Shown here in pieces: positions 1 to 64,000 of a DNA stretch of 64,000 bases (positions are counted from its first letter, which is position 1; every line of letters begins with the position of its first letter). The position numbers and the translations under genes were made by a program. This stretch comes from Chitinophagaceae bacterium DXS (lineage in GTDB: Bacteria; Bacteroidota; Bacteroidia; Chitinophagales; Chitinophagaceae), in assembly GCA_030345135.1 (NCBI GenBank), contig CP128386.1, forward strand, positions 103,216 to 167,215. The letters are read 5' to 3'. A model generated the notes under the pieces. The model searched no databases. It saw nothing but the letters and a program-made list of their open reading frames with translations, and was not told where the DNA came from.

Positions 1-104
1 AATGTGCGAATGTGCGAATGTGCGAATGTGCGAATGTGCGAATGTGCGAATGTGCGAATGTGCGAATGTGCGAATGTGCGAATGTGCGAATGTGCGAATG
101 TGCG
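1..104. repeat. Perfect octamer array AATGTGCG, 13 units
   Basis: Thirteen uninterrupted copies of AATGTGCG run from the first base of the window, so the array probably continues upstream. It is open in several frames only because the unit has no stop, so it is not a gene. The next 140 bases hold degenerate CACATTTGCAT-like and TCAATTTTCAAC-like words up to the start codon at 246. The same octamer, degenerate, recurs at 46474-46590. Confidence 0.97.
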
Positions 105-245
105 AATCAAATTGGACTTTTAAAGATACAATCAAAAAAACAATATTTCGAAAATAAGTTGTACTGGCAATATGCGGAGCATTTGCACATTTGCATATTT
201 ACTCATCCGCACATTGTCAATTCTCAACTTTCAATTTTCAATTAA

Positions 246-1232
246 ATGAGATCTGTGTTTAAAAATTATTGGGCGTTGTTGGTTCCTTTACTTGTGCTGC
301 TGATTGCGTTGTATTTTATGTTGGGAAGAAATAAACACAATGAAGCGGACGCTGTAATTGGTATGGTGGACGTGAGTAGTGTGGATGTTGCCGCTGAGCT
401 GCCCGGACGCATGGATAGTCTTTTTGTAAGAGAAGGCGACACCGTTCAAAAAGGAAAGTTGCTGGGCGTTTTGCAATCCACTGAAATTAATGCAATCCGT
501 CAGCAGGCGTTGGCTGCCGTGGATGCCGCGAAAGGTCAGCTGGATTTATTACAGCGCGGAGCAAGGCCGGAAATAGTCGCGTCATCCAACAATCTGTACA
601 AAATAGCACAGGATCAGTACGATCTTTTCAACAAGACTTACACACGCATGCAGCGACTGTATAATGATGAAGTGATCTCGGGGCAGGAGAAAGACCTGGT
701 GTATTTTAAAATGGAAGCATCCAAAAAGGAAATGGAAACAGCAAAGCTGAATTTGGAAATGCTGCAAAAAGGAACGAGCCCGGAAGTAATACAATCAGCG
801 AAAGCTATTCTTCGTCAAGCCGAGCATGGTTATGAACTGATGAATTCTCTTACTGGAAATACAAGAATTTATGCGCCGGCCACCGGCGTAATATCATCCC
901 TTGTAATTCATGAAGGTGAGATAGTCAGCATCGGTTATCCCATCATTACGATTCAAAAAAGCGATGCTTACTTTATCCGGTTTAACGTTCGCCAGGATAA
1001 GATAAAAGCATTCAAACTGAATGATAAAGCAACCGTTACAGTGCCGGGATGCACGCCGGAACAGTTCGGAGTAACGATCAGCAGTGTATCTCCTTCGCTG
1101 GCGTTTGCCAATTGGGTTCCTGTAAAGGAAAAGGGTGCGTTTGAATTGCGAACCTTCACTGTTGAATGCAAGCCTGCTGAGAACGTAACGGGATTAAGAG
1201 CCGGTATGACGGCTTCTCTACAACTACCATAA
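246..1232 (+). CDS. HlyD/EmrA-type periplasmic adaptor (membrane fusion protein)
   Basis: This 328-residue protein is the periplasmic adaptor of an efflux system. It should sit in the inner membrane by its N-terminus and reach an outer-membrane channel. One hydrophobic segment (about residues 9-25) is followed by a biotinyl-lipoyl half (PGRMDSLFVREGDTVQKGKLLG, near 53-75), an alpha-helical hairpin (about 85-195), the second lipoyl half (APATGVISSL) and a beta-barrel. The length suits the YbhG/YhiI type. Its stop TAA shares its last base with the ATG of the next permease, so the two are translationally coupled. No ATPase or TolC for this set lies in the window; they may lie upstream. The start is chosen because hydrophobic sequence begins directly after it. 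The 5' side is all short repeats and no promoter was recognised. Confidence 0.9.
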   Translation: MRSVFKNYWALLVPLLVLLIALYFMLGRNKHNEADAVIGMVDVSSVDVAAELPGRMDSLFVREGDTVQKGKLLGVLQSTEINAIRQQALAAVDAAKGQLDLLQRGARPEIVASSNNLYKIAQDQYDLFNKTYTRMQRLYNDEVISGQEKDLVYFKMEASKKEMETAKLNLEMLQKGTSPEVIQSAKAILRQAEHGYELMNSLTGNTRIYAPATGVISSLVIHEGEIVSIGYPIITIQKSDAYFIRFNVRQDKIKAFKLNDKATVTVPGCTPEQFGVTISSVSPSLAFANWVPVKEKGAFELRTFTVECKPAENVTGLRAGMTASLQLP

Positions 1233-2386
1233 TGCGAAGTATTTTACAGATAACATACAGGGAGTGGAAACGCATTTTTTCTTTACCCGTGCATTACAGG
1301 GTATTGATCATCATGCCGCCATTGCTGTTCTTTTTCTATGCTTATATCTACGAGAGCCAGCATGCAGAAAATCTGCCTATGGCTGTTTGGGATGAAGATC
1401 ATTCGTCCATTTCGCGCACATTTACTTTCATGCTTGAACAGGCTGGCGCCATCCATATTACACGTTCTGTTGCAAGCGAGGCGGAGCTTCGCGATCTTGT
1501 TCAAAAAGGCGAGGTACTGGGTGGCGTTCATTTTCCCAAAAAAATGGAAAGCGATATCTACAGCAAGCATCCTGTCTACGTAACGCTTTACACAAATACA
1601 GCTGCGTTAGTGCCTGCAAAACTTATTTATAAAGATGCGGCACAGGTAATTATTACGGCGGGATCCGGCGTGATATTACAAAAGCTGGTGAAGACGGGGA
1701 TGAATAAAAACAAGGCAATGGCACTTGTTCAACCAGTTCGGCTGCAGAGTTATCCGTTGTATAATCCGGATTATAACTACCAGCAGTATCTTGCGCCAGG
1801 CCTGATCACAGTCGCCATGCAGATGATCATTATTATGGTGGCAGTGCTGGTATTGAATTATGAGAACGATACACGAACCATGCGGGAGTTGTTTGTGTTG
1901 TCCCACGGCTCGGCGTCTAACGTGATTGCTGGAAAAACACTGGCGCACCTTTCGGTATCCTGGCTGAATTTTATTTTGATCGCGGGAGTTATCTATCCCA
2001 TGTTTAACCTGACGCATGCTGGAGCGACGGGCAAGTTTTTTATCTTATATACATTACTAACACTGGCCTGCCTGGGAATAGGAATGATGATCTCAGGCAT
2101 AACTAAAGACATCATGCTGGCAAGTGATGTCGGTTTGTTCTATACCTCACCCGCCTTTGTGTTCAGCGGATATACTTTTCCAAGATGGGCGATGCCCTGG
2201 TATGATCAATACTATGCCAACATTATGCCCTACACAGCTTTTCTGGATGGCTATATAAAAGTGTATAGCATGAACATCGATTTGAAATATGCGCAGCCCG
2301 AGATAATGCGGTTGCTTTGGTTTATAGTGATCACATTTCCCGTTGCAGTAGTTTTCTTTCAACGTCAAATGCAGAAGAATATATGA
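1232..2386 (+). CDS. ABC-2 type permease (YhhJ/YbhR-like), first of pair
   Basis: A 384-residue inner-membrane permease of the ABC-2 export family. It has one N-terminal membrane segment (about 24-42, LIIMPPLLFFFYAYIY), a large extracytoplasmic loop beginning NLPMAVWDEDHSS, and five or so membrane helices in the second half, including the family stretch LAPGLITVAMQMIIIMVAVLVL. The length and layout match drug or polymer exporters of the YhhJ/YbhS/YbhR type, which work as heterodimers with a separate ATPase. It overlaps the adaptor by one base and the next permease by four (ATGA), so the three form one operon. The substrate cannot be told from the sequence. Confidence 0.9.
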   Translation: MRSILQITYREWKRIFSLPVHYRVLIIMPPLLFFFYAYIYESQHAENLPMAVWDEDHSSISRTFTFMLEQAGAIHITRSVASEAELRDLVQKGEVLGGVHFPKKMESDIYSKHPVYVTLYTNTAALVPAKLIYKDAAQVIITAGSGVILQKLVKTGMNKNKAMALVQPVRLQSYPLYNPDYNYQQYLAPGLITVAMQMIIIMVAVLVLNYENDTRTMRELFVLSHGSASNVIAGKTLAHLSVSWLNFILIAGVIYPMFNLTHAGATGKFFILYTLLTLACLGIGMMISGITKDIMLASDVGLFYTSPAFVFSGYTFPRWAMPWYDQYYANIMPYTAFLDGYIKVYSMNIDLKYAQPEIMRLLWFIVITFPVAVVFFQRQMQKNI

Positions 2387-3564
2387 AGCGTATCCGTGCG
2401 ATAGGAGCGTTGCTGTTACGTGAGGCTAAGATCATTGCAAAAGATCACAGCCTGCTGCTGACGTTGCTGATTGCGCCGTTGCTCTATGCTTTTTTCTATG
2501 GAAGTATTTACCAGTATAAAGAAGAAGAGAACGTGAAGCTTGCTTTTGTAGATGATGATAACACTTCACTTTCGCGCATGTTAAAGCAGCAGGTAAGTAA
2601 CCTGCAGATGGCCAGCGTAATTAGTGTCAACAACATAACGGAGGCAAAAGAAATGATGTATAAAGGCAACTGCCAGGGATTTATATATGTTGAAAAAGGT
2701 CTTGAAAGTAAAGTGCTGAGATTGCAGCAGGCTGATGTGGTGCTGGCATTGAATGCAGCCCGCTTTCTGCCTTCAAGCGATCTGTTGGGTGCGATAACGC
2801 AGGTTTCGTTGACGGTGAGTGCAGGTGTGCGATTAAAATATTTTCAAACGCAGGGACTCACCGAACAAATGGCCATGAGTGAAGTAATGCCTGTTAACCT
2901 GGATTATCGTCCGTTATATAATGTTCGCAGTAACTATGGTTCTTTTTTGCTGCCAGGGTTACTTGCACTCATTTTGCAACAGACACTGCTGATCGGCTTG
3001 TCAGGGAGCGTTAGTGGCGAGCGTCAAAAAAGAACAGTCGGAAGCTGGCTGGATATTTCGCGTAACAATCTTTCGTTGGCGCTATATGGCAAAGGTGCTT
3101 TTTATCTGTTGTTGTTTTTGTGTTACGCGGTATTCTTTCTAACAGTCAATTTTAATATTCTTCATTTGCCGGTCCGGGGGAGTGTTGGCGCTTTGGGCTT
3201 TCTGATGTTTTTGTTTCTTTTTACGCTTATTCCGATGGGTGTCTTTATCGGGTCGCTGTTTGATACACAAGTCATGAATGTGCAGATGATGGCATTTTCA
3301 ACTTATCCTATTTTTTTAATTACGGGTTATACATTTCCTTTGGAAGCCTTGCCCGAGCCAGTGCAGTGCATTTCGTCGTTGCTTCCCACTACGCCATTTA
3401 TAAAGTCATATATCTCCGTTGTTCAAAACGGCGCCACGGTGATGCAGAATTTGCCGTCAATTGTGCATTTGTTGGTTTTGTTGCTGCTCTATACACTATT
3501 GGCGGTGTGGAGAATTGGAAAGCTGTCGGCTGTCAGCCATCAGCTATCAGCAAAAACGCTGTAG
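2383..3564 (+). CDS. ABC-2 type permease (YhhJ/YbhR-like), second of pair, repeat-encoded tail
   Basis: A 393-residue partner of the preceding permease with the same plan: N-terminal membrane helix, an extracytoplasmic loop starting VKLAFVDDDNTSLSR, and a membrane block containing LLPGLLALILQQTLLIGL. I start it at 2383, where ATG overlaps the upstream stop as ATGA; an upstream extension would read back into the neighbouring gene. The final residues ([12 protein letters not shown]) are encoded by an AGCTGTCAGC-type intergenic repeat, so the native C-terminus seems to have been overrun by repeat DNA. No ATP-binding domain is present. It was probably the last gene of this operon. Confidence 0.88.
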   Translation: MKRIRAIGALLLREAKIIAKDHSLLLTLLIAPLLYAFFYGSIYQYKEEENVKLAFVDDDNTSLSRMLKQQVSNLQMASVISVNNITEAKEMMYKGNCQGFIYVEKGLESKVLRLQQADVVLALNAARFLPSSDLLGAITQVSLTVSAGVRLKYFQTQGLTEQMAMSEVMPVNLDYRPLYNVRSNYGSFLLPGLLALILQQTLLIGLSGSVSGERQKRTVGSWLDISRNNLSLALYGKGAFYLLLFLCYAVFFLTVNFNILHLPVRGSVGALGFLMFLFLFTLIPMGVFIGSLFDTQVMNVQMMAFSTYPIFLITGYTFPLEALPEPVQCISSLLPTTPFIKSYISVVQNGATVMQNLPSIVHLLVLLLLYTLLAVWRIGKLSAVSHQLSAKTL

Positions 3565-3690
3565 AAAATACAATTACACAGAGGAGGCCAGGAGAAGACA
3601 CAGAGATACACAGAGGGCCGTCTAAAATATTTCGGTCAGGTTTAAATGCGAAAGACCTCTCCTGTCGTGCCAATGACAAATTCTAGAATT
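3565..3690. repeat. Intergenic repeats: CACAGAG words and a solo element end
   Basis: No gene is seen here. The stretch holds CACAGAG words spaced through GGCCAGGAGAAGAC, a family that recurs reversed at 42097-42140 and in variant form at 24656-24700 and 24838-24880. At about 3649-3667 there is a solo match (GACCTCTCCTGTCGT) to the terminal repeat of the element at 3902-4050. Confidence 0.6.
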
Positions 3691-3694
3691 GTTT

Positions 3695-3925
3695 TTCAAT
3701 TTTTCCCGTAGGGAATTAAGCTCAATAGAACCGATCGAATCCAGAACCTCATAGCCCGTTAGGGCTTTAACCAAATAAAAAGGGTTAATGTCCTACGGAC
3801 AAGAAAGGCCTTGTATGTTCCCGGTTTTCTATTGAGCTTAAAGTCCTACGGACTATCGATGAAAAATGTACTGTCATCTCGTTTTGATTGTGGTTAACCA
3901 AATTCTCTCGTCGAGGTGACGATGC
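3695..3925. repeat. MITE-like palindromic element, copy 1
   Basis: A roughly 230-bp element carrying a perfect 14-bp inverted repeat, TAAGCTCAATAGAA (3717-3730) and its complement (3827-3840), and small hairpins of the CCCGTAGGG, GCCCGTTAGGGC and GTCCTACGGAC type. A diverged copy lies inverted at 58028-58250. The homology runs through the inverted repeat into the sequence TATCGATGAAAAATGTACTG and beyond. It encodes nothing obvious. Confidence 0.85.
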
Positions 3926-4050
3926 GGCTGCCGACTCTTTCATATAATTCATCGTTGGTGTTGCAATCACTTTTACTGACGAGCGAGGATCGTCATGTCG
4001 ACGATAGGAGACATCTCCCAAAGTTGAAGCTGCCTGCTCAACTAAGCGAC
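3902..4050. repeat. Second dispersed element with 25-bp imperfect terminal inverted repeats, copy 1
   Basis: Begins TCTCTCGTCGAGGTGACGAT and ends with its imperfect complement around 3985-4019 (ATCGTCATGTCGACGATAGG). The homologous copy at 19286-19450 is in direct orientation. It adjoins and slightly overlaps the element at 3695-3925, and the copy at 58 kb also carries a piece of this one. It is followed by TCAATTGTCAATTTTCCATT repeats up to nadC. Confidence 0.8.
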
Positions 4051-4096
4051 ATTTCATTGTCAATTGTCAATTTTCCATTCTCAATTATCTAAGTCT

Positions 4097-4104
4097 TACT
4101 TTTG
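4097..4104 (+). promoter_or_regulatory. Bacteroidota minus-7 box before nadC
   Basis: TACTTTTG fits TANNTTTG and lies 14 bp before the ATG of nadC, implying a very short leader. No TTTG minus-33 box is visible at the expected 19-21 bp spacing, so this is a partial match. Confidence 0.5.
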
Positions 4105-4118
4105 CACAAATTTCAGAT

Positions 4119-4976
4119 ATGTTGAATAAAGAGCAACTGCACCACCTGATTGACGAGGCTTTAAAAGAAGACGTTGGCGATGGCGATCATTCAACTTTAA
4201 GCAGTATTCCCTCGGGACAAAAAGGCAAGGCGGTACTAAAAATCAAGCAGGACGGCATTCTTGCAGGTGTTGAAGTTGCTAAAGAAATCTTTACATACAT
4301 TGACCCTTCTGCTGTGTTTACCAGCTACAAAAATGATGGTGACGCCATGCACAACGGCGAAAAAGCTTTTGAAGTGGAAGCCGGCATTCATACTATTCTC
4401 ACATGTGAGCGACTTGTGCTGAACTGCATGCAGCGTATGAGTGGCATTGCAACGCTCACACATCAATATGTGGAGAAACTAAAAGGCTATCACACAAAAG
4501 TGCTGGATACGCGCAAAACAACACCCAATTTCCGTCTGCTGGAAAAAGAAGCTGTGAGAATAGGCGGGGGTGTAAATCACCGTTTTGGCCTGTACGATAT
4601 GATCATGCTGAAAGACAATCATATCGACTACAGCGGCGGTCTTGAAAACGCCATTAACAGGGCCTGGGATTATGTAACCACAAAAAAGCCCGGATTAAAA
4701 ATAGAAGTGGAAACCCGGAGTCTGGATGATGTAATGCTCGTATGTAATTTTGCAAAAGACAAGGTGTTCAGAATAATGCTGGATAATTTTTCTCCTGCGC
4801 AGGTGAAGGAAGCTGTTGATATAATCGGCGGGGCTTTCGAAACCGAAGCCAGCGGCGGTATCAATATTGATACAATAGTTTCCTACGCAGAAACCGGCGT
4901 TGATTATGTAAGTGTGGGAGGATTGATTCACCAGGCGCAAAGTTTGGATTTGAGTTTGAAGGCAGTGGTGGTGTAG
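4119..4976 (+). CDS. nadC: Nicotinate-nucleotide pyrophosphorylase (quinolinate phosphoribosyltransferase)
   Basis: A cytosolic enzyme of NAD biosynthesis: it condenses quinolinate with PRPP, releases CO2 and makes nicotinate mononucleotide. At 285 residues it has normal family length. Family motifs are intact: DTRKTTP near 130-136, RIGGGVNHR (147-155) for quinolinate binding, LKDNH (164-168), IEVETRS in the barrel, and ASGGIN near 245. nadA and nadB are not in the window, so the gene stands alone. The start is supported by family length and by the TACTTTTG box just upstream. Octamer-like GTACGATG repeats start a few bases after the stop. Confidence 0.97.
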   Translation: MLNKEQLHHLIDEALKEDVGDGDHSTLSSIPSGQKGKAVLKIKQDGILAGVEVAKEIFTYIDPSAVFTSYKNDGDAMHNGEKAFEVEAGIHTILTCERLVLNCMQRMSGIATLTHQYVEKLKGYHTKVLDTRKTTPNFRLLEKEAVRIGGGVNHRFGLYDMIMLKDNHIDYSGGLENAINRAWDYVTTKKPGLKIEVETRSLDDVMLVCNFAKDKVFRIMLDNFSPAQVKEAVDIIGGAFETEASGGINIDTIVSYAETGVDYVSVGGLIHQAQSLDLSLKAVVV

Positions 4977-5001
4977 GAATGTAAGATGTAGGATGTACGG
5001 T

Positions 5002-5223
5002 GTACGATGTGAGGGTAAGTACGAGTTACGAAGTACGAAGTACGAGATGGGTTGGCTGGTGATGAAGCTCTTTCCAATGTACGATGTGAGGAGAATGTAC
5101 GATGTTAGATGCCCGCCCGTACCGAACGGCACGTTCGGGCGGGTACGATGTGAGGGTAAGTACGAGTTACGAAGTACGAGATGGGTTGGCTGGTGATGAA
5201 GTTCTTTCCAATGTATGATGTAT
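5002..5223. repeat. Duplicated TACGAAGT-type repeat block
   Basis: A segment reading GTACGATGTGAGGGTAAG through GATGGGTTGGCTGGTGATGA to CTTTCCAATGTA occurs twice, at about 5002-5094 and 5143-5223. The second copy has one TACGAAGT unit fewer. Apparent reading frames through it are repeat artefacts. Confidence 0.85.
5112..5143. repeat. GC-rich hairpin between the duplicated blocks
   Basis: CCCGCC ... CGAACG-GCA-CGTTCG-GGCGGG forms a hairpin with a 5-nt bulge. A related hairpin (CCCGACTGAACG-T-CGTTCGGGCGGG) is at 40305-40337, so this is a dispersed structure. There is no T-tract to make it a standard terminator. Confidence 0.7.
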
Positions 5224-5364
5224 GTCTGATGTATTTGATGTGTTGAGGCACAATTATAATTTGAGGCAAGGAAATGGGTAGGGGTAACCGGTACAGGGAT
5301 ACTAGAAATGGGTGATGGGGAAGCCGCAAACCTCACGGTTCAAACCTAAAAAAAATCGGCAGCG

Positions 5365-5479
5365 GTTCGGGGCCTCAAGCCTCAAGCCTCACGCCTCAAA
5401 CCTGACACCTGACGCCTGAAACCTGATACCTTTTTTTTACCCGCTGAAAGCTGATAGCTGACAGCTCATAGCTTATTCC
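5365..5479. repeat. CCTGATACCTGA and AGCTGATAGCTG repeats before the SUI1 gene
   Basis: Decamer-like words (CCTCAAGCCT, CCTGACACCTGA) pass into AGCTGATAGCTGACAGCTCA, which ends only a few bases before the ATG at 5480. No conventional promoter is seen between the repeats and the start codon. Confidence 0.85.
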
Positions 5480-5818
5480 ATGAAAAAGAAACCTGATAAC
5501 AGGGGATTTGTATACAGCACCGATCCCAATTTTAAGTTTGAAGATGATAATGCAGAAACGCAGGAAACGCTGGAACCCGCGCAGCAGAAGCTACGCGTAA
5601 GGCTGGAGACCAAACATCGCGGCGGTAAAACGGTAACGTTGGTCACAGGTTTTATCGGCACAAATGAGGATATGGAGGACCTGGGCAAGAAGCTGAAAAG
5701 CTTCTGTGGCACTGGCGGATCGGCGAAAGATGGCGAGATCATTGTACAGGGCGACCAGCGTGATAAAGTACTGCAATGGTTGCTGAAGAATAATTACAAA
5801 CAGACGAAAAAAGTATAA
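5480..5818 (+). CDS. SUI1/eIF1-family translation factor (YciH-like)
   Basis: This 112-residue protein has the SUI1 fold in its C-terminal 75 residues: an RLETKHRGGKTVTLVTGF core (about 42-58), followed by KKLKSFCGTGGSAKDGEIIVQGDQRDKVLQWL, the usual YciH/eIF1 signature. Bacterial members are ribosome-associated and are thought to affect initiation fidelity, but they are not essential where tested. The first 35 residues are acidic and probably disordered. It is a single gene with repeats upstream and no recognised promoter. Confidence 0.92.
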   Translation: MKKKPDNRGFVYSTDPNFKFEDDNAETQETLEPAQQKLRVRLETKHRGGKTVTLVTGFIGTNEDMEDLGKKLKSFCGTGGSAKDGEIIVQGDQRDKVLQWLLKNNYKQTKKV

Positions 5819-5898
5819 AGGCTTTGGGTGCTGCGTTTGGAATATACAAAAAATAAATCATTCATATAACAAAACACCGAAAAGTAAAAACTTTCATT

Positions 5899-5906
5899 AT
5901 TTTTGA
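5899..5906 (+). promoter_or_regulatory. Candidate minus-7 box before the lipoprotein gene
   Basis: TATTTTTG matches TANNTTTG, 67 bp before the start codon at 5974. The minus-33 region is not convincing. Confidence 0.35.
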
Positions 5907-5973
5907 AAGATATCAATCTCGGATAGCAAACAGGCCCCGGTTTGATATACTAACCTAAGCTTAAACCAACACT

Positions 5974-6630
5974 ATGATAAAGCAATCGAAAAGAAGCGTA
6001 GTTGGCTTCTTTCTGAAAGATGTCCGTATAGCGGCATCAATCCTTGCCCTGGCGTTATTCAGTTCCTGCCAGCAGTCTTCTACCACAAGTGATAAAGCAA
6101 TGAGCGCTACACTTGCCGCGGACAGCACAGTTACCCAATATTACACTATGGGAGCTTCTATGCCTGAGTTCGTAAAAGCGGTTAATGAAGGCGATTTCCA
6201 GAATTTCACGCTGCATGTAGAAGATTTAGGAAAGACTAAAGAAGGTAATTACGGCTATGACTTTTACAGCTATGTTTACAAAGGAACAGACAAACCTGAT
6301 TATTATCCTACAGATCTGATCAAGCAGGTGCCGGAAAGAGAGAAGTACACACTGGACGTGCCAACGAAATTTGGTCCTTTGGTGATGACAAAAGACACGC
6401 TGATCTCATTTTTGAAAGGTTTGGATGCTAGTGGTACTCCGGCTGCAAAGTATGACTCTGTGTTGTTTGTTCCTTTTAGAGATGACAAACAGTATGTGGG
6501 TGTGAAGTTGATTGCCATTCAAAAAGGTCAAATGGTCAAATTGCAGGATCTGCAAGGAGGTACAGTGCTGGAGCTTAAGCCATGTCCGCCAACATGTCCA
6601 CCACCGCCACCGGCCTTATTGAAAAAATAG
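5974..6630 (+). CDS. Lipoprotein of unknown function with proline-rich tail
   Basis: A 218-residue secreted lipoprotein. The signal peptide has a hydrophobic core (IAASILALALFSS) and a lipobox ending at Cys32 (LFSSC), so the mature protein should be lipid-anchored in the periplasm or outer membrane. The body has no motif I recognise; it is mixed, with YYPTDLIKQVPEREKYTLDVPTKF in the middle. The C-terminus contains CPPTCPPPPPALLKK, two cysteines with polyproline. It is monocistronic and ends before a clear terminator at 6704-6741. It appears to be a hypothetical conserved only in close relatives. Confidence 0.8.
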   Translation: MIKQSKRSVVGFFLKDVRIAASILALALFSSCQQSSTTSDKAMSATLAADSTVTQYYTMGASMPEFVKAVNEGDFQNFTLHVEDLGKTKEGNYGYDFYSYVYKGTDKPDYYPTDLIKQVPEREKYTLDVPTKFGPLVMTKDTLISFLKGLDASGTPAAKYDSVLFVPFRDDKQYVGVKLIAIQKGQMVKLQDLQGGTVLELKPCPPTCPPPPPALLKK

Positions 6631-6703
6631 ATTAAGCATTTAACCGTAGACCTTAATTTCATAAAAGAATTTAAGAAATGCGGATTTCGATAACATCTAA
6701 CGT

Positions 6704-6741
6704 AAGGGTAATGTAGGTTCAACACCTGCATTACCCTTTTT
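6704..6741 (+). terminator. Rho-independent terminator
   Basis: GGGTAATG pairs with CATTACCC, continued by AGG/CCT across a mismatch, and is followed by TTTTT. It sits 74 bp after the lipoprotein stop. Confidence 0.8.
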
Positions 6742-6760
6742 GGCGAATGACAGATTATTA

Positions 6761-7444
6761 ATGAACTATATATCAGATAATATTTTTCAGGCGCTACTTG
6801 ACTGGTCGGAGGCATGGATTACGCTCATCCCTTTAGCAATGTACTTTTTTCGAAAAAAATACGTTCATGCCTATAAGATTGTTGCTGTATATCTGATTTT
6901 GGCATTTATTAATAATTCTGCTGAAGGATTTACAATTGCTGTTCTTTATTATCGTGTCAAAGGTGTTTTTGGGACTAATAACTGGTTGTATAATTTGCAT
7001 TCTGTTTTTTTAACCGTCTGCTTCATTCTGTTTTTCCGGGAAATCGGTATAAGATCAAAATGGTTAAATACCAAATGGATATTGCCTCTTTACTTAATTA
7101 CCGTGGGTTCAATTTTTTTATTATCCGATGATTTTTTCATTATTAGTTCTAAAGTGTTTGCCATAGAAGGAATTGTTTTACTGGTGTATTGTGTTTCATT
7201 TTTTTTACAAAGGTTAAAGGATGACGAAATATATCTTGATTTTGACGCCCCATTAGTTATCGTTACAGGATTGACCATTTATGAATCAGTGAATTTTTTC
7301 ATTTTTTTATTTTTTAATTTGCTGATGGAAAAGGCGGTCGCTTTTGCTGGTTCCATTTGGGACGTTCATAATTGGGTCTACATTATTTTCTGTCTTTTTA
7401 TAACTTACGCTTTCTATGGGAGAACAAGGCTCATATATCGTTAG
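6761..7444 (+). CDS. Seven-helix membrane protein coupled to a histidine kinase, paralog 1
   Basis: A 227-residue, very hydrophobic protein with about seven predicted helices and aromatic-rich loops. I recognise no named family. ATG at 6761 is preferred to a TTG 21 bp upstream. Its last 29 bases overlap the start of the histidine kinase at 7416, so the two are translationally coupled, and it may be the sensory membrane module of that kinase. A close paralog follows at 8370-9029. Conserved blocks include NWxYNLHS, DDFFxISSKVFA, LKDxExxLDFD, ESVNFFxFLF and the ending TYAFxGRxR. The ligand is unknown. Confidence 0.75.
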   Translation: MNYISDNIFQALLDWSEAWITLIPLAMYFFRKKYVHAYKIVAVYLILAFINNSAEGFTIAVLYYRVKGVFGTNNWLYNLHSVFLTVCFILFFREIGIRSKWLNTKWILPLYLITVGSIFLLSDDFFIISSKVFAIEGIVLLVYCVSFFLQRLKDDEIYLDFDAPLVIVTGLTIYESVNFFIFLFFNLLMEKAVAFAGSIWDVHNWVYIIFCLFITYAFYGRTRLIYR

Positions 7445-8228
7445 TCTGGTAATGGTAGGAATTGGCGCCATGTTAATTCTGGTGATCGCTTTTCTATTAA
7501 CATTTAACCATAGCCAAAGAAGAAAGTTCAGGCATAGGCAAGAGATGATGACATTAAGAGAAGAACAACAAAACTTATTAATAGAAGCGGCGATCAAAGC
7601 AGAGGAAAGTGAGCGAAAAAGAATTGCAGAAGAGTTACATGATGATGTTGGCGCATTACTGTCTGCAACGAAGCTGTATATGCACCATATCGATACTGGT
7701 CCTTTAAAAGAAACGGATCGGCTTTCTCATGAAAAATGTATCGAATTATTAGGTGAATCAATTGGCAAAGTGCGCACCATCTCGCATAATCTTCATTCTA
7801 TTATGATGGAAGATATGGGATTGAATGAAGGCATTCGCAGTTTTTTACGCAAGCTGGAGCAGTCAAATTCGTTGTCTATTATAGTTGAGCTGGACGAAAG
7901 TTATGGTTCTTTTACAGGTGGAAAAGATATTAACATCTATAGAATTATCCAGGAGCTTTGTAATAATATATTAAAACATGCAGATGCCCAAGCACTCACC
8001 ATAAGGTCCTGGCCGGAAAATAAGCATGTTAATTTTCAACTTCAACATGACGGCAAGGGATTAAGCCAGGAGATGTTTGAACAATTGAGATTTCAAAGCA
8101 ACGGTTTGGGATTGAAAAATATTCAAAACAGAGTAGCCTTACTAAAAGGAATTATTTTGTTTGATGTAAACGATATGAATAGTTCTGTGCTGCTCAAAAT
8201 ACCCGCAGAAAACGGTGTTCCCGCCTAA
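7416..8228 (+). CDS. NarL/DegS-class sensor histidine kinase
   Basis: A 270-residue kinase with a single N-terminal membrane helix (about 9-30), a short coiled coil, a HisKA_3 dimerisation helix ERKRIAEELHDDVGALLSAT with the phospho-acceptor His75, and a compact HATPase_c domain (N box ELCNNILKHADA, then GLGLKNIQNRV). This class normally pairs with a LuxR-type response regulator, but none is adjacent, so it is an orphan here. It has no sensor domain of its own. The overlapping membrane protein upstream is the likely sensor. A decayed copy of its N-terminus follows the second membrane-protein paralog at 9001-9150. Confidence 0.92.
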   Translation: MGEQGSYIVSLVMVGIGAMLILVIAFLLTFNHSQRRKFRHRQEMMTLREEQQNLLIEAAIKAEESERKRIAEELHDDVGALLSATKLYMHHIDTGPLKETDRLSHEKCIELLGESIGKVRTISHNLHSIMMEDMGLNEGIRSFLRKLEQSNSLSIIVELDESYGSFTGGKDINIYRIIQELCNNILKHADAQALTIRSWPENKHVNFQLQHDGKGLSQEMFEQLRFQSNGLGLKNIQNRVALLKGIILFDVNDMNSSVLLKIPAENGVPA

Positions 8229-8369
8229 ATCCCGCCCATTAAAATGCCCGCCACCAGCCCCTGAAAATTAATAGTGGAATTATATATGCAATGTGTAATA
8301 TCTTGCATATACACATGTAGTCTCAGATCCTTAATTGTTTAATAAATCAAACCAGCTTTGAAATAAAGT

Positions 8370-9029
8370 ATGCTTCTAGAAGTGTTGAGATGTGCCGAGT
8401 CATGGACGGTTCTTATTCCCCTGATAACTTTTTTAATAAAAAGACCAATTTCAAAGCCATTGCGAATAGTGTTTGTGTATTTATGCGCTGCTTTCGTTTT
8501 ACATACAATGGCAAATCTTAGTATTTTTTTCTATTATCAGCTTTCAGGATTTCTCAAATACAATAATTGGGAGTACAATCTTCACTCACTTGCAATAACC
8601 GTTTGTTTTGTTTTATTCTTTCAGTCAATTGGAGTTAAATCAAGATGGCTAAGCTCCTATTGGGTCATTGTTTTTTTTCTGGTTGTATCCGCAATTATTT
8701 TTCTGCTTATTGACGATTTCTTCTTGATTAGTTCTAAAGTGTTCGCGTTAGAAGGGTTAATACTGCTTATATATTGCATGTATTTTTTTTTCCAGAAACT
8801 TAAAGACGAAGAGGTCGATCTGGATTTTGATCCGTTTTTGATTATTGTGACAGGTCTGGCAATATACGAGTCTGTTAACTTCTTTGTTTTTCTTTTTTAT
8901 AATGTGTTGATGACAAGAGCGGTAGCTTTTGCAAGTTCAGTTTGGGATTTTCATAACGTAATCTATATCGCATTTTGTTTGTTAATAACCTACGCTTTTA
9001 ATGGAAGGGCAAGGAGCCTTTATCGTTAG
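8370..9029 (+). CDS. Seven-helix membrane protein, paralog 2
   Basis: A 219-residue paralog of the protein at 6761-7444, with matching helix layout and conserved blocks (EYNLHS, DDFFLISSKVFA, LKDEEVDLDFDPF, ESVNFFVFLF, TYAFNGRARSLYR). It clearly arose by duplication of the membrane-protein/kinase pair: the 29-base overlap with a downstream kinase start is kept (ATG at 9001), but the kinase itself is gone. It is therefore a sensor-like protein without its kinase. It may be non-functional or may work with the kinase at 7416. The preceding 140 bases show no other feature. Confidence 0.75.
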   Translation: MLLEVLRCAESWTVLIPLITFLIKRPISKPLRIVFVYLCAAFVLHTMANLSIFFYYQLSGFLKYNNWEYNLHSLAITVCFVLFFQSIGVKSRWLSSYWVIVFFLVVSAIIFLLIDDFFLISSKVFALEGLILLIYCMYFFFQKLKDEEVDLDFDPFLIIVTGLAIYESVNFFVFLFYNVLMTRAVAFASSVWDFHNVIYIAFCLLITYAFNGRARSLYR

Positions 9030-9150
9030 TCCGGGTCTGGTTGGGAGTATTGTAATGTTTCAAGCGTTACCGGAGACTCCGCTGGAGTCTGATGGTCTTT
9101 TTTGTAAAGCCATTACAGGATTAATCAATCTATCTGTAAACTTTTTTTAG
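9001..9150 (+). pseudogene. Remnant of a duplicated histidine kinase N-terminus
   Basis: The frame opening at 9001 starts MEGQGAFIVSPGLVGSIVMF, which aligns with MGEQGSYIVSLVMVGIGAML at the start of the kinase at 7416. It overlaps the upstream gene by 29 bases in the same way. After about 20 residues the similarity stops where a short hairpin repeat (GACTCCGCTGGAGTC) begins, and the frame ends after 49 codons. No dimerisation or ATPase domain follows. Confidence 0.75.
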
Positions 9151-9205
9151 GACGAGACATTTTAAATGCTGATTTTCTACAAACAGGGAGCTCCGTTGGA
9201 GCTTT
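9073..9205. repeat. REP-like hairpins in the kinase remnant
   Basis: Two hairpins of the same type, GACTCC-GCT-GGAGTC (about 9074-9088) and AGCTCC-GTT-GGAGCT (about 9190-9204), lie roughly 115 bp apart. They resemble paired REP units. The first coincides with the point where the kinase remnant stops matching its paralog. Confidence 0.6.
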
Positions 9206-9279
9206 AATTGTTCTTAACTAAATGACATTCCACAGCTAATGGTAAACACTTAAATAGTTTATGAACGGGCGATAAATAT

Positions 9280-9287
9280 TATATTTG
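9280..9287 (+). promoter_or_regulatory. Minus-7 box before the XRE regulator
   Basis: TATATTTG matches TANNTTTG exactly, 24 bp before the ATG at 9311. A TTT at about 9258 stands near the minus-33 position, without the G. Confidence 0.5.
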
Positions 9288-9310
9288 TCAGCATACTTAT
9301 TCTTACAACT

Positions 9311-9700
9311 ATGGCAGAACATACAATACATCTCGGAGAAAAAATTAAGAGGTTCCGGGAGCTGCTGGGGGTGAAACAAGATGCACTGGCAGTTGAGTTG
9401 GGCGATGATTGGAACCAGAAAAAAGTATCGATGTTAGAAGCAAAAGCCGACATAGATCCCGCTATGATGGAAAAGGTAGCGCAGGCGCTAAAAGTGCCAA
9501 GGCAAGCGATTGAGAATTTTGATACGGAACGTGTGGTTCATATTTGTTCAAATACCATAAATTCTTATGACCATGCTGTCGGTATTAGCAATTATGGCAC
9601 ATTTAATCCGCTCGATAAAATTATAGAACTGCATAAGGAGAAGGAAGCGTTGCATGAAAGGAGGTTGAAGGAAATGGAAGCGCTGTATAAAGGATGTTGA
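9311..9700 (+). CDS. XRE-family DNA-binding regulator, C-terminus frameshifted
   Basis: A 129-residue protein with an N-terminal helix-turn-helix (about 9-62: GEKIKRFRELLGVKQDALAVELGDDWNQKKVSMLEAK) followed by an AQALKVPRQAIENF helix, then a linker and a charged coiled coil. The coil is cut short by TGA at 9698. In the next frame the coil continues as RMLKEKDEMIARLEKLIGK up to TAA at 9748-9750, which is how I recall such proteins ending. A lost A in TATAAAGG near 9689-9693 would explain this. The truncated protein may still bind DNA but probably dimerises less well. A sequencing error is possible. The TATATTTG box upstream supports expression. Confidence 0.85.
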   Translation: MAEHTIHLGEKIKRFRELLGVKQDALAVELGDDWNQKKVSMLEAKADIDPAMMEKVAQALKVPRQAIENFDTERVVHICSNTINSYDHAVGISNYGTFNPLDKIIELHKEKEALHERRLKEMEALYKGC

Positions 9701-9750
9701 AAGAAAAGGATGAGATGATTGCCAGGTTGGAGAAGTTAATTGGGAAATAA

Positions 9751-10236
9751 CTAAAGCACATTACCAGGTTTTGTATAGCAAATCGGGAGTTGCTTTTGTA
9801 AGACCGTAAGACCTTCTAAGATAGCAAGAAAGTAAGATAGTAAGATGTGTGCGCCTAAAACCTCATACCTGATACCTGAAACCTGATACCTTGAACCCAA
9901 GCTTGTGCGAATTTCAATTCATTGCCGTCTGCTTTAGCTGACGGATAAGCAATATTCTCATCAATCAGGGCTTTAGCCCCAAACACAGAACATTTGGCTA
10001 AAGCCAGTTGAAATGATGTGTCTCTTTGTCCGTCAGCTAAAGCAGACGGCAATGAAGATGTTGCTGAAAGCTTGTAAGATATGTAAGACCGTAAGACAGT
10101 AAGACCAGAAAAGACGTGTAAGATAGTAAGAAAGTAAGATAGTAAGAGGTATAGCCTCAAGCCTTATGCCTCACACCTGAAACCTGAAACCTGATGCCTT
10201 AAAGCTGATAGCTAACAGCTAAAAGCTCACAGCTTC
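9751..10236. repeat. Repeat-filled gap: GTAAGACC, CCTGATACCTGA and AGCTGATAGC families
   Basis: No gene is seen. GTAAGACC-like octamers occur at 9796-9846 and 10074-10148, CCTGAAACCTGA words at 9850-9895 and 10160-10200, and AGCTGATAGCTAACAGCT just before the kinase 3' end at 10237. The palindromic element at 9918-10056 is embedded in it. Confidence 0.85.
9918..10056. repeat. 139-bp palindromic element with perfect 28-bp terminal inverted repeats
   Basis: Arms 9918-9945 and 10029-10056 are exact complements (core GCCGTCTGCTTTAGCTGACG). The 83-bp centre contains two smaller hairpin words, GGGCTTTAGCCC and TGGCTAAAGCCA, which share the CTTTAGC core with the arms. It encodes no protein and has no visible target-site duplication. 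It looks like a MITE or composite REP. Confidence 0.9.
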
Positions 10237-11583
10237 TCAGAATTGCATCGTAAACGCCGTTCCTTCTCCCAATACTGTTTGCACGGTTATGTTGCCTTTG
10301 TGGAGCATCATAATTTGCTTGCAGAGGCTTAGGCCAATACCGCTTCCGCTTTTCTTAGTGCTGAAGAACGGGATGAATATTTTATCCAGCACATCGTCAG
10401 GAATGCCGGTGCCATTATCGGCGACTTTCAATGCAACTTTATTGTTGGCTGAAGCGCCTGCTGAGAGCGTAATTCTTGGTTCGTGCGCTTCTTTCACCGC
10501 TTCGGCAGCATTTACTACAAGGTTGATCAATACCTGTTCAACAAGATTTACATCGGCCTCAACCGTCAGCATCGGATCTTTCAGAATAATTTCAAGCTCA
10601 ATATTTTTTTGCAGCAAAGTGGGTTCCATTAGCTGGTGCAGGTTTTCAAACAATTCTCCAACATACACTTTGCTTAGGTTCAGTTTTACAATCTTGTTCA
10701 GGTTGCGATAAGTTTCGGCGAACTTTAATAGTCCTTCACTTCTGCGTTTGATGGTATCAATGCCCAGTTCTATATCATCAAAGGAAGATTTGTTTTGCGG
10801 TGATACATGTGGTTTTGTTTGACCGAGCATATTTTTTAATGTATCTGCAAGGGAAGAAATAGGGGCAACCGAGTTCATGATCTCATGCGTCATAACGCTT
10901 AACAATCTTTGCCATGCTTTGCTTTCTGTTTCGTCCAACGCTTCATTCACGTTTTGAAAGGCGACCAGTTTGTAAATCCTTCCTTCCGTTTGAAATGCTG
11001 TTGCGCTCATCAACGCTTTAAAAGTGTTTTTGTCTTTAATCAGTGAAACAATCTTGCTGTCGCCATTCTTTAGTTGAATTACTTCTCCATATAAATATTC
11101 ATCACGCTTTTGCAGTGATTCAATTGTTTTAAGAAAAGGAATACCCAGCAACTTTTTAAAGCCTTCATTCATCCATACAACCTCGCCCGATTCTGTGTTG
11201 TAGGAAAGAATGCCCGTGTCTACCATTTCCAGTATCTTTTGTAAGTATTGATACTGGGTTTCTCTCTCGCGGCTCATTGTTTTAAATGTTGTATTAATTT
11301 CATTAAAACCCTGGCGCAGTGGCTGCAGCTCAAGAGGAGCGTGGTTTACATCAAAATACCTGGAAAAATCCCTGTAATGCACACTTTCCACAAACTGCTT
11401 CACTTCTTCCTGGGCTTTTTTATTAAACCTGTAAAAGTCTATTAGCTGATAAATTATCACGGGAACCAGGAACACCACGTAAATGGTCTGGTTCTTAACT
11501 ACACAAAATGAAGTTGCTGAAAGGGTAACGAATAACATCAGGACTTTTCCCAGTATTATCCATTCGTAACGTTTTAATTGCAT
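10237..11583 (-). CDS. NtrY-like sensor histidine kinase of the export locus
   Basis: A 448-residue membrane kinase: two helices (about 9-29 and 33-50), a linker, a PAS domain (about 112-215, with GILSYNTESGEVVWMNEGFKKLLG), a HisKA helix with SVMTHEIMNSVAPISSL carrying His233, and a complete HATPase_c domain ending in GTGIPDD, FFSTKKSGSGIGLSLCKQIM and GEGTAFTMQF. The architecture is that of NtrY/AtoS-type kinases, which phosphorylate NtrC-class regulators. It lies 122 bp downstream of such a regulator on the same strand, so they form a two-component pair. The signal is unknown; with almost no periplasmic loop it probably senses the membrane or cytosol. Confidence 0.92.
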   Translation of the reverse strand: MQLKRYEWIILGKVLMLFVTLSATSFCVVKNQTIYVVFLVPVIIYQLIDFYRFNKKAQEEVKQFVESVHYRDFSRYFDVNHAPLELQPLRQGFNEINTTFKTMSRERETQYQYLQKILEMVDTGILSYNTESGEVVWMNEGFKKLLGIPFLKTIESLQKRDEYLYGEVIQLKNGDSKIVSLIKDKNTFKALMSATAFQTEGRIYKLVAFQNVNEALDETESKAWQRLLSVMTHEIMNSVAPISSLADTLKNMLGQTKPHVSPQNKSSFDDIELGIDTIKRRSEGLLKFAETYRNLNKIVKLNLSKVYVGELFENLHQLMEPTLLQKNIELEIILKDPMLTVEADVNLVEQVLINLVVNAAEAVKEAHEPRITLSAGASANNKVALKVADNGTGIPDDVLDKIFIPFFSTKKSGSGIGLSLCKQIMMLHKGNITVQTVLGEGTAFTMQF

Positions 11584-11705
11584 CTACGTGTTTAGTTGTA
11601 AGTTATACGTTGTACGTTTATTGCATCGCAGCATGTACGGTATACGTTTATAGGGGGATTTCCTTCGGTTAGATAGACGTATAACGTACCACTTATAACG
11701 TACAA
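11584..11705. repeat. TTATACGTTGTACGTT words between kinase and regulator
   Basis: The 122-bp spacer is made of GTTGTACGTT and TATACGTTTATA-like words with partial dyad symmetry. The same words recur at 59532-59560. No promoter is recognised for the kinase. Confidence 0.6.
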
Positions 11706-13067
11706 CTAAATTTCATATTTATTCAATCTCCTGTACAACGCTGTCCTGGTAAGACCCAGTTCTTTTGCTGCTTTGGTGATGTTGCCGCTGTGTTTTTCAA
11801 TCACCTTTAAAATAGTATTTCTTTCAATTGCGCTTAGGTTGAGATCTTCGGGGGCTATTGTTTCTTCTTGTCTCGAAGCTTCAATCGGAGAAAAAATAAG
11901 ATCTTTTGCCATCAGTTCTTCCCCTTCAGACATAATCACCGCGCGCTCTATGGTGTATTGCAACTCTCGCACATTTCCGGGGAAATGATATTGCTTTAGT
12001 TTTTCCATCGCAGAGGTTGAAAGGCCAATGTCGGGCTTCATGTATTTCGCGGTGTAGATCTTGACAAAATGTTTTGCCAGCATCGTAATGTCATCTCCTC
12101 TTCTGCGCAAAGGCGGCACCGTTATCTCGACAGTGTTAATACGATAGATAAGGTCCTTTCTGAATTTTTGTTCGTCCGCCAGTTCACTTATGGGAATGTT
12201 GGTGGCACAGATCAATCTTATATCTACTGGGATAGGCTCGTTGGAACCAAGCCTGGTAATTTGCCTGTTCTGTAAAACAGTCAGCAGTTTTGCCTGTTGA
12301 CGAAGTGATATATTTCCAATTTCATCCAGGAACAATGTGCCTCCGTTTGCTGTTTCAAACCGGCCAATCCTGTCCTCACGCGCATCGGTAAATGCACCTT
12401 TTTTATGACCAAAAAGCTCGCTTTCAAAAAGGCTGTCCGTCAAAGCGCCCACATCTACTTTTACAAATGGCTTTTTTGCTCTTAATGAATACTGGTGTAT
12501 TGCTTTTGCAATCAGGTCCTTACCTGTTCCATTCTCTCCAAGAATTAAAATGTTCGCATCAGTAGGGGCGATCTTTTCAATCTTGTAAAAAATGTCCTGC
12601 ATTATTTCACTATTGCCCAGCAACTCACTACCGATAATATTATCCTGGGAACTTTTTACAGACGGCCCTTTTCCATTGTCCTTTTTCTTCAGCGCATCTT
12701 TAATGGTTTCAATAAGGCGCTCGTTGTGCCACGGCTTCACCACAAAGTCTGCTGCACCCTCTTTTAAAGAACGAACTGCAAGGTCAATATCTCCATAGGC
12801 CGTAATCATAATTACTGCTGCTGTAGAGCCGAGTTCTTTTATTTTTCTCAGCCAGAACAAGCCTTCATTGCCCGTATTGATAGAGCTATTGAAGTTCATG
12901 TCCAGCAAGATCACATCATAATTCTGTTTGCTAAGAAGACTCCGGATATTTTCAGGATTTTTTTCCGTAGTAATATCTTTAGACTCCGTTTTCATTAACA
13001 ATCTTACAGCGGTCAATACGTCTGTATCGTCATCAATAATTAAAACATTTGCATTCTTCAGGTTCAT
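11706..13067 (-). CDS. NtrC-family sigma-54-dependent response regulator
   Basis: A 453-residue activator. The receiver domain (1-125) has the acidic pocket D12-D14, phospho-acceptor Asp56, Thr89 and Lys111. The AAA+ domain has Walker A GENGTGKD near 176-183, Walker B GGTLFLDEIG, and a sigma-54 contact loop reading GAFTDA instead of GAFTGA. A Fis-type helix-turn-helix closes the protein (NITKAAKELGLTRTALYRRL). Such proteins hexamerise at upstream sites and remodel sigma-54 RNA polymerase. It lies divergent from the adaptor gene. The repeated motifs at 13538-13577, 40239-40280, 44839-44877 and 51992-52032 are its most likely targets (inference). The GAFTDA variant occurs in working regulators of this phylum to my knowledge, but I cannot check that here. 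Confidence 0.95.
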   Translation of the reverse strand: MNLKNANVLIIDDDTDVLTAVRLLMKTESKDITTEKNPENIRSLLSKQNYDVILLDMNFNSSINTGNEGLFWLRKIKELGSTAAVIMITAYGDIDLAVRSLKEGAADFVVKPWHNERLIETIKDALKKKDNGKGPSVKSSQDNIIGSELLGNSEIMQDIFYKIEKIAPTDANILILGENGTGKDLIAKAIHQYSLRAKKPFVKVDVGALTDSLFESELFGHKKGAFTDAREDRIGRFETANGGTLFLDEIGNISLRQQAKLLTVLQNRQITRLGSNEPIPVDIRLICATNIPISELADEQKFRKDLIYRINTVEITVPPLRRRGDDITMLAKHFVKIYTAKYMKPDIGLSTSAMEKLKQYHFPGNVRELQYTIERAVIMSEGEELMAKDLIFSPIEASRQEETIAPEDLNLSAIERNTILKVIEKHSGNITKAAKELGLTRTALYRRLNKYEI

Positions 13068-13440
13068 TGCATAAGAATTTAGCTATCAGCAGTCAGCTTT
13101 CAGCCATTAGCTTCCGGCCCTGTCTTTTTAAAATATGTATCACGGAAAAGTCGCAATTGCCATCTATGTAGTCACCTTGCTTTTTCTCCAACCGGTAATA
13201 AAATATGAAATATACATTCAACTGGCTTTAGGCTTTAAGCTTTAAGCTTTAAGCCTAAAGCGTCCCGCCTTGCATTTAAAAAGTATTTGTATCGCGGAAA
13301 AAATTGCAGTTCCCATCTATTTAATCACTTTATATTTTCTCCACTTGGCGATAACATATCCAATATACCATTCAACTGGTTTTAGGCTTTGCGCTTTAGG
13401 CTTTAAGCTTACTGTACTCCTCAATCGAAGCTACAATTAA
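13068..13440. repeat. Diverged direct duplication and CTTTAAG repeats upstream of the regulator
   Basis: A roughly 120-bp segment occurs twice with a period of about 152 bp (about 13126-13240 and 13275-13395). Both copies read ATCRCGGAAAA, then CCCATCTAT or GCCATCTAT, TTTCTCCA and CATTCAACTGG, and each is followed by CTTTAGGCTTTAAGCTT words. AGCTATCAGCAGTCAGC repeats abut the regulator start. The function is unknown. Confidence 0.75.
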
Positions 13441-13537
13441 TTGTCTGTAAATAACACATTTATAGAGTGTTACCAGAAAATATACCACTAGCTAAATCAT
13501 TGGTTATTAAGCCTTCTTTTTTTACGGCCTTGGAGTA

Positions 13538-13577
13538 CTGTATCAAAAGCGGACACTTTGTGTTCGCTATGGTACAG
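13538..13577. promoter_or_regulatory. Putative activator-binding palindrome (site A)
   Basis: CTGTATCAAAAGCGGACAC (13538-13556), TTT, then GTGTTCGCTATGGTACAG (13560-13577) form a 40-bp near-palindrome, i.e. two facing copies of a motif resembling GTGTYCG-n-GRTACAG. The same motif occurs as direct pairs at 40239, 44839 and 51992. It lies 54 bp before the TGGCAC element at 13629 and between the divergent regulator and adaptor genes. Binding by the adjacent NtrC-like protein is inferred. Confidence 0.65.
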
Positions 13578-13628
13578 TTTTACCGTACATTCAAATCCTA
13601 ACACATTGGGTTTCAATGTATATTTCTG

Positions 13629-13645
13629 TTGGCACAAGTTTGCTA
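13629..13645 (+). promoter_or_regulatory. Sigma-54-like promoter for the adaptor operon
   Basis: TTGGCACAAGTTTGCTA matches the minus-24/minus-12 pattern (TGGCAC ... TTGC), but the GG-to-GC spacing is 9 bp instead of the usual 10. It lies about 130 bp before the ATG at 13774. Confidence 0.5.
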
Positions 13646-13773
13646 ATGTATGTAGAGCTGATAATTATTCTCATGTGTCCAGACCTTGTGTGTCTACACC
13701 GGGTAATTTTCAAAACAATCGCCCCTAAAAGTTGAAGGGCTACAAAAAAAGAAAGTATAAACGCAGATTTGTT

Positions 13774-15027
13774 ATGGATAGAGTCATTAAAAAGAAAAAA
13801 TGGACCGCTAAGAAGTTGCTTACAATCGGGGGAGTTGCCGCATTAGTTCTCTTGTTGGTTGCCAGCTATTATTTTACTTCCGGAAAATCAAGATTAAATG
13901 TAGACACTGAGCGTATAACTATAAGCGAAATTAAAAAAGGGCCGTTCCAGGTTTCTATTCCGGTGAATGGTACCGTGCTCCCAATTAAAAGCATTTACCT
14001 GGATGCACAGGAAGGTGGTCGCGTTGAAGAAAAATATGTGGAAGATGGCGCTATTATGAAAGCAGGTGATCCTATCCTGCGCTTGTCAAATACCGACCTG
14101 CAGTTGAGCATGGTGAGCCAGGAAACAAACGTATATAACCTGTTAACTCAAATGCAGATCTCCCGTAACGCTGCACAGCAAAATACGGTTACCAAACTGA
14201 ACCAGATGGCAGATGTGAACAGCGCTTATAAAGAAGCTGAGCGTATTTACAACCTGAACAAGCATTTGTATGAGCAAAAAGCCATCGGTTTACAGGAATT
14301 TAAAAAAGCTGAAAACGATTATAACTACCAGGTTGAAAGAAAAAAACTGACTGAAAGGATCTTAACCCAGGATTCCGTATCAAATGCACAGCAGGTTGCA
14401 CAGGCCAAACAATCTTATGAAGGTTCAGAAAATATGTTGAATGTGATGCGCAAAAAAGTTGGCGACCTGATTGTTCGTGCTCCGGTTGATGGCCAGTTAA
14501 CTTCACTGGATGCGGAGATTGGTGAAAACAAAAACAAAGGTGGCAGACTTGGACAGATAGATGTGCTGAGCGGTTTTAAAGTGCGTGTGGATGTTGACGA
14601 GCACTACCTTTCAAGAGTATATACCGGTTTAATGGGCGACTTTAGTTTTGCTGATTCAACTTATAAATTAAAGATCACTAAGGTGTACAGTGCGTTAGCA
14701 AACGGCCGCTTCCAGGTGGATATGCAATTTGTAGGTGCTATACCAAAAGGAATTCGCCGCGGACAAACATTACAGATCCGTCTTGCTTTGAGCGATGAAA
14801 CACAAGCCATACTTTTACCGCGCGGTGGTTTCTTCCAGCAAACCGGTGGCAACTGGATCTTTAAAGTATCAGAAGATGGTAAAACTGCTTATAAAGTAGA
14901 CATCCAGCTCGGCGGCCAAAACCCCGACTTCTACGAAGTACTGCAAGGCCTGAAAGTTGGCGACAAAGTAGTAACCAGCAGTTATGAGACGTATGGAACG
15001 ATGCAGGAGTTGGTGTTGAAGAAATAG
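13774..15027 (+). CDS. Periplasmic adaptor (MacA/HlyD-like) of the FtsX export locus
   Basis: A 417-residue inner-membrane-anchored adaptor. A basic N-terminus and one membrane helix (about 15-34) are followed by a lipoyl half (VEEKYVEDGAIMKAGDPIL), a long helical hairpin (about 105-230), the second lipoyl half (VRAPVDGQLTSLDAEIGENK), a beta-barrel and a membrane-proximal domain. This is the MacA-like plan for linking an FtsX-type permease to TolC. I take ATG at 13774 (MDRVIKKKKW) over an upstream TTG because it directly precedes the membrane anchor. It is the first gene downstream of site A and its promoter; the ATPase is 530 bp further on. A 12-bp inverted repeat follows the stop. Confidence 0.92.
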   Translation: MDRVIKKKKWTAKKLLTIGGVAALVLLLVASYYFTSGKSRLNVDTERITISEIKKGPFQVSIPVNGTVLPIKSIYLDAQEGGRVEEKYVEDGAIMKAGDPILRLSNTDLQLSMVSQETNVYNLLTQMQISRNAAQQNTVTKLNQMADVNSAYKEAERIYNLNKHLYEQKAIGLQEFKKAENDYNYQVERKKLTERILTQDSVSNAQQVAQAKQSYEGSENMLNVMRKKVGDLIVRAPVDGQLTSLDAEIGENKNKGGRLGQIDVLSGFKVRVDVDEHYLSRVYTGLMGDFSFADSTYKLKITKVYSALANGRFQVDMQFVGAIPKGIRRGQTLQIRLALSDETQAILLPRGGFFQQTGGNWIFKVSEDGKTAYKVDIQLGGQNPDFYEVLQGLKVGDKVVTSSYETYGTMQELVLKK

Positions 15028-15034
15028 CTATCAG

Positions 15035-15077
15035 CTGTCAGCAATCAGCATTTAGCTAAATGGCAGATTGCTGACAG
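15035..15077. terminator. Inverted repeat after the adaptor gene
   Basis: CTGTCAGCAATC (15035-15046) pairs exactly with GATTGCTGACAG (15066-15077) around a 19-nt loop, 7 bp after the adaptor stop. The arms belong to the AGCTGTCAGC repeat family. There is no T-tract, so it may attenuate transcription or protect the mRNA end; full termination is doubtful. Confidence 0.5.
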
Positions 15078-15104
15078 ATTAACAAACAGCACCTGGTGCA
15101 GCAG

Positions 15105-15452
15105 TTATAGTTTTCGAGAATAGCTATAGATCATTTTTCTGAGTTCGATTGTTTGATTGTCCAGTTGTTTGAATGAAGAAACTGAAATATAGCCGAGATC
15201 TTTACATAAAAGCAGTTGATAAGCTAGCTCAGAACAGGAGCCGCTGGCAATTTGAAGGTAATTGAGTAATTGTGCGTTTGTATTTCTTCCGCAACCTTCG
15301 GCGATGTTTGAAGGGACCGATGATGAAGAGCGGCGCATTTGTGAACAAAGGCCAAAGAGTTCAGATTTAGGAAAAGCGGCTGAAATGCGATAGATGTCAA
15401 GGGTGAGTTGATGGGCTTTTTTCCAGATTTCGAGTTTAGCGTAATCGCGCAT
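15105..15452 (-). CDS. Four-helix bundle protein (S23/23S rRNA IVS family)
   Basis: A 115-residue protein of the four-helix bundle family first known from 23S rRNA intervening sequences. Recognisable blocks are LEIWKKAHQLTLDIYRIS, FPKSELFGLCSQMRRSSSSVPSNIAEGCGR and the helix LLNYLQIASGSCSELAYQLLLCKDL. The molecular function is unknown; family members form pentamers with a basic patch. It sits antisense between the adaptor and ATPase genes of one operon, bordered by AGCTGATAGC repeats, so it looks like an insertion. A second family member is placed the same way at 30170-30529. Confidence 0.9.
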   Translation of the reverse strand: MRDYAKLEIWKKAHQLTLDIYRISAAFPKSELFGLCSQMRRSSSSVPSNIAEGCGRNTNAQLLNYLQIASGSCSELAYQLLLCKDLGYISVSSFKQLDNQTIELRKMIYSYSRKL

Positions 15453-15556
15453 AATTAAAGGGTTTATTATAAAAATTGTAAATATATAAAAATAATGGTC
15501 TAAAAAGCTGATAGCTCAAAGCTGACTGCTGACCGCTAAATAAAAATCTCCCCACC

Positions 15557-16234
15557 ATGATCAAGATCACAGAACTAGAAAAAATTTACCGCACCGAAGA
15601 AGTAGAAACGGTTGCGCTCAACAAACTGACCATTGAAGTTAAAGAAGGAGAATTTGTTGCTGTAATGGGACCTTCCGGTTGCGGAAAGTCAACCCTGCTC
15701 AACATACTCGGTTTATTGGATGATCCCGATAACGGAAGCTTCGTTTTCAACGGAATTGAAGTGGCACATTTTAACGAACGTAAACGTGCCGATCTGCGTA
15801 AACACAATATTGGATTCGTGTTCCAGAGCTTTAACCTGATTGACGAGCTGACTGTTTTCGAAAATGTTGAGCTCCCTTTGATCTACACAGGTGTTAAAGC
15901 TGCCGACAGAAAAAAACGTGTTGAAGAAGTGCTGGACAAAGTGCAGATCATGCACCGTCGCAATCACTATCCGCAACAGTTGTCAGGTGGTCAGCAACAG
16001 CGTGTGGCAGTAGCAAGAGCTGTTGTGAACAATCCTAAACTGATCCTGGCGGATGAGCCTACCGGTAACCTGGATAGCTCTAACGGTAATGAAGTAATGC
16101 AGTTACTTACAGAACTGAATGAACAGGGAACTACAATTGTAATGGTAACACACAGTGAACATGATGCACGTTATAGCCACCGCGTTATACGCATGCTGGA
16201 TGGTCACACTGTTACTGAGAATATCTTGATCTGA
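15557..16234 (+). CDS. ABC transporter ATPase (MacB/LolD type)
   Basis: A 225-residue nucleotide-binding subunit with all motifs: Walker A GPSGCGKST (38-46), Q-loop VFQSFNLI, signature LSGGQQQRVAVARA, Walker B LILADEPTGNLDS and switch H in VMVTHSEHDA. The sequence and length place it with LolD, FtsE and the MacB ATPase domain, which energise FtsX-type permeases that move lipoproteins, peptides or drugs across the envelope without a classical transport channel. It should power the permeases from 16682 onward. AGCTGATAGC repeats end just before its start codon. Confidence 0.95.
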   Translation: MIKITELEKIYRTEEVETVALNKLTIEVKEGEFVAVMGPSGCGKSTLLNILGLLDDPDNGSFVFNGIEVAHFNERKRADLRKHNIGFVFQSFNLIDELTVFENVELPLIYTGVKAADRKKRVEEVLDKVQIMHRRNHYPQQLSGGQQQRVAVARAVVNNPKLILADEPTGNLDSSNGNEVMQLLTELNEQGTTIVMVTHSEHDARYSHRVIRMLDGHTVTENILI

Positions 16235-16282
16235 TCTTAGATAGCCGGTTTAATAACGGCGACATAATAAGTAAAAAAGCTA

Positions 16283-16582
16283 ATGATGAAAACGCATAGT
16301 ACATATTACCCACATCTTCGGGATGAAGCTGCGGCGAGTGAAGCAAAAGAAGAATCTCCTTTTGTAAAGAACATGTTTGTAAACCTGGTGTGTGCACTTA
16401 CTGTTGTAGGAATGGTGTTGGCGTTATATGTACTAAATGCTAAATCAAAAAATGCGAATGGTGTGGTGTCTCAATCCGGTGAGAGAACTGAACAACTGCG
16501 CATGGTGAAGGAGAAAACTGACTTGCAGGATTCGTTTTCTTATAAAATGATTCCGCTGAGATTGGTGCAGTTTTTACAATAA
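16283..16582 (+). CDS. Small single-pass membrane protein between ATPase and permease
   Basis: A 99-residue protein with a charged N-terminus (HLRDEAAASEAKEESPF), one hydrophobic helix (about 31-51, NMFVNLVCALTVVGMVLALYVL) and a polar C-terminus. I do not recognise a family. Position and strand, 48 bp after the ATPase and 99 bp before the first permease, suggest it belongs to the operon, perhaps as a small accessory subunit. The stop codon TAA is the first three bases of the AAGACCGTAAGACCG octamer array, so the repeat may define the C-terminus. Start at 16283 or three bases later. Confidence 0.55.
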   Translation: MMKTHSTYYPHLRDEAAASEAKEESPFVKNMFVNLVCALTVVGMVLALYVLNAKSKNANGVVSQSGERTEQLRMVKEKTDLQDSFSYKMIPLRLVQFLQ

Positions 16583-16617
16583 GACCGTAAGACCGTAAGA
16601 TAGTAAGACCGTAAGAG
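16580..16617. repeat. GTAAGACC octamer array
   Basis: About four units of GTAAGACC/GTAAGATA begin within the stop codon of the 99-residue protein. Sense orientation relative to that gene. Confidence 0.9.
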
Positions 16618-16681
16618 AATTACCTCCTTAACCAAATCAGAGATCTGCAAATCGTACATCAGAGATCTAAAAACTACCTCA

Positions 16682-19054
16682 ATGTTTAAGAAAAACCTGA
16701 TCATAACCTGGCGAAATCTTCGCAAGAGCAAGGCATATTCCATCATCAACATAACGGGGCTCGCAGCGAGTCTTGCAGCCTGTATATTATTATTGCTTTG
16801 GGTGCAGGACGAACTAAGTTTTGACAGGTTTCATAAGAATGCTGATAGTATTTATCACATTGCATCCGGTTTTAACAACGACGGTAAAGAAACGTTCTGG
16901 TCAAACACGCCGGCGCCGTTAGCAACAAGAGCCAAACAATCAGTTCCCGAAGTGGCTGATGCGTGCCGTATCGGAGGCAACTGGAATTTGTCCCAGCTTG
17001 AATACAACGGCAAGAAATTCATGGAATCAAAGAACGGGCTTGTTGATCCTTCTTTTTTTACCATGTTCAACTTTCCTTTAATTAAGGGCAGTAAACTCAA
17101 ACCTTTTACAGATAACAGATCTGTTATATTATCCGAAACGACTGCAAAAAAATATTTTGGGAATGATGATCCCATGGGTAAGGTGCTGAAAGGTGATGAT
17201 AAAAAAACGTATCATGTGACTGGTGTGATGAAAGATATTCCTGAAAATTCATCCATTAAATGGGATATTATATTTCCCTTCGACCTGAAAAAAGAAGATT
17301 ATAGTGGTAATGATTATTGGAAGAGCCTTGATGAAGATTGGGGTAACTACAATTATGATACATACATTCAATTTAAACCCAGCGTAAATGTAAATGCTGC
17401 CGTTGCAAAAATGACGGCCATTCACCGCAAAGAGCAGCAAGGCGAATTTGTAAAGACCCTCAGCTACAGGGCATTACCACTTACTAAAATGCATTTGTAT
17501 ACTGCTGAAGGAAAAGAAGATGGTATTCTGATTGTGCGGGTGTTTATGCTGATTGCCGGTGTAATATTGTTGATTGCCTGTATTAATTATGTAAACCTTG
17601 TAACAGCCAGGGCCAATAAACGCTCGAAAGAAATAAGCCTGAGAAAAATAGTAGGTGCAGGCAAGTCAAATCTTTTCTGGCAATTCATTAATGAATCGCT
17701 GGTGGTTGTACTTATCTCTCTGTTGTTTGCCACAATTGTTATATACCTGGTAATGCCTTTGTATAATGATCTTTCCGGAAAGAATATCCAGTTCAACCCA
17801 CTCAGTAAAAATGTTTTAATGGTGTATGGTATTACGCTTGCATCAACTATTTTGCTGGCAGGTGTTTATCCGGCGCTCACACTTTCTTCTTTCAAGCCGC
17901 TGGAAGCAATGAAAGGAAAAGTTTCCGGGTTGGGAAAGAATGTTGTTTTCCGCAAGGTACTTGTAACCATACAATTCAGTTTTTCAATTATACTGATCGT
18001 TGCCACAATAGTAATAGGAAAACAACTGTCCTATATCCGTGAAAAGAACCTGGGTTACGATAAGGAAAACATTATGGCTATTGACTTGCGTAATATCAAT
18101 GCGCACTATGACGCTGCAAAAGCTGACTTGATGAGAATGCCGGGAATTGTTGATGTTACAGCCAGCGGACAAGATGTGTTCAATGTGGGAAGCTCTACAG
18201 GTGATGCTGACTGGGATGGTAAAACGCCCCAACAATCGAACTTCATGATCCACCAGATACCTGTTGAAAGAAATTTTTTGCAAACATTAAATATGAAGCT
18301 TGCTGAAGGTTCTGGCTTTACCGGAACGCCTGCCGATAGTACAAATTATATCCTGAATGAAACTGCGATAAAGGAGATGGGCATAAAGGATCCCATTGGT
18401 AAAAGATTCACTTTTCATGATACAAAGGGTGTGATCGCAGGCGTTGTGAAAGATTTTCATTTTAATGATATGCACAAAAAGATAGAACCCATTCTTATGT
18501 TCTATAATCCGGGATGGCGTTGGCGCATGTATATTAAAACAACTGCAAAAGATGCATCAAAAGCTATCGCCAGCGTGCAAACAGTGTGGAAGCAATACAA
18601 TGCTGATTATCCTTTTGAATACAAATTTGTTGATGAATCTTTCAACAATATGTATAAGTCAGATATGCGCACAGGCAAGCTGTTTAACTGTTTTGCTGCG
18701 ATCGCGATCCTGATCTCCTGCCTGGGATTGTTTGGCCTTGTTACTTATACTGCGGAAAGCAAAGTGAAAGAGATCGGCGTAAGAAAAGTATTGGGTGCTT
18801 CTGTTCCCGGAATTGTGACCTTGTTATCAAAAGATTTTTTAAAGCTGATCATTCTGTCAGCATTAATAGCATTCCCTGCGGCCTGGCTGGCACTCAATAA
18901 AATGCTGGAGCAATATGCATACCGCACCACAATAAGCTGGTGGACATTTGCACTTGCCGGTTTAATAACGCTTGTTATTGCGTTGGCAACAATCAGCTTC
19001 CAGGCAATTAAAGCGGCCATGGCCAACCCGGCGAAAAGCCTGAGAAGCGAATAA
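16682..19054 (+). CDS. FtsX/MacB-type ABC permease 1
   Basis: A 790-residue permease built as two MacB-like halves: helix 1 (about 20-42), a periplasmic MacB_PCD domain to about 280, three helices with the coupling segment SKEISLRKIVGAGKSNLFWQ, then a second periplasmic domain (about 450-670) bracketed by another helix and a final three-helix block with [20 protein letters not shown]. It ends ANPAKSLRSE. It has no ATPase domain, so it needs a separate one, presumably the gene at 15557. Being closest to the adaptor and ATPase it is the best candidate for the core permease. The first coupling helix reads EISLRK where its paralogs mostly have EIGIRK or EVGIRK. TTGATAATTAACAATTGAAA repeats follow the stop. 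Confidence 0.93.
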   Translation: MFKKNLIITWRNLRKSKAYSIINITGLAASLAACILLLLWVQDELSFDRFHKNADSIYHIASGFNNDGKETFWSNTPAPLATRAKQSVPEVADACRIGGNWNLSQLEYNGKKFMESKNGLVDPSFFTMFNFPLIKGSKLKPFTDNRSVILSETTAKKYFGNDDPMGKVLKGDDKKTYHVTGVMKDIPENSSIKWDIIFPFDLKKEDYSGNDYWKSLDEDWGNYNYDTYIQFKPSVNVNAAVAKMTAIHRKEQQGEFVKTLSYRALPLTKMHLYTAEGKEDGILIVRVFMLIAGVILLIACINYVNLVTARANKRSKEISLRKIVGAGKSNLFWQFINESLVVVLISLLFATIVIYLVMPLYNDLSGKNIQFNPLSKNVLMVYGITLASTILLAGVYPALTLSSFKPLEAMKGKVSGLGKNVVFRKVLVTIQFSFSIILIVATIVIGKQLSYIREKNLGYDKENIMAIDLRNINAHYDAAKADLMRMPGIVDVTASGQDVFNVGSSTGDADWDGKTPQQSNFMIHQIPVERNFLQTLNMKLAEGSGFTGTPADSTNYILNETAIKEMGIKDPIGKRFTFHDTKGVIAGVVKDFHFNDMHKKIEPILMFYNPGWRWRMYIKTTAKDASKAIASVQTVWKQYNADYPFEYKFVDESFNNMYKSDMRTGKLFNCFAAIAILISCLGLFGLVTYTAESKVKEIGVRKVLGASVPGIVTLLSKDFLKLIILSALIAFPAAWLALNKMLEQYAYRTTISWWTFALAGLITLVIALATISFQAIKAAMANPAKSLRSE

Positions 19055-19285
19055 ATAATTGATAATTAACAATTGAAAATTTAAAATGAAAGGTTTGGTA
19101 ACACGATAGGATTTCATGAATAGCGAATGTCTTTATCATTACGATCATATCATTGTCAATTGTCAATTTTCAACTTTCAATTATAGTTGTCATTACGATC
19201 AGGCATTATTAATTCAATGTCGTTAAGTTAAGAGTAGATAATATCAAGTGCTTTTAAAATATCACTATCAGTTCAATATTCGGGA
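19055..19285. repeat. TCAATTGTCAATTTTCAAC-type repeats
   Basis: No gene is seen. The gap begins with TTGACAATTGAAAATT-like words directly after the permease stop and repeats them near 19150-19190 before reaching the dispersed element at 19286. Confidence 0.75.
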
Positions 19286-19450
19286 AACCTCTCCTGTCGT
19301 CGAGGTGACGATGCGGGTGCAGACTTCCTGATTATTATATACTCGTTATGAGTGCTGCTGTGATTACTTTTTCTGATAAGCCAGGATCGTCATGTCGACG
19401 ATAGGAGACATCTCCCAAAGTTGAAGATGCCTGCTTAACTAAACGACCTT
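19286..19450. repeat. Dispersed element with imperfect terminal inverted repeats, copy 2
   Basis: Same family and orientation as 3902-4050: left end CTCCTGTCGTCGAGGTGACG, right end ATCGTCATGTCGACGATAGG, then ACATCTCCCAAAGTTGAAG and CTGCTTAACTAA. The centres are diverged but the ends are well kept, as expected for a mobile element recognised by its termini. It sits just upstream of the second permease. Confidence 0.8.
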
Positions 19451-19483
19451 GCATTGTCAATCGTCAATTTTCAACTTTCAACT

Positions 19484-21943
19484 ATGATGAGGAATTTCTT
19501 CAAGACCGCTTTAAGAAACATTGTCCGCAATAAAAGTTTTGCGGCCATTAATGTGGTGGGGCTGGCAATTGGTATTGCTGCCTGCATCTTGATATTCCTG
19601 ATCGTTTTTCACGAATACAGTTTTGACAGATTTGAACGCGATGGCGATAAGTTGTATCGCGTGGTGATGGATATGAAGTTTAGTGGCAATGCCGGTCATA
19701 GTGCCGCGGTGCCTGCACCACTGGCCAATGCTATTCAGCAAGAAGTGACGGGTGTTGAAAAAACAATTCCATTAATGCAGTTTCAGGGCGATGCAACCAT
19801 AAAAGTTTCTGTTCCGAAGGCCGGCTCTTCCGATCCGGTTGTATATAAGAAACAGCCTGAAGTTATATTTACCAGTCCGGATTATTTTTCAGCATTATCA
19901 TATAAATGGCTTGCAGGTTCTGCCGCAACACTGCAAAAGCCGTTTGCAGTTGTTTTAACTGAAAGCCGCGCAAAACAATATTTCCCTTCCACTGCTATTG
20001 AGAATATTCCCGGAAAAGAAATTATTTATGATGATACCATGCGGGTAACGGTCTCCGGTATTGTGAAAGATCTTAGTCAGAATACATTCTTTTCTTATAA
20101 AGAATTCGTTTCCTACGCCACTATTTTCAATACAAGCTTGAAACACAATTTTATGATGGATGTGTGGGACGACTGGATGGCGTATTCACAGTTGTTCATC
20201 AGGTTATCCAACGGAACATCGGTTACTCAGACTGAGACGCAACTTGCAGGCTTACTGAAAAAGTATAATAAAAATGCAAACAAGGACGATAAGAACACAA
20301 TGAGTTTCCGCTTGCAGCCATTGAATGATGTTCACTTCAACGAAAATTACCAGGGCTTCGGCAAATTGATAGCGCACAAGACATCTTTATATGGTTTGAT
20401 GGCTATTGCTGTTTTCCTGCTGATTTTAGGTTGCATCAATTTCATCAACCTTACTACAGCTCAGTCTTCACAACGTGCAAAGGAAATTGGGATCCGCAAA
20501 ACAATGGGGAGTTCAAGAAAACAGATTGTGTTGCAGTTTTTGGGAGAAACGCTTTTTCTTACAGCAATTGCTTCTGTTCTTTCACTAATTTTTATTCCAT
20601 TTCTTGTTCAGGCGTTTAAAGAATACCTGCCTGAAGGATTTCATTACTCATTTATCGGACAGCCGCTTATTTTAGTATTTGTCGTATTACTCACTTTTGT
20701 GGTGAGTTTTCTTGCGGGCTTCTATCCGGCATTGGTGCTCTCCGGATATAAACCTGTGCTCGTGTTAAAAAGCCAGGTGTTTGTAGAAAGCCACCAGACA
20801 CAAAAAGCCTGGTTAAGAAAAGTGTTGACAGTTTTCCAGTTCTCCATTGCTCAGTTTTTTGTAATTGCAACGGTAATGGTTGGCAAGCAAATTCACTATA
20901 CATTGAATAAAGATCTTGGCTTTAAAAAAGATGCTATTATTTCTTTTGACGTTCCCCGGGACACGGCGAAGAGTAATCGCAGCGTTTTGTTAAACGCGAT
21001 AAACGACATCCCCGGCGTTCAAATGGTAAGTAACGGCTTTTTGCCCCCGGCAGTGGAAGGAGCTGCATTCACAGATATTTTATATGTGGATGGTAAGAAT
21101 GAAGTAAAGACAGATGTACAATTAAGGTATGGCGACCCGAATTACCTGCCATTATACAATATAAAAATGCTAGCAGGAAGAAACGTAACGGCAAGTGATA
21201 CAATAAAAGAATTTGTAATCAACGAGGCATACGCCCGTTTCCTTGGTTTCCAGAATCCTGCAGATGCATTGAACAAGCAGTTGGTGTTCAATAAAAAGAA
21301 TATTCCTATTGTCGGTGTAATGAATGATTTCAATATGCAGTCTTTACACGCAAAGATCGGTCCTATGGTTTTCGGCGCCCTGGATGATCGCAGTTTTTTC
21401 TTTCACGTAGCATTGCGCCCCCAAATTGCAGGACAGCACACCTGGCAAACCACAATAAAAGAGATCGAAAAACAGTTTAGGAAGGTCTATCCTGATAAGG
21501 ATTTTGATTACAGCTTCTTTGATGAAAAGATAGCTGCCTTTTATAAGAACGAAAAGAATATATCAGGCTTACTTACATGGGCAACAGGACTTTCCATCCT
21601 TATCAGTAGTCTTGGTTTACTCGGGCTGATCATGTACACAACTTTCGCAAGAACAAAAGAGATCGGAATAAGAAAAGTGCTTGGTGCAACGGCTGCTCAA
21701 ATCGTAGGCATTTTATCAAAAGACTTTGTGAAATTAATTGTTATTGCATTTCTTATTTCAATACCGGCAGCCTGGTGGGCAGCTAACAAATGGCTCCAGG
21801 ACTTTGCTTACAGAACAGAGATGAGCTGGTGGGTATTTGCAATCAGTGGTTTGTTCATGATTGTGGTGGCACTGGTTACTATCAGCTTCCAGTCTGTAAA
21901 AGCCGCAATGGCAAACCCGGTGAGGAGTTTGAGGACGGAGTGA
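19484..21943 (+). CDS. FtsX/MacB-type ABC permease 2
   Basis: An 819-residue paralog of the preceding permease with the same duplicated helix/periplasmic/three-helix plan. Coupling segments are AKEIGIRKTMGSSRKQIVLQ and [20 protein letters not shown]; the C-terminus is ANPVRSLRTE. With the permease at 24942 it shares an NLTTAQ/NLATAQ variant before the first coupling segment, where the other seven have AR. The start ATGATG at 19484 is chosen because MMRNFFKTALRN matches the paralogs; an upstream extension would be repeat-coded. A GTAAGACC array starts 2 bp after the stop. The substrate is unknown. Confidence 0.93.
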   Translation: MMRNFFKTALRNIVRNKSFAAINVVGLAIGIAACILIFLIVFHEYSFDRFERDGDKLYRVVMDMKFSGNAGHSAAVPAPLANAIQQEVTGVEKTIPLMQFQGDATIKVSVPKAGSSDPVVYKKQPEVIFTSPDYFSALSYKWLAGSAATLQKPFAVVLTESRAKQYFPSTAIENIPGKEIIYDDTMRVTVSGIVKDLSQNTFFSYKEFVSYATIFNTSLKHNFMMDVWDDWMAYSQLFIRLSNGTSVTQTETQLAGLLKKYNKNANKDDKNTMSFRLQPLNDVHFNENYQGFGKLIAHKTSLYGLMAIAVFLLILGCINFINLTTAQSSQRAKEIGIRKTMGSSRKQIVLQFLGETLFLTAIASVLSLIFIPFLVQAFKEYLPEGFHYSFIGQPLILVFVVLLTFVVSFLAGFYPALVLSGYKPVLVLKSQVFVESHQTQKAWLRKVLTVFQFSIAQFFVIATVMVGKQIHYTLNKDLGFKKDAIISFDVPRDTAKSNRSVLLNAINDIPGVQMVSNGFLPPAVEGAAFTDILYVDGKNEVKTDVQLRYGDPNYLPLYNIKMLAGRNVTASDTIKEFVINEAYARFLGFQNPADALNKQLVFNKKNIPIVGVMNDFNMQSLHAKIGPMVFGALDDRSFFFHVALRPQIAGQHTWQTTIKEIEKQFRKVYPDKDFDYSFFDEKIAAFYKNEKNISGLLTWATGLSILISSLGLLGLIMYTTFARTKEIGIRKVLGATAAQIVGILSKDFVKLIVIAFLISIPAAWWAANKWLQDFAYRTEMSWWVFAISGLFMIVVALVTISFQSVKAAMANPVRSLRTE

Positions 21944-21945
21944 GA

Positions 21946-22126
21946 AGACCGTAAGACCGTAAGACAGTAAGACCGTAAGACCGTAAGACAGTAAGACCGT
22001 AAGATGTGTAAGACAGTAAGATAGCGAGAGTTGAAAAGTAGGCCACATAGTTTGAGAATAATAAAAATGTGCATATGGCTAAAAGCTGATAGCTGATAGC
22101 TGATAGCTGATTGCTGATAGCTAGTT
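21946..22126. repeat. GTAAGACC array passing into AGCTGATAGC repeats
   Basis: About nine octamers (21946-22022) are followed by a short unique stretch and then by AGCTGATAGCTGATAGCTGA (22083-22122), which ends 4 bp before the next start codon. The whole intergenic space is repeat-derived. Confidence 0.95.
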
Positions 22127-24487
22127 ATGATTAAGAATTTCTTCAAGACCGCTTTCCGCAACCTTTGGAAAAGAAAAGGGTTTAGCGCTATTAATATTAG
22201 TGGACTGGCCATTGGCATGGCGAGTGCCATACTTATTTTGTTATGGGTACAGAATGAGGTAAGCTATGACCGCTTTCACGAAAAACAGGATCGCCTGTAT
22301 ATCGCATGGAACAGAAGTGTGTTTAATAACAAGTTGCAATGCTGGAGCACAACGCCAAAAATCCTGGGACCGACGCTCAAGAATGATTACCCTGAAGTGG
22401 AAGAATTTACACGTGTAAACTGGGGCAACGATTTTCTTTTTTCCATCGGAGATAAACGACTGAATGTTCATGGAACAATGGCCGATACAGGTTTTTTGCG
22501 CATGTTCAGTTTTCCGTTATTGAAAGGAAATCCTAATACGGCATTGAGCAACACCTATTCCATTGTCATTACCGAAAAGCTCGCTAAAAAGTTGTTTGGC
22601 AATGAGGATCCCATGAACAAAGTCGTTAGAATTGATAATCGTGACAACTTCACCGTTTCGGCTGTCATGAAAGATCTTCCGAACAACACGCGATTCAACT
22701 TTGAATACATCCTTCCCTGGCAATACATGAAAGTTAGAGGGTTTGATGATGATAACTGGGATAATAACTCCACGCAGAATTATATCCTGTTAAAGAAAGG
22801 AACCAATATTGCCGCATTCAATAACAAGATTAAGAATATCACTATCGATCATTTGAATGGCCGCGAAAAGATCGAAGTCTTCATGTATGAGCTGAGCAAG
22901 CAGCGACTCTATTCAAACTTTGAAAATGGAAAACCGGCAGGAGGGCGTATAGCTCAGATCCGTGTATTTACGACAATCGCGTTGCTGATATTATTGATAG
23001 CCTGTATTAACTTCATGAATCTGAGTACAGCACGCAGCGAAAAACGTGCGAAGGAGGTTGGTATCAAAAAAGTTGTCGGGGCACAAAGATCATCTTTGAT
23101 TGTTCAGTTTCTTGGTGAATCCATCCTGATTTCCGTATTCGCCGGATTCATTGCCATCATCATTGTTCAGTTGAGTTTGTCATCTTTCAACCTGCTCGTA
23201 CAAAAGCAATTGTTCCTTGATTTTGGCAATCTCTATTTCTGGGCGGCATTGCTGGGGTTTGTATTGCTGACAGGAGTTGTTGCTGGTAGTTACCCCGCAT
23301 TCTTTTTGTCAGGTTTTAAGCCCGGCGCGGTTTTGAAAGGAACGTTCAAAAAAATTAATGCACTTGTAACCCCAAGAAAGGTCCTGGTGGTAATGCAGTT
23401 CACTTTCGCTATTGCACTGATCATTTGCACAATTATTATCGAGCGACAATTGAAACACGGACAGGAAAGAGAAGCGGGCTACAACAAAAAAGATCTCGCA
23501 TATATTTTCCTCGTTGGCGATATTGAAAAGAACTATGAGCTGATAAAAAATGAATTGTATAGTAGTGGAACTGCAACGGCAATAAGTAAAACAAGCGCGC
23601 CGCTGACACAAGGCTGGAGCGACTCCTGGGGATTTGAATGGCCCGGAAAAGATCCGAATGATAAGACAGATTTTGATCGCTACTGTACAGATGGAAACCT
23701 GGTTAAAACTGCAGGAATGTCCGTAGTGGCCGGGCGCGATATTGATCTGAAAAGTTTTCCTACAGATTCGACTGCGCTTATTCTTAATGAGTCCGCGGTA
23801 AAGGCGATGGGTTTAAAAACGCCTTTGGGAACACCAATAAAAGACAATGGAATAGATTGGCATGTAGTAGGCGTTATCAAAGATTTTATTCTGCAGTCAC
23901 CCTACGAGCCCATGCGTCCGATGGTCATTGAAGGTCCTAAAGGATGGTTCAATGTAATGCACATAAAATTTAACGGAGCGAACGGAACGAAACAAAATCT
24001 CGCGGCAACCGAGAAGATATTCAAGAAGTTCAATCCTGAATATCCGTTTGAATATCATTTTGTGGATGAAGAGTATGCTGCAAAGTTTGAAGATGAAAAG
24101 GCAACCGGAATTCTTGCTGCTTTGTTTGCTGGCCTGACTATTTTTATTTCTTGCCTTGGTTTATTCGGGCTGGCAGCGTATATGGCGGAAAACAGAATTA
24201 AGGAAATTGGCATTCGCAAAGTGCTCGGTGCTTCTGTTACAAATATTACCACCTTATTGTCAAAAGACTTTCTGAAACTGGTGATTGTTTCAATTGTAAT
24301 TGCATCTCCGCTAGCCTGGTTCTTTATGAGCAAGTGGCTGGACGGATATACTTATCGTATTGATATTGAATGGTGGATTTTTGCATTGGCTGCATTGCTT
24401 TCAATTTTGATCGCATTGATTACCGTGAGTTATCAATCCATTAAAGCTGCAATTGCAAACCCGGTGAAGAGTTTGAAGACGGAGTGA
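22127..24487 (+). CDS. FtsX/MacB-type ABC permease 3
   Basis: A 786-residue permease with the duplicated FtsX layout: helix 1 in FSAINISGLAIGMASAILILLWV, first coupling segment AKEVGIKKVVGAQRSSLIVQ, second [20 protein letters not shown], and ending ANPVKSLKTE. The first periplasmic domain keeps the FxxxxPLLKGNPNTALSN and EKLAKKLFGNEDPM blocks seen in its neighbours. Its last 30 or so coding bases are nearly identical to those of the neighbouring permeases. It depends on an ATPase supplied in trans. The role is export or envelope remodelling, substrate unknown. Confidence 0.93.
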   Translation: MIKNFFKTAFRNLWKRKGFSAINISGLAIGMASAILILLWVQNEVSYDRFHEKQDRLYIAWNRSVFNNKLQCWSTTPKILGPTLKNDYPEVEEFTRVNWGNDFLFSIGDKRLNVHGTMADTGFLRMFSFPLLKGNPNTALSNTYSIVITEKLAKKLFGNEDPMNKVVRIDNRDNFTVSAVMKDLPNNTRFNFEYILPWQYMKVRGFDDDNWDNNSTQNYILLKKGTNIAAFNNKIKNITIDHLNGREKIEVFMYELSKQRLYSNFENGKPAGGRIAQIRVFTTIALLILLIACINFMNLSTARSEKRAKEVGIKKVVGAQRSSLIVQFLGESILISVFAGFIAIIIVQLSLSSFNLLVQKQLFLDFGNLYFWAALLGFVLLTGVVAGSYPAFFLSGFKPGAVLKGTFKKINALVTPRKVLVVMQFTFAIALIICTIIIERQLKHGQEREAGYNKKDLAYIFLVGDIEKNYELIKNELYSSGTATAISKTSAPLTQGWSDSWGFEWPGKDPNDKTDFDRYCTDGNLVKTAGMSVVAGRDIDLKSFPTDSTALILNESAVKAMGLKTPLGTPIKDNGIDWHVVGVIKDFILQSPYEPMRPMVIEGPKGWFNVMHIKFNGANGTKQNLAATEKIFKKFNPEYPFEYHFVDEEYAAKFEDEKATGILAALFAGLTIFISCLGLFGLAAYMAENRIKEIGIRKVLGASVTNITTLLSKDFLKLVIVSIVIASPLAWFFMSKWLDGYTYRIDIEWWIFALAALLSILIALITVSYQSIKAAIANPVKSLKTE

Positions 24488-24489
24488 GA

Positions 24490-24941
24490 AGACCGTAAGA
24501 TAGTAAGACCGTAAGACCGTAAGACAGTAAGATCGTAAGACAGTAAGATGGTAAGACAGTAAGATGGTAAGACCGTGAGAGATAAGAAATGATGTGAGCG
24601 TAATAAAGAGAGGAAGAAGGCAAAAGAAGATTGGTGTTGGCGTAATTGAAACTTCTGTGGTGCTCTGTGCAAAACTCCTGTATTCTCTGTGGTTAAATAA
24701 GACCGTAAGACGTGTAAGACCGTAAGATGCGTAAGACAGTAGAACAGTAAGACAGTAAGTGGTGAGAAGGAGTGTAATTGTGCTGAAAAGAAAGTAAGAA
24801 GACTGAAAAGGAATGTTGTTGATACAGAATTGAAATTTCCGTGGCCCTCTGTGCAAAACTCCTGTATTCTCTGTGGTTTAAAAAAATTAATTATAGAAGC
24901 TGAAAGCTGATGGCTGACAGCTCATTGCTAAAACCCAATTC
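24490..24941. repeat. Two GTAAGACC arrays with CTCTGTGG words
   Basis: Octamer arrays lie at 24490-24577 and 24701-24761. A near-identical phrase with CTCTGTGCAAAACTCCTGTA follows each block (24656-24700 and 24838-24880), so the unit array-plus-phrase is duplicated. AGCTGAAAGCTGATGGCTGA then precedes the start at 24942. No gene or promoter is seen. Confidence 0.9.
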
Positions 24942-27326
24942 ATGCTTAGAAATTTTTTCAAAATTGCCTGGCGTAACCTGATGCGTAACAAAGCTTATGC
25001 AGTCATCAACATCCTCGGACTCTCAATGGGGATTGCATGTTGCATCGTGATCTTTACGTTGGTGAGCTATCATTTAAGCTTTGATTCTTTCCACAAAGAC
25101 AAAGACCGCATTTATAGACTGGTTACCGAATGGCATGATGAGAATGTCGGCTATTCCGGCGCAGTTCCTCAACCGTTAGGTAAGACATTTCGTGAAGAAT
25201 TTTCTTTTGCTGAGAAGACCGCTCGCGTGGTAGATTACAGACGTACCTTGATTTCGTTGCCGGATGAAAAAGAAGTAAAGAAATTCGAGGAAGAAAGCGG
25301 CATCGCTTATGCCGAGCCAGCGTTCTTTGACATCTTTAATTTCCCAATGGTGAAAGGCAATGCGCAAGCTGCATTGGCCGCTCCTAATAAAGCACTCATT
25401 ACCGAAAAGATGGCTAAGAAATTTTTCGGTAACGAAGATGCTATGGGCAAAACCATCCGCATCTCAAATACAACCAACTTTGAGGTTGCAGGGATATTAA
25501 AAGATCTGCCGCCCAATACAGATCGCCGGCAGGAAGTTTATTTGTCTTACATCAATCTGAAAGAACGCAACAAATGGCTGGCCAGTGATAGTGCATGGCC
25601 AGGTGTTTACAGTGGGTGTCAGGCATTTACCCGGTTGAAGCCTGCGGTAACCCAGGCTCAGGTAAACAAGGCATTTCCGCTTATTGTTCAGAAATATTAC
25701 AAGGGTAGAGATGTAAAGACATGGCAGTTTAAACTACAGCCGTTGTCAACTGTTCACTTTGATCCGAATTATGGAGGTTATGCCGACAAGAAATATTTGT
25801 GGGCCTTGTTTTTTATCGGTGTGTTTCTCATTATCACCGCCTGCGTAAACTTTGTTAACCTCGCAACAGCCCAGGCGCTGAACCGTTCCAAAGAGATTGG
25901 TATCCGCAAAGTGTTAGGAAGTCTGCGCAATCAATTGTTCTGGCAGTTTATCATTGAGACGGCCATCATAACGCTTTTTGCAATTGTCGTTGCTTCTGCA
26001 ATGGCTTCGTTGATACTGCCCTGGCTCAATAATTTGTTTAAATCGGAGATGAGCCTTCATTTCTTTACTAACGGTCCACTACTTGTGTTCCTGGTAGTTG
26101 TTGCTGTATTGGTAGTCTTTTTATCGGGTTCTTATCCGGGACTTGTTTTGGCGCGATTCCAACCTGTGCTGGCGTTAAAGAGCAAGTTGTCGCAAAAACA
26201 TGTTGGCGGTTTTTCATTAAGAAGAATATTGGTTGTGACACAGTTTGCTATTTCGCAAATGCTGATTATCGGAACCATTGTCATCGCCAGCCAGATCCAT
26301 TATTCAAAAACATCGGATCTCGGTTTTAATAAAGATGCAATAGTAACCCTGCCTGTTCCCGGTTCACATTCAAAAAAGAAAACGCTGGAATCGCGACTTG
26401 CTACAATACCTGGTGTTGAAAAGATGACATTGTGTTTTCAGCCGCCCGCTTCAAATTCCAACAATAACACCGGCGTGCGTTTTGATAATCGGGAAGAAGA
26501 TGAACATTGGGGCATCAATACAAAAAATGGCGATGATCAGTTTATGAATGTGTTCGATCTGAAGCTCGCAGCCGGCCGCAATTTTTATCCGTCAGACACT
26601 GTTCGTGAATACCTGGTAAATGAAACTTTTGCAAAGAAGCTGAACAAGAAGCCGGAAGAGCTGATCGGAAAAGTAATAAGTATTGACGGAAATAAAGCAT
26701 TGCCTATCTGTGGTGTGGTAAAGGATTTTTACAACTATTCTTTTCATAACGAGATCGATCCGATCTGTATAATGTCAGATACCAGCAACTATGTGACTTG
26801 CGCAGTCAAGATCAATATGCGTAACGTAAAACCGATCCTTGCATCATTTGAAAAGATCTGGAATGAAACCTTTCCTGATTTTCTTTATTCTTATCAATTC
26901 CTTGACGACCGCATAGCGGAATTTTACGAAATGGACGACATCATGTTTAAATTGATCATGTTGTTTTCCTGCATCGCAGTATTGATCGGCTGCCTTGGTT
27001 TGTATGGACTGGTTTCATTTATGGCAGTTCGCAAAACGAAGGAGATTGGTGTGCGCAAAGTGTTGGGCGCCGGTGTAACAAATATCCTGTGGCTATTCGG
27101 CAAAGAGTTTTCCAAATTGTTGGTCATCGCATTTTTGATATCAGCACCCATCGCATGGTGGGTGATGCATAAATACCTGCAGGATTTTTCTTACAGAATA
27201 AATATCGGCGTTGGGATTTTTGCTCTGGCCATAGTTTGTACGTTCATGGTTGCAGCTATAACTGTTTTATATCAATCACTGAAATCGGCATATGCAAATC
27301 CGGTAAAGAGTTTGAGGACGGAATAA
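24942..27326 (+). CDS. FtsX/MacB-type ABC permease 4
   Basis: A 794-residue permease. Coupling segments are [20 protein letters not shown] and [20 protein letters not shown]; it has the NLATAQ variant and ends [10 protein letters not shown]. The second periplasmic domain is distinctive ([20 protein letters not shown]), which suggests a different substrate or partner from its neighbours. Otherwise it has the eight-helix, two-MacB_PCD plan without an ATPase. The start codon follows AGCTGACAGCTCATTGCT repeat DNA by about 17 bp. Confidence 0.93.
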
Positions 27327-27329
27327 AGA

Positions 27330-27428
27330 AGACCGTAAGATAGTAAGACCGTAAGACATGTAAGACGTGTAAGACGTGGAAGAAAGATAGTAAGACAGTA
27401 AGATAGTAAGACAGTAAGACAGTAAGAG
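27330..27428. repeat. GTAAGACC octamer array
   Basis: About ten degenerate units start 4 bp after the permease stop, in sense orientation. Confidence 0.93.
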
Positions 27429-27454
27429 AATAGGTTCGGGTGTGCTGTCGCAAA

Positions 27455-27682
27455 ATCAGAGATAAGAATATCAAAGATCAGAGATCAGTAAATCAGAGAT
27501 CAGTGAATCAGAGATCAGTGAATCAGAGATCAATAAATCAGAGATCAGCGAACCAGAGATCAATAAATCAGAGATCAGATACCGGGCTTTTGGGTGTTAG
27601 ATATTAATTTGTAAGACGCACCTAAACAAATCAGCGATCAAAAGATCAGACATCAGCGATAAAAAATCAGACATCAGCGATG
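27455..27682. repeat. AATCAGAGATCAGTG tandem repeats reaching a start codon
   Basis: At least eight units of AATCAGAGATCAGTG or a close variant, then GACATCAGCGATAAAAAATC variants. The last unit, GACATCAGCGATGAAAG, contains the ATG at 27680 used by the next permease. Not seen elsewhere in the window. Confidence 0.92.
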
Positions 27683-30112
27683 AAAGAAAATGTACGTTTC
27701 AAAGGCGCTCACTATGCAAAAGTTGCGTGGCGCAATTTGCGGAAGAATAAGTTCTTCTCTGCAATTAATATTATCGGGCTGGCGATTGGAATAGCCGCGT
27801 GTATCATCATCATGATATTCGTTTTTTATGAAAAGAGTTTTGATAGTCTGCATACAAAAAATATCTACCGGCTGGATGAAGTGCAGAAGTTTGAAGGAAT
27901 GGTCGCGCCGCAAAATGTAGCACTATCCATGTATCCAATGGGACCAACCTTAAAACAGGAGTTCCCCGAAGTGCTGAATTTTACGCGCGTTCGTCAGAAT
28001 GAAAAATTTGATTTTAACTACCAGGATAAGAAAGTATTTCTTCCAAAGATCTGCTGGGTCGACTCTACCTTTTTACAGATGTTTGATTTCCGCCTGACCA
28101 GCGGTGACAGAGCGACGGCCCTGCAGAAACCAAATAGTGTTATTCTTACCAAAGAAAGCGCAGCGAAAATATTCGGTAAAGAAAACCCAATGGGCAAAAC
28201 AGTGGTGCATTATATTGGTGATACAACCAATTTCACCGTAACAGGCATTATGGAAGATGTTCCGGAGAATTCCCATCTACAGTTCGATGCACTTATGTCG
28301 TTCAGCACTTTTGCAAGGCCTCAATTTATGGAGAACTGGGGAGGTAACTGGCTCGTGACCTACTTTGAGTTGGCTCCGAATACCAATATAGCTGCGATGT
28401 CCAAAAAGTTTCCGGATTACCTGAAGCGTCACATGCAAAATGATAACTGGAAGCATTACGAATTGTTTCTGCAATCACTTAAAGATGTGCATGCAAGTTC
28501 TACCAGCATCACACATGACTATCTCAATTACCAGAAGTTTGATAAGACTTATACGTATGTATTCTCCATTATTGCACTCATTATTCTCATTATTGCGTGC
28601 ATTAATTTTATGAACCTCTCAACTGCACGTTCCGCAGAACGAGCAAAAGAAGTAGGCATTCGCAAAACAATCGGAGCAAACCGCTGGCAACTGGCTGTAC
28701 AGTTTATTGGGGAATCAATATTGCTATCATTAATTGCTATGCTCCTCGCGGTTGGCTTGGTGAAATTGTTTCTTCCGTTCGTGGTGCAGTTGAGCCAGCG
28801 TGAGCTTAGGTTTCCCTTCTTCACAGATCCAAAATTGTTCCTTTCCATATTGGGAGGAAGTATGCTTGTTGGTATCGTTGCCGGAATTTATCCAGCCATT
28901 TATCTTTCTTCATTCAAGCCGGTGAAGGTGCTGAAAGGATCAATTGCTGCACCGGGAAAAAATAAATGGACATTGAGAGATGTGCTTGTGATCGGTCAGT
29001 TTACAGGTGCTGTTTTCCTCATTATAGCAACCGTGTTTGCGGTTCGCCAGTTGCGATTTATGCAGGGCAAAGATGTTGGATTTAACCGCGACCAGGTAAT
29101 GATCCTGCCGCTTGATCGTGCGTCTTCTGCTAAATATGAAGCAATTAAACAGGATCTGTTGCAAAACACACTCGTAAAATCAGTTACAGGTTCTCAGCAA
29201 CGCCTCGGAAACAACCTGCATCAGACCGGCGTTACTTTCCATGGAAACGGGCCGGCACGGGATCTTACTTCGTCACAGGTTGTTGTGGATCCTGATTATC
29301 TCACATTGTATCAGATCCCAATTATCGCGGGAAAGAATTTTACAAAGGATTATGCATCAGAAAATGGTAAGGCATATATTGTTAACGAAGAGCTGGCCAA
29401 AGAATTGTTGAAGGATGGTCCCAAAGCTTCTTATGAATCATTGATCGGCAAACATTTTGGTTTTGGCGGTATGGATTCCGCAGGTTACATCGCCGGTGTT
29501 GCAAAAGATTTCAACTTCAATTCCCTTCACTATAAAATTGAAACGTTGTGTATGCTCAATCAAAAGGATTGGGGCTTTGGCGAAATGTCTGTTCGCATCA
29601 ATGGGGCAAAAGCTTCTGACGCCATTGCATATATCGGTTCCATCTGGAAGAAAAACGTTTCGGATCATCCGTTCGAATACACATTTCTTGATGATCATTT
29701 CAATGAAATGTACAGGGCGGATAACCAGGTGAGTAAGGTGGTTGGTGTACTTGCTGTGCTGGCAATTATTATCTCTTGTCTTGGTTTGTTTGGTTTAGCG
29801 TCTTATGCTGCGGAAAGAAGGATTAAAGAGATCGGCATCCGCAAAGTACTCGGCGCCAGTGTTCAGAATATTGTGGGCATGCTATCCGGAGATTTCTTAA
29901 AGCTTGTGATCATCTCCAACATAATTGCATGGCCGTTAGCGTGGCTTGCTATTCATCGTTGGTTGCAGGATTTTGCTTATAGAACGGATATTAGCTGGTG
30001 GGTTTTCATAACTGCAGGCATTGTTGCTTTGATCATAGCGCTGGGAACAGTAAGCTTCCAGGCTATTAAAGCTGCCGCGGCGAACCCGGTGAAGAGTTTG
30101 AAAACGGAATAG
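27680..30112 (+). CDS. FtsX/MacB-type ABC permease 5
   Basis: An 810-residue permease with coupling segments AKEVGIRKTIGANRWQLAVQ and [20 protein letters not shown], ending ANPVKSLKTE. The N-terminus, MKENVRFKGAHYAKVAWRNL, is about eight residues longer than in its paralogs, which begin close to the xxKxAxRN motif. The start codon lies inside a tandem repeat, so the extension is probably acquired from repeat DNA. An alternative start inside the gene is not obvious. No ATPase domain; substrate unknown. TTGACAGTTGACAATTGAAA repeats follow the stop. Confidence 0.92.
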   Translation: MKENVRFKGAHYAKVAWRNLRKNKFFSAINIIGLAIGIAACIIIMIFVFYEKSFDSLHTKNIYRLDEVQKFEGMVAPQNVALSMYPMGPTLKQEFPEVLNFTRVRQNEKFDFNYQDKKVFLPKICWVDSTFLQMFDFRLTSGDRATALQKPNSVILTKESAAKIFGKENPMGKTVVHYIGDTTNFTVTGIMEDVPENSHLQFDALMSFSTFARPQFMENWGGNWLVTYFELAPNTNIAAMSKKFPDYLKRHMQNDNWKHYELFLQSLKDVHASSTSITHDYLNYQKFDKTYTYVFSIIALIILIIACINFMNLSTARSAERAKEVGIRKTIGANRWQLAVQFIGESILLSLIAMLLAVGLVKLFLPFVVQLSQRELRFPFFTDPKLFLSILGGSMLVGIVAGIYPAIYLSSFKPVKVLKGSIAAPGKNKWTLRDVLVIGQFTGAVFLIIATVFAVRQLRFMQGKDVGFNRDQVMILPLDRASSAKYEAIKQDLLQNTLVKSVTGSQQRLGNNLHQTGVTFHGNGPARDLTSSQVVVDPDYLTLYQIPIIAGKNFTKDYASENGKAYIVNEELAKELLKDGPKASYESLIGKHFGFGGMDSAGYIAGVAKDFNFNSLHYKIETLCMLNQKDWGFGEMSVRINGAKASDAIAYIGSIWKKNVSDHPFEYTFLDDHFNEMYRADNQVSKVVGVLAVLAIIISCLGLFGLASYAAERRIKEIGIRKVLGASVQNIVGMLSGDFLKLVIISNIIAWPLAWLAIHRWLQDFAYRTDISWWVFITAGIVALIIALGTVSFQAIKAAAANPVKSLKTE

Positions 30113-30169
30113 ATCTTTTAATTGACAGTTGACAATTGAAAATTGACAATATTGACGCGGAGGTCTGTG

Positions 30170-30529
30170 TTATTTGTTTAATGAGTTTTTAGTGGTTTTT
30201 ACTATGCTGGATAAGAGTTTAATTATTTCAATGCAATCTGTGTGAATGGAGATAAACATATTGTTATCCAGGTAGTTGCTGTCTTTAAGAAGATGCAGCC
30301 AGTAACTGGTTTCATTGGCCTCCTTTAATGCAATGTTCATTTTGTTGAGGAAGTCAGGTTTGCTTTGCGCATGTTCAGCTTCCATAACCTGAGCGCCGAT
30401 TGAAGTACCGCTTCTTAGCAATTGTTTAGATAGCACATATTCTTTATGTACGGTGTGCAAGAATTTATAAGCATTAATTATTCGTAAAGCGAATTTGTAA
30501 GTTTTTTGTTGGATTGGGTTGGGTTTCAT
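30170..30529 (-). CDS. Four-helix bundle protein (S23/23S rRNA IVS family), second copy
   Basis: A 119-residue member of the same family as the gene at 15105, but only distantly similar: helices around TYKFALRIINAYKFLH, SKQLLRSGTSIGAQVMEAEHAQ (family position of SVPSNIAEG) and FLNKMNIALKEANETSYWLHLLK. I start it at MKPNPIQQ (30529); a start 21 bp upstream is possible. It lies antisense between two permease genes and is flanked by TCAATTGTCAACTTTCAAC repeats on both sides, so it again looks inserted into the export array. Its function is unknown. Confidence 0.88.
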   Translation of the reverse strand: MKPNPIQQKTYKFALRIINAYKFLHTVHKEYVLSKQLLRSGTSIGAQVMEAEHAQSKPDFLNKMNIALKEANETSYWLHLLKDSNYLDNNMFISIHTDCIEIIKLLSSIVKTTKNSLNK

Positions 30530-30640
30530 GCACGTTAAATGTAATGACAAAATTAGATTTATTTAATACCGGTTTTATATATATATCGTTCTGGCATTTT
30601 CAATTGTCAACTTTCAACTGTCAATTAATAACTGTCTCTT

Positions 30641-33025
30641 ATGATCAAGAGCTATCTAAAGACCGCATTCCGGAACCTCTGGCGTAACAGGGTGTTTTCG
30701 TTCATCAACATAATGGGGCTTACCGTTGGGATGACGGCATGCTTCCTCATCTTTATGTATGTTCAGTTTGAACTGCATTATGATGCTTTTAATAAGAAGG
30801 CTGACAGAACTTATCGCCTGGTGTGTGATATAAAAACGCCGAGCGAAACCCTTAATGCAAGTACAACTTCCTGGGCATTTGCTCCCAATATAAAATCGGA
30901 TTTTCCGGAAGTGGAATCATTTGCGCGCGTGAACAACGCGAATTTACTCGTAAGAAGAGGCGATGTTAAGTTCCAGGAAGAAAATGCTGCCTTTGCCGAT
31001 TCAGCTTTATTCAACGTGTTTGATTTCAAATTGATTAAGGGCAATCCCGAAACGGCACTGAAGGATCAATTAAACGTTGTGTTTACGGAGACTGCTGCAA
31101 AAAAATATTTCGGCAATGAAGATCCGTTAGGAAAACAATTGTTGCTTACAGGCGACGGCTTACCTGCAACAGTAACCGGAATAATTGAGGATATTCCGGA
31201 GAACTCGCAGATTAAGGCGGATATGTTCGTGTCGATGGTTACGCTCACCCAACGCTTTAACAAAGGCATAGATAATGCGTGGGGCAATTTTGGTGCAATC
31301 TCTTACTTGCTATTAAAGCCTGGAACCAATCCCAAAGCAGTCGAGAAAAAGTTTCCGGCTTTTCTTCAAAATCGAAATGGTGATGAGCAAAAGAAGGCCC
31401 AGATGTTTTACACGCTCTTTCTTGAGCCGTTGCGCGATGTGTACCTATATTCAACACGCGATGGGTCGAGGTCAGGCAATATGCACAACGTGCAGATCTT
31501 TTCCATTATAGCCATTTTTATCTTGCTCATAGCCTGTATTAATTTTATAAACCTGACTACAGCACGTTCAACCGAGCGCGCAAAAGAAGTGGGTATCCGC
31601 AAAGTTGTAGGTGCGGCAAGAATACAGATCGCCAGGCAGTTTATTGGTGAATCTGTCATTTTGTGTGTTATCGCATTTTTCCTGAGTGTTGGATTGTCTG
31701 CTTTGTTGCTGCCGTTGTTTAATCACCTTGCGGGTAAAATAATCAGCCCCGGTATTTTCAATCATCCCAATTATTTACTTGTTCTTTTTATATCAGCAAT
31801 TGGAATTGGACTTCTTGCGGGCATTTATCCGGCATTGGTATTGTCCTCATTCAGACCGGTTGTTGTTTTGAAAGGAAGATTTGCATCAGGTACAAAAGGA
31901 ATTTTCCTGCGTAAAATCCTGGTAGTTGCGCAATTTTCTATTTCCATTGCGCTTATTATCGGAACGATTGTCGTGTACACGCAAATGAAGTTTATGCGAA
32001 ACCGCGATCTCGGTTTTTCCAAAGATCAGATTGTAGTGATTGATACGCATGGCGATCCAGCCAAAGAGGCTTTTAAAAATGCGGCCCTCGGTGTTGCCAA
32101 TGTACAATCTGCTGCAATGTCATCCAGTGTGCCGGGGGGAGGTAATAGCGGTGCCTATTCCGAAATTGAAAATAGCAAAGGTGATCTTCAGGTAGCTAAT
32201 CTTGATCTCTATTTTGTGGACTTTGACTACATCAACCAGTTTAAAATAAAGATGGTGGCCGGCCGTTCGTTCTCAAGAGATTTTGGAACAGATACAACGC
32301 AGGCAATGATCCTTAATGAAGCTGCCGTTAAATTATTTGGTTATAGATCTCCGAAGGATGCAGTTGGAAGAAAATTTAAGCAGTGGGGACGGGAAGGAAC
32401 GATTGTCGGTGTAATGAAAGATTTTCATTTCCGTTCTCTGCAGAAGGCTATCAAGCCACTCAGTATGCGAATTGAGCCCGACGGATGCGACCTGGTGTCT
32501 GTGCATATTGCAGGAGGCTCCAGTATTCCCTCAACGCTCGCTGCTTTGGAAAATAAATGGAAAGAAACAATTCCAAACAGACCATTCAGCTATTTCTTTA
32601 TGGATGAGTTTTTTGACAGGCAATACCGCAGTGAAGAACGTTTTGGTAAACTGTTCCTGAATTTTGCCATACTGGCCATCTTCATTTCTTGTCTCGGTTT
32701 GTTGGGCCTCGCATCATATAGCACCATGCAGCGGACAAAAGAGATCGGTATTAGAAAAGTAATGGGTGCGTCTGTTTCCAATATCGCAGCTTTACTTTCA
32801 AAAGATTTCATTGTGTTAGTCGTGATCGCCATTGTAATTGCATCACCGTTGGCGTGGTGGGGCATGCACAACTGGTTGGATGATTTTGCCTACAGGATTG
32901 AAATCGGCTGGTGGATCTTCTTGCTGGCAGCTATTGTGTCGATTGTTATTGCTCTGGCAACTGTAAGTTTCCAGGCAATAAAAGCAGCGGTGGCGAATCC
33001 GGTGAAGAGTTTGAGGACGGAATAA
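30641..33025 (+). CDS. FtsX/MacB-type ABC permease 6
   Basis: A 794-residue permease, last of the plus-strand array. Helix 1 is in FSFINIMGLTVGMTACFLIFMYV; the coupling segments are AKEVGIRKVVGAARIQIARQ and [20 protein letters not shown]; it ends [10 protein letters not shown]. It has the two periplasmic MacB-like domains and lacks an ATPase. Upstream are TCAATTGTCAACTTTCAAC repeats, not a recognisable promoter, so it may rely on readthrough from the earlier permeases or on an unrecognised promoter. Its stop codon merges with a GTAAGACC array. Confidence 0.93.
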   Translation: MIKSYLKTAFRNLWRNRVFSFINIMGLTVGMTACFLIFMYVQFELHYDAFNKKADRTYRLVCDIKTPSETLNASTTSWAFAPNIKSDFPEVESFARVNNANLLVRRGDVKFQEENAAFADSALFNVFDFKLIKGNPETALKDQLNVVFTETAAKKYFGNEDPLGKQLLLTGDGLPATVTGIIEDIPENSQIKADMFVSMVTLTQRFNKGIDNAWGNFGAISYLLLKPGTNPKAVEKKFPAFLQNRNGDEQKKAQMFYTLFLEPLRDVYLYSTRDGSRSGNMHNVQIFSIIAIFILLIACINFINLTTARSTERAKEVGIRKVVGAARIQIARQFIGESVILCVIAFFLSVGLSALLLPLFNHLAGKIISPGIFNHPNYLLVLFISAIGIGLLAGIYPALVLSSFRPVVVLKGRFASGTKGIFLRKILVVAQFSISIALIIGTIVVYTQMKFMRNRDLGFSKDQIVVIDTHGDPAKEAFKNAALGVANVQSAAMSSSVPGGGNSGAYSEIENSKGDLQVANLDLYFVDFDYINQFKIKMVAGRSFSRDFGTDTTQAMILNEAAVKLFGYRSPKDAVGRKFKQWGREGTIVGVMKDFHFRSLQKAIKPLSMRIEPDGCDLVSVHIAGGSSIPSTLAALENKWKETIPNRPFSYFFMDEFFDRQYRSEERFGKLFLNFAILAIFISCLGLLGLASYSTMQRTKEIGIRKVMGASVSNIAALLSKDFIVLVVIAIVIASPLAWWGMHNWLDDFAYRIEIGWWIFLLAAIVSIVIALATVSFQAIKAAVANPVKSLRTE

Positions 33026-33419
33026 GACCGTAAGACAGTAAGATCGTAAGACAGTAAGATCGTAAGACAGTAAGACGTATAAGACATGTAAGATGTTGAC
33101 TGTGAGGATAGTAAGATTGATCCTGTTGAATAGGAGGGAGAAAAAAAATAACAATAAAAAAGAAAAAAGAAAAAAGAAAAAGAACTGCGTTGTATGCCTC
33201 TGTGGTTGTCAGTGTGTCTCTCGTATTTTGTCATGTAATAAAAAACGTTCATGTGACATGCGGATTTTGGTGAACGGGTTCTGGGCTTTAGGCTTTGGGC
33301 TTTAAGCTTTAATATTGCGCTGATAGCTGATAGCTGGTAGCTAATAGCTGACAGCTTTTTCGTCCATTCCCCCTACCTTTGCTCCAATTTTTAAATCTTT
33401 CCAACAAAAAATAAGACCT
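33024..33419. repeat. GTAAGACC array, A-rich tract, CTTTAGG and AGCTGATAGC repeats
   Basis: The octamer array begins in the permease stop (33024-33093). An A-rich stretch (33140-33183), GGCTTTAGGCTTTGGGCTTT words (about 33284-33310) and AGCTGATAGCTGGTAGCTAA (about 33318-33355) follow. The icd promoter box sits just after. No gene is supported; open frames here are repeat artefacts. Confidence 0.88.
33374..33381 (+). promoter_or_regulatory. Minus-7 box before icd
   Basis: TACCTTTG matches TANNTTTG, 39 bp before the icd start codon. No clear minus-33 TTTG; the region upstream is AGCTGATAGC repeat. Confidence 0.5.
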
Positions 33420-34874
33420 ATGACAAGGATTGCTGTAGCAAAGGGTGATGGTATTGGCCCGGAGATTATGGACGCAGTGCTAAAAATTTTTGACGCCGCA
33501 AAGGTTCCTCTGGCGTACGATTTTGTGGATATGGGAAAATGGGTATTTGACAAAGGCTACAGCAACGGTATGACGCCTGAAGCGCAACAAACAATTGAAA
33601 CGCTGGGCATTTTGTTTAAAGGTCCAATGGAAACCCCTAAAGGAAAAGGCGTAAAAAGCGTTAACGTTACTGCACGTAAAACCTGGAACACTTACGCTAA
33701 CAAAAGAACTTTCCAAACATTACATGGCGTTGATACCGTTTTCAGCAAAGCTGGAATTCCTATCGATATTACGGTTGTTCGTGAGAACATTGAAGATACA
33801 TATGGCGGAATTGAACATATGCTTACGCATGACGTTGCGTTGAGCCGCAGGTTCATTACCCGCCCCGGAAGTTTGCAGGTGATTAAGTATGCGTTTGAGA
33901 TGGCCAAGAAAAAAGGCGCAAGACGTATTACTTGCGGGCACAAGGCAAATATTATGAAAATTACTGATGGCTTGTTCCTGGAAGTATTTTATGAAGTGGC
34001 AAAAGGCTATCCGGAACTGAATGCTGACGATGTGATTGTGGATGACCTTTGCATGAAACTGGTTACTAAACCTGATCTGTTCGATGTGGTTGTGCTGACC
34101 AACCTGCAAGGCGATATAGTAAGTGACCTGTGTGCTGGTTTGGTTGGCGGACTTGGTTTCGCACCTTCTGCAAACATCGGAGACCATATCTGTATTTTTG
34201 AAGCTGTACACGGAACTGCTCCGGATATTGCGGGTAAGAATATTGCTAACCCAACCGCCTTATTGTTGAGTGGTATTGGTATGCTGCATCACCTTGGTTT
34301 GATGCAGAGCGCGGTAACAATTGAGAACGCATTGCTGTATACGTTGGAAAATGGCCAACATACAGGTGATTTTGGTGATAAATCAAAACCTTCTCTGAAC
34401 ACTACACAATTCGCAGAAGCCGTGATAGCAAACTTTGGTAAAACTCCTGCTCAGGGTGCGAAACCAATGTTGCAGGATATGCCTACAACCCAAACGCATT
34501 TCAAGCTGGAGAAAAACCCAATGCTTGAGTCTCATGATACATCCAACGAGAGAATTGTTGGTGTTGACTTCTTTATCGAAAGCAACGAGCAACCGACGAT
34601 CATCGCTAATAAATGCCTGAGACATGCGGGTGTTAAATTCAAACTGGTAAATATCAGCAACCGCGGTACACAGGTTTGGCCAACAGGTTCTGTTTACACT
34701 AACCTTGTAAACCAGTACAATGTTCGTTTTGAAAGCCTGGACGATCTGCCATTAACACAACAGGATGTGTTGGGCTTGTATATCAGCCTGAGCGGTAACT
34801 ACAAGATCTGTTCTTCAGAGTTGTTGCTGATGTTCGGTGAAAAAAGAGCATATAGTCTTGCCCAGGGACAATAA
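33420..34874 (+). CDS. icd: NADP-dependent isocitrate dehydrogenase, Thermus type
   Basis: A TCA-cycle enzyme that oxidatively decarboxylates isocitrate to 2-oxoglutarate, yielding NADPH. The 484 residues are longer than the E. coli enzyme because of the extra C-terminal domain typical of the Thermus/Bacteroidota type (here about 375-484, from HDTSNERIVGVDFFIES). Motifs present: GDGIGPE (9-15), substrate-binding segment SVNVTARKTWNTYANKR, VRENIEDTYGG, metal-binding LTNLQGDIVSDLCAGLVGG, and the nucleotide-binding EAVHGTAPDIAGKNIANPTA. It is a single gene with its own TACCTTTG box. It is unrelated to the export genes around it. Confidence 0.96.
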   Translation: MTRIAVAKGDGIGPEIMDAVLKIFDAAKVPLAYDFVDMGKWVFDKGYSNGMTPEAQQTIETLGILFKGPMETPKGKGVKSVNVTARKTWNTYANKRTFQTLHGVDTVFSKAGIPIDITVVRENIEDTYGGIEHMLTHDVALSRRFITRPGSLQVIKYAFEMAKKKGARRITCGHKANIMKITDGLFLEVFYEVAKGYPELNADDVIVDDLCMKLVTKPDLFDVVVLTNLQGDIVSDLCAGLVGGLGFAPSANIGDHICIFEAVHGTAPDIAGKNIANPTALLLSGIGMLHHLGLMQSAVTIENALLYTLENGQHTGDFGDKSKPSLNTTQFAEAVIANFGKTPAQGAKPMLQDMPTTQTHFKLEKNPMLESHDTSNERIVGVDFFIESNEQPTIIANKCLRHAGVKFKLVNISNRGTQVWPTGSVYTNLVNQYNVRFESLDDLPLTQQDVLGLYISLSGNYKICSSELLLMFGEKRAYSLAQGQ

Positions 34875-34901
34875 TCTTAACAGCATAATTAATAGCGGTG
34901 C

Positions 34902-34909
34902 TATATTTG
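34902..34909 (+). promoter_or_regulatory. Minus-7 box for a downstream small transcript
   Basis: TATATTTG matches TANNTTTG and is followed by CACTCCC. There is no annotated gene on this strand until after a terminator at 35099, so it should drive a short transcript of about 215 nt. Confidence 0.5.
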
Positions 34910-34944
34910 CACTCCCTGAGAAAGCTGGATAAGATAAACATATT

Positions 34945-35028
34945 ATGTATCCTATAAAACCTGCTAAATCTTATGTCCGTAGTTGCAAACATGATTTGCA
35001 TGCGACAATGAGCGAAGAGCCGGCATAG
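34945..35028 (+). other. Possible 27-residue small ORF
   Basis: ATG at 34945 opens a frame reading MYPIKPAKSYVRSCKHDLHA and ending TAG at 35026-35028, about 30 nt after the predicted transcription start. It may encode a small protein, or be a chance ORF in a small RNA. No recognised family. Confidence 0.25.
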
Positions 35029-35064
35029 GATCTGATATCCGGACCACTATGATCCTTTTATCTG

Positions 35065-35122
35065 TGAATAATCATATATTCCCCACTTAAAATAACCGAA
35101 GGCCATCTTTTATGATGGCCTT
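35065..35122. repeat. Direct repeat flanking the sulfatase gene, left copy
   Basis: The 46 bp 35077-35122 are identical to 37769-37814; extended to 35065 there are only two mismatches in 58 bp. The repeat ends in the terminator hairpin. It brackets 2.65 kb containing only the arylsulfatase gene. Confidence 0.95.
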
Positions 35123-35129
35123 TCTTTTG
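35099..35129 (+). terminator. Rho-independent terminator of the small transcript
   Basis: AAGGCCATC-TTTTAT-GATGGCCTT, a perfect 9-bp stem, is followed by TCTTTTG on the plus strand. Confidence 0.8.
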
Positions 35130-35260
35130 TACACCATGTATGGCATTGATCTGTGAAGCTTTAAAGTAGATGTGGTTTTGGTTGTGGCCGGTAAAACGAG
35201 CAATACACAGCCAGCACCGGTATAGAAAGCGAAATGCATTGATTACGGGTGATATATCGG

Positions 35261-37579
35261 TCATTTAAGATCAACTTCAACTTTATTAATGGTTCCGTTG
35301 AATTTAAATGGAGGTTTGTATGCCGGAGTTACCGGCTGGCCGCTGTCTTCTCCTATTCCAAATGTATCAACACCAAAACGGGCAAACACAGTTGCTTTCA
35401 TTTTGCCTTGTGCTACACTTTTACCGTTAACTTTCAGATTCAATTGAGCGCCCTTGCCCATCCCGCCTCCGTCATAGTTAAAATCTAATTCAACAGTTGC
35501 ATTGCCGGGAACAATTACGCTGGCTGCTTTCAAAACAGTATGTGAGCCATAATAGTTATAGTCAAATACTGGAACACCGTTTTTTAGATACAAAGTTACT
35601 CCCGACGAAACGCCACCAGCAGCGAGGATTACACCATTTGTGCCAGCCCCTTTAGTCTTAATATCTGCAGTGATCGACCAACTTCGGTTTTTAATTGATG
35701 GCGATGCTGTTTCTGGCAGTCTTGTAGCTCCTGCGTAGTAAACAAAATGCGTTGCTGCCGGATCAAACCCGGGCGGTGGGGGCTTGGGCACCAAAGCTCT
35801 GGCAACACCTCTGTCATCAAGTGGGTATACATGATAATTCTCGGCAGCAGCGTCAAATTTCTTTTTCATTTCTTCAAGCTTTTCCGGCATTTGTGCCGCA
35901 AGGTCATTTGCTTCCGAAAAGTCTTTGTCAAGATTGTATAGCTCCCATTTATCACTATCCCAGTTACCGGGAGCAAGATCCTGACGCCAGGGTAATGTAT
36001 GTTGTGCATCTGCTTTCCAGCCATCTGCATAGATTGACCGGTTGCTTAAAATTTCGAAATACTGTTCAGATCTACCCGCATATGAAGGATCTGTAAAACT
36101 TGCCAAAAAAGATTTGCCTGCAAGTGGCAGTTGTTTAATGCCACTTACATAGTCCGGCATTGTTACATGAGCCGCCTCATAAACGGTTGGAGCAATATCG
36201 ACAAGATGCAAAAATGGCTCTCTGCATTTGTCGTCGTGTTTTATTTTTGCAGGCCAGCTAATCACCATTGGATTACGGGAACCGCCCAGGTGTGAGGCAA
36301 CTTGTTTAACCCATTGAAAGGGTGTATTCCCCGCCCAGGCCCAGCCTACAGGATAATGAGGTTCTGTTTCGGGCCCGCCCAACTTGTCTATGTCTTTAAG
36401 AATGTCGTCTATACTTGCATTCATTCCCGCGAGATTTTTGATTTCATCGAGTGTGCCGTCCGGGCCTCCTTCCGAAGAAGCGCCATTGTCTCCAACAATG
36501 AATATTACGAGTGTGTTATCTGCGTCGGGTAATTTTTTTATTGCATCAAGTAAACGGCCAACCTCATGATCTGTAAAAGCGAAGTATCCGGCATAATTTT
36601 CAAAGAGAGCATTATAGACTTTCTTTTGTTTGTCATTTAAACTATCCCATGCAGGAACCCATTCTGGACGTGGTGTTAGTTTTGTATCAGATGGAATAAT
36701 ACCCATTCGCTTCTGATTTTCAAAGACAATTTCCCTGTATTTTTCCCAGCCCATATCGAATTTTCCCTTGAACTTATCACGCCATTCCTTAGTCACGTGA
36801 TGTGGCGCGTGCATGGCCCCGGGTGCGAAGTACATGAAGAACGGTTTATTTGGAGAAACAGACTTGGAGTATTGCATCCGGGCTATTGCGCGGTCGGTCA
36901 TATCAGTCAACAAATGGTAGCCTTGCTGTGGAGATTTATTTGGTTCGACAGGAGTTGTATTTTCAAAAATTACCGGATAATACTGGTGGGCTTCACCAGC
37001 GTTAAATCCATAGAAATAGTCAAATCCCATGCCTGTTGGCCAGCGATCAAACGGACCAGCTACACTGGTTTCCCAATCGGGAGTGTTGTGATTTTTTCCA
37101 AACCACCAGGTTGAATAGCCATTGTCCCGCAATACCTCGCCCATTGTTGCAGTGGTCCGCGGGATCATCGTTGTATAGCTCGGAAAGCCTGTCGCCCATT
37201 CCATTAGAAAACCATTACCTGCATCGTGATGATTTCTTCCGGTTAACAACGCCGCCCGCGATGGACCGCAAATCGCTGTAGTATGAAAACGGTTATACTT
37301 CAGACCTTCAGATGCAAGCTTATCAAGATTGGGAGTTGGGATCAACCCTCCGAAAGTTGAAGTCTGGCCGAATCCAACATCATCAAGTAAAATGATCACG
37401 ATATTAGGAGCATCTTTAGCTGCTGTTGGAATTTCAGGCCATGCAGGTGTGGACTCTTTGTATGTTTTGCCAATTTTGCCCTGGAAAGGAGGCTCTGGCT
37501 TGGGAAGACTATTTTGTGCATAACTCCAGGCTGTGAAGCAAAAGAAAATAGCAGGCAAGAATCTTTGAACTGTGGTCAT
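35261..37579 (-). CDS. Secreted arylsulfatase (formylglycine-dependent, family S1)
   Basis: A 772-residue sulfatase with a cleavable signal peptide ([17 protein letters not shown]), acting in the periplasm or outside the cell on sulfate esters. Metal ligands in [13 protein letters not shown] (D66, D67), the modification motif C104-G-P-S-R in [15 protein letters not shown] (Cys to be converted to formylglycine), and [10 protein letters not shown] are present. The last 150 residues form a beta-sandwich-like domain (from [13 protein letters not shown]). The length is greater than in small sulfatases and close to the 770-residue Pseudomonas-type proteins with PEPPF near the start. A maturase gene is not in the window. 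It is monocistronic, opposite to icd, and lies between two copies of a 46-bp repeat. Confidence 0.94.
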
Positions 37580-37939
37580 ATTTTCCCTTTTTGTTAATTG
37601 TGATAGTCTAATTCAAAACAGTTTGTAGTTGAAATAGTTCACTTAAGGGAGCTTATCGGGAAGCTTTTGAATGCCTGTTTCTTTTGCAATAATGAAATAA
37701 AATGTCACCTAATGCTGGCGATACTGTTTACAAATCCAATCTTTCTTGAGTATTATTGAATGATCATTTATTCCCCACTTAAAATAACCGAAGGCCATCT
37801 TTTATGATGGCCTTCTTCGTTGGTTGCGTTCAATATGTATTTGCTTAAATTAACCCGCTTATATCTTTAGATTTTGAGAACATTGTTGTCGCCAGACAGT
37901 AAAGCTGATAGCTAATAGCTGACAGCTGACAGCTATTAG
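37580..37939. other. Gap upstream of the sulfatase and downstream of TolC
   Basis: It holds the right copy of the direct repeat (37757-37814) and AGCTGATAGCTAATAGCTGA words (37903-37940) abutting the TolC stop. No gene is seen, and no sulfatase promoter was recognised on the minus strand. Confidence 0.6.
37757..37814. repeat. Direct repeat flanking the sulfatase gene, right copy
   Basis: Matches 35065-35122 with two mismatches (46 identical bases at the right). It includes the same 9-bp hairpin (37791-37814), followed here by CTTCGTTGG, so it lacks the T-rich tail of the left copy. Confidence 0.95.
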
Positions 37940-39370
37940 CTACCACAGCGGTCTTCCCTGGTAATAATCCAATATTTTGGTACGCAACACAAAATCATAA
38001 CGCGCAACAATCAGGTTTACGTTGGATCTGTCGAAGTTGTTTTTTGCAACAAGATAATCTACAGAGTTAATCGCACCGGCATTGAACCTCACTTCAGCAA
38101 TTCTGAAGGATTCTTTATACGCATCTACCTGTTCAGACAGGGCTTTATATCTTTTCTCTGCAGAAGTCATGTTAACATAAGCCTGCTCAACATTTTGCTG
38201 TAACTGCGTACGGGTTGATGAAGCAACTACTTCCGCGTCTTTCTGCTGGATCTTTGCAACACGGATCTTCGTTCTTGTTTGAAAAGCATTCAGGATGGGA
38301 ATTCTTAAGCCAAGAGAGAAATAAGTGTTCCTGTTATTTTTAAACTGATCACCAAATGGGATTTTGTGACTTGCATAATCATTTTGCGGATCCCATACCG
38401 GAACTTTGGTGCCGTTAGCTTCAACATAAGATCCATTGTCGACATAGGTTGTATTGATTAACTCCTGTGTTGTAGCCGCAGTGGAGTAGTTAGATCCTAT
38501 TCCTCCGCTAAGCACAAGAGCAGGATATTGCTGTCCCTTTGCCACCTTAACGCCATATACTGCGCTTTTTTGTCTCAGGTCCACGGCTTTGATAATTGCA
38601 AGGTTTGCTGCAGCTGTTTTGTAAATGTTTTCGGTGCTGCTGTCATACACAAAGTTGATCTGATCCAATGTTAAGCGCTCAACATCTATATCCTTTGAGT
38701 AATTAACATTGAGCAGTTGAGCAAGGCTCAGGCGTGCACTTTCCATGTTATTCATGTTGTTTACCACGCTAACATTATCGTTGGCAAGCTGTCCTTTCAA
38801 GTCATACAGATCACTTGGTGTGATAGCGCCATCTTTATTTAAAATATCAAGACGCTCAACTTGCTTTTTCGAAACTTCTACCTGGTTTTTCGAAACCTCA
38901 AGCAAGTCTTCATTGCTAAGTAAAGTAAGGTAAGCCAGAATAACATTCAACGTCACATTGTCTTTCTTCTGTTGTTGTTCCATGCCAGATGCTTCAAATG
39001 CCGTACGGTTTTGCTTTATGTTATTCTGGATACTTAAACCGTTAAAAAGGGTGAGGTTACTGGAAAGGCTATAGTTGCCTACGTTAATGTTCTGATCAAT
39101 ATAAGTGTTTGTATAAGGGTTAATATTTCTACCCTGGTTGGCACCCTGGGAAAGATTTGCATTCAGGTCAGGTAACAAATTTGCACGTGCCTGCTGCCAG
39201 TAAGCTTTCGCACTTTCCGTTTGCAGGGTTGCACGTTGTACGTCAAGGTTGTTTTTTATTGCTAATTGAATGCATTCCTTCAAAGACATTTTTGTTGATG
39301 TCTGAGCAAATGAAATTCCTGCAACAGCCATACAGGAAACCGAGAGTACTATTTTCTTGAGAGCGTTCAT
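37940..39370 (-). CDS. TolC-family outer-membrane efflux channel
   Basis: A 476-residue outer-membrane factor that forms the trimeric exit duct of efflux systems. The signal peptide KKIVLSVSCMAVAGISFAQ is followed by two OEP repeats with long helices (SLKECIQLAIKNNLDVQRA; ESARLSLAQLLNVNYS; EVRFNAGAINSVDYLVAKNN). I start it at MNALKKIV (39370), where the signal peptide begins; upstream codons would be polar. The ATPase gene ends 112 bp upstream on the same strand, so they are probably co-transcribed from the sigma-54-like promoter at 40173. It is the only TolC in the window and is the likely partner of the adaptor at 13774. Confidence 0.94.
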   Translation of the reverse strand: MNALKKIVLSVSCMAVAGISFAQTSTKMSLKECIQLAIKNNLDVQRATLQTESAKAYWQQARANLLPDLNANLSQGANQGRNINPYTNTYIDQNINVGNYSLSSNLTLFNGLSIQNNIKQNRTAFEASGMEQQQKKDNVTLNVILAYLTLLSNEDLLEVSKNQVEVSKKQVERLDILNKDGAITPSDLYDLKGQLANDNVSVVNNMNNMESARLSLAQLLNVNYSKDIDVERLTLDQINFVYDSSTENIYKTAAANLAIIKAVDLRQKSAVYGVKVAKGQQYPALVLSGGIGSNYSTAATTQELINTTYVDNGSYVEANGTKVPVWDPQNDYASHKIPFGDQFKNNRNTYFSLGLRIPILNAFQTRTKIRVAKIQQKDAEVVASSTRTQLQQNVEQAYVNMTSAEKRYKALSEQVDAYKESFRIAEVRFNAGAINSVDYLVAKNNFDRSNVNLIVARYDFVLRTKILDYYQGRPLW

Positions 39371-39482
39371 ACTTTTTTGATTGTGCTGCCGGTCAGCGAA
39401 ATACGCTGCAGCCGGGCCATAGAAAATGTTATTGGCGCGTAACGGACAAACCAACTTTTAAAACGAAACTTTTTAAGGAATG

Positions 39483-40154
39483 CTAAGCAACCTTTCCGTC
39501 AAGCAGATTAATTATACGGGAACCATATTCAGCATTCTTTTCCGAGTGTGTAACCTGTATTATGGTTACTTTATCTTCCTCGTTTAATTTTTTAAAGAGT
39601 TCCATTATTTCAATGCCCTGTTTGGAGTTGAGATTGCCGGTAGGTTCATCAGCCAGAATTAGTTTCGGCTTAGCCACCAGCGCCCTGGCAATGCCAACCA
39701 GTTGCTGTTGTCCGCCCGAAAGTTGTGTAGGGAAAAGATCCTTCTTGCCAACAATATTAAACCTGTCAAGAATATCTGCAACCACCGCCTTGCGTTCAGC
39801 AGTTTTCATGTTTTGATAGATCAGTGGCGTTTCAATATTTTCATATACAGTCAGTTCATCTATCAGGTGATAAGCCTGGAAAACAAAACCGATATATTGC
39901 TTATATAACTGTGATCTGTGTTTTTCCTTAAGGTTGTGAACTGCTTCACCCATAAAGTAATGATATCCTTCAGATGGTTCATCCAGCATCCCGAGAATGT
40001 TCAGCAAGGTAGATTTGCCTGATCCGGAAGGCCCCATAATTGAAACAAATTCACCTTCGTCAATGTCCAGGTTAATTCCATTAAGGATAAGTGTCTTAGC
40101 TCCGCCAACGTTTACGGCCTTTGAAATATTCTTAAGTTCGATCATATTGGTCAT
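39483..40154 (-). CDS. ABC transporter ATPase (MacB/LolD type), second copy
   Basis: A 223-residue ATPase with Walker A GPSGSGKST (41-49), Q-loop VFQAYHLI, Walker B LILADEPTGNLNS and switch H in IQVTHSEKNA. The signature region reads LSGGQQQLVGIARAL, where the family and the ATPase at 15557 have QQQRVAVARA or QQQRVAIARA: the Arg after QQQ is Leu and the following Ala is Gly. The core LSGGQ is intact, so activity is likely. It precedes TolC in one operon and should energise permeases encoded elsewhere, such as those at 42309, 46594 and 49414. The start could also be the ATG three codons later. Confidence 0.93.
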   Translation of the reverse strand: MTNMIELKNISKAVNVGGAKTLILNGINLDIDEGEFVSIMGPSGSGKSTLLNILGMLDEPSEGYHYFMGEAVHNLKEKHRSQLYKQYIGFVFQAYHLIDELTVYENIETPLIYQNMKTAERKAVVADILDRFNIVGKKDLFPTQLSGGQQQLVGIARALVAKPKLILADEPTGNLNSKQGIEIMELFKKLNEEDKVTIIQVTHSEKNAEYGSRIINLLDGKVA

Positions 40155-40172
40155 AATTGTACTTCTTTGGTT

Positions 40173-40188
40173 GATAAATACATGCCAA
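40173..40188 (-). promoter_or_regulatory. Sigma-54-like element before the ATPase-TolC operon
   Basis: On the minus strand TTGGCATGTATTTATC keeps the minus-24 TTGGCAT but has a poor minus-12 (TATC instead of TTGC). Its GG lies 53 bp from the motif pair at 40239-40280, matching the spacing at three other loci. Confidence 0.45.
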
Positions 40189-40238
40189 GATATTTAATTG
40201 CTGAATAACAACCACTTATGATTTTTTACTACCCCTGG

Positions 40239-40280
40239 GTGTTCGGTTTTAATACACTTTTTGTACTGTTTTGATACAAG
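40239..40280. promoter_or_regulatory. Putative activator-binding motif pair (site C)
   Basis: GTGTTCGGTTTTAATACAC (40239-40257) and GTACTGTTTTGATACAAG (40263-40280) are two direct copies 24 bp apart, 85 bp upstream of the ATPase gene. They resemble the motifs at 13538, 44839 and 51992. Confidence 0.6.
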
Positions 40281-40304
40281 CGTTTCTAATTGAAAATTGA
40301 AAGT

Positions 40305-40337
40305 TCCTGCCCGACTGAACGTCGTTCGGGCGGGGAC
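40305..40337. repeat. GC-rich hairpin, relative of 5112-5143
   Basis: CCCGACTGAACG-T-CGTTCGGGCGGG shares the CGAACG/CGTTCGGGCGGG arms with the hairpin at 5112. TCAATTTTCAAC-type words surround it. Confidence 0.6.
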
Positions 40338-40613
40338 AATTGAAAATGAGGGCGGTTGGCAGGGAAGCTTTCTAAAGTACGAGCTACGAAGTACGAAGTA
40401 CTCAATTTTGAGCCTGCTCTGTTTTGTCAAGACTGAAGGTTTTTGTCAAAAGGTCAAAATAAAAACACCCCGAGAAACGGGCGCTTATGGATTTCTTACT
40501 TTTTAAAATCCAACCAAAATTGCTATGTTTTAGAATTTCAAGTTGTTCGTAATAAACTGACATCTTCGCTTCGGATCATTGTCCATTGTCCACTGTCAAT
40601 TTTCAATTGAGCC

Positions 40614-40650
40614 AAATCTGTCCTACACTTCAAAAGTGTAGGACAGATTT
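40614..40650. repeat. Perfect 17-bp inverted repeat with 3-nt loop
   Basis: AAATCTGTCCTACACTT - CAA - AAGTGTAGGACAGATTT is a flawless hairpin between the two duplicated blocks. Without a T-tract it is an unusual terminator; it could be a protein or RNA-processing site or a small mobile repeat. Confidence 0.9.
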
Positions 40651-40681
40651 GTCACACAGCCAGCATGCTCACCTCAGGAAC

Positions 40682-40708
40682 CAAAAAGCGCCCGGGGAAC
40701 CGGGCGCT
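40682..40708 (-). terminator. Rho-independent terminator of the DUF4097 gene
   Basis: AGCGCCCGG-TTCC-CCGGGCGCT followed by TTTTGG on the minus strand, about 130 bp after the DUF4097 stop. A decayed copy lies at about 40461-40485. Confidence 0.75.
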
Positions 40709-40840
40709 CTATGGATTTCTGACTTTTTTAAAATCCAACCAAAACTGCTATGTTTTAGAATCTTAATTCGTTCTTACAAGTGAAAATTGCCATCTCCGCT
40801 CCAGGTTATTGTCAATTGTCAACTGTCAATTGTCCATTAA

Positions 40841-41875
40841 TTAAAGGTTTACCGTAAGTGTTCCACTTCCTGCTTTAACATCCACAGGCACGCCGCCGCC
40901 GTTGATCTTGCCGCTGATATTGTCCTCATCCGTATTTCCGCTGAAGTTGCTGAGTGAGTTTACTTTTACTTTTCTTCCGTGCAATGAAAGATCCAGTCCT
41001 TTGCCTTTAGGCAGGTCAAGCTTGATATTGCCTCCGGAGTTGCTGATCTTTACAAATTTGCCAAGTTGTGTTATTTCAACATCCATAGAGCCGCCACTGG
41101 TTGAAGTAGACAGGCTGCAAGCCATTTCAGAAAGTCTTACGCTTCCTCCGGATGTATGTGCAGACAATTCGCCGGTGATCTTGCTTCCATTAACTGAACC
41201 GCCGCTTGTCGAAGCATCGATTTTGCCATTCAGATCATTCAGCTTTAAAGAGCCCCCTGATGTAGAAAGGCGAATGTTGCCTTTGCAATTGCTGGCATCA
41301 ATACTGCCACCACTTGTAGATAAATCGATGTCGTCCTGTGAGTTACTTAATTTGATGCTGCCGCCGCTGGTTTTTCCGTCAATTTTTCCTGAAATGCCTT
41401 CAACGTTCAGGCTTCCGCCGCTTGTTGCAAAATTTTGTGTGCCGCTAAGGTTAGCCAGTTTAATGCTGCCACCGCTTGTTGCCAGGTCAGTAGACACATT
41501 TTTAGGAACATATACTTTAAAAGAAATGCTGAGAGATTTCTTCCAGTCCATATTTCTTTCCTTTGGTTTTGCAGTAGCCGTCAGGACGTTGTTGCTGAAA
41601 TTGATATTTACTATATAGTCATCTTCCAGTCTTTTCTTTATTTCGTCTTTTGATAATTTATTGAACAATGAATTATTGCCATTTACATACATTTCTATTT
41701 TAGGAGAACTGGAAGCGCCTTCAACAGCAATGCTTCCGCCTGAGGTTTCTACTTTTACTTTTTGTACATCGTTTGTTAATGCCTTCGTCAAATATGGTTC
41801 TTTGTCGTTATTAGATTGAGCTTTAGCGGCTAAGCAACCAACAACTGCCAGGGCTACAAGAAAATGTTTTTTCAT
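40841..41875 (-). CDS. Secreted DUF4097 beta-strand repeat protein
   Basis: A 344-residue exported protein: signal peptide KKHFLVALAVVGCLAAKAQ, then a DUF4097-type (putative adhesin) parallel beta fold. The turn TSGGS recurs nine times, mostly every 15-22 residues, plus a final NSGGN, which points to a beta-solenoid. It should be periplasmic or surface-attached. The molecular role of the family is unproven; members often sit beside anti-sigma or envelope-stress genes. Here it lies inside the export regulon but has no copy of the shared activator motif upstream, so its link to the transporter is positional only. Confidence 0.85.
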   Translation of the reverse strand: MKKHFLVALAVVGCLAAKAQSNNDKEPYLTKALTNDVQKVKVETSGGSIAVEGASSSPKIEMYVNGNNSLFNKLSKDEIKKRLEDDYIVNINFSNNVLTATAKPKERNMDWKKSLSISFKVYVPKNVSTDLATSGGSIKLANLSGTQNFATSGGSLNVEGISGKIDGKTSGGSIKLSNSQDDIDLSTSGGSIDASNCKGNIRLSTSGGSLKLNDLNGKIDASTSGGSVNGSKITGELSAHTSGGSVRLSEMACSLSTSTSGGSMDVEITQLGKFVKISNSGGNIKLDLPKGKGLDLSLHGRKVKVNSLSNFSGNTDEDNISGKINGGGVPVDVKAGSGTLTVNL

Positions 41876-42308
41876 GATAATTATAGTTTTAGTATGATGG
41901 GATTTGCGATACTCTAATACGTTTGGATGAAATGAATGTTACATGGAGTTGGGATTTTTTTTTGAAAACTCAAGATCGTTGCAAGTACGAATTACGAAGT
42001 ACCTAATCTTGAGCTACTTGTTTTTTTAGCAGGCCTTCTGGCATTCACTTCCTTCATCATGGATTTTCAGTTGTTTCAGGTCTTCGTCGAAAAAGCTCTG
42101 TGTAACTCTGTGTCTTCTCCTGTATTTCTCCGTGTAACAATAACTGCTATTAAGTACTATTAACAATTAGTTACCCAGAGAGCATAGAGCAGACACAGAT
42201 CCCACTGAGCGTATGCTTACATGCAAATCTATCATTGGCATATAAGGAGAAGTCTTCTTCATTTTCAATTTTCAACTTTCAATTTTCAATTGAAAATGAA
42301 AATGAAAA
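41876..42308. repeat. Gap with CTCTGTGTAA and TCAATTTTCAAC repeats
   Basis: No gene is seen. It holds CTCTGTGTAACTCTGTGTCT words (42097-42140), the reverse complement of the family at 3570-3610, and TTCAATTTTCAACTTTCAAT words (42260-42305) that end next to the permease stop at 42309. No sigma-54-like element or activator motif was found for the DUF4097 gene. Confidence 0.7.
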
Positions 42309-44678
42309 TTATTCAGTCCGCAAACTCTTCGTCGGGTTAACCAATGCCGCCTTCGCGGCCTGGAAACTGACGGTTAATAATGCTATCAAGATTGCCGTAG
42401 CTGCGGCAAGCGGAAAGATCCACCACGAAATAGTTATCTGGTAAGCAAAGGTCTGCAGCCAATTATGCATAGCGTACCATGCCAATGGTGAAGCTATCAT
42501 CATTGCGATAAAAACAAGCCATAAAAACTCTTTGCTTAATAATGTAAATAAAGATCCTACACTTGCACCCAACACTTTTCTGATACCAATTTCCTTTGTT
42601 CTTTGTTCCGCTGTAAACATAACCAAACCGAGCAATCCAAGGCATGATATAAAAATGGCAAGGAAAGCAAAACACAGGGAAAGTTTGTTAATGATTGATT
42701 CACTTGTGTACAACTTTTGAAATTCTTCATCTGCAAAAAAGCTGCTGAAGGGAAACCTGGGATTTATTTCAGTACAAACTTTTTGCAGGCTTGCCAATGC
42801 GTCCTTTGTCTTACCCGCTTCTGTACGCACAAGTATGCTGCCCCAGCTATCCTTTTCACCATATCGTAAAATCAGCGGTTCTATTTTTTGATGAAGTGAT
42901 GTGAAATGAAAGTCTTTAATAACGCCAACAATGGTTCCTTTTTTGTCCCACAATGTTAGCGGCTTGCCAATAGGGTTCTTGTATCCTATCTTGGCTACTG
43001 CTGATTCATTCAATATGTAATTTGTAGAATCTGTGGCAAAATCCCTCGAATAATCACGGCCCTCCAGTAAGCGAATATTGCAGGTTTTTATGAAGTCATA
43101 ACCTATTGCTGCAGTTGAAAACATTGGCAATGTATTGGGATCTTTTCCATCCCACTTCACGCCTCCTGTATTGTTTTCAATTTCCGTAGGTGCCTGTGAT
43201 ATTCTTGAAATGTTCTTTATTCCGGGCAGGCTAATTGCTTCGTTCCTGAACAATTCATATTTAGTTCTTAACTCGCCTTCTATTGGTATGTAAATAAGAT
43301 TCTCTCTGTCGAAACCAATATTTTTTGTGTATATATAATTCACCTGGCGGGAAACGATAATGGTTCCAATGATAAGCAGAATGGATAAAACAAATTGAAA
43401 GACAACAAGACCTTTGCGAAATAGTGTAGCAGAGGTTGTGAATTTCATGGTGCCTTTTAATACCCTGATGGCACTAAATGATGACAGGAATAATGCTGGA
43501 TAGCTACCGGAAATAAATCCTGTAATCAGTGTAATCGCAAGCAATTGCAACCAGAAGCTACTGTCAGATACAGGTAGCGAAATCTCTTTGCCTGTAAGAT
43601 GATTGAATGCAGGCATCAATAGCAAGCTAAGTAAAAGAGCGATGATAACAGCGATGAAAGCGAGCAAGACAGCTTCTCCTAAAAACTGCCTGATTAATGC
43701 ACCACGCATAGCACCAACAACTTTTCTGATGCCAATTTCTTTTGCCCTTTTTACCGATCTCGCGGTGGTAAGGTTCATAAAGTTAATACAGGCAATCAGT
43801 AAGATGAAAATCGCGATAAGGGTAAAGAGACGTACATATTCGATTCTGCCACCATCTTCTTTTCCACTCTTAAAGTTGCCTTTGAGATACATGTCAGAAT
43901 AAGGTTGCATGCCAAGTTCAATGCGAAATGCAGCGCTTTGGTCTTTGTTATAGTTATCAAGGAACTTAACGATTTTTTTTCTAACGAGTTCCGGATTTGC
44001 ATTGGCCCGCAGCATGATGGTAGTGTGTGGTCCGTTATTACCCCAGTCTTTTGCCCAGTCGTTTCTTACTAAAAAATAATCCCAGTTTATAATGTAATCT
44101 CCTTTAAATGAGGAGTTGTTGCCCATGTCAGCATATACGCCGCTTACAATAAGATCTTTTGAATCTTCCACTCTGATAGTTTTGCCGATGGCGTCTTCCG
44201 CTTTGCCAAAGAAATGCTTCGCCATAGTTTCGGAGATAGCGATGCTTTCGGGTGTTGATAGTGCTTTTTCAGGTGAGCCCTTTAAAAGCGGAAAGCTGAA
44301 CATTTTAAAGAAGTCTTTGCCAGCGTGTGTGCCTTTCTCCTTCAGGATCTTGTCGCCAACCTGGAATGTAAGTTCTTCCTGCCATCCAAAACCGATCGCA
44401 GCCTCCACTTCTGGAATAACCTTCTTCATCTCTTCGCCAAGCATGCCCGGAGTAAAGAACCCAGCTTCAATACGGTTATCGTAATATTGGCGTTCGTAGA
44501 TGTTGTAAAGCCTTTTATTGTTGGCGTGAAATGCATCTTTCGCGCGCTCGTCCTTCACCCATAAAAGGATGAGCAGGCTGCACGTCATTCCCAACGCCAA
44601 TCCGAGGATGTTTATCAGCGAAAAGACTTTATTTCTTTTCAGATTACGAAGGGCAACAAGGATGTAATTCTTTAACAT
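42309..44678 (-). CDS. FtsX/MacB-type ABC permease 7
   Basis: A 789-residue permease with two MacB-like periplasmic domains and eight predicted helices. Coupling segments are [20 protein letters not shown] and [20 protein letters not shown]; it ends VNPTKSLRTE. It has its own control region upstream: a TGGCACAGGTATTGA element at 44772-44786 and a motif pair at 44839-44877, so it is transcribed separately from its relatives. It lacks an ATPase and would have to use the one at 39483 or 15557. The substrate is unknown. Confidence 0.93.
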   Translation of the reverse strand: MLKNYILVALRNLKRNKVFSLINILGLALGMTCSLLILLWVKDERAKDAFHANNKRLYNIYERQYYDNRIEAGFFTPGMLGEEMKKVIPEVEAAIGFGWQEELTFQVGDKILKEKGTHAGKDFFKMFSFPLLKGSPEKALSTPESIAISETMAKHFFGKAEDAIGKTIRVEDSKDLIVSGVYADMGNNSSFKGDYIINWDYFLVRNDWAKDWGNNGPHTTIMLRANANPELVRKKIVKFLDNYNKDQSAAFRIELGMQPYSDMYLKGNFKSGKEDGGRIEYVRLFTLIAIFILLIACINFMNLTTARSVKRAKEIGIRKVVGAMRGALIRQFLGEAVLLAFIAVIIALLLSLLLMPAFNHLTGKEISLPVSDSSFWLQLLAITLITGFISGSYPALFLSSFSAIRVLKGTMKFTTSATLFRKGLVVFQFVLSILLIIGTIIVSRQVNYIYTKNIGFDRENLIYIPIEGELRTKYELFRNEAISLPGIKNISRISQAPTEIENNTGGVKWDGKDPNTLPMFSTAAIGYDFIKTCNIRLLEGRDYSRDFATDSTNYILNESAVAKIGYKNPIGKPLTLWDKKGTIVGVIKDFHFTSLHQKIEPLILRYGEKDSWGSILVRTEAGKTKDALASLQKVCTEINPRFPFSSFFADEEFQKLYTSESIINKLSLCFAFLAIFISCLGLLGLVMFTAEQRTKEIGIRKVLGASVGSLFTLLSKEFLWLVFIAMMIASPLAWYAMHNWLQTFAYQITISWWIFPLAAATAILIALLTVSFQAAKAALVNPTKSLRTE

Positions 44679-44771
44679 AGTTGTCAGCTTTCAGGCTATC
44701 AACAATCAGATTTCAGCAACGGTGAAGTATTTATTCTTCTTTTACACACGATCTTCCGTCAGCGTTAAGAT

Positions 44772-44786
44772 TCAATACCTGTGCCA
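44772..44786 (-). promoter_or_regulatory. Sigma-54-like promoter of permease 7
   Basis: Minus strand TGGCACAGGTATTGA: a perfect minus-24 half, with TTGA in place of TTGC at the canonical 10-bp spacing. It lies about 95 bp before the start codon at 44678 and 54 bp from the motif pair at 44839. Confidence 0.55.
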
Positions 44787-44838
44787 GTATGCCAAAGGCT
44801 TATAAATAAAGGGTTTATTAGCGGTTGCACATTTATTG

Positions 44839-44877
44839 GTGTTCGGAAACGGACAGTTTTTGTGCGAAAGTGAAACG
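44839..44877. promoter_or_regulatory. Putative activator-binding motif pair (site D)
   Basis: GTGTTCGGAAACGGACAG (44839-44856) followed 23 bp on by GTGCGAAAGTGAAACG (44862-44877). The first copy shares GTGTTCGG with sites A and C; the second is degenerate. It is the weakest of the four sites, but position and spacing agree with the others. Confidence 0.5.
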
Positions 44878-44943
44878 TTGGAAGTGTTTTTTGAGTTGTA
44901 AGCGTATGTTGAACAGAATGCAATAACTATGTCACGCTAAGAG

Positions 44944-46434
44944 TTAGCGACTAAGCCGCTTTTTAATAGTTGCGACGACGGGCTTGATATCTGGTGTTAT
45001 ATCCAGCAAAAAAACCGGAACCAGAAACATAACGCTGAATACTATAGTCGTTATGAACATACCGGTAAAGCCGGTGATATTAGATGATATCAGGTAAGTG
45101 ACTCCATATGCGCAAAGGCTTATTGCAATAAGCTTAAGTGTATTTACAGTAAAAGGAAGGAGGTTATATTTCTTCCATAAAAAAATGATGCGTACAATGT
45201 TATAGATGAGTATAGATATCAGTTGTGCACATGCCGCGCCGGTAATGCCCATTTTTTTTATAAGGAAGTAGTTGGTGGGTATCATCAGTAACACAAACAA
45301 AACGCTCGTGGAAAATTCAAATCTCCAATGATTGGAGGTCGTCATGATCTGTGCGTTAACCCCTGTTCCCATGTCAATGATCCAGTATAAGCCAATCAGC
45401 AGAAACACAGGCTTGCCATCCAGGTAGCTTTCATTAATATGAAACGCATTGATAGCATTGTTGTAATTGAGCCAGATAATAAAAAACAAAAAGATCGCCG
45501 CTATCAGCATATTTATGGATGAACGCTGATATACCTTCCGGATGCCGTTGATATCTTTATCCTTCCATGCATTGGACAAGATAGGAACCGATAAGGCAGA
45601 AATGCTGCGTTGAGGAGCCTGCAAAATCGAACCGAAATAAGTTGCAAAAGTGTAAACACCTGCCGCTCCAAGCCCATTGTTGCTGGAGATAACGATGCCG
45701 CCAATGACAGGTCCTACTGCATGGATTACGTTGCCTATAAAAACGTAACCGATCATGGTCAGCATTTTGCGATAGAATTTTTTTGTAACCCGGCTGAACC
45801 TAAGAGCGAGGCCTACCCGTTGCTTAATGATGAGATAGTAAAGCAACGCCGCGAATATTATTCCATACTGAAGGGCAAAGCCGATCATAAATTCATGGAA
45901 CGTAATAACATGCTTCAGGTATAAAATGATTAATACGGTTGTAATTAACCTGAATAAAACTTCTTTTAAAAAATTGGTGAATGGAGCCTTATGCAATTGC
46001 CATGCATAAGATTCAGCAAGTGTGTACAACAACAAAAAGTAGGCACACGGAAACAGCCAGTAATAGTATTCCACCAACATGGTTGATTTGGTGGCGAATT
46101 TTCTAATGAAGAGATCGTGACCAAGCCAGCCGCAGAAAAGAACAATTAAAAAACCAATGGTGCCCCAGGCCAGTGAACCGCTTAGAAGGTCGTTTTCTTT
46201 TTCAGGGAGATTTCGGTTGTAGAACGGAAAAAACTTGTAAATGACAATATTGATTCCCATGGTGCTGACTGAAAAAATAAAAAGGGTCATTTCATTAAAA
46301 ACCCTTGTAAGTCCGTACTGGTCAACGTCAAAAAAGCCGCGGTGCGTAAATAGCCACGTGTTCAGTGCGCCGATGGCAAATCCAATATATATCAATAAAG
46401 TAGCGAGAATGGTCTTTTTCCGAACTTCAGCCAT
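44944..46434 (-). CDS. Polysaccharide/lipid-linked oligosaccharide flippase (MOP superfamily)
   Basis: A 496-residue polytopic protein with about 14 predicted helices, similar in plan to Wzx-like flippases that move lipid-linked sugar units across the inner membrane. Recognisable parts are the N-terminal helix ILATLLIYIGFAIGALNTWLF, the loop FFDVDQYGLTRVFNE, and IGNVIHAVGPVIGGIVIS in the central region. I start it at MAEVRKKT (46434); an upstream start would add repeat-adjacent residues. The sequence CGAAGGTA at 46440-46447 (minus strand TACCTTCG) is one mismatch from a minus-7 box. No glycosyltransferases are adjacent, so it stands alone among permease genes. Confidence 0.9.
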   Translation of the reverse strand: MAEVRKKTILATLLIYIGFAIGALNTWLFTHRGFFDVDQYGLTRVFNEMTLFIFSVSTMGINIVIYKFFPFYNRNLPEKENDLLSGSLAWGTIGFLIVLFCGWLGHDLFIRKFATKSTMLVEYYYWLFPCAYFLLLYTLAESYAWQLHKAPFTNFLKEVLFRLITTVLIILYLKHVITFHEFMIGFALQYGIIFAALLYYLIIKQRVGLALRFSRVTKKFYRKMLTMIGYVFIGNVIHAVGPVIGGIVISSNNGLGAAGVYTFATYFGSILQAPQRSISALSVPILSNAWKDKDINGIRKVYQRSSINMLIAAIFLFFIIWLNYNNAINAFHINESYLDGKPVFLLIGLYWIIDMGTGVNAQIMTTSNHWRFEFSTSVLFVLLMIPTNYFLIKKMGITGAACAQLISILIYNIVRIIFLWKKYNLLPFTVNTLKLIAISLCAYGVTYLISSNITGFTGMFITTIVFSVMFLVPVFLLDITPDIKPVVATIKKRLSR

Positions 46435-46473
46435 AGTCGCGAAGGTAGGGAAAAGCAAAAATGCAAATTAGTA

Positions 46474-46593
46474 AATGTGCAAATTAGTAAATGTGCAAAT
46501 GTGCAAGGGGAACGCATTATTTCGACACTATCTCCTTCTCCTCATCTACACATTTACACATTTGCACATTCGCACATCCGCACATTCCCACAC
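46474..46593. repeat. Degenerate AATGTGCA / CACATTCG octamers
   Basis: GTAAATGTGCAAATTAGTAA words on the left and CACATTTGCACATTCGCACA words on the right, with opposite orientation, fill the spacer between the flippase start and the next permease stop. They are the same octamer family as 1-104. Confidence 0.85.
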
Positions 46594-48984
46594 TTACTCA
46601 TTGCGTAGCCCTGTTGCCGGATTTGCATTGGCCACCTTAATAATCTGGGAACTGATGGTAAGTATGACCAAAAGGAACACGCTCAGGAATGCGAGAGATA
46701 ACGTACCCGCGCCTATGCTTACCCTGTTGGCGAAAAAGTTCAGGAAGATATAGCCCAGCACATAGCCTATGGGTAAGGCAATCAGTCCGGCTATAAACAC
46801 CAGTTTGATGAATGCTTTGGAAAGAAGAAGCACGATGCTGCGTATTTCTGCACCCATTACTTTGCGGATCACTATTTCCTTTCTGCGGGTTTCAGTTGTG
46901 TATACCGCAATGCCGAGCATACCCAGGCATGCAATGGATATGGTCATGATGGCAAGGAAGCCCAGGAAAGATATGGTGCTCCATTGCAGGTTTTCATCAT
47001 AAATTTCTTTATCGAGCCATCCATATACAAATGGCTGTCCGGTGTTGGTCTTTTTCCATAGTTGTGCAATTCTGTCAACGATGTAGTCTTTATTTGCAGA
47101 CGGTGCCACGCGAATGTTCAGGTATTTAAATTCCTGCGGATTATAGCGCAGCAGCAACGGTGTAATGGGGAACGAAAAAGATCTGAAGTAAAAATCTTTC
47201 ACAACTGCGGATACAGTTACTCTGGCCGAATCATCCATTAAGATGGTTTGTCCGACTGCGGACCGGGGCGAACCCAGCTTTAATAAGGCAGCTGCTTTTT
47301 CATTAATCACAACATATCTTTCAGTGCTGTCAGTCGTTTTCAGCTGAAGATTTCCTGCGAGCACTTTTAGTTGCATGTCAGGCACAAAATCATTGTCGGT
47401 GAAATAATAATCCGCATCAATAATGTTTTCGTCGCCTTCTTTTTTTGTCCGGACGGTCCCTGTGGTGTATTTGCCGAGGTTGGTTGACGTGCCGGAAACT
47501 AATTCGACACCGCTCATATTCCTGATGTCGTTTGCCAATATTTTATAAGGGGCTCCGCTTAATGGAATATTGAGTACATTTTTTGCATTAAAGCCATGAT
47601 CTGCATTTGCTGAAAAAGTGAATTGCCTGTAAAATACCAGCATAAACACGATGGTGAAAATGGACAGCGAGAACTGGAACACCAACAATATTTTACGGAA
47701 GCTGTTGCCGCCAAATAATTTAACGGTAAACAGATTTTTAAGCACTTCCACCGGTTTAAAAGCGGATAAAGCCAGCGCAGGAACTATGCCTGCGAGTAAT
47801 CCAATGAATAAACAAAAGGCGATAAGTGCAAGTAATAGCGTGTAATCAAAATGAAACTGCGGAATGAATTCTGCGCTAAAGGGAGCATAGGTGATCGTTA
47901 CTGAAAGCAGGAAGTATGCTACTATTAATGAAAGAAATGATAATACTATTGCTTCTGTAATAAATTGACCAAAGATCTGCCTGCGTGATGCTCCGGAAAT
48001 CTTTCTGACGCCTACTTCTTTCGCGCGGTTGAGCGATCTGGCTATAGAAAGATTGGTATAGTTGAAGCAGGCGGAAAGCAGTACGATAAACCCGATGCCA
48101 ATAGCTGCCAGCATTTTTCCGCGGGATGTGCCCTTATCAATCGAAAATGCAAGTTCTTCGCCTGGGGTAATTTCTGACAACGACTGTGTGTCGAATTGAA
48201 TTGTTTGTTTTGAATCAGTACCGGCCAGCTTATTCACGGTGTTAGTAATCCGCGAAAGTACACCATGCAATTGCTGTCTGTTTGCCTGTTCTTTCAATAG
48301 CAGGTATGTATATCCGGAAATGGCGTTTTGCCAGTCGTTTTGAATGGAAGACAGCCGGCCTGTTTTTTCAAGTAAAGGAACTGCGAGTATAGAAGCATAT
48401 GCCTCAAATGAAAGATGCGATTTGCGCTTGTCTTCTTTCAGCACACCAGTTACGGTAAAATTTCCGAGTCGGTCGAATGAAATATTCTTACCAACGGCTT
48501 CCTCATTGCCGAAATAGCGTATGGCGGTCGCTTTGCTTATTACTATGCTGTTAGGTGTATTTAAAAGTTCTGATCTGTTTCCTTCTTCCAGTTCATACCC
48601 GAAAATGTCAAAGAAAGACTGGTTGGTAAATGCACCGTTTACATGCAGGCGCCTGTCGCCGACATTGCCTTCATCTTTTAATGAGGGATATAGTTCTGCT
48701 GTTTTTTCAATAACATTTTTTTCCTTTTCCAGTGTTTCAGCCAAAGGCAAAGGAGTACTTGCCATCCGTAATTTGTTGCCCTGCTGATCTCTTACCTCGG
48801 AAATAACGCGATAGGTCCTGTTCACAAACGGATGAAATTTGTCGTAGCTCAAATCTTCCTTTACGCTCATAATGATGATAAGGCCGAGCGACATGCTCAG
48901 CCCCAATCCAAAAATATTGATGAACGAAAACAGCTTGTGTTTCGCAATATTTCTAAGCGCGATCCGTATATAGTTGAATAGCAT
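46594..48984 (-). CDS. FtsX/MacB-type ABC permease 8 (divergent)
   Basis: A 796-residue permease with the same two-unit plan, but the most divergent of the nine. The coupling segments read AKEVGVRKISGASRRQIFGQ and KEIVIRKVMGAEIRSIVLLL, and the C-terminus is ANPATGLRNE instead of [10 protein letters not shown]. The first periplasmic domain keeps SKATAIRYFGNEEAVGKNI and the NLSIARS sequence precedes the first coupling segment. No activator motif or TGGCAY element was found upstream of it, unlike permeases 7 and 9. It may have a different role or use readthrough from permease 9. Confidence 0.92.
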   Translation of the reverse strand: MLFNYIRIALRNIAKHKLFSFINIFGLGLSMSLGLIIIMSVKEDLSYDKFHPFVNRTYRVISEVRDQQGNKLRMASTPLPLAETLEKEKNVIEKTAELYPSLKDEGNVGDRRLHVNGAFTNQSFFDIFGYELEEGNRSELLNTPNSIVISKATAIRYFGNEEAVGKNISFDRLGNFTVTGVLKEDKRKSHLSFEAYASILAVPLLEKTGRLSSIQNDWQNAISGYTYLLLKEQANRQQLHGVLSRITNTVNKLAGTDSKQTIQFDTQSLSEITPGEELAFSIDKGTSRGKMLAAIGIGFIVLLSACFNYTNLSIARSLNRAKEVGVRKISGASRRQIFGQFITEAIVLSFLSLIVAYFLLSVTITYAPFSAEFIPQFHFDYTLLLALIAFCLFIGLLAGIVPALALSAFKPVEVLKNLFTVKLFGGNSFRKILLVFQFSLSIFTIVFMLVFYRQFTFSANADHGFNAKNVLNIPLSGAPYKILANDIRNMSGVELVSGTSTNLGKYTTGTVRTKKEGDENIIDADYYFTDNDFVPDMQLKVLAGNLQLKTTDSTERYVVINEKAAALLKLGSPRSAVGQTILMDDSARVTVSAVVKDFYFRSFSFPITPLLLRYNPQEFKYLNIRVAPSANKDYIVDRIAQLWKKTNTGQPFVYGWLDKEIYDENLQWSTISFLGFLAIMTISIACLGMLGIAVYTTETRRKEIVIRKVMGAEIRSIVLLLSKAFIKLVFIAGLIALPIGYVLGYIFLNFFANRVSIGAGTLSLAFLSVFLLVILTISSQIIKVANANPATGLRNE

Positions 48985-49413
48985 ATTTTAGGTATCAGGT
49001 GTCAGGTATCAGCTATTAGCTATCAGCTTTAGGCCGGCCTGTTTTTTTCTTTTATACTAACTGCAATTTTTTTTCTCTTTCTTTATTCTTCTATACAACT
49101 AGTGAATAGTGAATAGTCAATGGTGAAGGATACAAACTGGCTGAGTAAATGTATACAGCTCTAGCCACGATGGACCTCCGGTGTAACTTCTTGTACGCCC
49201 TTATATACCTTATACGGTTCAAAAAACTTCGCTTCGGTCAGCTTTAGGCTTGGGCTTTAAGCTTTATCAGTTGTCAACAAAGAAACGTTGGCGTGGCCGA
49301 CACCTTACTTCTATGTCCTTCTCTCTTACATATTTTACGCGTCTTACCCGTCTTACATGTCTTACTATCTTACGGTCTTACTGTCTTACGGTCTTACTGT
49401 CTTACGGTCTTCT
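48985..49413. repeat. Gap with AGCTATTAGC, CTTTAGG and reversed GTAAGACC repeats
   Basis: TATCAGCTATTAGCTATCAG abuts the permease start, GGCTTTAAGC words lie at about 49240-49265, and a GTAAGACC array on the minus strand at 49338-49411 ends 2-4 bp from the stop of permease 9. No gene or convincing promoter is seen. Confidence 0.85.
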
Positions 49414-51858
49414 TTATTCCGTCCTCAAACTCTTCACCGGGTTATTCAGTGCGGCCTTTATTGCCTGGAAGCTGATTGTTGCCAGTGCAATAAACAATGC
49501 GAGCACAGCGGCCAGCGCAAAGATCCACCAGGTTATGTCAGTGCGGTAGGCAAAATTCTGTAGCCACTTATTCATAAAGAACCAGGATACCGGTGCTGCA
49601 ATAATAAATGCGATGGCTACCAGTTTCATAAAGTCTTTTGAAAGCAATTGAACGATGCCGTTCACGCTTGCACCAAGTACTTTTCTGATGCCAATCTCTT
49701 TTGTCCTTTGTTCCGCTATAAAAGTAACCAATCCAAACAATCCAAGGCAAGCGATAAAGATGGCGAGTGTAGAAAAGATCAGCGCGATTTTTCCTGCACG
49801 CTGTTCAGCACGGTACATTTCATCAAATGAATCATCAAGAAAGCGGTAGCTGAACGGCATGCCGGGGGCCATTGACTTCCATTTATTTTCTATGGTAGGG
49901 ATTAGGGAAGAAATATTGCCGGCATTTACCCTGAAAGAAGCTAAACCATAACTTCTTTGCAGTTTAAAGCACAAAGGTCCTACTGTCTGTCTAAGCGATT
50001 CGTAGTTGAAATTTCTTACTACTCCTAATATGGTATAAGAAATCTTTTGCTGACTGTCCAAATTCATTGTATACAGCTTTTTACCGACAGGATTATCCAT
50101 TCCAAGTATTTTTGCCGTAGCTTCATTGATGAGCATGCCGGATGAATCAGAGCCAAAATCCCTTGAAAAGTTCCGCCCTTTAACTACATCCATTCCCATT
50201 GTTTCCAGGTAGTCGTAGTCAACATCCCAAACCTGCATATTAAATCCGTTGTGTACATCCATTACAGCTTCAGTCGAAAAAGAGTTGTCGCTGCGGCTGG
50301 AGGATGATACCGGCAAAAATCCGCTTATGGTGCCTTTTTTTACGCCCGGTAAATGTTCAACATCATTCTTGAATGCCTGTACATTATTGCCGAGGTTATA
50401 AGCATCGTTAATAATTAATACCTGGTTTTTATTGAACCCGATGTTTTTATTTTGAATGAAGCTGAGCTGGCGATAAATAACAATAGTGCCAATAATAAGA
50501 ACGATTGAAATGAAGAACTGGAACACAACCAATACGCTTCTTAATGTACCGCTTTTTGATCCCATTTTCAATTTACCTTTCAATACTTCAATCGGTTTGA
50601 AAGCAGACAGGAACAATGCAGGGTAACTACCCGCCAGCAAGCCGACAATAATAGGCAGGGCAAAAAGCAAGGGAAAGATCACCGGTGAGAAGATATTTAT
50701 AAAAGAGATGTCTTTGCCAGCAATTTCGTTGAACGCATGCAGAACTGAATACACGAGTAAAATAGCCAGCATCAATGAGAATAAAGTCATCATAACAGAT
50801 TCGGTTAAGAATTGTGCAATGAGTTCCTTCCGTTTTGATCCCAGCACTTTTCTTACGCCAACTTCTTTTGCACGACCGGCAGATCTTGCTGTGGTAAGAT
50901 TCATAAAATTCACACAGGCTATCAGCAGGATAAATAATGCAACTGCTGAAAAGATATAAACGTACTGCACATTGCCGCTGGGACTTAATTCAAACATCCT
51001 GTCTGAATAAAGGTGAATTTTGGTGAGCGGCATCAAAGAATAATTTATTCTATTGCCGGTATGCTCAAATTCTTCAATGCTGTTGATCTGCATGTATTGC
51101 TTGGCCTGCGGCAAAACATATTTGTTGAGGTATTGACGCAGGAATAATTTTTCAAATGCCTTATAATCCACACCTGGCTTCAAAAGAAGATAGGTATGAA
51201 AGTTATGACTGAGGTAATCTCCCCATTGAGGATAGGGGGCGTTCTTCATTGAAAAAAGGAAATCGAAATTAAAATGCGAATTTGCGGGAATGTCCTTTAT
51301 TACCGCCGTGATTTTAAACGGTGTCAGGGTGGGATTGTCATTTTTTACTTCAACAGTTTTTCCAATAACGTCAGTCGTTCCAAAATACTTTTTTGCTGTG
51401 CTTGCAGTTATGACAACTGCGTTGGGCTCGTTCAATGCAATTTTGGTATCCCCTTTTAGTGCCGGTAATGTGAATACGTTAAACAATGTTGAGTCTGCAA
51501 ATGCGATTCGTTCCTCATTGATGTAATCATTGCCTTTTTTGATAAACCTGTTGCCGCTGGACGCATAAATACGGGCGAAATCTTCCACCTGGGGATAATC
51601 TTTTTTCAACGCAGCACCCATCATGTCTGAGCTCACCGGCATGTGCGCTTCTGTTCCGTTAAATAGCAGATCGCTGTTGATGCGGAAAATTCTGTCTGCT
51701 TTCACATTGTATTTATCGAAGCTCAGTTCGTCTGTCACATAAAGGGCTATCAGCAGGAAGCAGGCAAGACCAATAGCCAGGCCTGTTATATTTACAATGG
51801 AGAAGGTCTTATTCTTCATAAGGTTCCTCCAGGAGATCTTCAGATAATTCTTAAACAT
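49414..51858 (-). CDS. FtsX/MacB-type ABC permease 9
   Basis: An 814-residue permease: helix 1 in FSIVNITGLAIGLACFLLIALYV, coupling segments AKEVGVRKVLGSKRKELIAQ and [21 protein letters not shown]-terminus [10 protein letters not shown]. Two MacB-like periplasmic domains, no ATPase. Upstream it has a full control region: a TGGCATACATTTGCC element at 51928-51942 and a motif pair at 51992-52032. Downstream a sense GTAAGACC array starts a few bases after the stop. It is likely the leading gene for the permease 9/8 pair on this strand. Confidence 0.93.
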   Translation of the reverse strand: MFKNYLKISWRNLMKNKTFSIVNITGLAIGLACFLLIALYVTDELSFDKYNVKADRIFRINSDLLFNGTEAHMPVSSDMMGAALKKDYPQVEDFARIYASSGNRFIKKGNDYINEERIAFADSTLFNVFTLPALKGDTKIALNEPNAVVITASTAKKYFGTTDVIGKTVEVKNDNPTLTPFKITAVIKDIPANSHFNFDFLFSMKNAPYPQWGDYLSHNFHTYLLLKPGVDYKAFEKLFLRQYLNKYVLPQAKQYMQINSIEEFEHTGNRINYSLMPLTKIHLYSDRMFELSPSGNVQYVYIFSAVALFILLIACVNFMNLTTARSAGRAKEVGVRKVLGSKRKELIAQFLTESVMMTLFSLMLAILLVYSVLHAFNEIAGKDISFINIFSPVIFPLLFALPIIVGLLAGSYPALFLSAFKPIEVLKGKLKMGSKSGTLRSVLVVFQFFISIVLIIGTIVIYRQLSFIQNKNIGFNKNQVLIINDAYNLGNNVQAFKNDVEHLPGVKKGTISGFLPVSSSSRSDNSFSTEAVMDVHNGFNMQVWDVDYDYLETMGMDVVKGRNFSRDFGSDSSGMLINEATAKILGMDNPVGKKLYTMNLDSQQKISYTILGVVRNFNYESLRQTVGPLCFKLQRSYGLASFRVNAGNISSLIPTIENKWKSMAPGMPFSYRFLDDSFDEMYRAEQRAGKIALIFSTLAIFIACLGLFGLVTFIAEQRTKEIGIRKVLGASVNGIVQLLSKDFMKLVAIAFIIAAPVSWFFMNKWLQNFAYRTDITWWIFALAAVLALFIALATISFQAIKAALNNPVKSLRTE

Positions 51859-51927
51859 AAGTCAGTTTTTATTACATACCGGGTAACCGGCCCGGCTTGA
51901 AATACCGGGTAGGCATTAAGCAGTATG

Positions 51928-51942
51928 GCAAATGTATGCCAC
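51928..51942 (-). promoter_or_regulatory. Sigma-54-like promoter of permease 9
   Basis: Minus strand TGGCATACATTTGCC has minus-24 TGGCAT and minus-12 TTGC with the same 9-bp GG-to-GC gap as the element at 13629. It lies about 70 bp before the start codon and 52 bp from the motif pair at 51992. Confidence 0.5.
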
Positions 51943-51991
51943 ATTTTAAGTTAATGATTATCAGCAAGTAATGTGTTTGTTTTTGAACCGG

Positions 51992-52032
51992 GTGTCCGGT
52001 TTTGATACAGTGGCTGTGTTGTTACGATACAG
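51992..52032. promoter_or_regulatory. Putative activator-binding motif pair (site B)
   Basis: GTGTCCGGTTTTGATACAG (51992-52010) and GTGTTGTTACGATACAG (52016-52032), direct copies 24 bp apart. The first differs from the minus-strand half of site A (GTGTCCGCTTTTGATACAG) at one base. Confidence 0.65.
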
Positions 52033-52041
52033 CAGGTTGCA

Positions 52042-52175
52042 CGCAGCGAGCGCAAAGAAGCAGCGACGCAACGAAAAAGCCTTTGGCACCAACGACATTG
52101 TTAATTACGCATTTCCGCGGTCGGTTTCAGGCGGCGAGCGCGAAGAAGCAGCGGCGCAGCGAAAAAGCATTTGGC
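52042..52175. repeat. 46-bp direct repeat, two copies
   Basis: GCGAGCGCAAAGAAGCAGCG ... AAAAAGCCTTTGGC (52042-52087) and GCGAGCGCGAAGAAGCAGCG ... AAAAAGCATTTGGC (52130-52175) are about 88 bp apart. It is open in frame with ftsK, but upstream of its true start, so it is not coding as far as I can tell. Confidence 0.8.
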
Positions 52176-52271
52176 GTCACTGGCATTTTCAATTTTCAAT
52201 TTTCAATTACGCATAACATTTGCACATCCCCCGCTTTCGCACGGCTTAGCTCCTGCATTTATGCACGCTTC

Positions 52272-52302
52272 TTTGTGCATTTGTCATATTTACCTAGGTT
52301 TG
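52272..52302 (+). promoter_or_regulatory. Bacteroidota promoter of ftsK
   Basis: TTTG (52272-52275), 19 bp, then TAGGTTTG (52295-52302): both boxes of the TTTG-N19-TANNTTTG consensus at the right spacing, 18 bp before the ftsK start codon. It is the best-matched housekeeping promoter in the window. Confidence 0.75.
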
Positions 52303-52319
52303 TACGTTATCAATTATAT

Positions 52320-55016
52320 ATGGCAAACAGGTTAAAAAAGAAAACACCTCCTCCACCCAACCCGGATGAATTGAAACCGGAAAAAGAAGCACAGGTTACG
52401 GTGACGGAAGTGGTGAAGGATGAAAGAACTCAAAAAATTGCAGGTGCGGTAAGCCTGCTCTTCTCTATATTTTTATTCATTGCATTTGCTTCCTACCTCT
52501 TTACATGGAAGCAGGATCAGGATAAAGTATTTCAATTTGGAATAAAAATTTTCAGCACTGACGATGTTCAGGTCCGCAATCTGCTTGGTGTTTTAGGCGC
52601 ATATGTTTCGCATATTTTTATTTACAAAGGATTTGGTGTTGCATCATTTTTGTTTTGTACAGTCTTCTTTGTGCTGGGCGTAAATCTGCTGGTTGGAAAA
52701 AAAGTCTTCAGTCTTGTGCGCAACATTAAATACCTGATTATTGGATTGTTGGTGTTGAGTGTTGCCTTTGCATTTTTTACAGGCAGACTTGAGTTCCCGT
52801 TTGGCGGTGCGGTAGGAGAGATGATGAATGCCTGGCTGATCAAATGGATTGGTCGCGTTGGAACAGGCTTCGTTCTTGGGCTCGCCGCTGTGAGTTATTT
52901 TATCTGGCGGTTTAACCCAACCATCAAATGGCCTGAAAGAACTGTAAAACCTGCCGTTGCAGAAGATGCAGTAGGCGAAGAAGTTCCACCGGTAATTGAA
53001 AAGAAACGAAGAAGAGGTAAAGAGGAAATTGTTGCAGCTGAGCCTGAAGAAGAAATGGTTCCGTTGGAGAAAGCAGAAAAAGGTTTTGGCAGCAATAATA
53101 AGTTGAAGAAAGATGGCAAGGGTGTGGTTGTGATTATGCCTAAAGATGATGAAGAGGTTGCTGACCCCATGACTGAATTTGATGTGATAGAAAGAGATGA
53201 GCCGCGCGTTGAAATAAATGATCTGTATAAAAATGGAATCCCCGAGGACGAGGACGAAGATGTTGTGGAGGAAGAGGTAGAAGAAGAGTGGCAGGAGGAC
53301 GAATTCCCGTTGGAATTAAAAGAAACTGCAGAAGACGAGGAATCGGAAGAAGAGTCGTTACCGGTTACCCGGCCTGAGAGAGACCCCCTGAAGATCAAGT
53401 TTAACGACAAGATCGACATGGAGCTTGAGATCCAGGAAACAAAAGATAATCACCTAAATGAAACAGCCGAAGAAGATGGAAAGCCGGCTGCCAGAAAAGG
53501 TTCGTTGGAAACCTTGTATGAACCAACACTTGAGTTAAGCGACTATCAGCTCCCTTCCCTTGAATTGCTGGAGACACATGGTAGCGAAAAGATCGTGCAT
53601 GATCCTGCTGAACTGGAAGCCAACAAGAACCAGATTATTGCTACGCTGAAGAACTATGATATCGCTATTCAGCGCATAGCCGCTACCGTTGGACCAACCG
53701 TAACATTGTATGAAATCGTGCCGGCGCCCGGTGTGCGTATCAGCCGTATTAAAAACCTGGAAGATGATATTGCATTAAGCCTGGCTGCGTTAGGCATCCG
53801 TATCATTGCGCCTATTCCGGGTAAAGGTACCATCGGTATTGAGGTGCCGAATGTGCGTAAGACCGTGGTTAGTATGAAAACCTTGCTGGCGAGTGATAAA
53901 TTCCAAAGCAATGCTTTTTCATTACCTATCGCAATTGGTAAAAAGATCGACAACGAAAACTTTATCGTGGACCTTGCGAGTATGCCGCACTTATTGATGG
54001 CCGGTGCTACGGGACAGGGTAAATCTGTTGGTATCAATACGCTGCTGGTTTCCTTGTTGTACAAGAAACATCCTTCTCAACTGAAGTTTGTTTTGGTGGA
54101 TCCTAAGAAGGTGGAATTGAGTTTGTACCGCACAATAGAAAATCATTTTCTTGCAAAATTGCCTGGTGAAGAAGAAGCAATTATTACCGATACAAAGAAA
54201 GTAATCAACACATTGAACGCTTTGTGTATTGAAATGGATAACCGTTATGACTTGTTGAAAGAAGCCGGTTGCCGTAACATTAAAGAGTACAATGAAAAAT
54301 TCACCAAGCGTAAACTGAATCCGCAAAGAGGTCACCAGTATCTTCCTTTCATCGTGCTTGTAGTGGATGAGTTTGCCGATCTTATTATGACTGCAGGTAA
54401 AGAGGTGGAAATGCCAATTGCCCGTCTGGCGCAATTAGCACGTGCGGTGGGTATTCACCTGATCATCGCTACACAAAGACCTTCAGTAAATATCATCACA
54501 GGTACCATTAAGGCGAACTTCCCGGCGCGTATTGCGTTCAAGGTTTCTTCGAAAATTGACAGCCGTACAATTCTTGATGCAGGCGGCGCGGAGCAACTGA
54601 TTGGGAAGGGTGATATGTTGATCAGCTATAACGGTGAAATCACGCGTTTGCAGTGCGCCTTTGTTGATACTCCTGAAGTGGAACACATCTGTGAATTCAT
54701 TGGTGATCAGCAAGGTTATCCGCAAGCATTCTTACTTCCGGAATATGTGGATGAGAAGGAAGCCGGAGATAGAGAGCTTGATCTGGGTGACCGTGATCCT
54801 TTGTTTGAAGATGCGGCGAAACTGATCGTCGCTAACCAAATGGGCAGTACATCCTTAATTCAAAGAAGAATGAAACTGGGATACAACCGCGCGGGCCGTC
54901 TGATGGATCAGCTGGAAGCCGCCGGCATCGTAGGCCCGAACCTCGGCAGCAAAGCCCGCGAAGTGCTGGTAAAAACAGACAGCGAGTTAATGGAAATACT
55001 GGATATGATGGCGTAG
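52320..55016 (+). CDS. ftsK: DNA translocase FtsK/SpoIIIE
   Basis: An 898-residue septal DNA pump that clears and aligns chromosome termini during division. The N-terminus has four or so membrane helices (about 40-190), then a long acidic, low-complexity linker (about 200-400, rich in DEDEDVVEEEVEEEW). The motor domain carries Walker A GATGQGKS (about 561-568), Walker B LVVDEFADLIM and RPSVNIITGTIKANFP, and a C-terminal gamma winged helix (SLIQRRMKLGYNRAGRLMDQL) for reading KOPS-like sites. I start it at MANRLKKKTPPPPN (52320), right after the promoter; the open frame continues upstream only through repeats. Confidence 0.96.
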   Translation: MANRLKKKTPPPPNPDELKPEKEAQVTVTEVVKDERTQKIAGAVSLLFSIFLFIAFASYLFTWKQDQDKVFQFGIKIFSTDDVQVRNLLGVLGAYVSHIFIYKGFGVASFLFCTVFFVLGVNLLVGKKVFSLVRNIKYLIIGLLVLSVAFAFFTGRLEFPFGGAVGEMMNAWLIKWIGRVGTGFVLGLAAVSYFIWRFNPTIKWPERTVKPAVAEDAVGEEVPPVIEKKRRRGKEEIVAAEPEEEMVPLEKAEKGFGSNNKLKKDGKGVVVIMPKDDEEVADPMTEFDVIERDEPRVEINDLYKNGIPEDEDEDVVEEEVEEEWQEDEFPLELKETAEDEESEEESLPVTRPERDPLKIKFNDKIDMELEIQETKDNHLNETAEEDGKPAARKGSLETLYEPTLELSDYQLPSLELLETHGSEKIVHDPAELEANKNQIIATLKNYDIAIQRIAATVGPTVTLYEIVPAPGVRISRIKNLEDDIALSLAALGIRIIAPIPGKGTIGIEVPNVRKTVVSMKTLLASDKFQSNAFSLPIAIGKKIDNENFIVDLASMPHLLMAGATGQGKSVGINTLLVSLLYKKHPSQLKFVLVDPKKVELSLYRTIENHFLAKLPGEEEAIITDTKKVINTLNALCIEMDNRYDLLKEAGCRNIKEYNEKFTKRKLNPQRGHQYLPFIVLVVDEFADLIMTAGKEVEMPIARLAQLARAVGIHLIIATQRPSVNIITGTIKANFPARIAFKVSSKIDSRTILDAGGAEQLIGKGDMLISYNGEITRLQCAFVDTPEVEHICEFIGDQQGYPQAFLLPEYVDEKEAGDRELDLGDRDPLFEDAAKLIVANQMGSTSLIQRRMKLGYNRAGRLMDQLEAAGIVGPNLGSKAREVLVKTDSELMEILDMMA

Positions 55017-55017
55017 G

Positions 55018-55088
55018 AAGACCGTAAGACCGTAAGATCGTAAGACATGTAAGACGCGTAAGACAGTAAGATGGTAAGACGCGTAAGA
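55018..55088. repeat. GTAAGACC octamer array after ftsK
   Basis: About nine units starting 2 bp after the stop, sense orientation. Confidence 0.92.
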
Positions 55089-55138
55089 GGGCTGTTGAAG
55101 GTGAGGCACCAAATCTTTTTGCGGGTATAAAAATTATC

Positions 55139-55197
55139 AAAAAAGAAGAGTGTAAGGGATGCGTTTTTTAACCTCCAATCTTACCCTCTTTTTTTCT
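55139..55197. terminator. Bidirectional terminator between ftsK and the potassium channel
   Basis: AAGAGTGTAAG (from 55145) pairs with CTTACCCTCTT (to 55190) with one mismatch. It is flanked by an A-run on the left and a T-run on the right, so it can end transcripts from both sides. Confidence 0.75.
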
Positions 55198-55238
55198 TGC
55201 TATATACATCATAAGAAAGACAGTGCAACATCCTAACC

Positions 55239-55276
55239 CTCTTACGGTCTTACTGTCTTACGATCTTACGGTCTTT
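55239..55276. repeat. GTAAGACC array, minus-strand orientation
   Basis: CTTACGGTCTTACTGTCTTA and so on. Read on the minus strand it starts 2 bp after the stop of the potassium channel gene. Confidence 0.9.
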
Positions 55277-56230
55277 TTAGACATCTTTGTATTCATTAAG
55301 TTTATGTAACTCTATAATTGTCGTCTTCCCGTCCGGGCTTTCGCGGTACATGGGAACAAATTTGGCGCGGAATTTAATTTCGTCGTAAGTGTAAGAAGTG
55401 CGTTGAAGAACGGTGGAGGAATAGGTTTCATCAAAAGCTCTTACAAGGACGTATACTTCCACATCAGCAGCTTTCATGTCGTCGTATGATAAGCCGAGTA
55501 GGGGACTTGTGTCATCAATCGGATGAACTACCGTGAAGTTCATCGGCAAAAGATCTACATGATTTCTTTCAAGGTTCAGTTCATAAAACTTGTAAACGGA
55601 TTTACCATTTTCTAAAGCCAACAGGCTCAGATTAACTTTGACTTCTGCATTGGTTAGAGAATGATTGTCTTTATAAGATACAAAACGGAACATCAATGCC
55701 TCCTTTTCCTGAAAAGGTGCAATAAGGGCAGCGTCGGTAAATTTTAAGAAAGCCTTCGGTTTGGAAAAACGCCCATAGAATAAACCGGTTGCAATGGCGA
55801 ATGAAAGGAAGCCTGTCATGGCCTCAAACGCAGCCACCATGTTTGCTCCGTCACCCACGGGGTTAACCCTGCCATACCCAACCGTAGTAAAAGTTTCGGT
55901 GCTGAAAAAGAAGATCTCTTTAATCCGTGACCAGTTATCGGTGTTATAATATCCCTGCAATTCATTAACGCCAAGAACTATATAGATAATTGTATAAAGC
56001 AGGTTAATGCTGATAAAAAAAAGCACGATCACCGATATGAATTTCCATCGAGGCATGTTGATCATTGCATGAAAAACACTAAACCGGTTCCAGAATGAAA
56101 GGCCTTCCTTTTCCAGGTTAAAGGTGCCGTCTTTATTAATAAATCTTCCTCCATAACTACTGGCATTAACGCCAAATCCTGTATCATTATTGATTTTGGA
56201 GAAGGGATTGATCTTTGTATAGAGTGCCAT
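55277..56230 (-). CDS. Inward-rectifier (Kir-type) potassium channel
   Basis: A 317-residue KirBac-like channel in the inner membrane. Helix 1 spans about 62-88, the pore loop carries the selectivity filter TVGYG (116-120), helix 2 about 131-156 (MVAAFEAMTGFLSFAIATGLFYG), and the last 150 residues form the cytoplasmic immunoglobulin-like domain (MFRFVSYKDNHSLTNAEVKVNL; VHPIDDTSPLLGLSYDDM). Length and layout are typical. It would set resting K+ conductance. It converges on ftsK and shares a bidirectional terminator with it. The start is supported by the N-terminal slide-helix region SFWNRFSVFHAMINMPRW lying at the usual distance. Confidence 0.94.
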   Translation of the reverse strand: MALYTKINPFSKINNDTGFGVNASSYGGRFINKDGTFNLEKEGLSFWNRFSVFHAMINMPRWKFISVIVLFFISINLLYTIIYIVLGVNELQGYYNTDNWSRIKEIFFFSTETFTTVGYGRVNPVGDGANMVAAFEAMTGFLSFAIATGLFYGRFSKPKAFLKFTDAALIAPFQEKEALMFRFVSYKDNHSLTNAEVKVNLSLLALENGKSVYKFYELNLERNHVDLLPMNFTVVHPIDDTSPLLGLSYDDMKAADVEVYVLVRAFDETYSSTVLQRTSYTYDEIKFRAKFVPMYRESPDGKTTIIELHKLNEYKDV

Positions 56231-56307
56231 AAAACGCTTTGGTTTATAGCTGTAATATTAATAAAATTGCATCTTCTAATCTTACTTATTCTCACCGTCG
56301 GTAAATT

Positions 56308-56871
56308 ATGAGTGAATATAAACTGTACATGTTATTGCTCGGTTGTAAACCGGAAGGCAGGAACACCGAACAACACGATGTGTTATTTGGCATAGCAAAA
56401 GAATTAAGAGATCTTATCCCTCAGATCAAGGCATTCTGGCCTGGTCCGCACAAGATCCATGTTGATGCGTGGCGGGAGGTAAAAAATGTAAACGGTAAGG
56501 CGGTGTCCGTTAGGTTGAAGAATGAATTGTTGCAACAATCTTCTGCATACAAATTGTTTTTTATTAATCTTGGTGGCTACAGGCAAAATGCTTTTGATGA
56601 ATTTCATTATAAGATGCTGGCCGTTGCGAAAGAGAAGGGTGACGCGATAACCCAGGCAAAAATGACTGCTTTCTATCAGCATACAGGGTTTGCCGGTGCA
56701 GCATCTCATGTGGATGATAAATATGGCGTGGATGTTGATGATCTGTATGAAATACAGGACATTCTTCCTCAGGACATAAAAGCGCAATACGTTATTGATA
56801 TTCAACCGGCTGAAGGTTCTCAGGAAGAAGATGCAATACACCTTGGTTATTTTAAGCTCGATAGCTTGTAA
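56308..56871 (+). CDS. DUF1543 domain protein
   Basis: A 187-residue soluble protein beginning KLYMLLLGCKPEGRNTEQHD, the hallmark start of the DUF1543 family, followed by GIAKELRDLIPQIKAFWPG and DAWREVKNVNG. The family is conserved in Gammaproteobacteria and Bacteroidota but has no known activity. It is divergent from the potassium channel gene and 50 bp upstream of a small conserved gene on the same strand, so the two may share a transcript. No promoter box recognised. Confidence 0.82.
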   Translation: MSEYKLYMLLLGCKPEGRNTEQHDVLFGIAKELRDLIPQIKAFWPGPHKIHVDAWREVKNVNGKAVSVRLKNELLQQSSAYKLFFINLGGYRQNAFDEFHYKMLAVAKEKGDAITQAKMTAFYQHTGFAGAASHVDDKYGVDVDDLYEIQDILPQDIKAQYVIDIQPAEGSQEEDAIHLGYFKLDSL

Positions 56872-56920
56872 CTTTATGTAACTATGATGCTGTTTTCTTT
56901 GTTAACTTAAATAAAGCAAT

Positions 56921-57403
56921 ATGGCATTTCCAGATACAACATTGATAAAAGCGCTTCGGGAAACAGCAATGCGTCTGCGTAATGGCGCCTATTATGCGTG
57001 GGGTAATCACGGTGGTTGCAATTGTGGAAACCTGTTACAGGTGGTTACAAGTTTGAGCAGGGAAGAAATACAGGCTTATGCACAATCGGGTATTGGCGAA
57101 TGGACGGAAATTGCGGAAGACTATTGTCCTGTAACGGATGCGCCTGCATACATGTTGATCGCACGGCTCGAAGGAATCGGACTGACTCCCACAGATATTC
57201 ATCACATAGAATACCTCGATGATAAAGAAGTGCTATATGCTTTGGCCGGTGGCTTTCGCTGGTTGAAAAGAAATGTGAGAGAAGATGTGATTGATTACCT
57301 TGAGGCATTCGCTAATCTGTTACAACAAAAACTGGATGCAAAAAACAGCGAATTAATTACTGGTGCGTTTCTGCAAACTGCACCAGCGCTCTCCGTCTCT
57401 TAA
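56921..57403 (+). CDS. Conserved hypothetical protein with GCNCG motif
   Basis: A 160-residue soluble protein of unknown function. Its N-terminal part holds RNGAYYAWGNHGGCNCGNLLQV, a Cys-x-Cys loop that might bind a metal, and a later LIARLEGIGLTPTDIHHIEYLDDKEVL segment looks helical. I do not recognise a named family but the sequence reads as a real, well-ordered protein and its frame is clean. It is 50 bp after the DUF1543 gene on the same strand. It ends 11 bp from the convergent membrane protein gene. Confidence 0.7.
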   Translation: MAFPDTTLIKALRETAMRLRNGAYYAWGNHGGCNCGNLLQVVTSLSREEIQAYAQSGIGEWTEIAEDYCPVTDAPAYMLIARLEGIGLTPTDIHHIEYLDDKEVLYALAGGFRWLKRNVREDVIDYLEAFANLLQQKLDAKNSELITGAFLQTAPALSVS

Positions 57404-57414
57404 CACACTTTTCT

Positions 57415-57933
57415 TCAAACTACATCATTTTCTATCATTCGCTTATTACGGGAGAAATAATTGTGAACTATGAGCGAAACCGGCAATCCTATGGCCAGCA
57501 TTAATACAATTGTGCCTGTAATGGCGGATTGAAGATTGAATGTGATAGGTGGTAGTTGGGTCAATGGCAATACCAGCAGGTTCATAATCAGCCAGACACA
57601 AATGCCATATGTCAAGCCTGCGAGAACAGGGTAGTTGTGCATGAATTTGATGCGCGGATACAGGAAGAAATAAAGTATGGTAAAAGAAAATGCGATGATA
57701 TAATGAAATACAATTCCGGCTACAATAAAAGATGCGCCGGAATACGCTGCTTTTCCAAATGCGGCGCTGGCAATATATTTAAACACGATCATCGGATCCT
57801 TGTGGGTTTTCATGTAAAACATGATCAGGGCCGTTACAATATCAAGCGTGCCTGCTATTAATCCGGCCTTTATTATGGTCGCAATTGGTTTGGATGGTCT
57901 GTTATTGGTGAACACTGTTTGTGTAGATGCCAT
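57415..57933 (-). CDS. Four-helix integral membrane protein, unknown function
   Basis: A 172-residue protein with four or five hydrophobic helices: IKAGLIAGTLDIVTALIMF, ASFIVAGIVFHYIIAFSFTILYFFL, YPVLAGLTYGICVWLIMNLLVLP and ITGTIVLMLAIGLPVSLIV. Similar proteins are common in Bacteroidota as single genes; I know no function and do not assign a family. It converges tightly on the gene at 56921. The N-terminus (STQTVFTNNRPSKPIA) is polar and probably cytoplasmic. Confidence 0.75.
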   Translation of the reverse strand: MASTQTVFTNNRPSKPIATIIKAGLIAGTLDIVTALIMFYMKTHKDPMIVFKYIASAAFGKAAYSGASFIVAGIVFHYIIAFSFTILYFFLYPRIKFMHNYPVLAGLTYGICVWLIMNLLVLPLTQLPPITFNLQSAITGTIVLMLAIGLPVSLIVHNYFSRNKRMIENDVV

Positions 57934-58027
57934 GATAAAGTGTTTGAGAATATTTACTGATTAGAATGCTTAGTCAAGATATTTTTTAAAGCATATCTTC
58001 TATAAATAAAATGGTGCAAGCTGTAGC

Positions 58028-58250
58028 AGTATCGTCGCCTCGATGAATAATTTGATTAACCAAAATCAAAAATGGAATGACAGTACGCTTTTCGTCGATA
58101 GCCCGTAGGGCTTAAAGTTCAATAGAAAATCCAACGTTCTGGATTCCTTTGTCCGTAGGACATTAACCTTTTATTGGTTAAAGCCCTAACGGGCCAGGAT
58201 GCTTAGAATCCAATCCCTTCTATTGAGCTTAATTCCCTACGGGAAAATCT
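58028..58250. repeat. MITE-like palindromic element, copy 2 (inverted)
   Basis: Reverse complement of the element at 3695-3925. It reads CCCTACGGGCTATCGACG, TTCTATTGAACTTTAAG, GTCCTACGGAC, GCCCGTTAGGGCTTTAACC and CTCAATAGAAGG in the same order on the minus strand. At its left end it continues into a piece matching the start of the element at 3902 (CATCGAGGCGACGATAC on the minus strand). Confidence 0.85.
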
Positions 58251-58377
58251 GTTGCTGTCATGACAGTCTGCACAATTCTAAATATACTCAAACCCTCGCG
58301 TAATACGTAGCAGTCACTAACTTTTTAAGTAGTGTGATGCCTTGTCGAAAACAGGGTGAATTCTTCACTTCAATCTC

Positions 58378-58385
58378 TACATTTG
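58378..58385 (+). promoter_or_regulatory. Minus-7 box before the alcohol dehydrogenase
   Basis: TACATTTG matches TANNTTTG, 62 bp before the start codon. No minus-33 box at standard spacing. Confidence 0.45.
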
Positions 58386-58446
58386 TACCCGAAAAAAATA
58401 AGCGCATTATTGTGCGCAATGTTCAATCAGGTAAACAGAAATTTTT

Positions 58447-59490
58447 ATGATAGCAACAAAAGCATATGCTGCGCAGAAAGCGAATGCGCCTTTGACTCCT
58501 TTTTCATTTGAACGCAGAGATGTTGGCCCGGACGACGTGCAGGTTGAAATACTGTACTGCGGTGTTTGTCATTCAGATCTTCACCAGGTAAAAGATGAAT
58601 GGGGTGGCTCTATTTTTCCAATGGTGCCCGGACATGAAATTGTTGGCCGCGTTGTTAAAGTTGGTTCTAATGTTACAAAGTTCAAAGAAGGTGATTTTGC
58701 CGGCGTGGGTGTAATGGTCGACTCCTGCAGGGTTTGTAAAAATTGTGCACAAGATCTCGAACAATACTGTGTGGAAGGAATGACCGGCACTTACAATGCC
58801 ATTGAGCGTGATGGCAAGACCGTTGCCCAGGGCGGTTATTCATCCCAGATCGTTACTGACCAAAAGTATGTATTGAAAGTATCTCCGAAGCTTGATCTTA
58901 AAGCAGTAGCGCCGCTGTTGTGTGCCGGTATCACTACTTATTCACCGCTTAGGTATGTTGGTGTAACCAAAGGAACAAAAGTTGGCGTTGTTGGATTGGG
59001 TGGACTTGGTCACATGGCCGTAAAATTTGCAGTTTCATTTGGAGCGGAAGTGACTATGCTTAGTACATCCAAATCAAAAGAAGCCGATGCAAGAAAGCTT
59101 GGCGCACACAAATTCGCGCTTACTACGGACAAAGAAGCGATGGAGGAGTACAAAAGCTATTTCGACGTAATTCTGAATACGGTATCAGCAAATCATAGCT
59201 ATGAGCAATATCTCGATCTGCTTGACCTTAACGGCAAGATGGTGATAGTTGGTTTGCCGCCAGAAGCTTCTCCGGTTGGTGCTTTTACACTGTTGAACAA
59301 TCGCCGCAGTATCATTGGTTCAATGATTGGCGGTATAAAAGAAACGCAGGAAATGTTGGATTACTGCGCCGAACACAATATTGTGGCCGATGTAGAACTC
59401 ATCCCCATGAATTACATTAACGAGGCTTACGATCGCATGTTGAAAAATGACGTGAAGTACCGTTTTGTACTGGATTTATCTACTATCTAA
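58447..59490 (+). CDS. Zinc-dependent NAD(P) alcohol dehydrogenase (AdhA/YahK-like)
   Basis: A 347-residue medium-chain dehydrogenase that reduces aldehydes or oxidises alcohols. Catalytic zinc ligands are C41 (CGVCHSDLH), H63 and E64 (PGHEIVG) and C159; the structural zinc is held by C94, C97, C100 and C108 (CRVCKNCAQDLEQYC). The nucleotide-binding motif is GLGGLG (183-188). Length and the DEWGGSIFPMVPGHE segment place it with the YahK/cinnamyl-alcohol dehydrogenase group, usually NADPH-dependent with broad aldehyde range. Single gene with a TACATTTG box upstream and a strong terminator downstream. Confidence 0.95.
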   Translation: MIATKAYAAQKANAPLTPFSFERRDVGPDDVQVEILYCGVCHSDLHQVKDEWGGSIFPMVPGHEIVGRVVKVGSNVTKFKEGDFAGVGVMVDSCRVCKNCAQDLEQYCVEGMTGTYNAIERDGKTVAQGGYSSQIVTDQKYVLKVSPKLDLKAVAPLLCAGITTYSPLRYVGVTKGTKVGVVGLGGLGHMAVKFAVSFGAEVTMLSTSKSKEADARKLGAHKFALTTDKEAMEEYKSYFDVILNTVSANHSYEQYLDLLDLNGKMVIVGLPPEASPVGAFTLLNNRRSIIGSMIGGIKETQEMLDYCAEHNIVADVELIPMNYINEAYDRMLKNDVKYRFVLDLSTI

Positions 59491-59495
59491 ATAAC

Positions 59496-59530
59496 AAGAG
59501 CTGGAGGGTTGATTTCACCCTCCAGCTCTT
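59496..59530. terminator. Bidirectional terminator
   Basis: AAGAGCTGGAGGGT - TGATTTC - ACCCTCCAGCTCTT, a perfect 14-bp stem between the dehydrogenase and the convergent gene ending at 59560. Confidence 0.85.
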
Positions 59531-59559
59531 ACGTATAACATGCAACGTATAACTTACAG

Positions 59560-59958
59560 CTAGTTAATAATTACCGAACAAGCCTTAAACTTCCCCGAAG
59601 CCTCCTCCAGTTGTTGTATCTCCATATAGGAAATCTTTTCCGTAACAAAATCTTCAAAAGTCCTTTCACTGTTTTTCAATGCATATTGCAATTGGTCACT
59701 TAGCGTGCGGGCTTTTTCTTCGCCTACAAGATGCTGGGAAGATTCGAATAGATCATTGCATAAATCACTTAACCTGTTACACTGTGTGCGGGGATAGATT
59801 TTCTGCTTCATTTTGATGTAAACATCATTTAAAAGATCTGAAATTTCAGAAAGGATCTGAGACAGTTTGTCGCGATCCGTTCGTGGTCCGGCTTTGATTT
59901 CCGACGACAGGCTTAGCATTTCCTTTGAAACATCCCAGGTATCCCTGATCAGACTCAT
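59560..59958 (-). CDS. Small helical protein, unknown function
   Basis: A 132-residue protein, almost wholly alpha-helical by composition, with charged helices (DRDKLSQILSEISDLLNDVYIKMKQK; EEKARTLSDQLQYALKNSERTFEDFVTEK) and no signal peptide or membrane segment. I recognise no family. The gene has a clean frame and a strong terminator beyond its stop, which supports it being real. It lies 103 bp downstream of another small gene on the same strand. Confidence 0.6.
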   Translation of the reverse strand: MSLIRDTWDVSKEMLSLSSEIKAGPRTDRDKLSQILSEISDLLNDVYIKMKQKIYPRTQCNRLSDLCNDLFESSQHLVGEEKARTLSDQLQYALKNSERTFEDFVTEKISYMEIQQLEEASGKFKACSVIIN

Positions 59959-60060
59959 ATCTAAAAAATTTAAACAAACTAAAATAATTTCTTTTTGTGG
60001 TTATTTTTTGGATATCGGACAGGTACGGATATTATCAATGTTTTTTTAATGGATTACTAA

Positions 60061-60588
60061 TTACTTTTCAGTTTTTTCGCCTTCAAAGTAATCCATTCTG
60101 TGCTTGAACAACACATTGAAGGTAGTTAATGAACCATAAATACGGGTAATATATTGCTGGATGTTAATTTTATCTTCATCAGTCAGTTTATCATGGCTGT
60201 TAATGCGCTGTTCCAGCACACGCAGCCTGTCACGCAGCATCACAATTTTATGAAAGAAGGTTTCGATCGGAATTTCTTTTTCTTTAAGAGAGCTATCACC
60301 GGGCTTTAGGATCATCAGACCATTTTGCCATTTCTCTCCGAGGGGAATTACTTCGGAAACATCGCTCCATTCGCGCAGGATTTTCATTAAAGCCTCTTCT
60401 GCCTCATTAAAACTGACATTGTATTCACTCTCGACTTTCTCAATGATTTCAAGATTGTTTTCTTTGCTCAGTGTTTTAATTCCGCCTTCAATAAAACAAA
60501 TGTCGTAAGCTCTTTTATGAACATGAATTATAACACCTTTCCCATAAGTAATGTGGTTTACCCGGGAACCAACACCTAATACATCCAT
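60061..60588 (-). CDS. Conserved protein with KOW/Tudor-like N-terminus, unknown function
   Basis: A 175-residue soluble protein. The first 45 residues (VGSRVNHITYGKGVIIHVHKRAYDICFIEGGIKTLSK) resemble the small beta-barrel found at the C-terminus of UvrD/PcrA-type helicases, which contacts RNA polymerase or nucleic acid. The rest is helical (EAEEALMKILREW; FFHKIVMLRDRLRVLEQRINSHDKLTDEDKINIQQYITRIYGSLTTF). The function is unknown; a nucleic-acid or polymerase contact is a guess from the barrel. The 100-bp gap to the next gene shows no terminator. Confidence 0.65.
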   Translation of the reverse strand: MDVLGVGSRVNHITYGKGVIIHVHKRAYDICFIEGGIKTLSKENNLEIIEKVESEYNVSFNEAEEALMKILREWSDVSEVIPLGEKWQNGLMILKPGDSSLKEKEIPIETFFHKIVMLRDRLRVLEQRINSHDKLTDEDKINIQQYITRIYGSLTTFNVLFKHRMDYFEGEKTEK

Positions 60589-60886
60589 GAATAATAAGAT
60601 TTGAATTAAGGGCCTAAAAATAGTAAATAAAGCGTGTTCAGCGTTCTGACGTTAGCTGCTAAAGTTAAATCACATTCGGTAATCGGCGTGGGACTACAAT
60701 GACACGGTATTTTCAATGCGGTGGATGTTGTTAGGAAAAGGTTTGTTTAACCGGGGCATTTGTCAACCTGTCAGTGTATTAGCTTTGGTATTTGGTTTGT
60801 GTATTTCTCAGGTTTAAAAAATGAAGCCGGGTACAGGTATTTTGCCGTATTTCCGGTAACGATTGACATTAAAAAAAGTTTTCATT

Positions 60887-62701
60887 ATGCAAAAAGGACA
60901 GATAAGAGTTCAAACAGAAAACATTTTCCCTATCATTAAAAAATTTCTCTACAGCGAGCATGAGATTTTTCTCCGTGAATTGGTAAGTAATGCTGTAGAT
61001 GCCAGTCAAAAATTGCAGACGCTGGCCAATACTGGCGAAGCAAAAGGTGAGCTGGGCGAATTGCGCATTGATATTAAGATTGATGCCGACAAAAAAACAT
61101 TAAGCATTATTGACCGTGGTATTGGTATGACCGCGGAAGAAGTGGACAAATACATAAACCAGGTTGCTTTTAGCGGGGCGGAAGAGTTCCTGGATAAATA
61201 TAAGGATGCAAACATCATCGGGCATTTTGGTCTCGGTTTCTACAGCTCGTTCATGGTGAGTGACAAAGTGGAAATCTTTACAAAAAGCTACAAGGATGCT
61301 CCTGCAGTATTCTGGAGCTGTGACGGCAGCCCTGAATTTGAATTGCACGAGACGGAGAAGGCTGACAGAGGAACTGAAATAGTGCTGCACATTAATGACG
61401 AAAGCACTGAATTTCTTGAAGCAGACAGAATTCGTGGTATTCTCGAGAGATTCTGCCGTTTTCTGCCGATACCTGTTTATTTTGAAGACAACCAGATCAA
61501 CAATACCAACCCGATCTGGACAAAAAAACCTTCAGATCTTACAACTGAAGACTATCAGAAATTTTACAAGGAGTTATATCCGTACGGTGAAACCCCGTTG
61601 TTCTGGATACACCTGAATGTTGACTATCCTTTCAATCTTACTGGGATCCTGTATTTTCCTAAAATAAAGCAGTCATACGAAATACAGAAAGATAAGATCC
61701 AGCTGTACAGCAACCAGGTATTTGTTACGGATGAAGTGAAAGATATTGTTCCGGAATTTTTAATGCTGCTACAGGGAGTTATCGATAGTCCGGATATTCC
61801 GCTTAACGTTAGCCGTAGCTACTTACAGGGGGATCCTAACGTTAAAAAGATCAATGCACACATCACCAAAAAAGTTGCTGATAAGCTTGACGAGATCTTT
61901 AAGACAGACCGCGCTTCTTTCGAAGAAAAATGGGAAAGCCTTGGCCTGTTTGTGAAGTATGGGATGATGACTGACGATAAGTTTCTTGATAAGGCAAACA
62001 AGTTCCTGCTGATGGAAGATGCTGAAACCAGGAAGTTCTATACGTTAGAAGAATACAAAATAGAAACAGAAACGCTGCAAAAAAACAAAGAAGGGAAGCA
62101 GGTTATTCTGTACACTACAAATCCGGTACAGCAGGATGCCTATATCAAAGCATCTGTAGCCAAGGGATACAAAGTGGTTAAAATGGAAACCATTGTGGAT
62201 GCAGCCTTTATCAATAACATGGAGCTGAAATGGGAAAACATCCATTTTACGCGCGTGGATGCAGACATTGTTGATAACCTTATTGACAAGCAGGAGGATA
62301 CAGACTCTGTTCTTAATAGCGACGAAACAACCCAATTAAAAGAGTTATTTGGCGTGCAGATCCCGGATCTTCATGTAACCGTGGAGGTAAAAGGGCTTAG
62401 TCCCGAAACTGCTCCGGTTGTAGCTACCCGTCCTGAACTGATGCGTCGTATGAAAGATATGGCTGCTATGGGCGGAGGAATGAGCGCATTTTATGCAAAC
62501 ATGCCGGACGAAGTAACATTAACAGTGAACGGTAATCACCCGATCTACCAGCACTTATTGAAAGAAGAAGACAAGTCAAAAAAGGAAAAGCAGGTTCGAA
62601 ACCTGGCTGATCTGGCACTGTTGTCACAGGGTTTGCTGAAAGGGAATGATCTTACCAATTTTATTAGCCGCAGCGTGGAATTGATGCAAAATGGTAATTA
62701 A
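60887..62701 (+). CDS. htpG: Chaperone HtpG (bacterial Hsp90)
   Basis: A 604-residue ATP-dependent chaperone that works as a cytosolic dimer on near-native clients. The GHKL ATPase domain shows FLRELVSNAVDASQKL, DRGIGMTAEEV and IGHFGLGFYSSFMV; the middle domain has NVSRSYLQGDPNVKKI; the dimerisation domain is shorter than in E. coli, as usual in this phylum. I start it at ATG 60887 (MQKGQIRVQTENIF); a TTG 24 bp upstream is less likely. The nearest box-like sequence, TATTTTG at about 60838, is one base short of TANNTTTG. A terminator follows at 62741. Confidence 0.96.
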   Translation: MQKGQIRVQTENIFPIIKKFLYSEHEIFLRELVSNAVDASQKLQTLANTGEAKGELGELRIDIKIDADKKTLSIIDRGIGMTAEEVDKYINQVAFSGAEEFLDKYKDANIIGHFGLGFYSSFMVSDKVEIFTKSYKDAPAVFWSCDGSPEFELHETEKADRGTEIVLHINDESTEFLEADRIRGILERFCRFLPIPVYFEDNQINNTNPIWTKKPSDLTTEDYQKFYKELYPYGETPLFWIHLNVDYPFNLTGILYFPKIKQSYEIQKDKIQLYSNQVFVTDEVKDIVPEFLMLLQGVIDSPDIPLNVSRSYLQGDPNVKKINAHITKKVADKLDEIFKTDRASFEEKWESLGLFVKYGMMTDDKFLDKANKFLLMEDAETRKFYTLEEYKIETETLQKNKEGKQVILYTTNPVQQDAYIKASVAKGYKVVKMETIVDAAFINNMELKWENIHFTRVDADIVDNLIDKQEDTDSVLNSDETTQLKELFGVQIPDLHVTVEVKGLSPETAPVVATRPELMRRMKDMAAMGGGMSAFYANMPDEVTLTVNGNHPIYQHLLKEEDKSKKEKQVRNLADLALLSQGLLKGNDLTNFISRSVELMQNGN

Positions 62702-62740
62702 GAACTTAGTCGTATAGCGACAGGCTTATTTTAATATAAA

Positions 62741-62785
62741 AGAGTGGTGATGGATATGCCTATATCAATCGCCACTCTCTTTTTG
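62741..62785. terminator. Terminator between htpG and the histone-like gene
   Basis: AGAGTGGTGATGGATAT - GCCT - ATATCAATCGCCACTCT pairs over 17 bp with two G-U wobbles and is followed by CTTTTTG on the plus strand. Confidence 0.85.
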
Positions 62786-62797
62786 GGTCTCACATAG

Positions 62798-63124
62798 TCA
62801 GGATTTTTTACTGGCAGACTTTCTACGAGCTGCCTTTTTGGGTGCGCTTCTTTTTGCTGCTTTCTTAGGTGCAGCTCTTTTTGCTGCTTTTTTGGGTGCA
62901 GCGCGCTTAGCTGTTTTTCTTGGCGCTGCTTTTTTTGCGGTTTTAGAAGCAGCTTTTTTAGGAACTTTCGCTCCTTCTTCTCTTGCTTCAGACAAGCCAA
63001 TTGCTATAGCTTGTTTGGGATTAGTAACTTTTCTACCACTGCGTCCACTTTTCAGTTTCCCTTCTTTCATTTCGTGCATGCTCTTTTCTACCTTTTTCTG
63101 GCTTTTTGCAGAATATTTCGCCAT
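62798..63124 (-). CDS. DUF6496 protein with lysine/alanine-rich histone-like tail
   Basis: A 108-residue basic protein. The N-terminal 55 residues (KYSAKSQKKVEKSMHEMKEGKLKSGRSGRKVT, then QAIAIGLSEAREEGAKVPKK) match the DUF6496 family; the remainder is KKAAPKKAAKRAAP-type repeats like histone H1 tails. It probably binds DNA non-specifically and may help compact the nucleoid (inference). I start it at MAKYSAKSQ (63124), the family start; a longer frame adds unrelated residues. The repetitive tail is prone to length change. Confidence 0.88.
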   Translation of the reverse strand: MAKYSAKSQKKVEKSMHEMKEGKLKSGRSGRKVTNPKQAIAIGLSEAREEGAKVPKKAASKTAKKAAPRKTAKRAAPKKAAKRAAPKKAAKRSAPKKAARRKSASKKS

Positions 63125-63389
63125 CTGGATATTTTTAAGAATGAATAATGGGTTATCACTGATTCTGCCACAAATCATTTGCCATGACTAACGAATATTA
63201 GGAAGTAAGCCTTTTCAAAGAAAAAAATGGTGAAAAATGGCTGCAATCTCTTCAAATAAACCTTTTTGCGTGTACTGCACCTTTGGTTTTGCTGTAAATA
63301 CTGTTGCCGAATCGCTGCAAATGAGGAATGTATGCCACATTGGAAGACCGTAAGACAGTAAGATCGTAAGACCGTAAGATCGTAAGAGG
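63125..63389. other. Gap upstream of the histone-like gene
   Basis: It holds AATGTATGCCACATT at 63327-63341, the same 15 bases as at 51931-51945 inside the sigma-54-like element of permease 9, but without a TTGC box or activator motif. A GTAAGACC array follows at 63343-63388, in plus orientation beside the 3' end of a minus-strand gene, the opposite of the usual arrangement. Confidence 0.6.
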
Positions 63390-63794
63390 TTACTCTTTGC
63401 CGTTGATGGTTAACAAGAGAAAGCTGTCTTCCGTTGCTTTTATATGATGGCTTACCTGCCGCTCAATGGCCAGCATCTGGCGCTGTGAGATGCTTTCTGT
63501 AGTTCCGTTTACTACAACTTCCACACTTCCTTCCAGCACCTGCAAGGTTAGGATGCCATTCACAACATTGTCATTGATTTCTGCGTTAGCATGCATTGCA
63601 ACCACCACCACCGTCACACCTTCAGTTTTAAAGACGGTTATGGCATTGCGGTCATTTTTTTGCCAGGCTTCCTCAGATTTTAGCTGCTTAATATAAGATT
63701 GCAGGTTGATAAAAACATGCGGAGCTGCTATTAGCCTATCGCCCTGTGGCCGGTTGTTTGTCGCTTCGTTCATTTTTACATCCATCTCTTGCAC
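63390..63794 (-). CDS. Small cupin-domain protein
   Basis: A 134-residue single-domain cupin. The beta-barrel is visible from AITVFKTEGVTVVVVAMHANAEINDNVVNGILTLQVLEGSVEVVVNGT to SISQRQMLAIERQVSHHIKATEDSFLLLTI. The usual metal-binding histidines are only partly present (MHANAE; SHHIKA), so it may be a non-enzymatic or small-ligand binding cupin. The start could be any of three in-frame ATGs (63794, 63785, 63773). Single gene; no promoter recognised. Confidence 0.82.
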   Translation of the reverse strand: MQEMDVKMNEATNNRPQGDRLIAAPHVFINLQSYIKQLKSEEAWQKNDRNAITVFKTEGVTVVVVAMHANAEINDNVVNGILTLQVLEGSVEVVVNGTTESISQRQMLAIERQVSHHIKATEDSFLLLTINGKE

Positions 63795-64000
63795 TTTTTA
63801 TTTTAATAATGCAAGAAGCATGCAAATTGTTCGCCTTAAGTGGCCGTAATTATATTAATCAGGATTAATAATATGGTAAATCGGTTGCATGCAATAAAAC
63901 GTTTATTTAGCAACTTTTCGACAAAGTAGTTAAGCTTTAAATAATTGGAAAAATGTTACATGTGTAACAAAACAACAACCCGGGTGTACCTATTCTGCAA
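63795..64000. other. End of window, no gene seen
   Basis: AT-rich sequence with TATTAATCAGGATTAATAAT (imperfect dyad, about 63852-63872). No ORF, repeat array or promoter box is supported. Confidence 0.5.

Follow-up and report, generated by a model that had tools for sequence, protein, structure and literature searches.

Genomic islands at the 3′ ends of tRNA, tmRNA and small RNA genes carry a direct repeat at the 3′ end of the transcript. A different kind of event, the "insertion with long target duplication", goes back to Nobusato et al. 2000 (Gene), as described in extracts of PMC3031569, PMC1643837 and PMC4978471. According to these extracts, such insertions were described from two H. pylori strains, the duplication is present only in the insert-bearing genome, and the insertions are frequently linked to restriction-modification genes. 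Cis-mobilizable elements (CIMEs) are derived from decayed ICEs or IMEs, according to an extract of PMC5704250. An extract of PMC7326022 deals with a phage located at a serine tRNA, not with terminators as sites.

We analyzed a stretch of 64,000 nucleotides from Chitinophagaceae bacterium DXS (the window), in which a sulfatase gene lies between two copies of a direct repeat in the gap separating icd from a tolC-like gene. Judged by the extracts cited above, this locus most resembles an insertion with long target duplication, and two defining features of that class were found here. Specifically, the sulfatase is absent from the same locus in three genomes of relatives (G113, G184 and G059), and the insert is flanked by a long direct repeat (tens of base pairs or more) that is unique to it. 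The likeness consists in a gene missing at the relative's site, a repeat longer than the usual target duplication of a transposon and the lack of a recombinase inside the insert. The two differ in cargo, which here is a sulfatase and not a restriction-modification system, and in that the empty site is known here by gene order. If the sulfatase were instead an islet that lacks its integrase, the nearest class, going by the same extract, would be CIMEs. These resemble our locus in their attL/attR-like direct repeats and in that no integration or transfer genes are found among the large open reading frames (ORFs) here, but we saw no trace of an ICE or IME and no recognized att site. Islands at RNA 3′ ends likewise show a direct repeat at a transcript 3′ end that is left intact, whereas no RNA gene was found at our locus, where the repeated sequence is a predicted terminator with protein genes converging on it. 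A sulfatase insertion flanked by terminators is not described in the extracts on such insertions and on CIMEs, a statement of narrow scope. Overall, we regard the locus as a modest instance of a type of gene insertion already known; it does not look like a new mobile element.

The sulfatase gene and its flanking repeat

The left neighbor, icd, encodes an isocitrate dehydrogenase of 484 aa (33420-34874, plus strand, PF00180) and reads towards the left repeat copy (35065-35122) across a 190-bp spacer (34875-35064). From the other side, a gene for a TolC-like outer-membrane efflux protein (37940-39370, minus strand, PF02321), adjoined by an ABC transporter ATPase gene (39483-40154, minus strand), reads towards the right copy (37757-37814). 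Between the two copies lies the sulfatase gene (35261-37579, minus strand), encoding 772 aa with a PF00884 match (E 5.6e-60) and with Cys104 in a CxPSR-type motif, which we take to be the formylglycine motif. The initial annotation had placed a single sulfatase gene between the repeats, and this is indeed the one large ORF there; the others are mechanical calls of at most 114 aa, mostly overlapping the sulfatase. In the PDB, the best sequence match is 7all, followed by 1hdh. The protein has the PF00884 domain and the CxPSR-type motif in common with these arylsulfatases and differs from them in that about 180 C-terminal residues extend past the best matches. Its gene shows little sign of foreign origin in composition: among 162 long ORFs its codon distance is at the 77th percentile, its GC3 at the 12th and its total GC (0.449) at the 91st.

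An exact 46-bp duplication had been reported at the two ends of the gene, and we recovered it (35077-35122 and 37769-37814) as the core of a longer repeat of 58 bp, in which 56 of 58 positions are identical (97%). The check for further copies proposed in the initial annotation was run on the whole 7,287,640-base genome: with up to three mismatches allowed, the 46-mer has two forward and no reverse matches, both at the ends of the sulfatase, and the reversed control has none. When the 81 bases around the repeat were compared with the genome using BLAST, 17 matches appeared at E ≤ 10. Only these two copies had E below 0.1, and the next-best partial matches stood at 0.15 or worse. A repeat with only two copies in a 7.29-Mb genome rules out a dispersed terminator repeat. 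Beyond this genome, a 27-mer from the repeat had no match in IMG/VR, the 58-bp repeat gave only 13-bp BLAST matches against 150 loci from other genomes (1.34 Mb), and neither repeat nor spacers found anything beyond 13-18-bp matches in the loci of relatives.

A genome-wide search for tyrosine-type recombinases (PF00589) gave seven matches; assuming a circular contig, roughly 220 kb separate the cassette from the closest one. The claim that no integrase is present is borne out for recombinases of this type. A transposon or IS insertion was considered and rejected, given that the sulfatase is alone among the large ORFs inside and that the repeat measures 58 bp; no terminal inverted repeat was listed besides the palindromic hairpins themselves.

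The 58-bp repeat contains a predicted terminator, situated between convergent protein genes. Each copy holds a hairpin of 9-10 pairs. In a terminator scan, the one in the left copy (35098-35123) passes on both strands, and the one in the right copy (37790-37815) passes on the minus strand only, that is, facing tolC. The left copy lies beyond the 3′ ends of icd and of the sulfatase. The right copy had been described as following unrelated DNA, which is incorrect: it lies on the 3′ side of tolC, which runs towards it on the minus strand and has its stop about 125 bp away. Read along the minus strand, tolC is now followed by a terminator, the sulfatase and a second terminator, and icd enters the left copy from the opposite side, so that all three genes end at a predicted terminator. 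Separate from the 58-bp repeat, a palindromic hairpin at the tolC stop (37901-37945) is of the AGCTAATAGCTGACAGCT type, which is dispersed genome-wide in dozens of scattered copies.

The initial annotation had read the 190-bp spacer as a promoter-bearing small transcript, with the cassette integrated at the 3′ end of this RNA gene. ARAGORN found no tRNA or tmRNA in the window and no Rfam family reached its gathering score there, and a tRNA, tmRNA or other known RNA as attachment gene is rejected on these grounds. Nowhere else in the genome does the spacer recur, and in the 150 loci from other genomes its best match, of 16 bp, is not convincing. Its fold together with the terminator has a z-score of -2.96 against shuffled sequences. 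Without the terminator the value is -1.29, with 16 of 200 shuffles folding as well; given a fold that hardly beats its shuffles, we rejected the idea that the spacer encodes a structured small RNA. Evidence for the promoter comes down to a single TAnnTTTG box at 34902; counting both strands, the window contains 28 such motifs. With these results, and with the right copy placed after minus-strand tolC, the idea that the cassette entered an RNA gene at its 3′ end is not supported, and what stands of the original island reading is the insertion of the sulfatase. The left segment could still conceivably contain an undescribed small RNA.

The icd-tolC site in relatives and the distribution of the sulfatase

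Our family sample comprised 294 genomes, our own included, which is the sole representative of the host genus. At E ≤ 1e-100, 198 of them had a match for icd, 93 for the tolC-like gene and 37 for the sulfatase. Adjacency was found by comparing the places of icd and tolC among the matches listed, so that more cases are possible; in at least three genomes from two other genera (Filimonas and Deminuibacter), icd and tolC converge directly and no sulfatase separates them. The gap between the coding matches, stop codons included, is 10 bp in G113 and G184, which belong to one genus, and 47 bp in G059. In all three the ABC ATPase gene comes after tolC, so the pair that follows our cassette there adjoins icd. 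Because this order of icd, tolC and ABC ATPase is common to the relatives, it is probable that the adjacency is ancient and that the sulfatase came in later. Together with a repeat confined to the two ends of the gene, the sulfatase-free arrangement in at least three genomes makes the insertion of the sulfatase, as originally claimed, well supported.

The adjacency is far from universal in the family. None of the first 20 icd regions had tolC nearby, tolC was beside icd in 3 of 11 further regions, and G015, from the genus of G113 and G184, has no tolC within 7.7 kb downstream of icd. A scan of genome contigs returned 39 loci, two of them with icd beside tolC, from Filimonas zeae and Deminuibacter soli (L130 and L133); these are G184 and G059 and not extra cases. 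The closest tolC (68%) belongs to Foetidibacter luteolus, which has no icd within the fetched flanks, and a larger sample of 394 genomes, with tolC in 16 (E ≤ 1e-150), added no new icd adjacency among the loci checked.

In G059, one hairpin, a predicted shared terminator, lies between icd and tolC. Its stem (AAGGCCGTC/GACGGCCTT) and the stem at our locus (AAGGCCATC/GATGGCCTT) differ in one compensated pair. Hairpins of the form AAGGCC...GGCCTT occur at 26 places in G059 versus 7 for the control, and at 21 versus 29 in our genome. As this stem type is recurrent in G059 and the 150 loci contain no homologous 58-bp repeat, the G059 hairpin could at best possibly be the same terminator, the likeness being weak and the sequences too diverged. 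The genera compared do not share conserved terminators, and in the 150 loci from other genomes we found no relative with one copy of the same 58-bp repeat at the empty site. After subtraction of the cassette and one repeat copy, the gap in our genome measures about 373 bp versus 10-47 bp in the relatives, indicating that further changes took place.

The sulfatase itself is patchily distributed in the family, as the 37 of 294 genomes (our own among them) show. Its best other family member (L116) is 62% identical and the remaining matches listed reach at most 51%. Sulfatase identity does not track icd identity across family genomes; in G057, for example, icd is 91% identical, yet the best listed sulfatase match is 46%. 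On plasmids, 599 records match the sulfatase and 72 cover at least 80% of it, the best among the matches listed being about 50% identical, and these relatives at about 50% sit on plasmids of other phyla. The modest identity of the family members, their discordance with icd and the plasmid relatives together suggest that the sulfatase was gained horizontally at some time. No close plasmid source was seen at the identity just given. A close viral or phage source was also dismissed: 13 stretches fit a pattern and none encodes a relative, and none of the 25 phage records matching the sulfatase covers 80% of the query. Direct repeats around other sulfatases were sought in L034-L062, using the 28 loci with a length of 4 kb or more (L040 was too short and was left out, and some flanks end at contig ends); a match of at least 18 bp occurred in one of them, an 18-mer in L055.

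Repeats and a tRNA-Ala islet in the same genome

Our census of background repeats covers 2.0 of the 7.29 Mb, and its ORF masks are mechanical, so "intergenic" is approximate. Exact intergenic repeats of at least 36 bp spaced 40-600 bp apart occur at 34 loci (70 pairs), the union of two spacing classes (17 and 24); one terminator-like case is among them. At a spacing of 1.5-12 kb there are only four exact pairs of this length: the sulfatase cassette, an islet at a tRNA-Ala gene and two pairs inside one array at 929-932 kb. A looser census kept two- or low-copy intergenic repeats of at least 40 bp and at least 85% identity, 600-12,000 bp apart, and left out higher-copy pairs, among them 866483/867619. 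Seven rows were retained, comprising the sulfatase cassette, the tRNA-Ala islet, three from the 929-932 kb array, a pair at 885921/891194 with 85% identity and a palindromic pair at 1648646/1656640.

Several individual repeats were recorded along the way. Two copies of a 48-bp segment, with a terminator-like hairpin of 13 pairs, lie 154 bp apart (1107817-1107864 and 1107971-1108018 of the genome). Arrays of related CGCAAAGTC-type repeats (20-300 bp) occupy 928814-931933 (L214) and 432721-435832 (L189), and at 433-436 kb the array copies lie on either side of a single 608-aa ORF. At 866483-867670, an ORF of 278 aa (866672-867508) sits between 52-bp direct repeats of 90% identity, which belong to a low-copy dispersed family found at six places in 2.0 Mb. 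Within the window, a TAAGACCGTAAGACAGTAAGAT-type repeat is present at 24512 and 33023 (genome 127727 and 136238), its central 24-mer having three copies in 1.2 Mb.

The tRNA-Ala(ggc) islet spans 5.9 kb (1290983-1296943 of the genome; L232:10983-16943). The 49 bp at the 3′ end of the tRNA, reaching one base past the gene, are repeated exactly 5.9 kb downstream, and a 40-bp part of this repeat has only two copies in the genome. The islet encodes an AraC regulator, an alpha-L-fucosidase, an L-rhamnose-mutarotase-type protein and a GH43 protein; none of the four ORFs scanned is an integrase, and PF00589 has no match in the islet. Of 12 tRNA genes compared with the DNA downstream, one has a match of more than 20 bp. 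A comparison of cassette and islet at their interior ends (about 260-275 bp each) turned up no exact word of 11 bp or longer common to both; the only 11-mer that the two have in common pairs an interior end of one with the outside flank of the other. A recognized attachment gene is present at the islet only, not at the sulfatase cassette.

Possible routes of insertion

The explanation that we prefer is that the sulfatase entered the icd/tolC gap by a recombinase-independent insertion in which the terminator, as the target, was duplicated; we put its probability at about one half, the recombination step being what we infer. In the ancestor, icd and tolC would have been convergent, probably on a common terminator. 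The sulfatase gene would later have been inserted in the gap in the orientation of tolC, leaving a terminator segment of about 58 bp on both sides of it. A single step would suffice, as in an insertion with long target duplication; alternatively, there may have been two steps, first a local duplication of the terminator and then insertion between the copies. Since short-range duplications are frequent in the genome, a route free of recombinases is plausible, and we rank it first among the mechanisms. If the hairpins terminate transcription in the cell, as predicted, both copies may have been retained through having a terminator on each side.

The tRNA-Ala islet demonstrates that cassettes with an exact attachment-type repeat and no integrase found exist in this genome, which makes a trans-mobilized cassette a real rival. 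A sulfatase circle would then have integrated at the terminator through a trans-acting or since-lost recombinase, and the repeats would be attL and attR, as in a CIME. Cassette and islet are alike in repeat length (46 and 49) and in their glycan-active cargo; however, no RNA gene was found at the sulfatase cassette, its interior ends have no word of 11 bp or more in common with those of the islet, the nearest PF00589 gene is about 220 kb away, and no third copy of the repeat lies beside a PF00589 gene. We consider this route unlikely, though it heads the alternatives. Close behind it in order, and improbable too, comes homologous recombination of the Campbell or double type with a related donor that already had the sulfatase by the same terminator, whereby the repeat would represent common homology and not a target duplication. 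A stretch of 58 bp with 46 exact may suffice as homology for recombination, and the codon usage of the sulfatase is near that of the host, as expected of a related donor, but this route leaves the arrangement still to be explained, now in another genome, and such a donor arrangement was not seen, the best sulfatase relative (L116) having no match to the repeat.

A broader proposal is more doubtful than either of these, namely that the sulfatase cassette and the fucosidase/GH43 islet may represent one type of small glycan-catabolism cassette that lacks an integrase, is bounded by attachment repeats of 46-49 bp and is mobilized in trans into the 3′ ends of transcripts. Finally, the repeat could be a coincidental or dispersed terminator repeat irrelevant to the sulfatase, in keeping with the many intergenic repeats of this genome and with the repeat-flanked ORF at 866672-867508 (52 bp, 90%), but the restriction of its two genome-wide copies to the ends of the sulfatase nearly refutes this, and we hold it to be very improbable.

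The locus is a clean, small case of a single metabolic gene entering a packed chromosome without cutting its neighbors: the sulfatase sits between convergent genes, and every gene end retains a predicted terminator. If both cassettes have one mechanism, trans-mobilized catabolic cassettes would be indicated in Bacteroidota; if their mechanisms differ, the sulfatase would be one more target-duplication insertion, outside restriction-modification genes.
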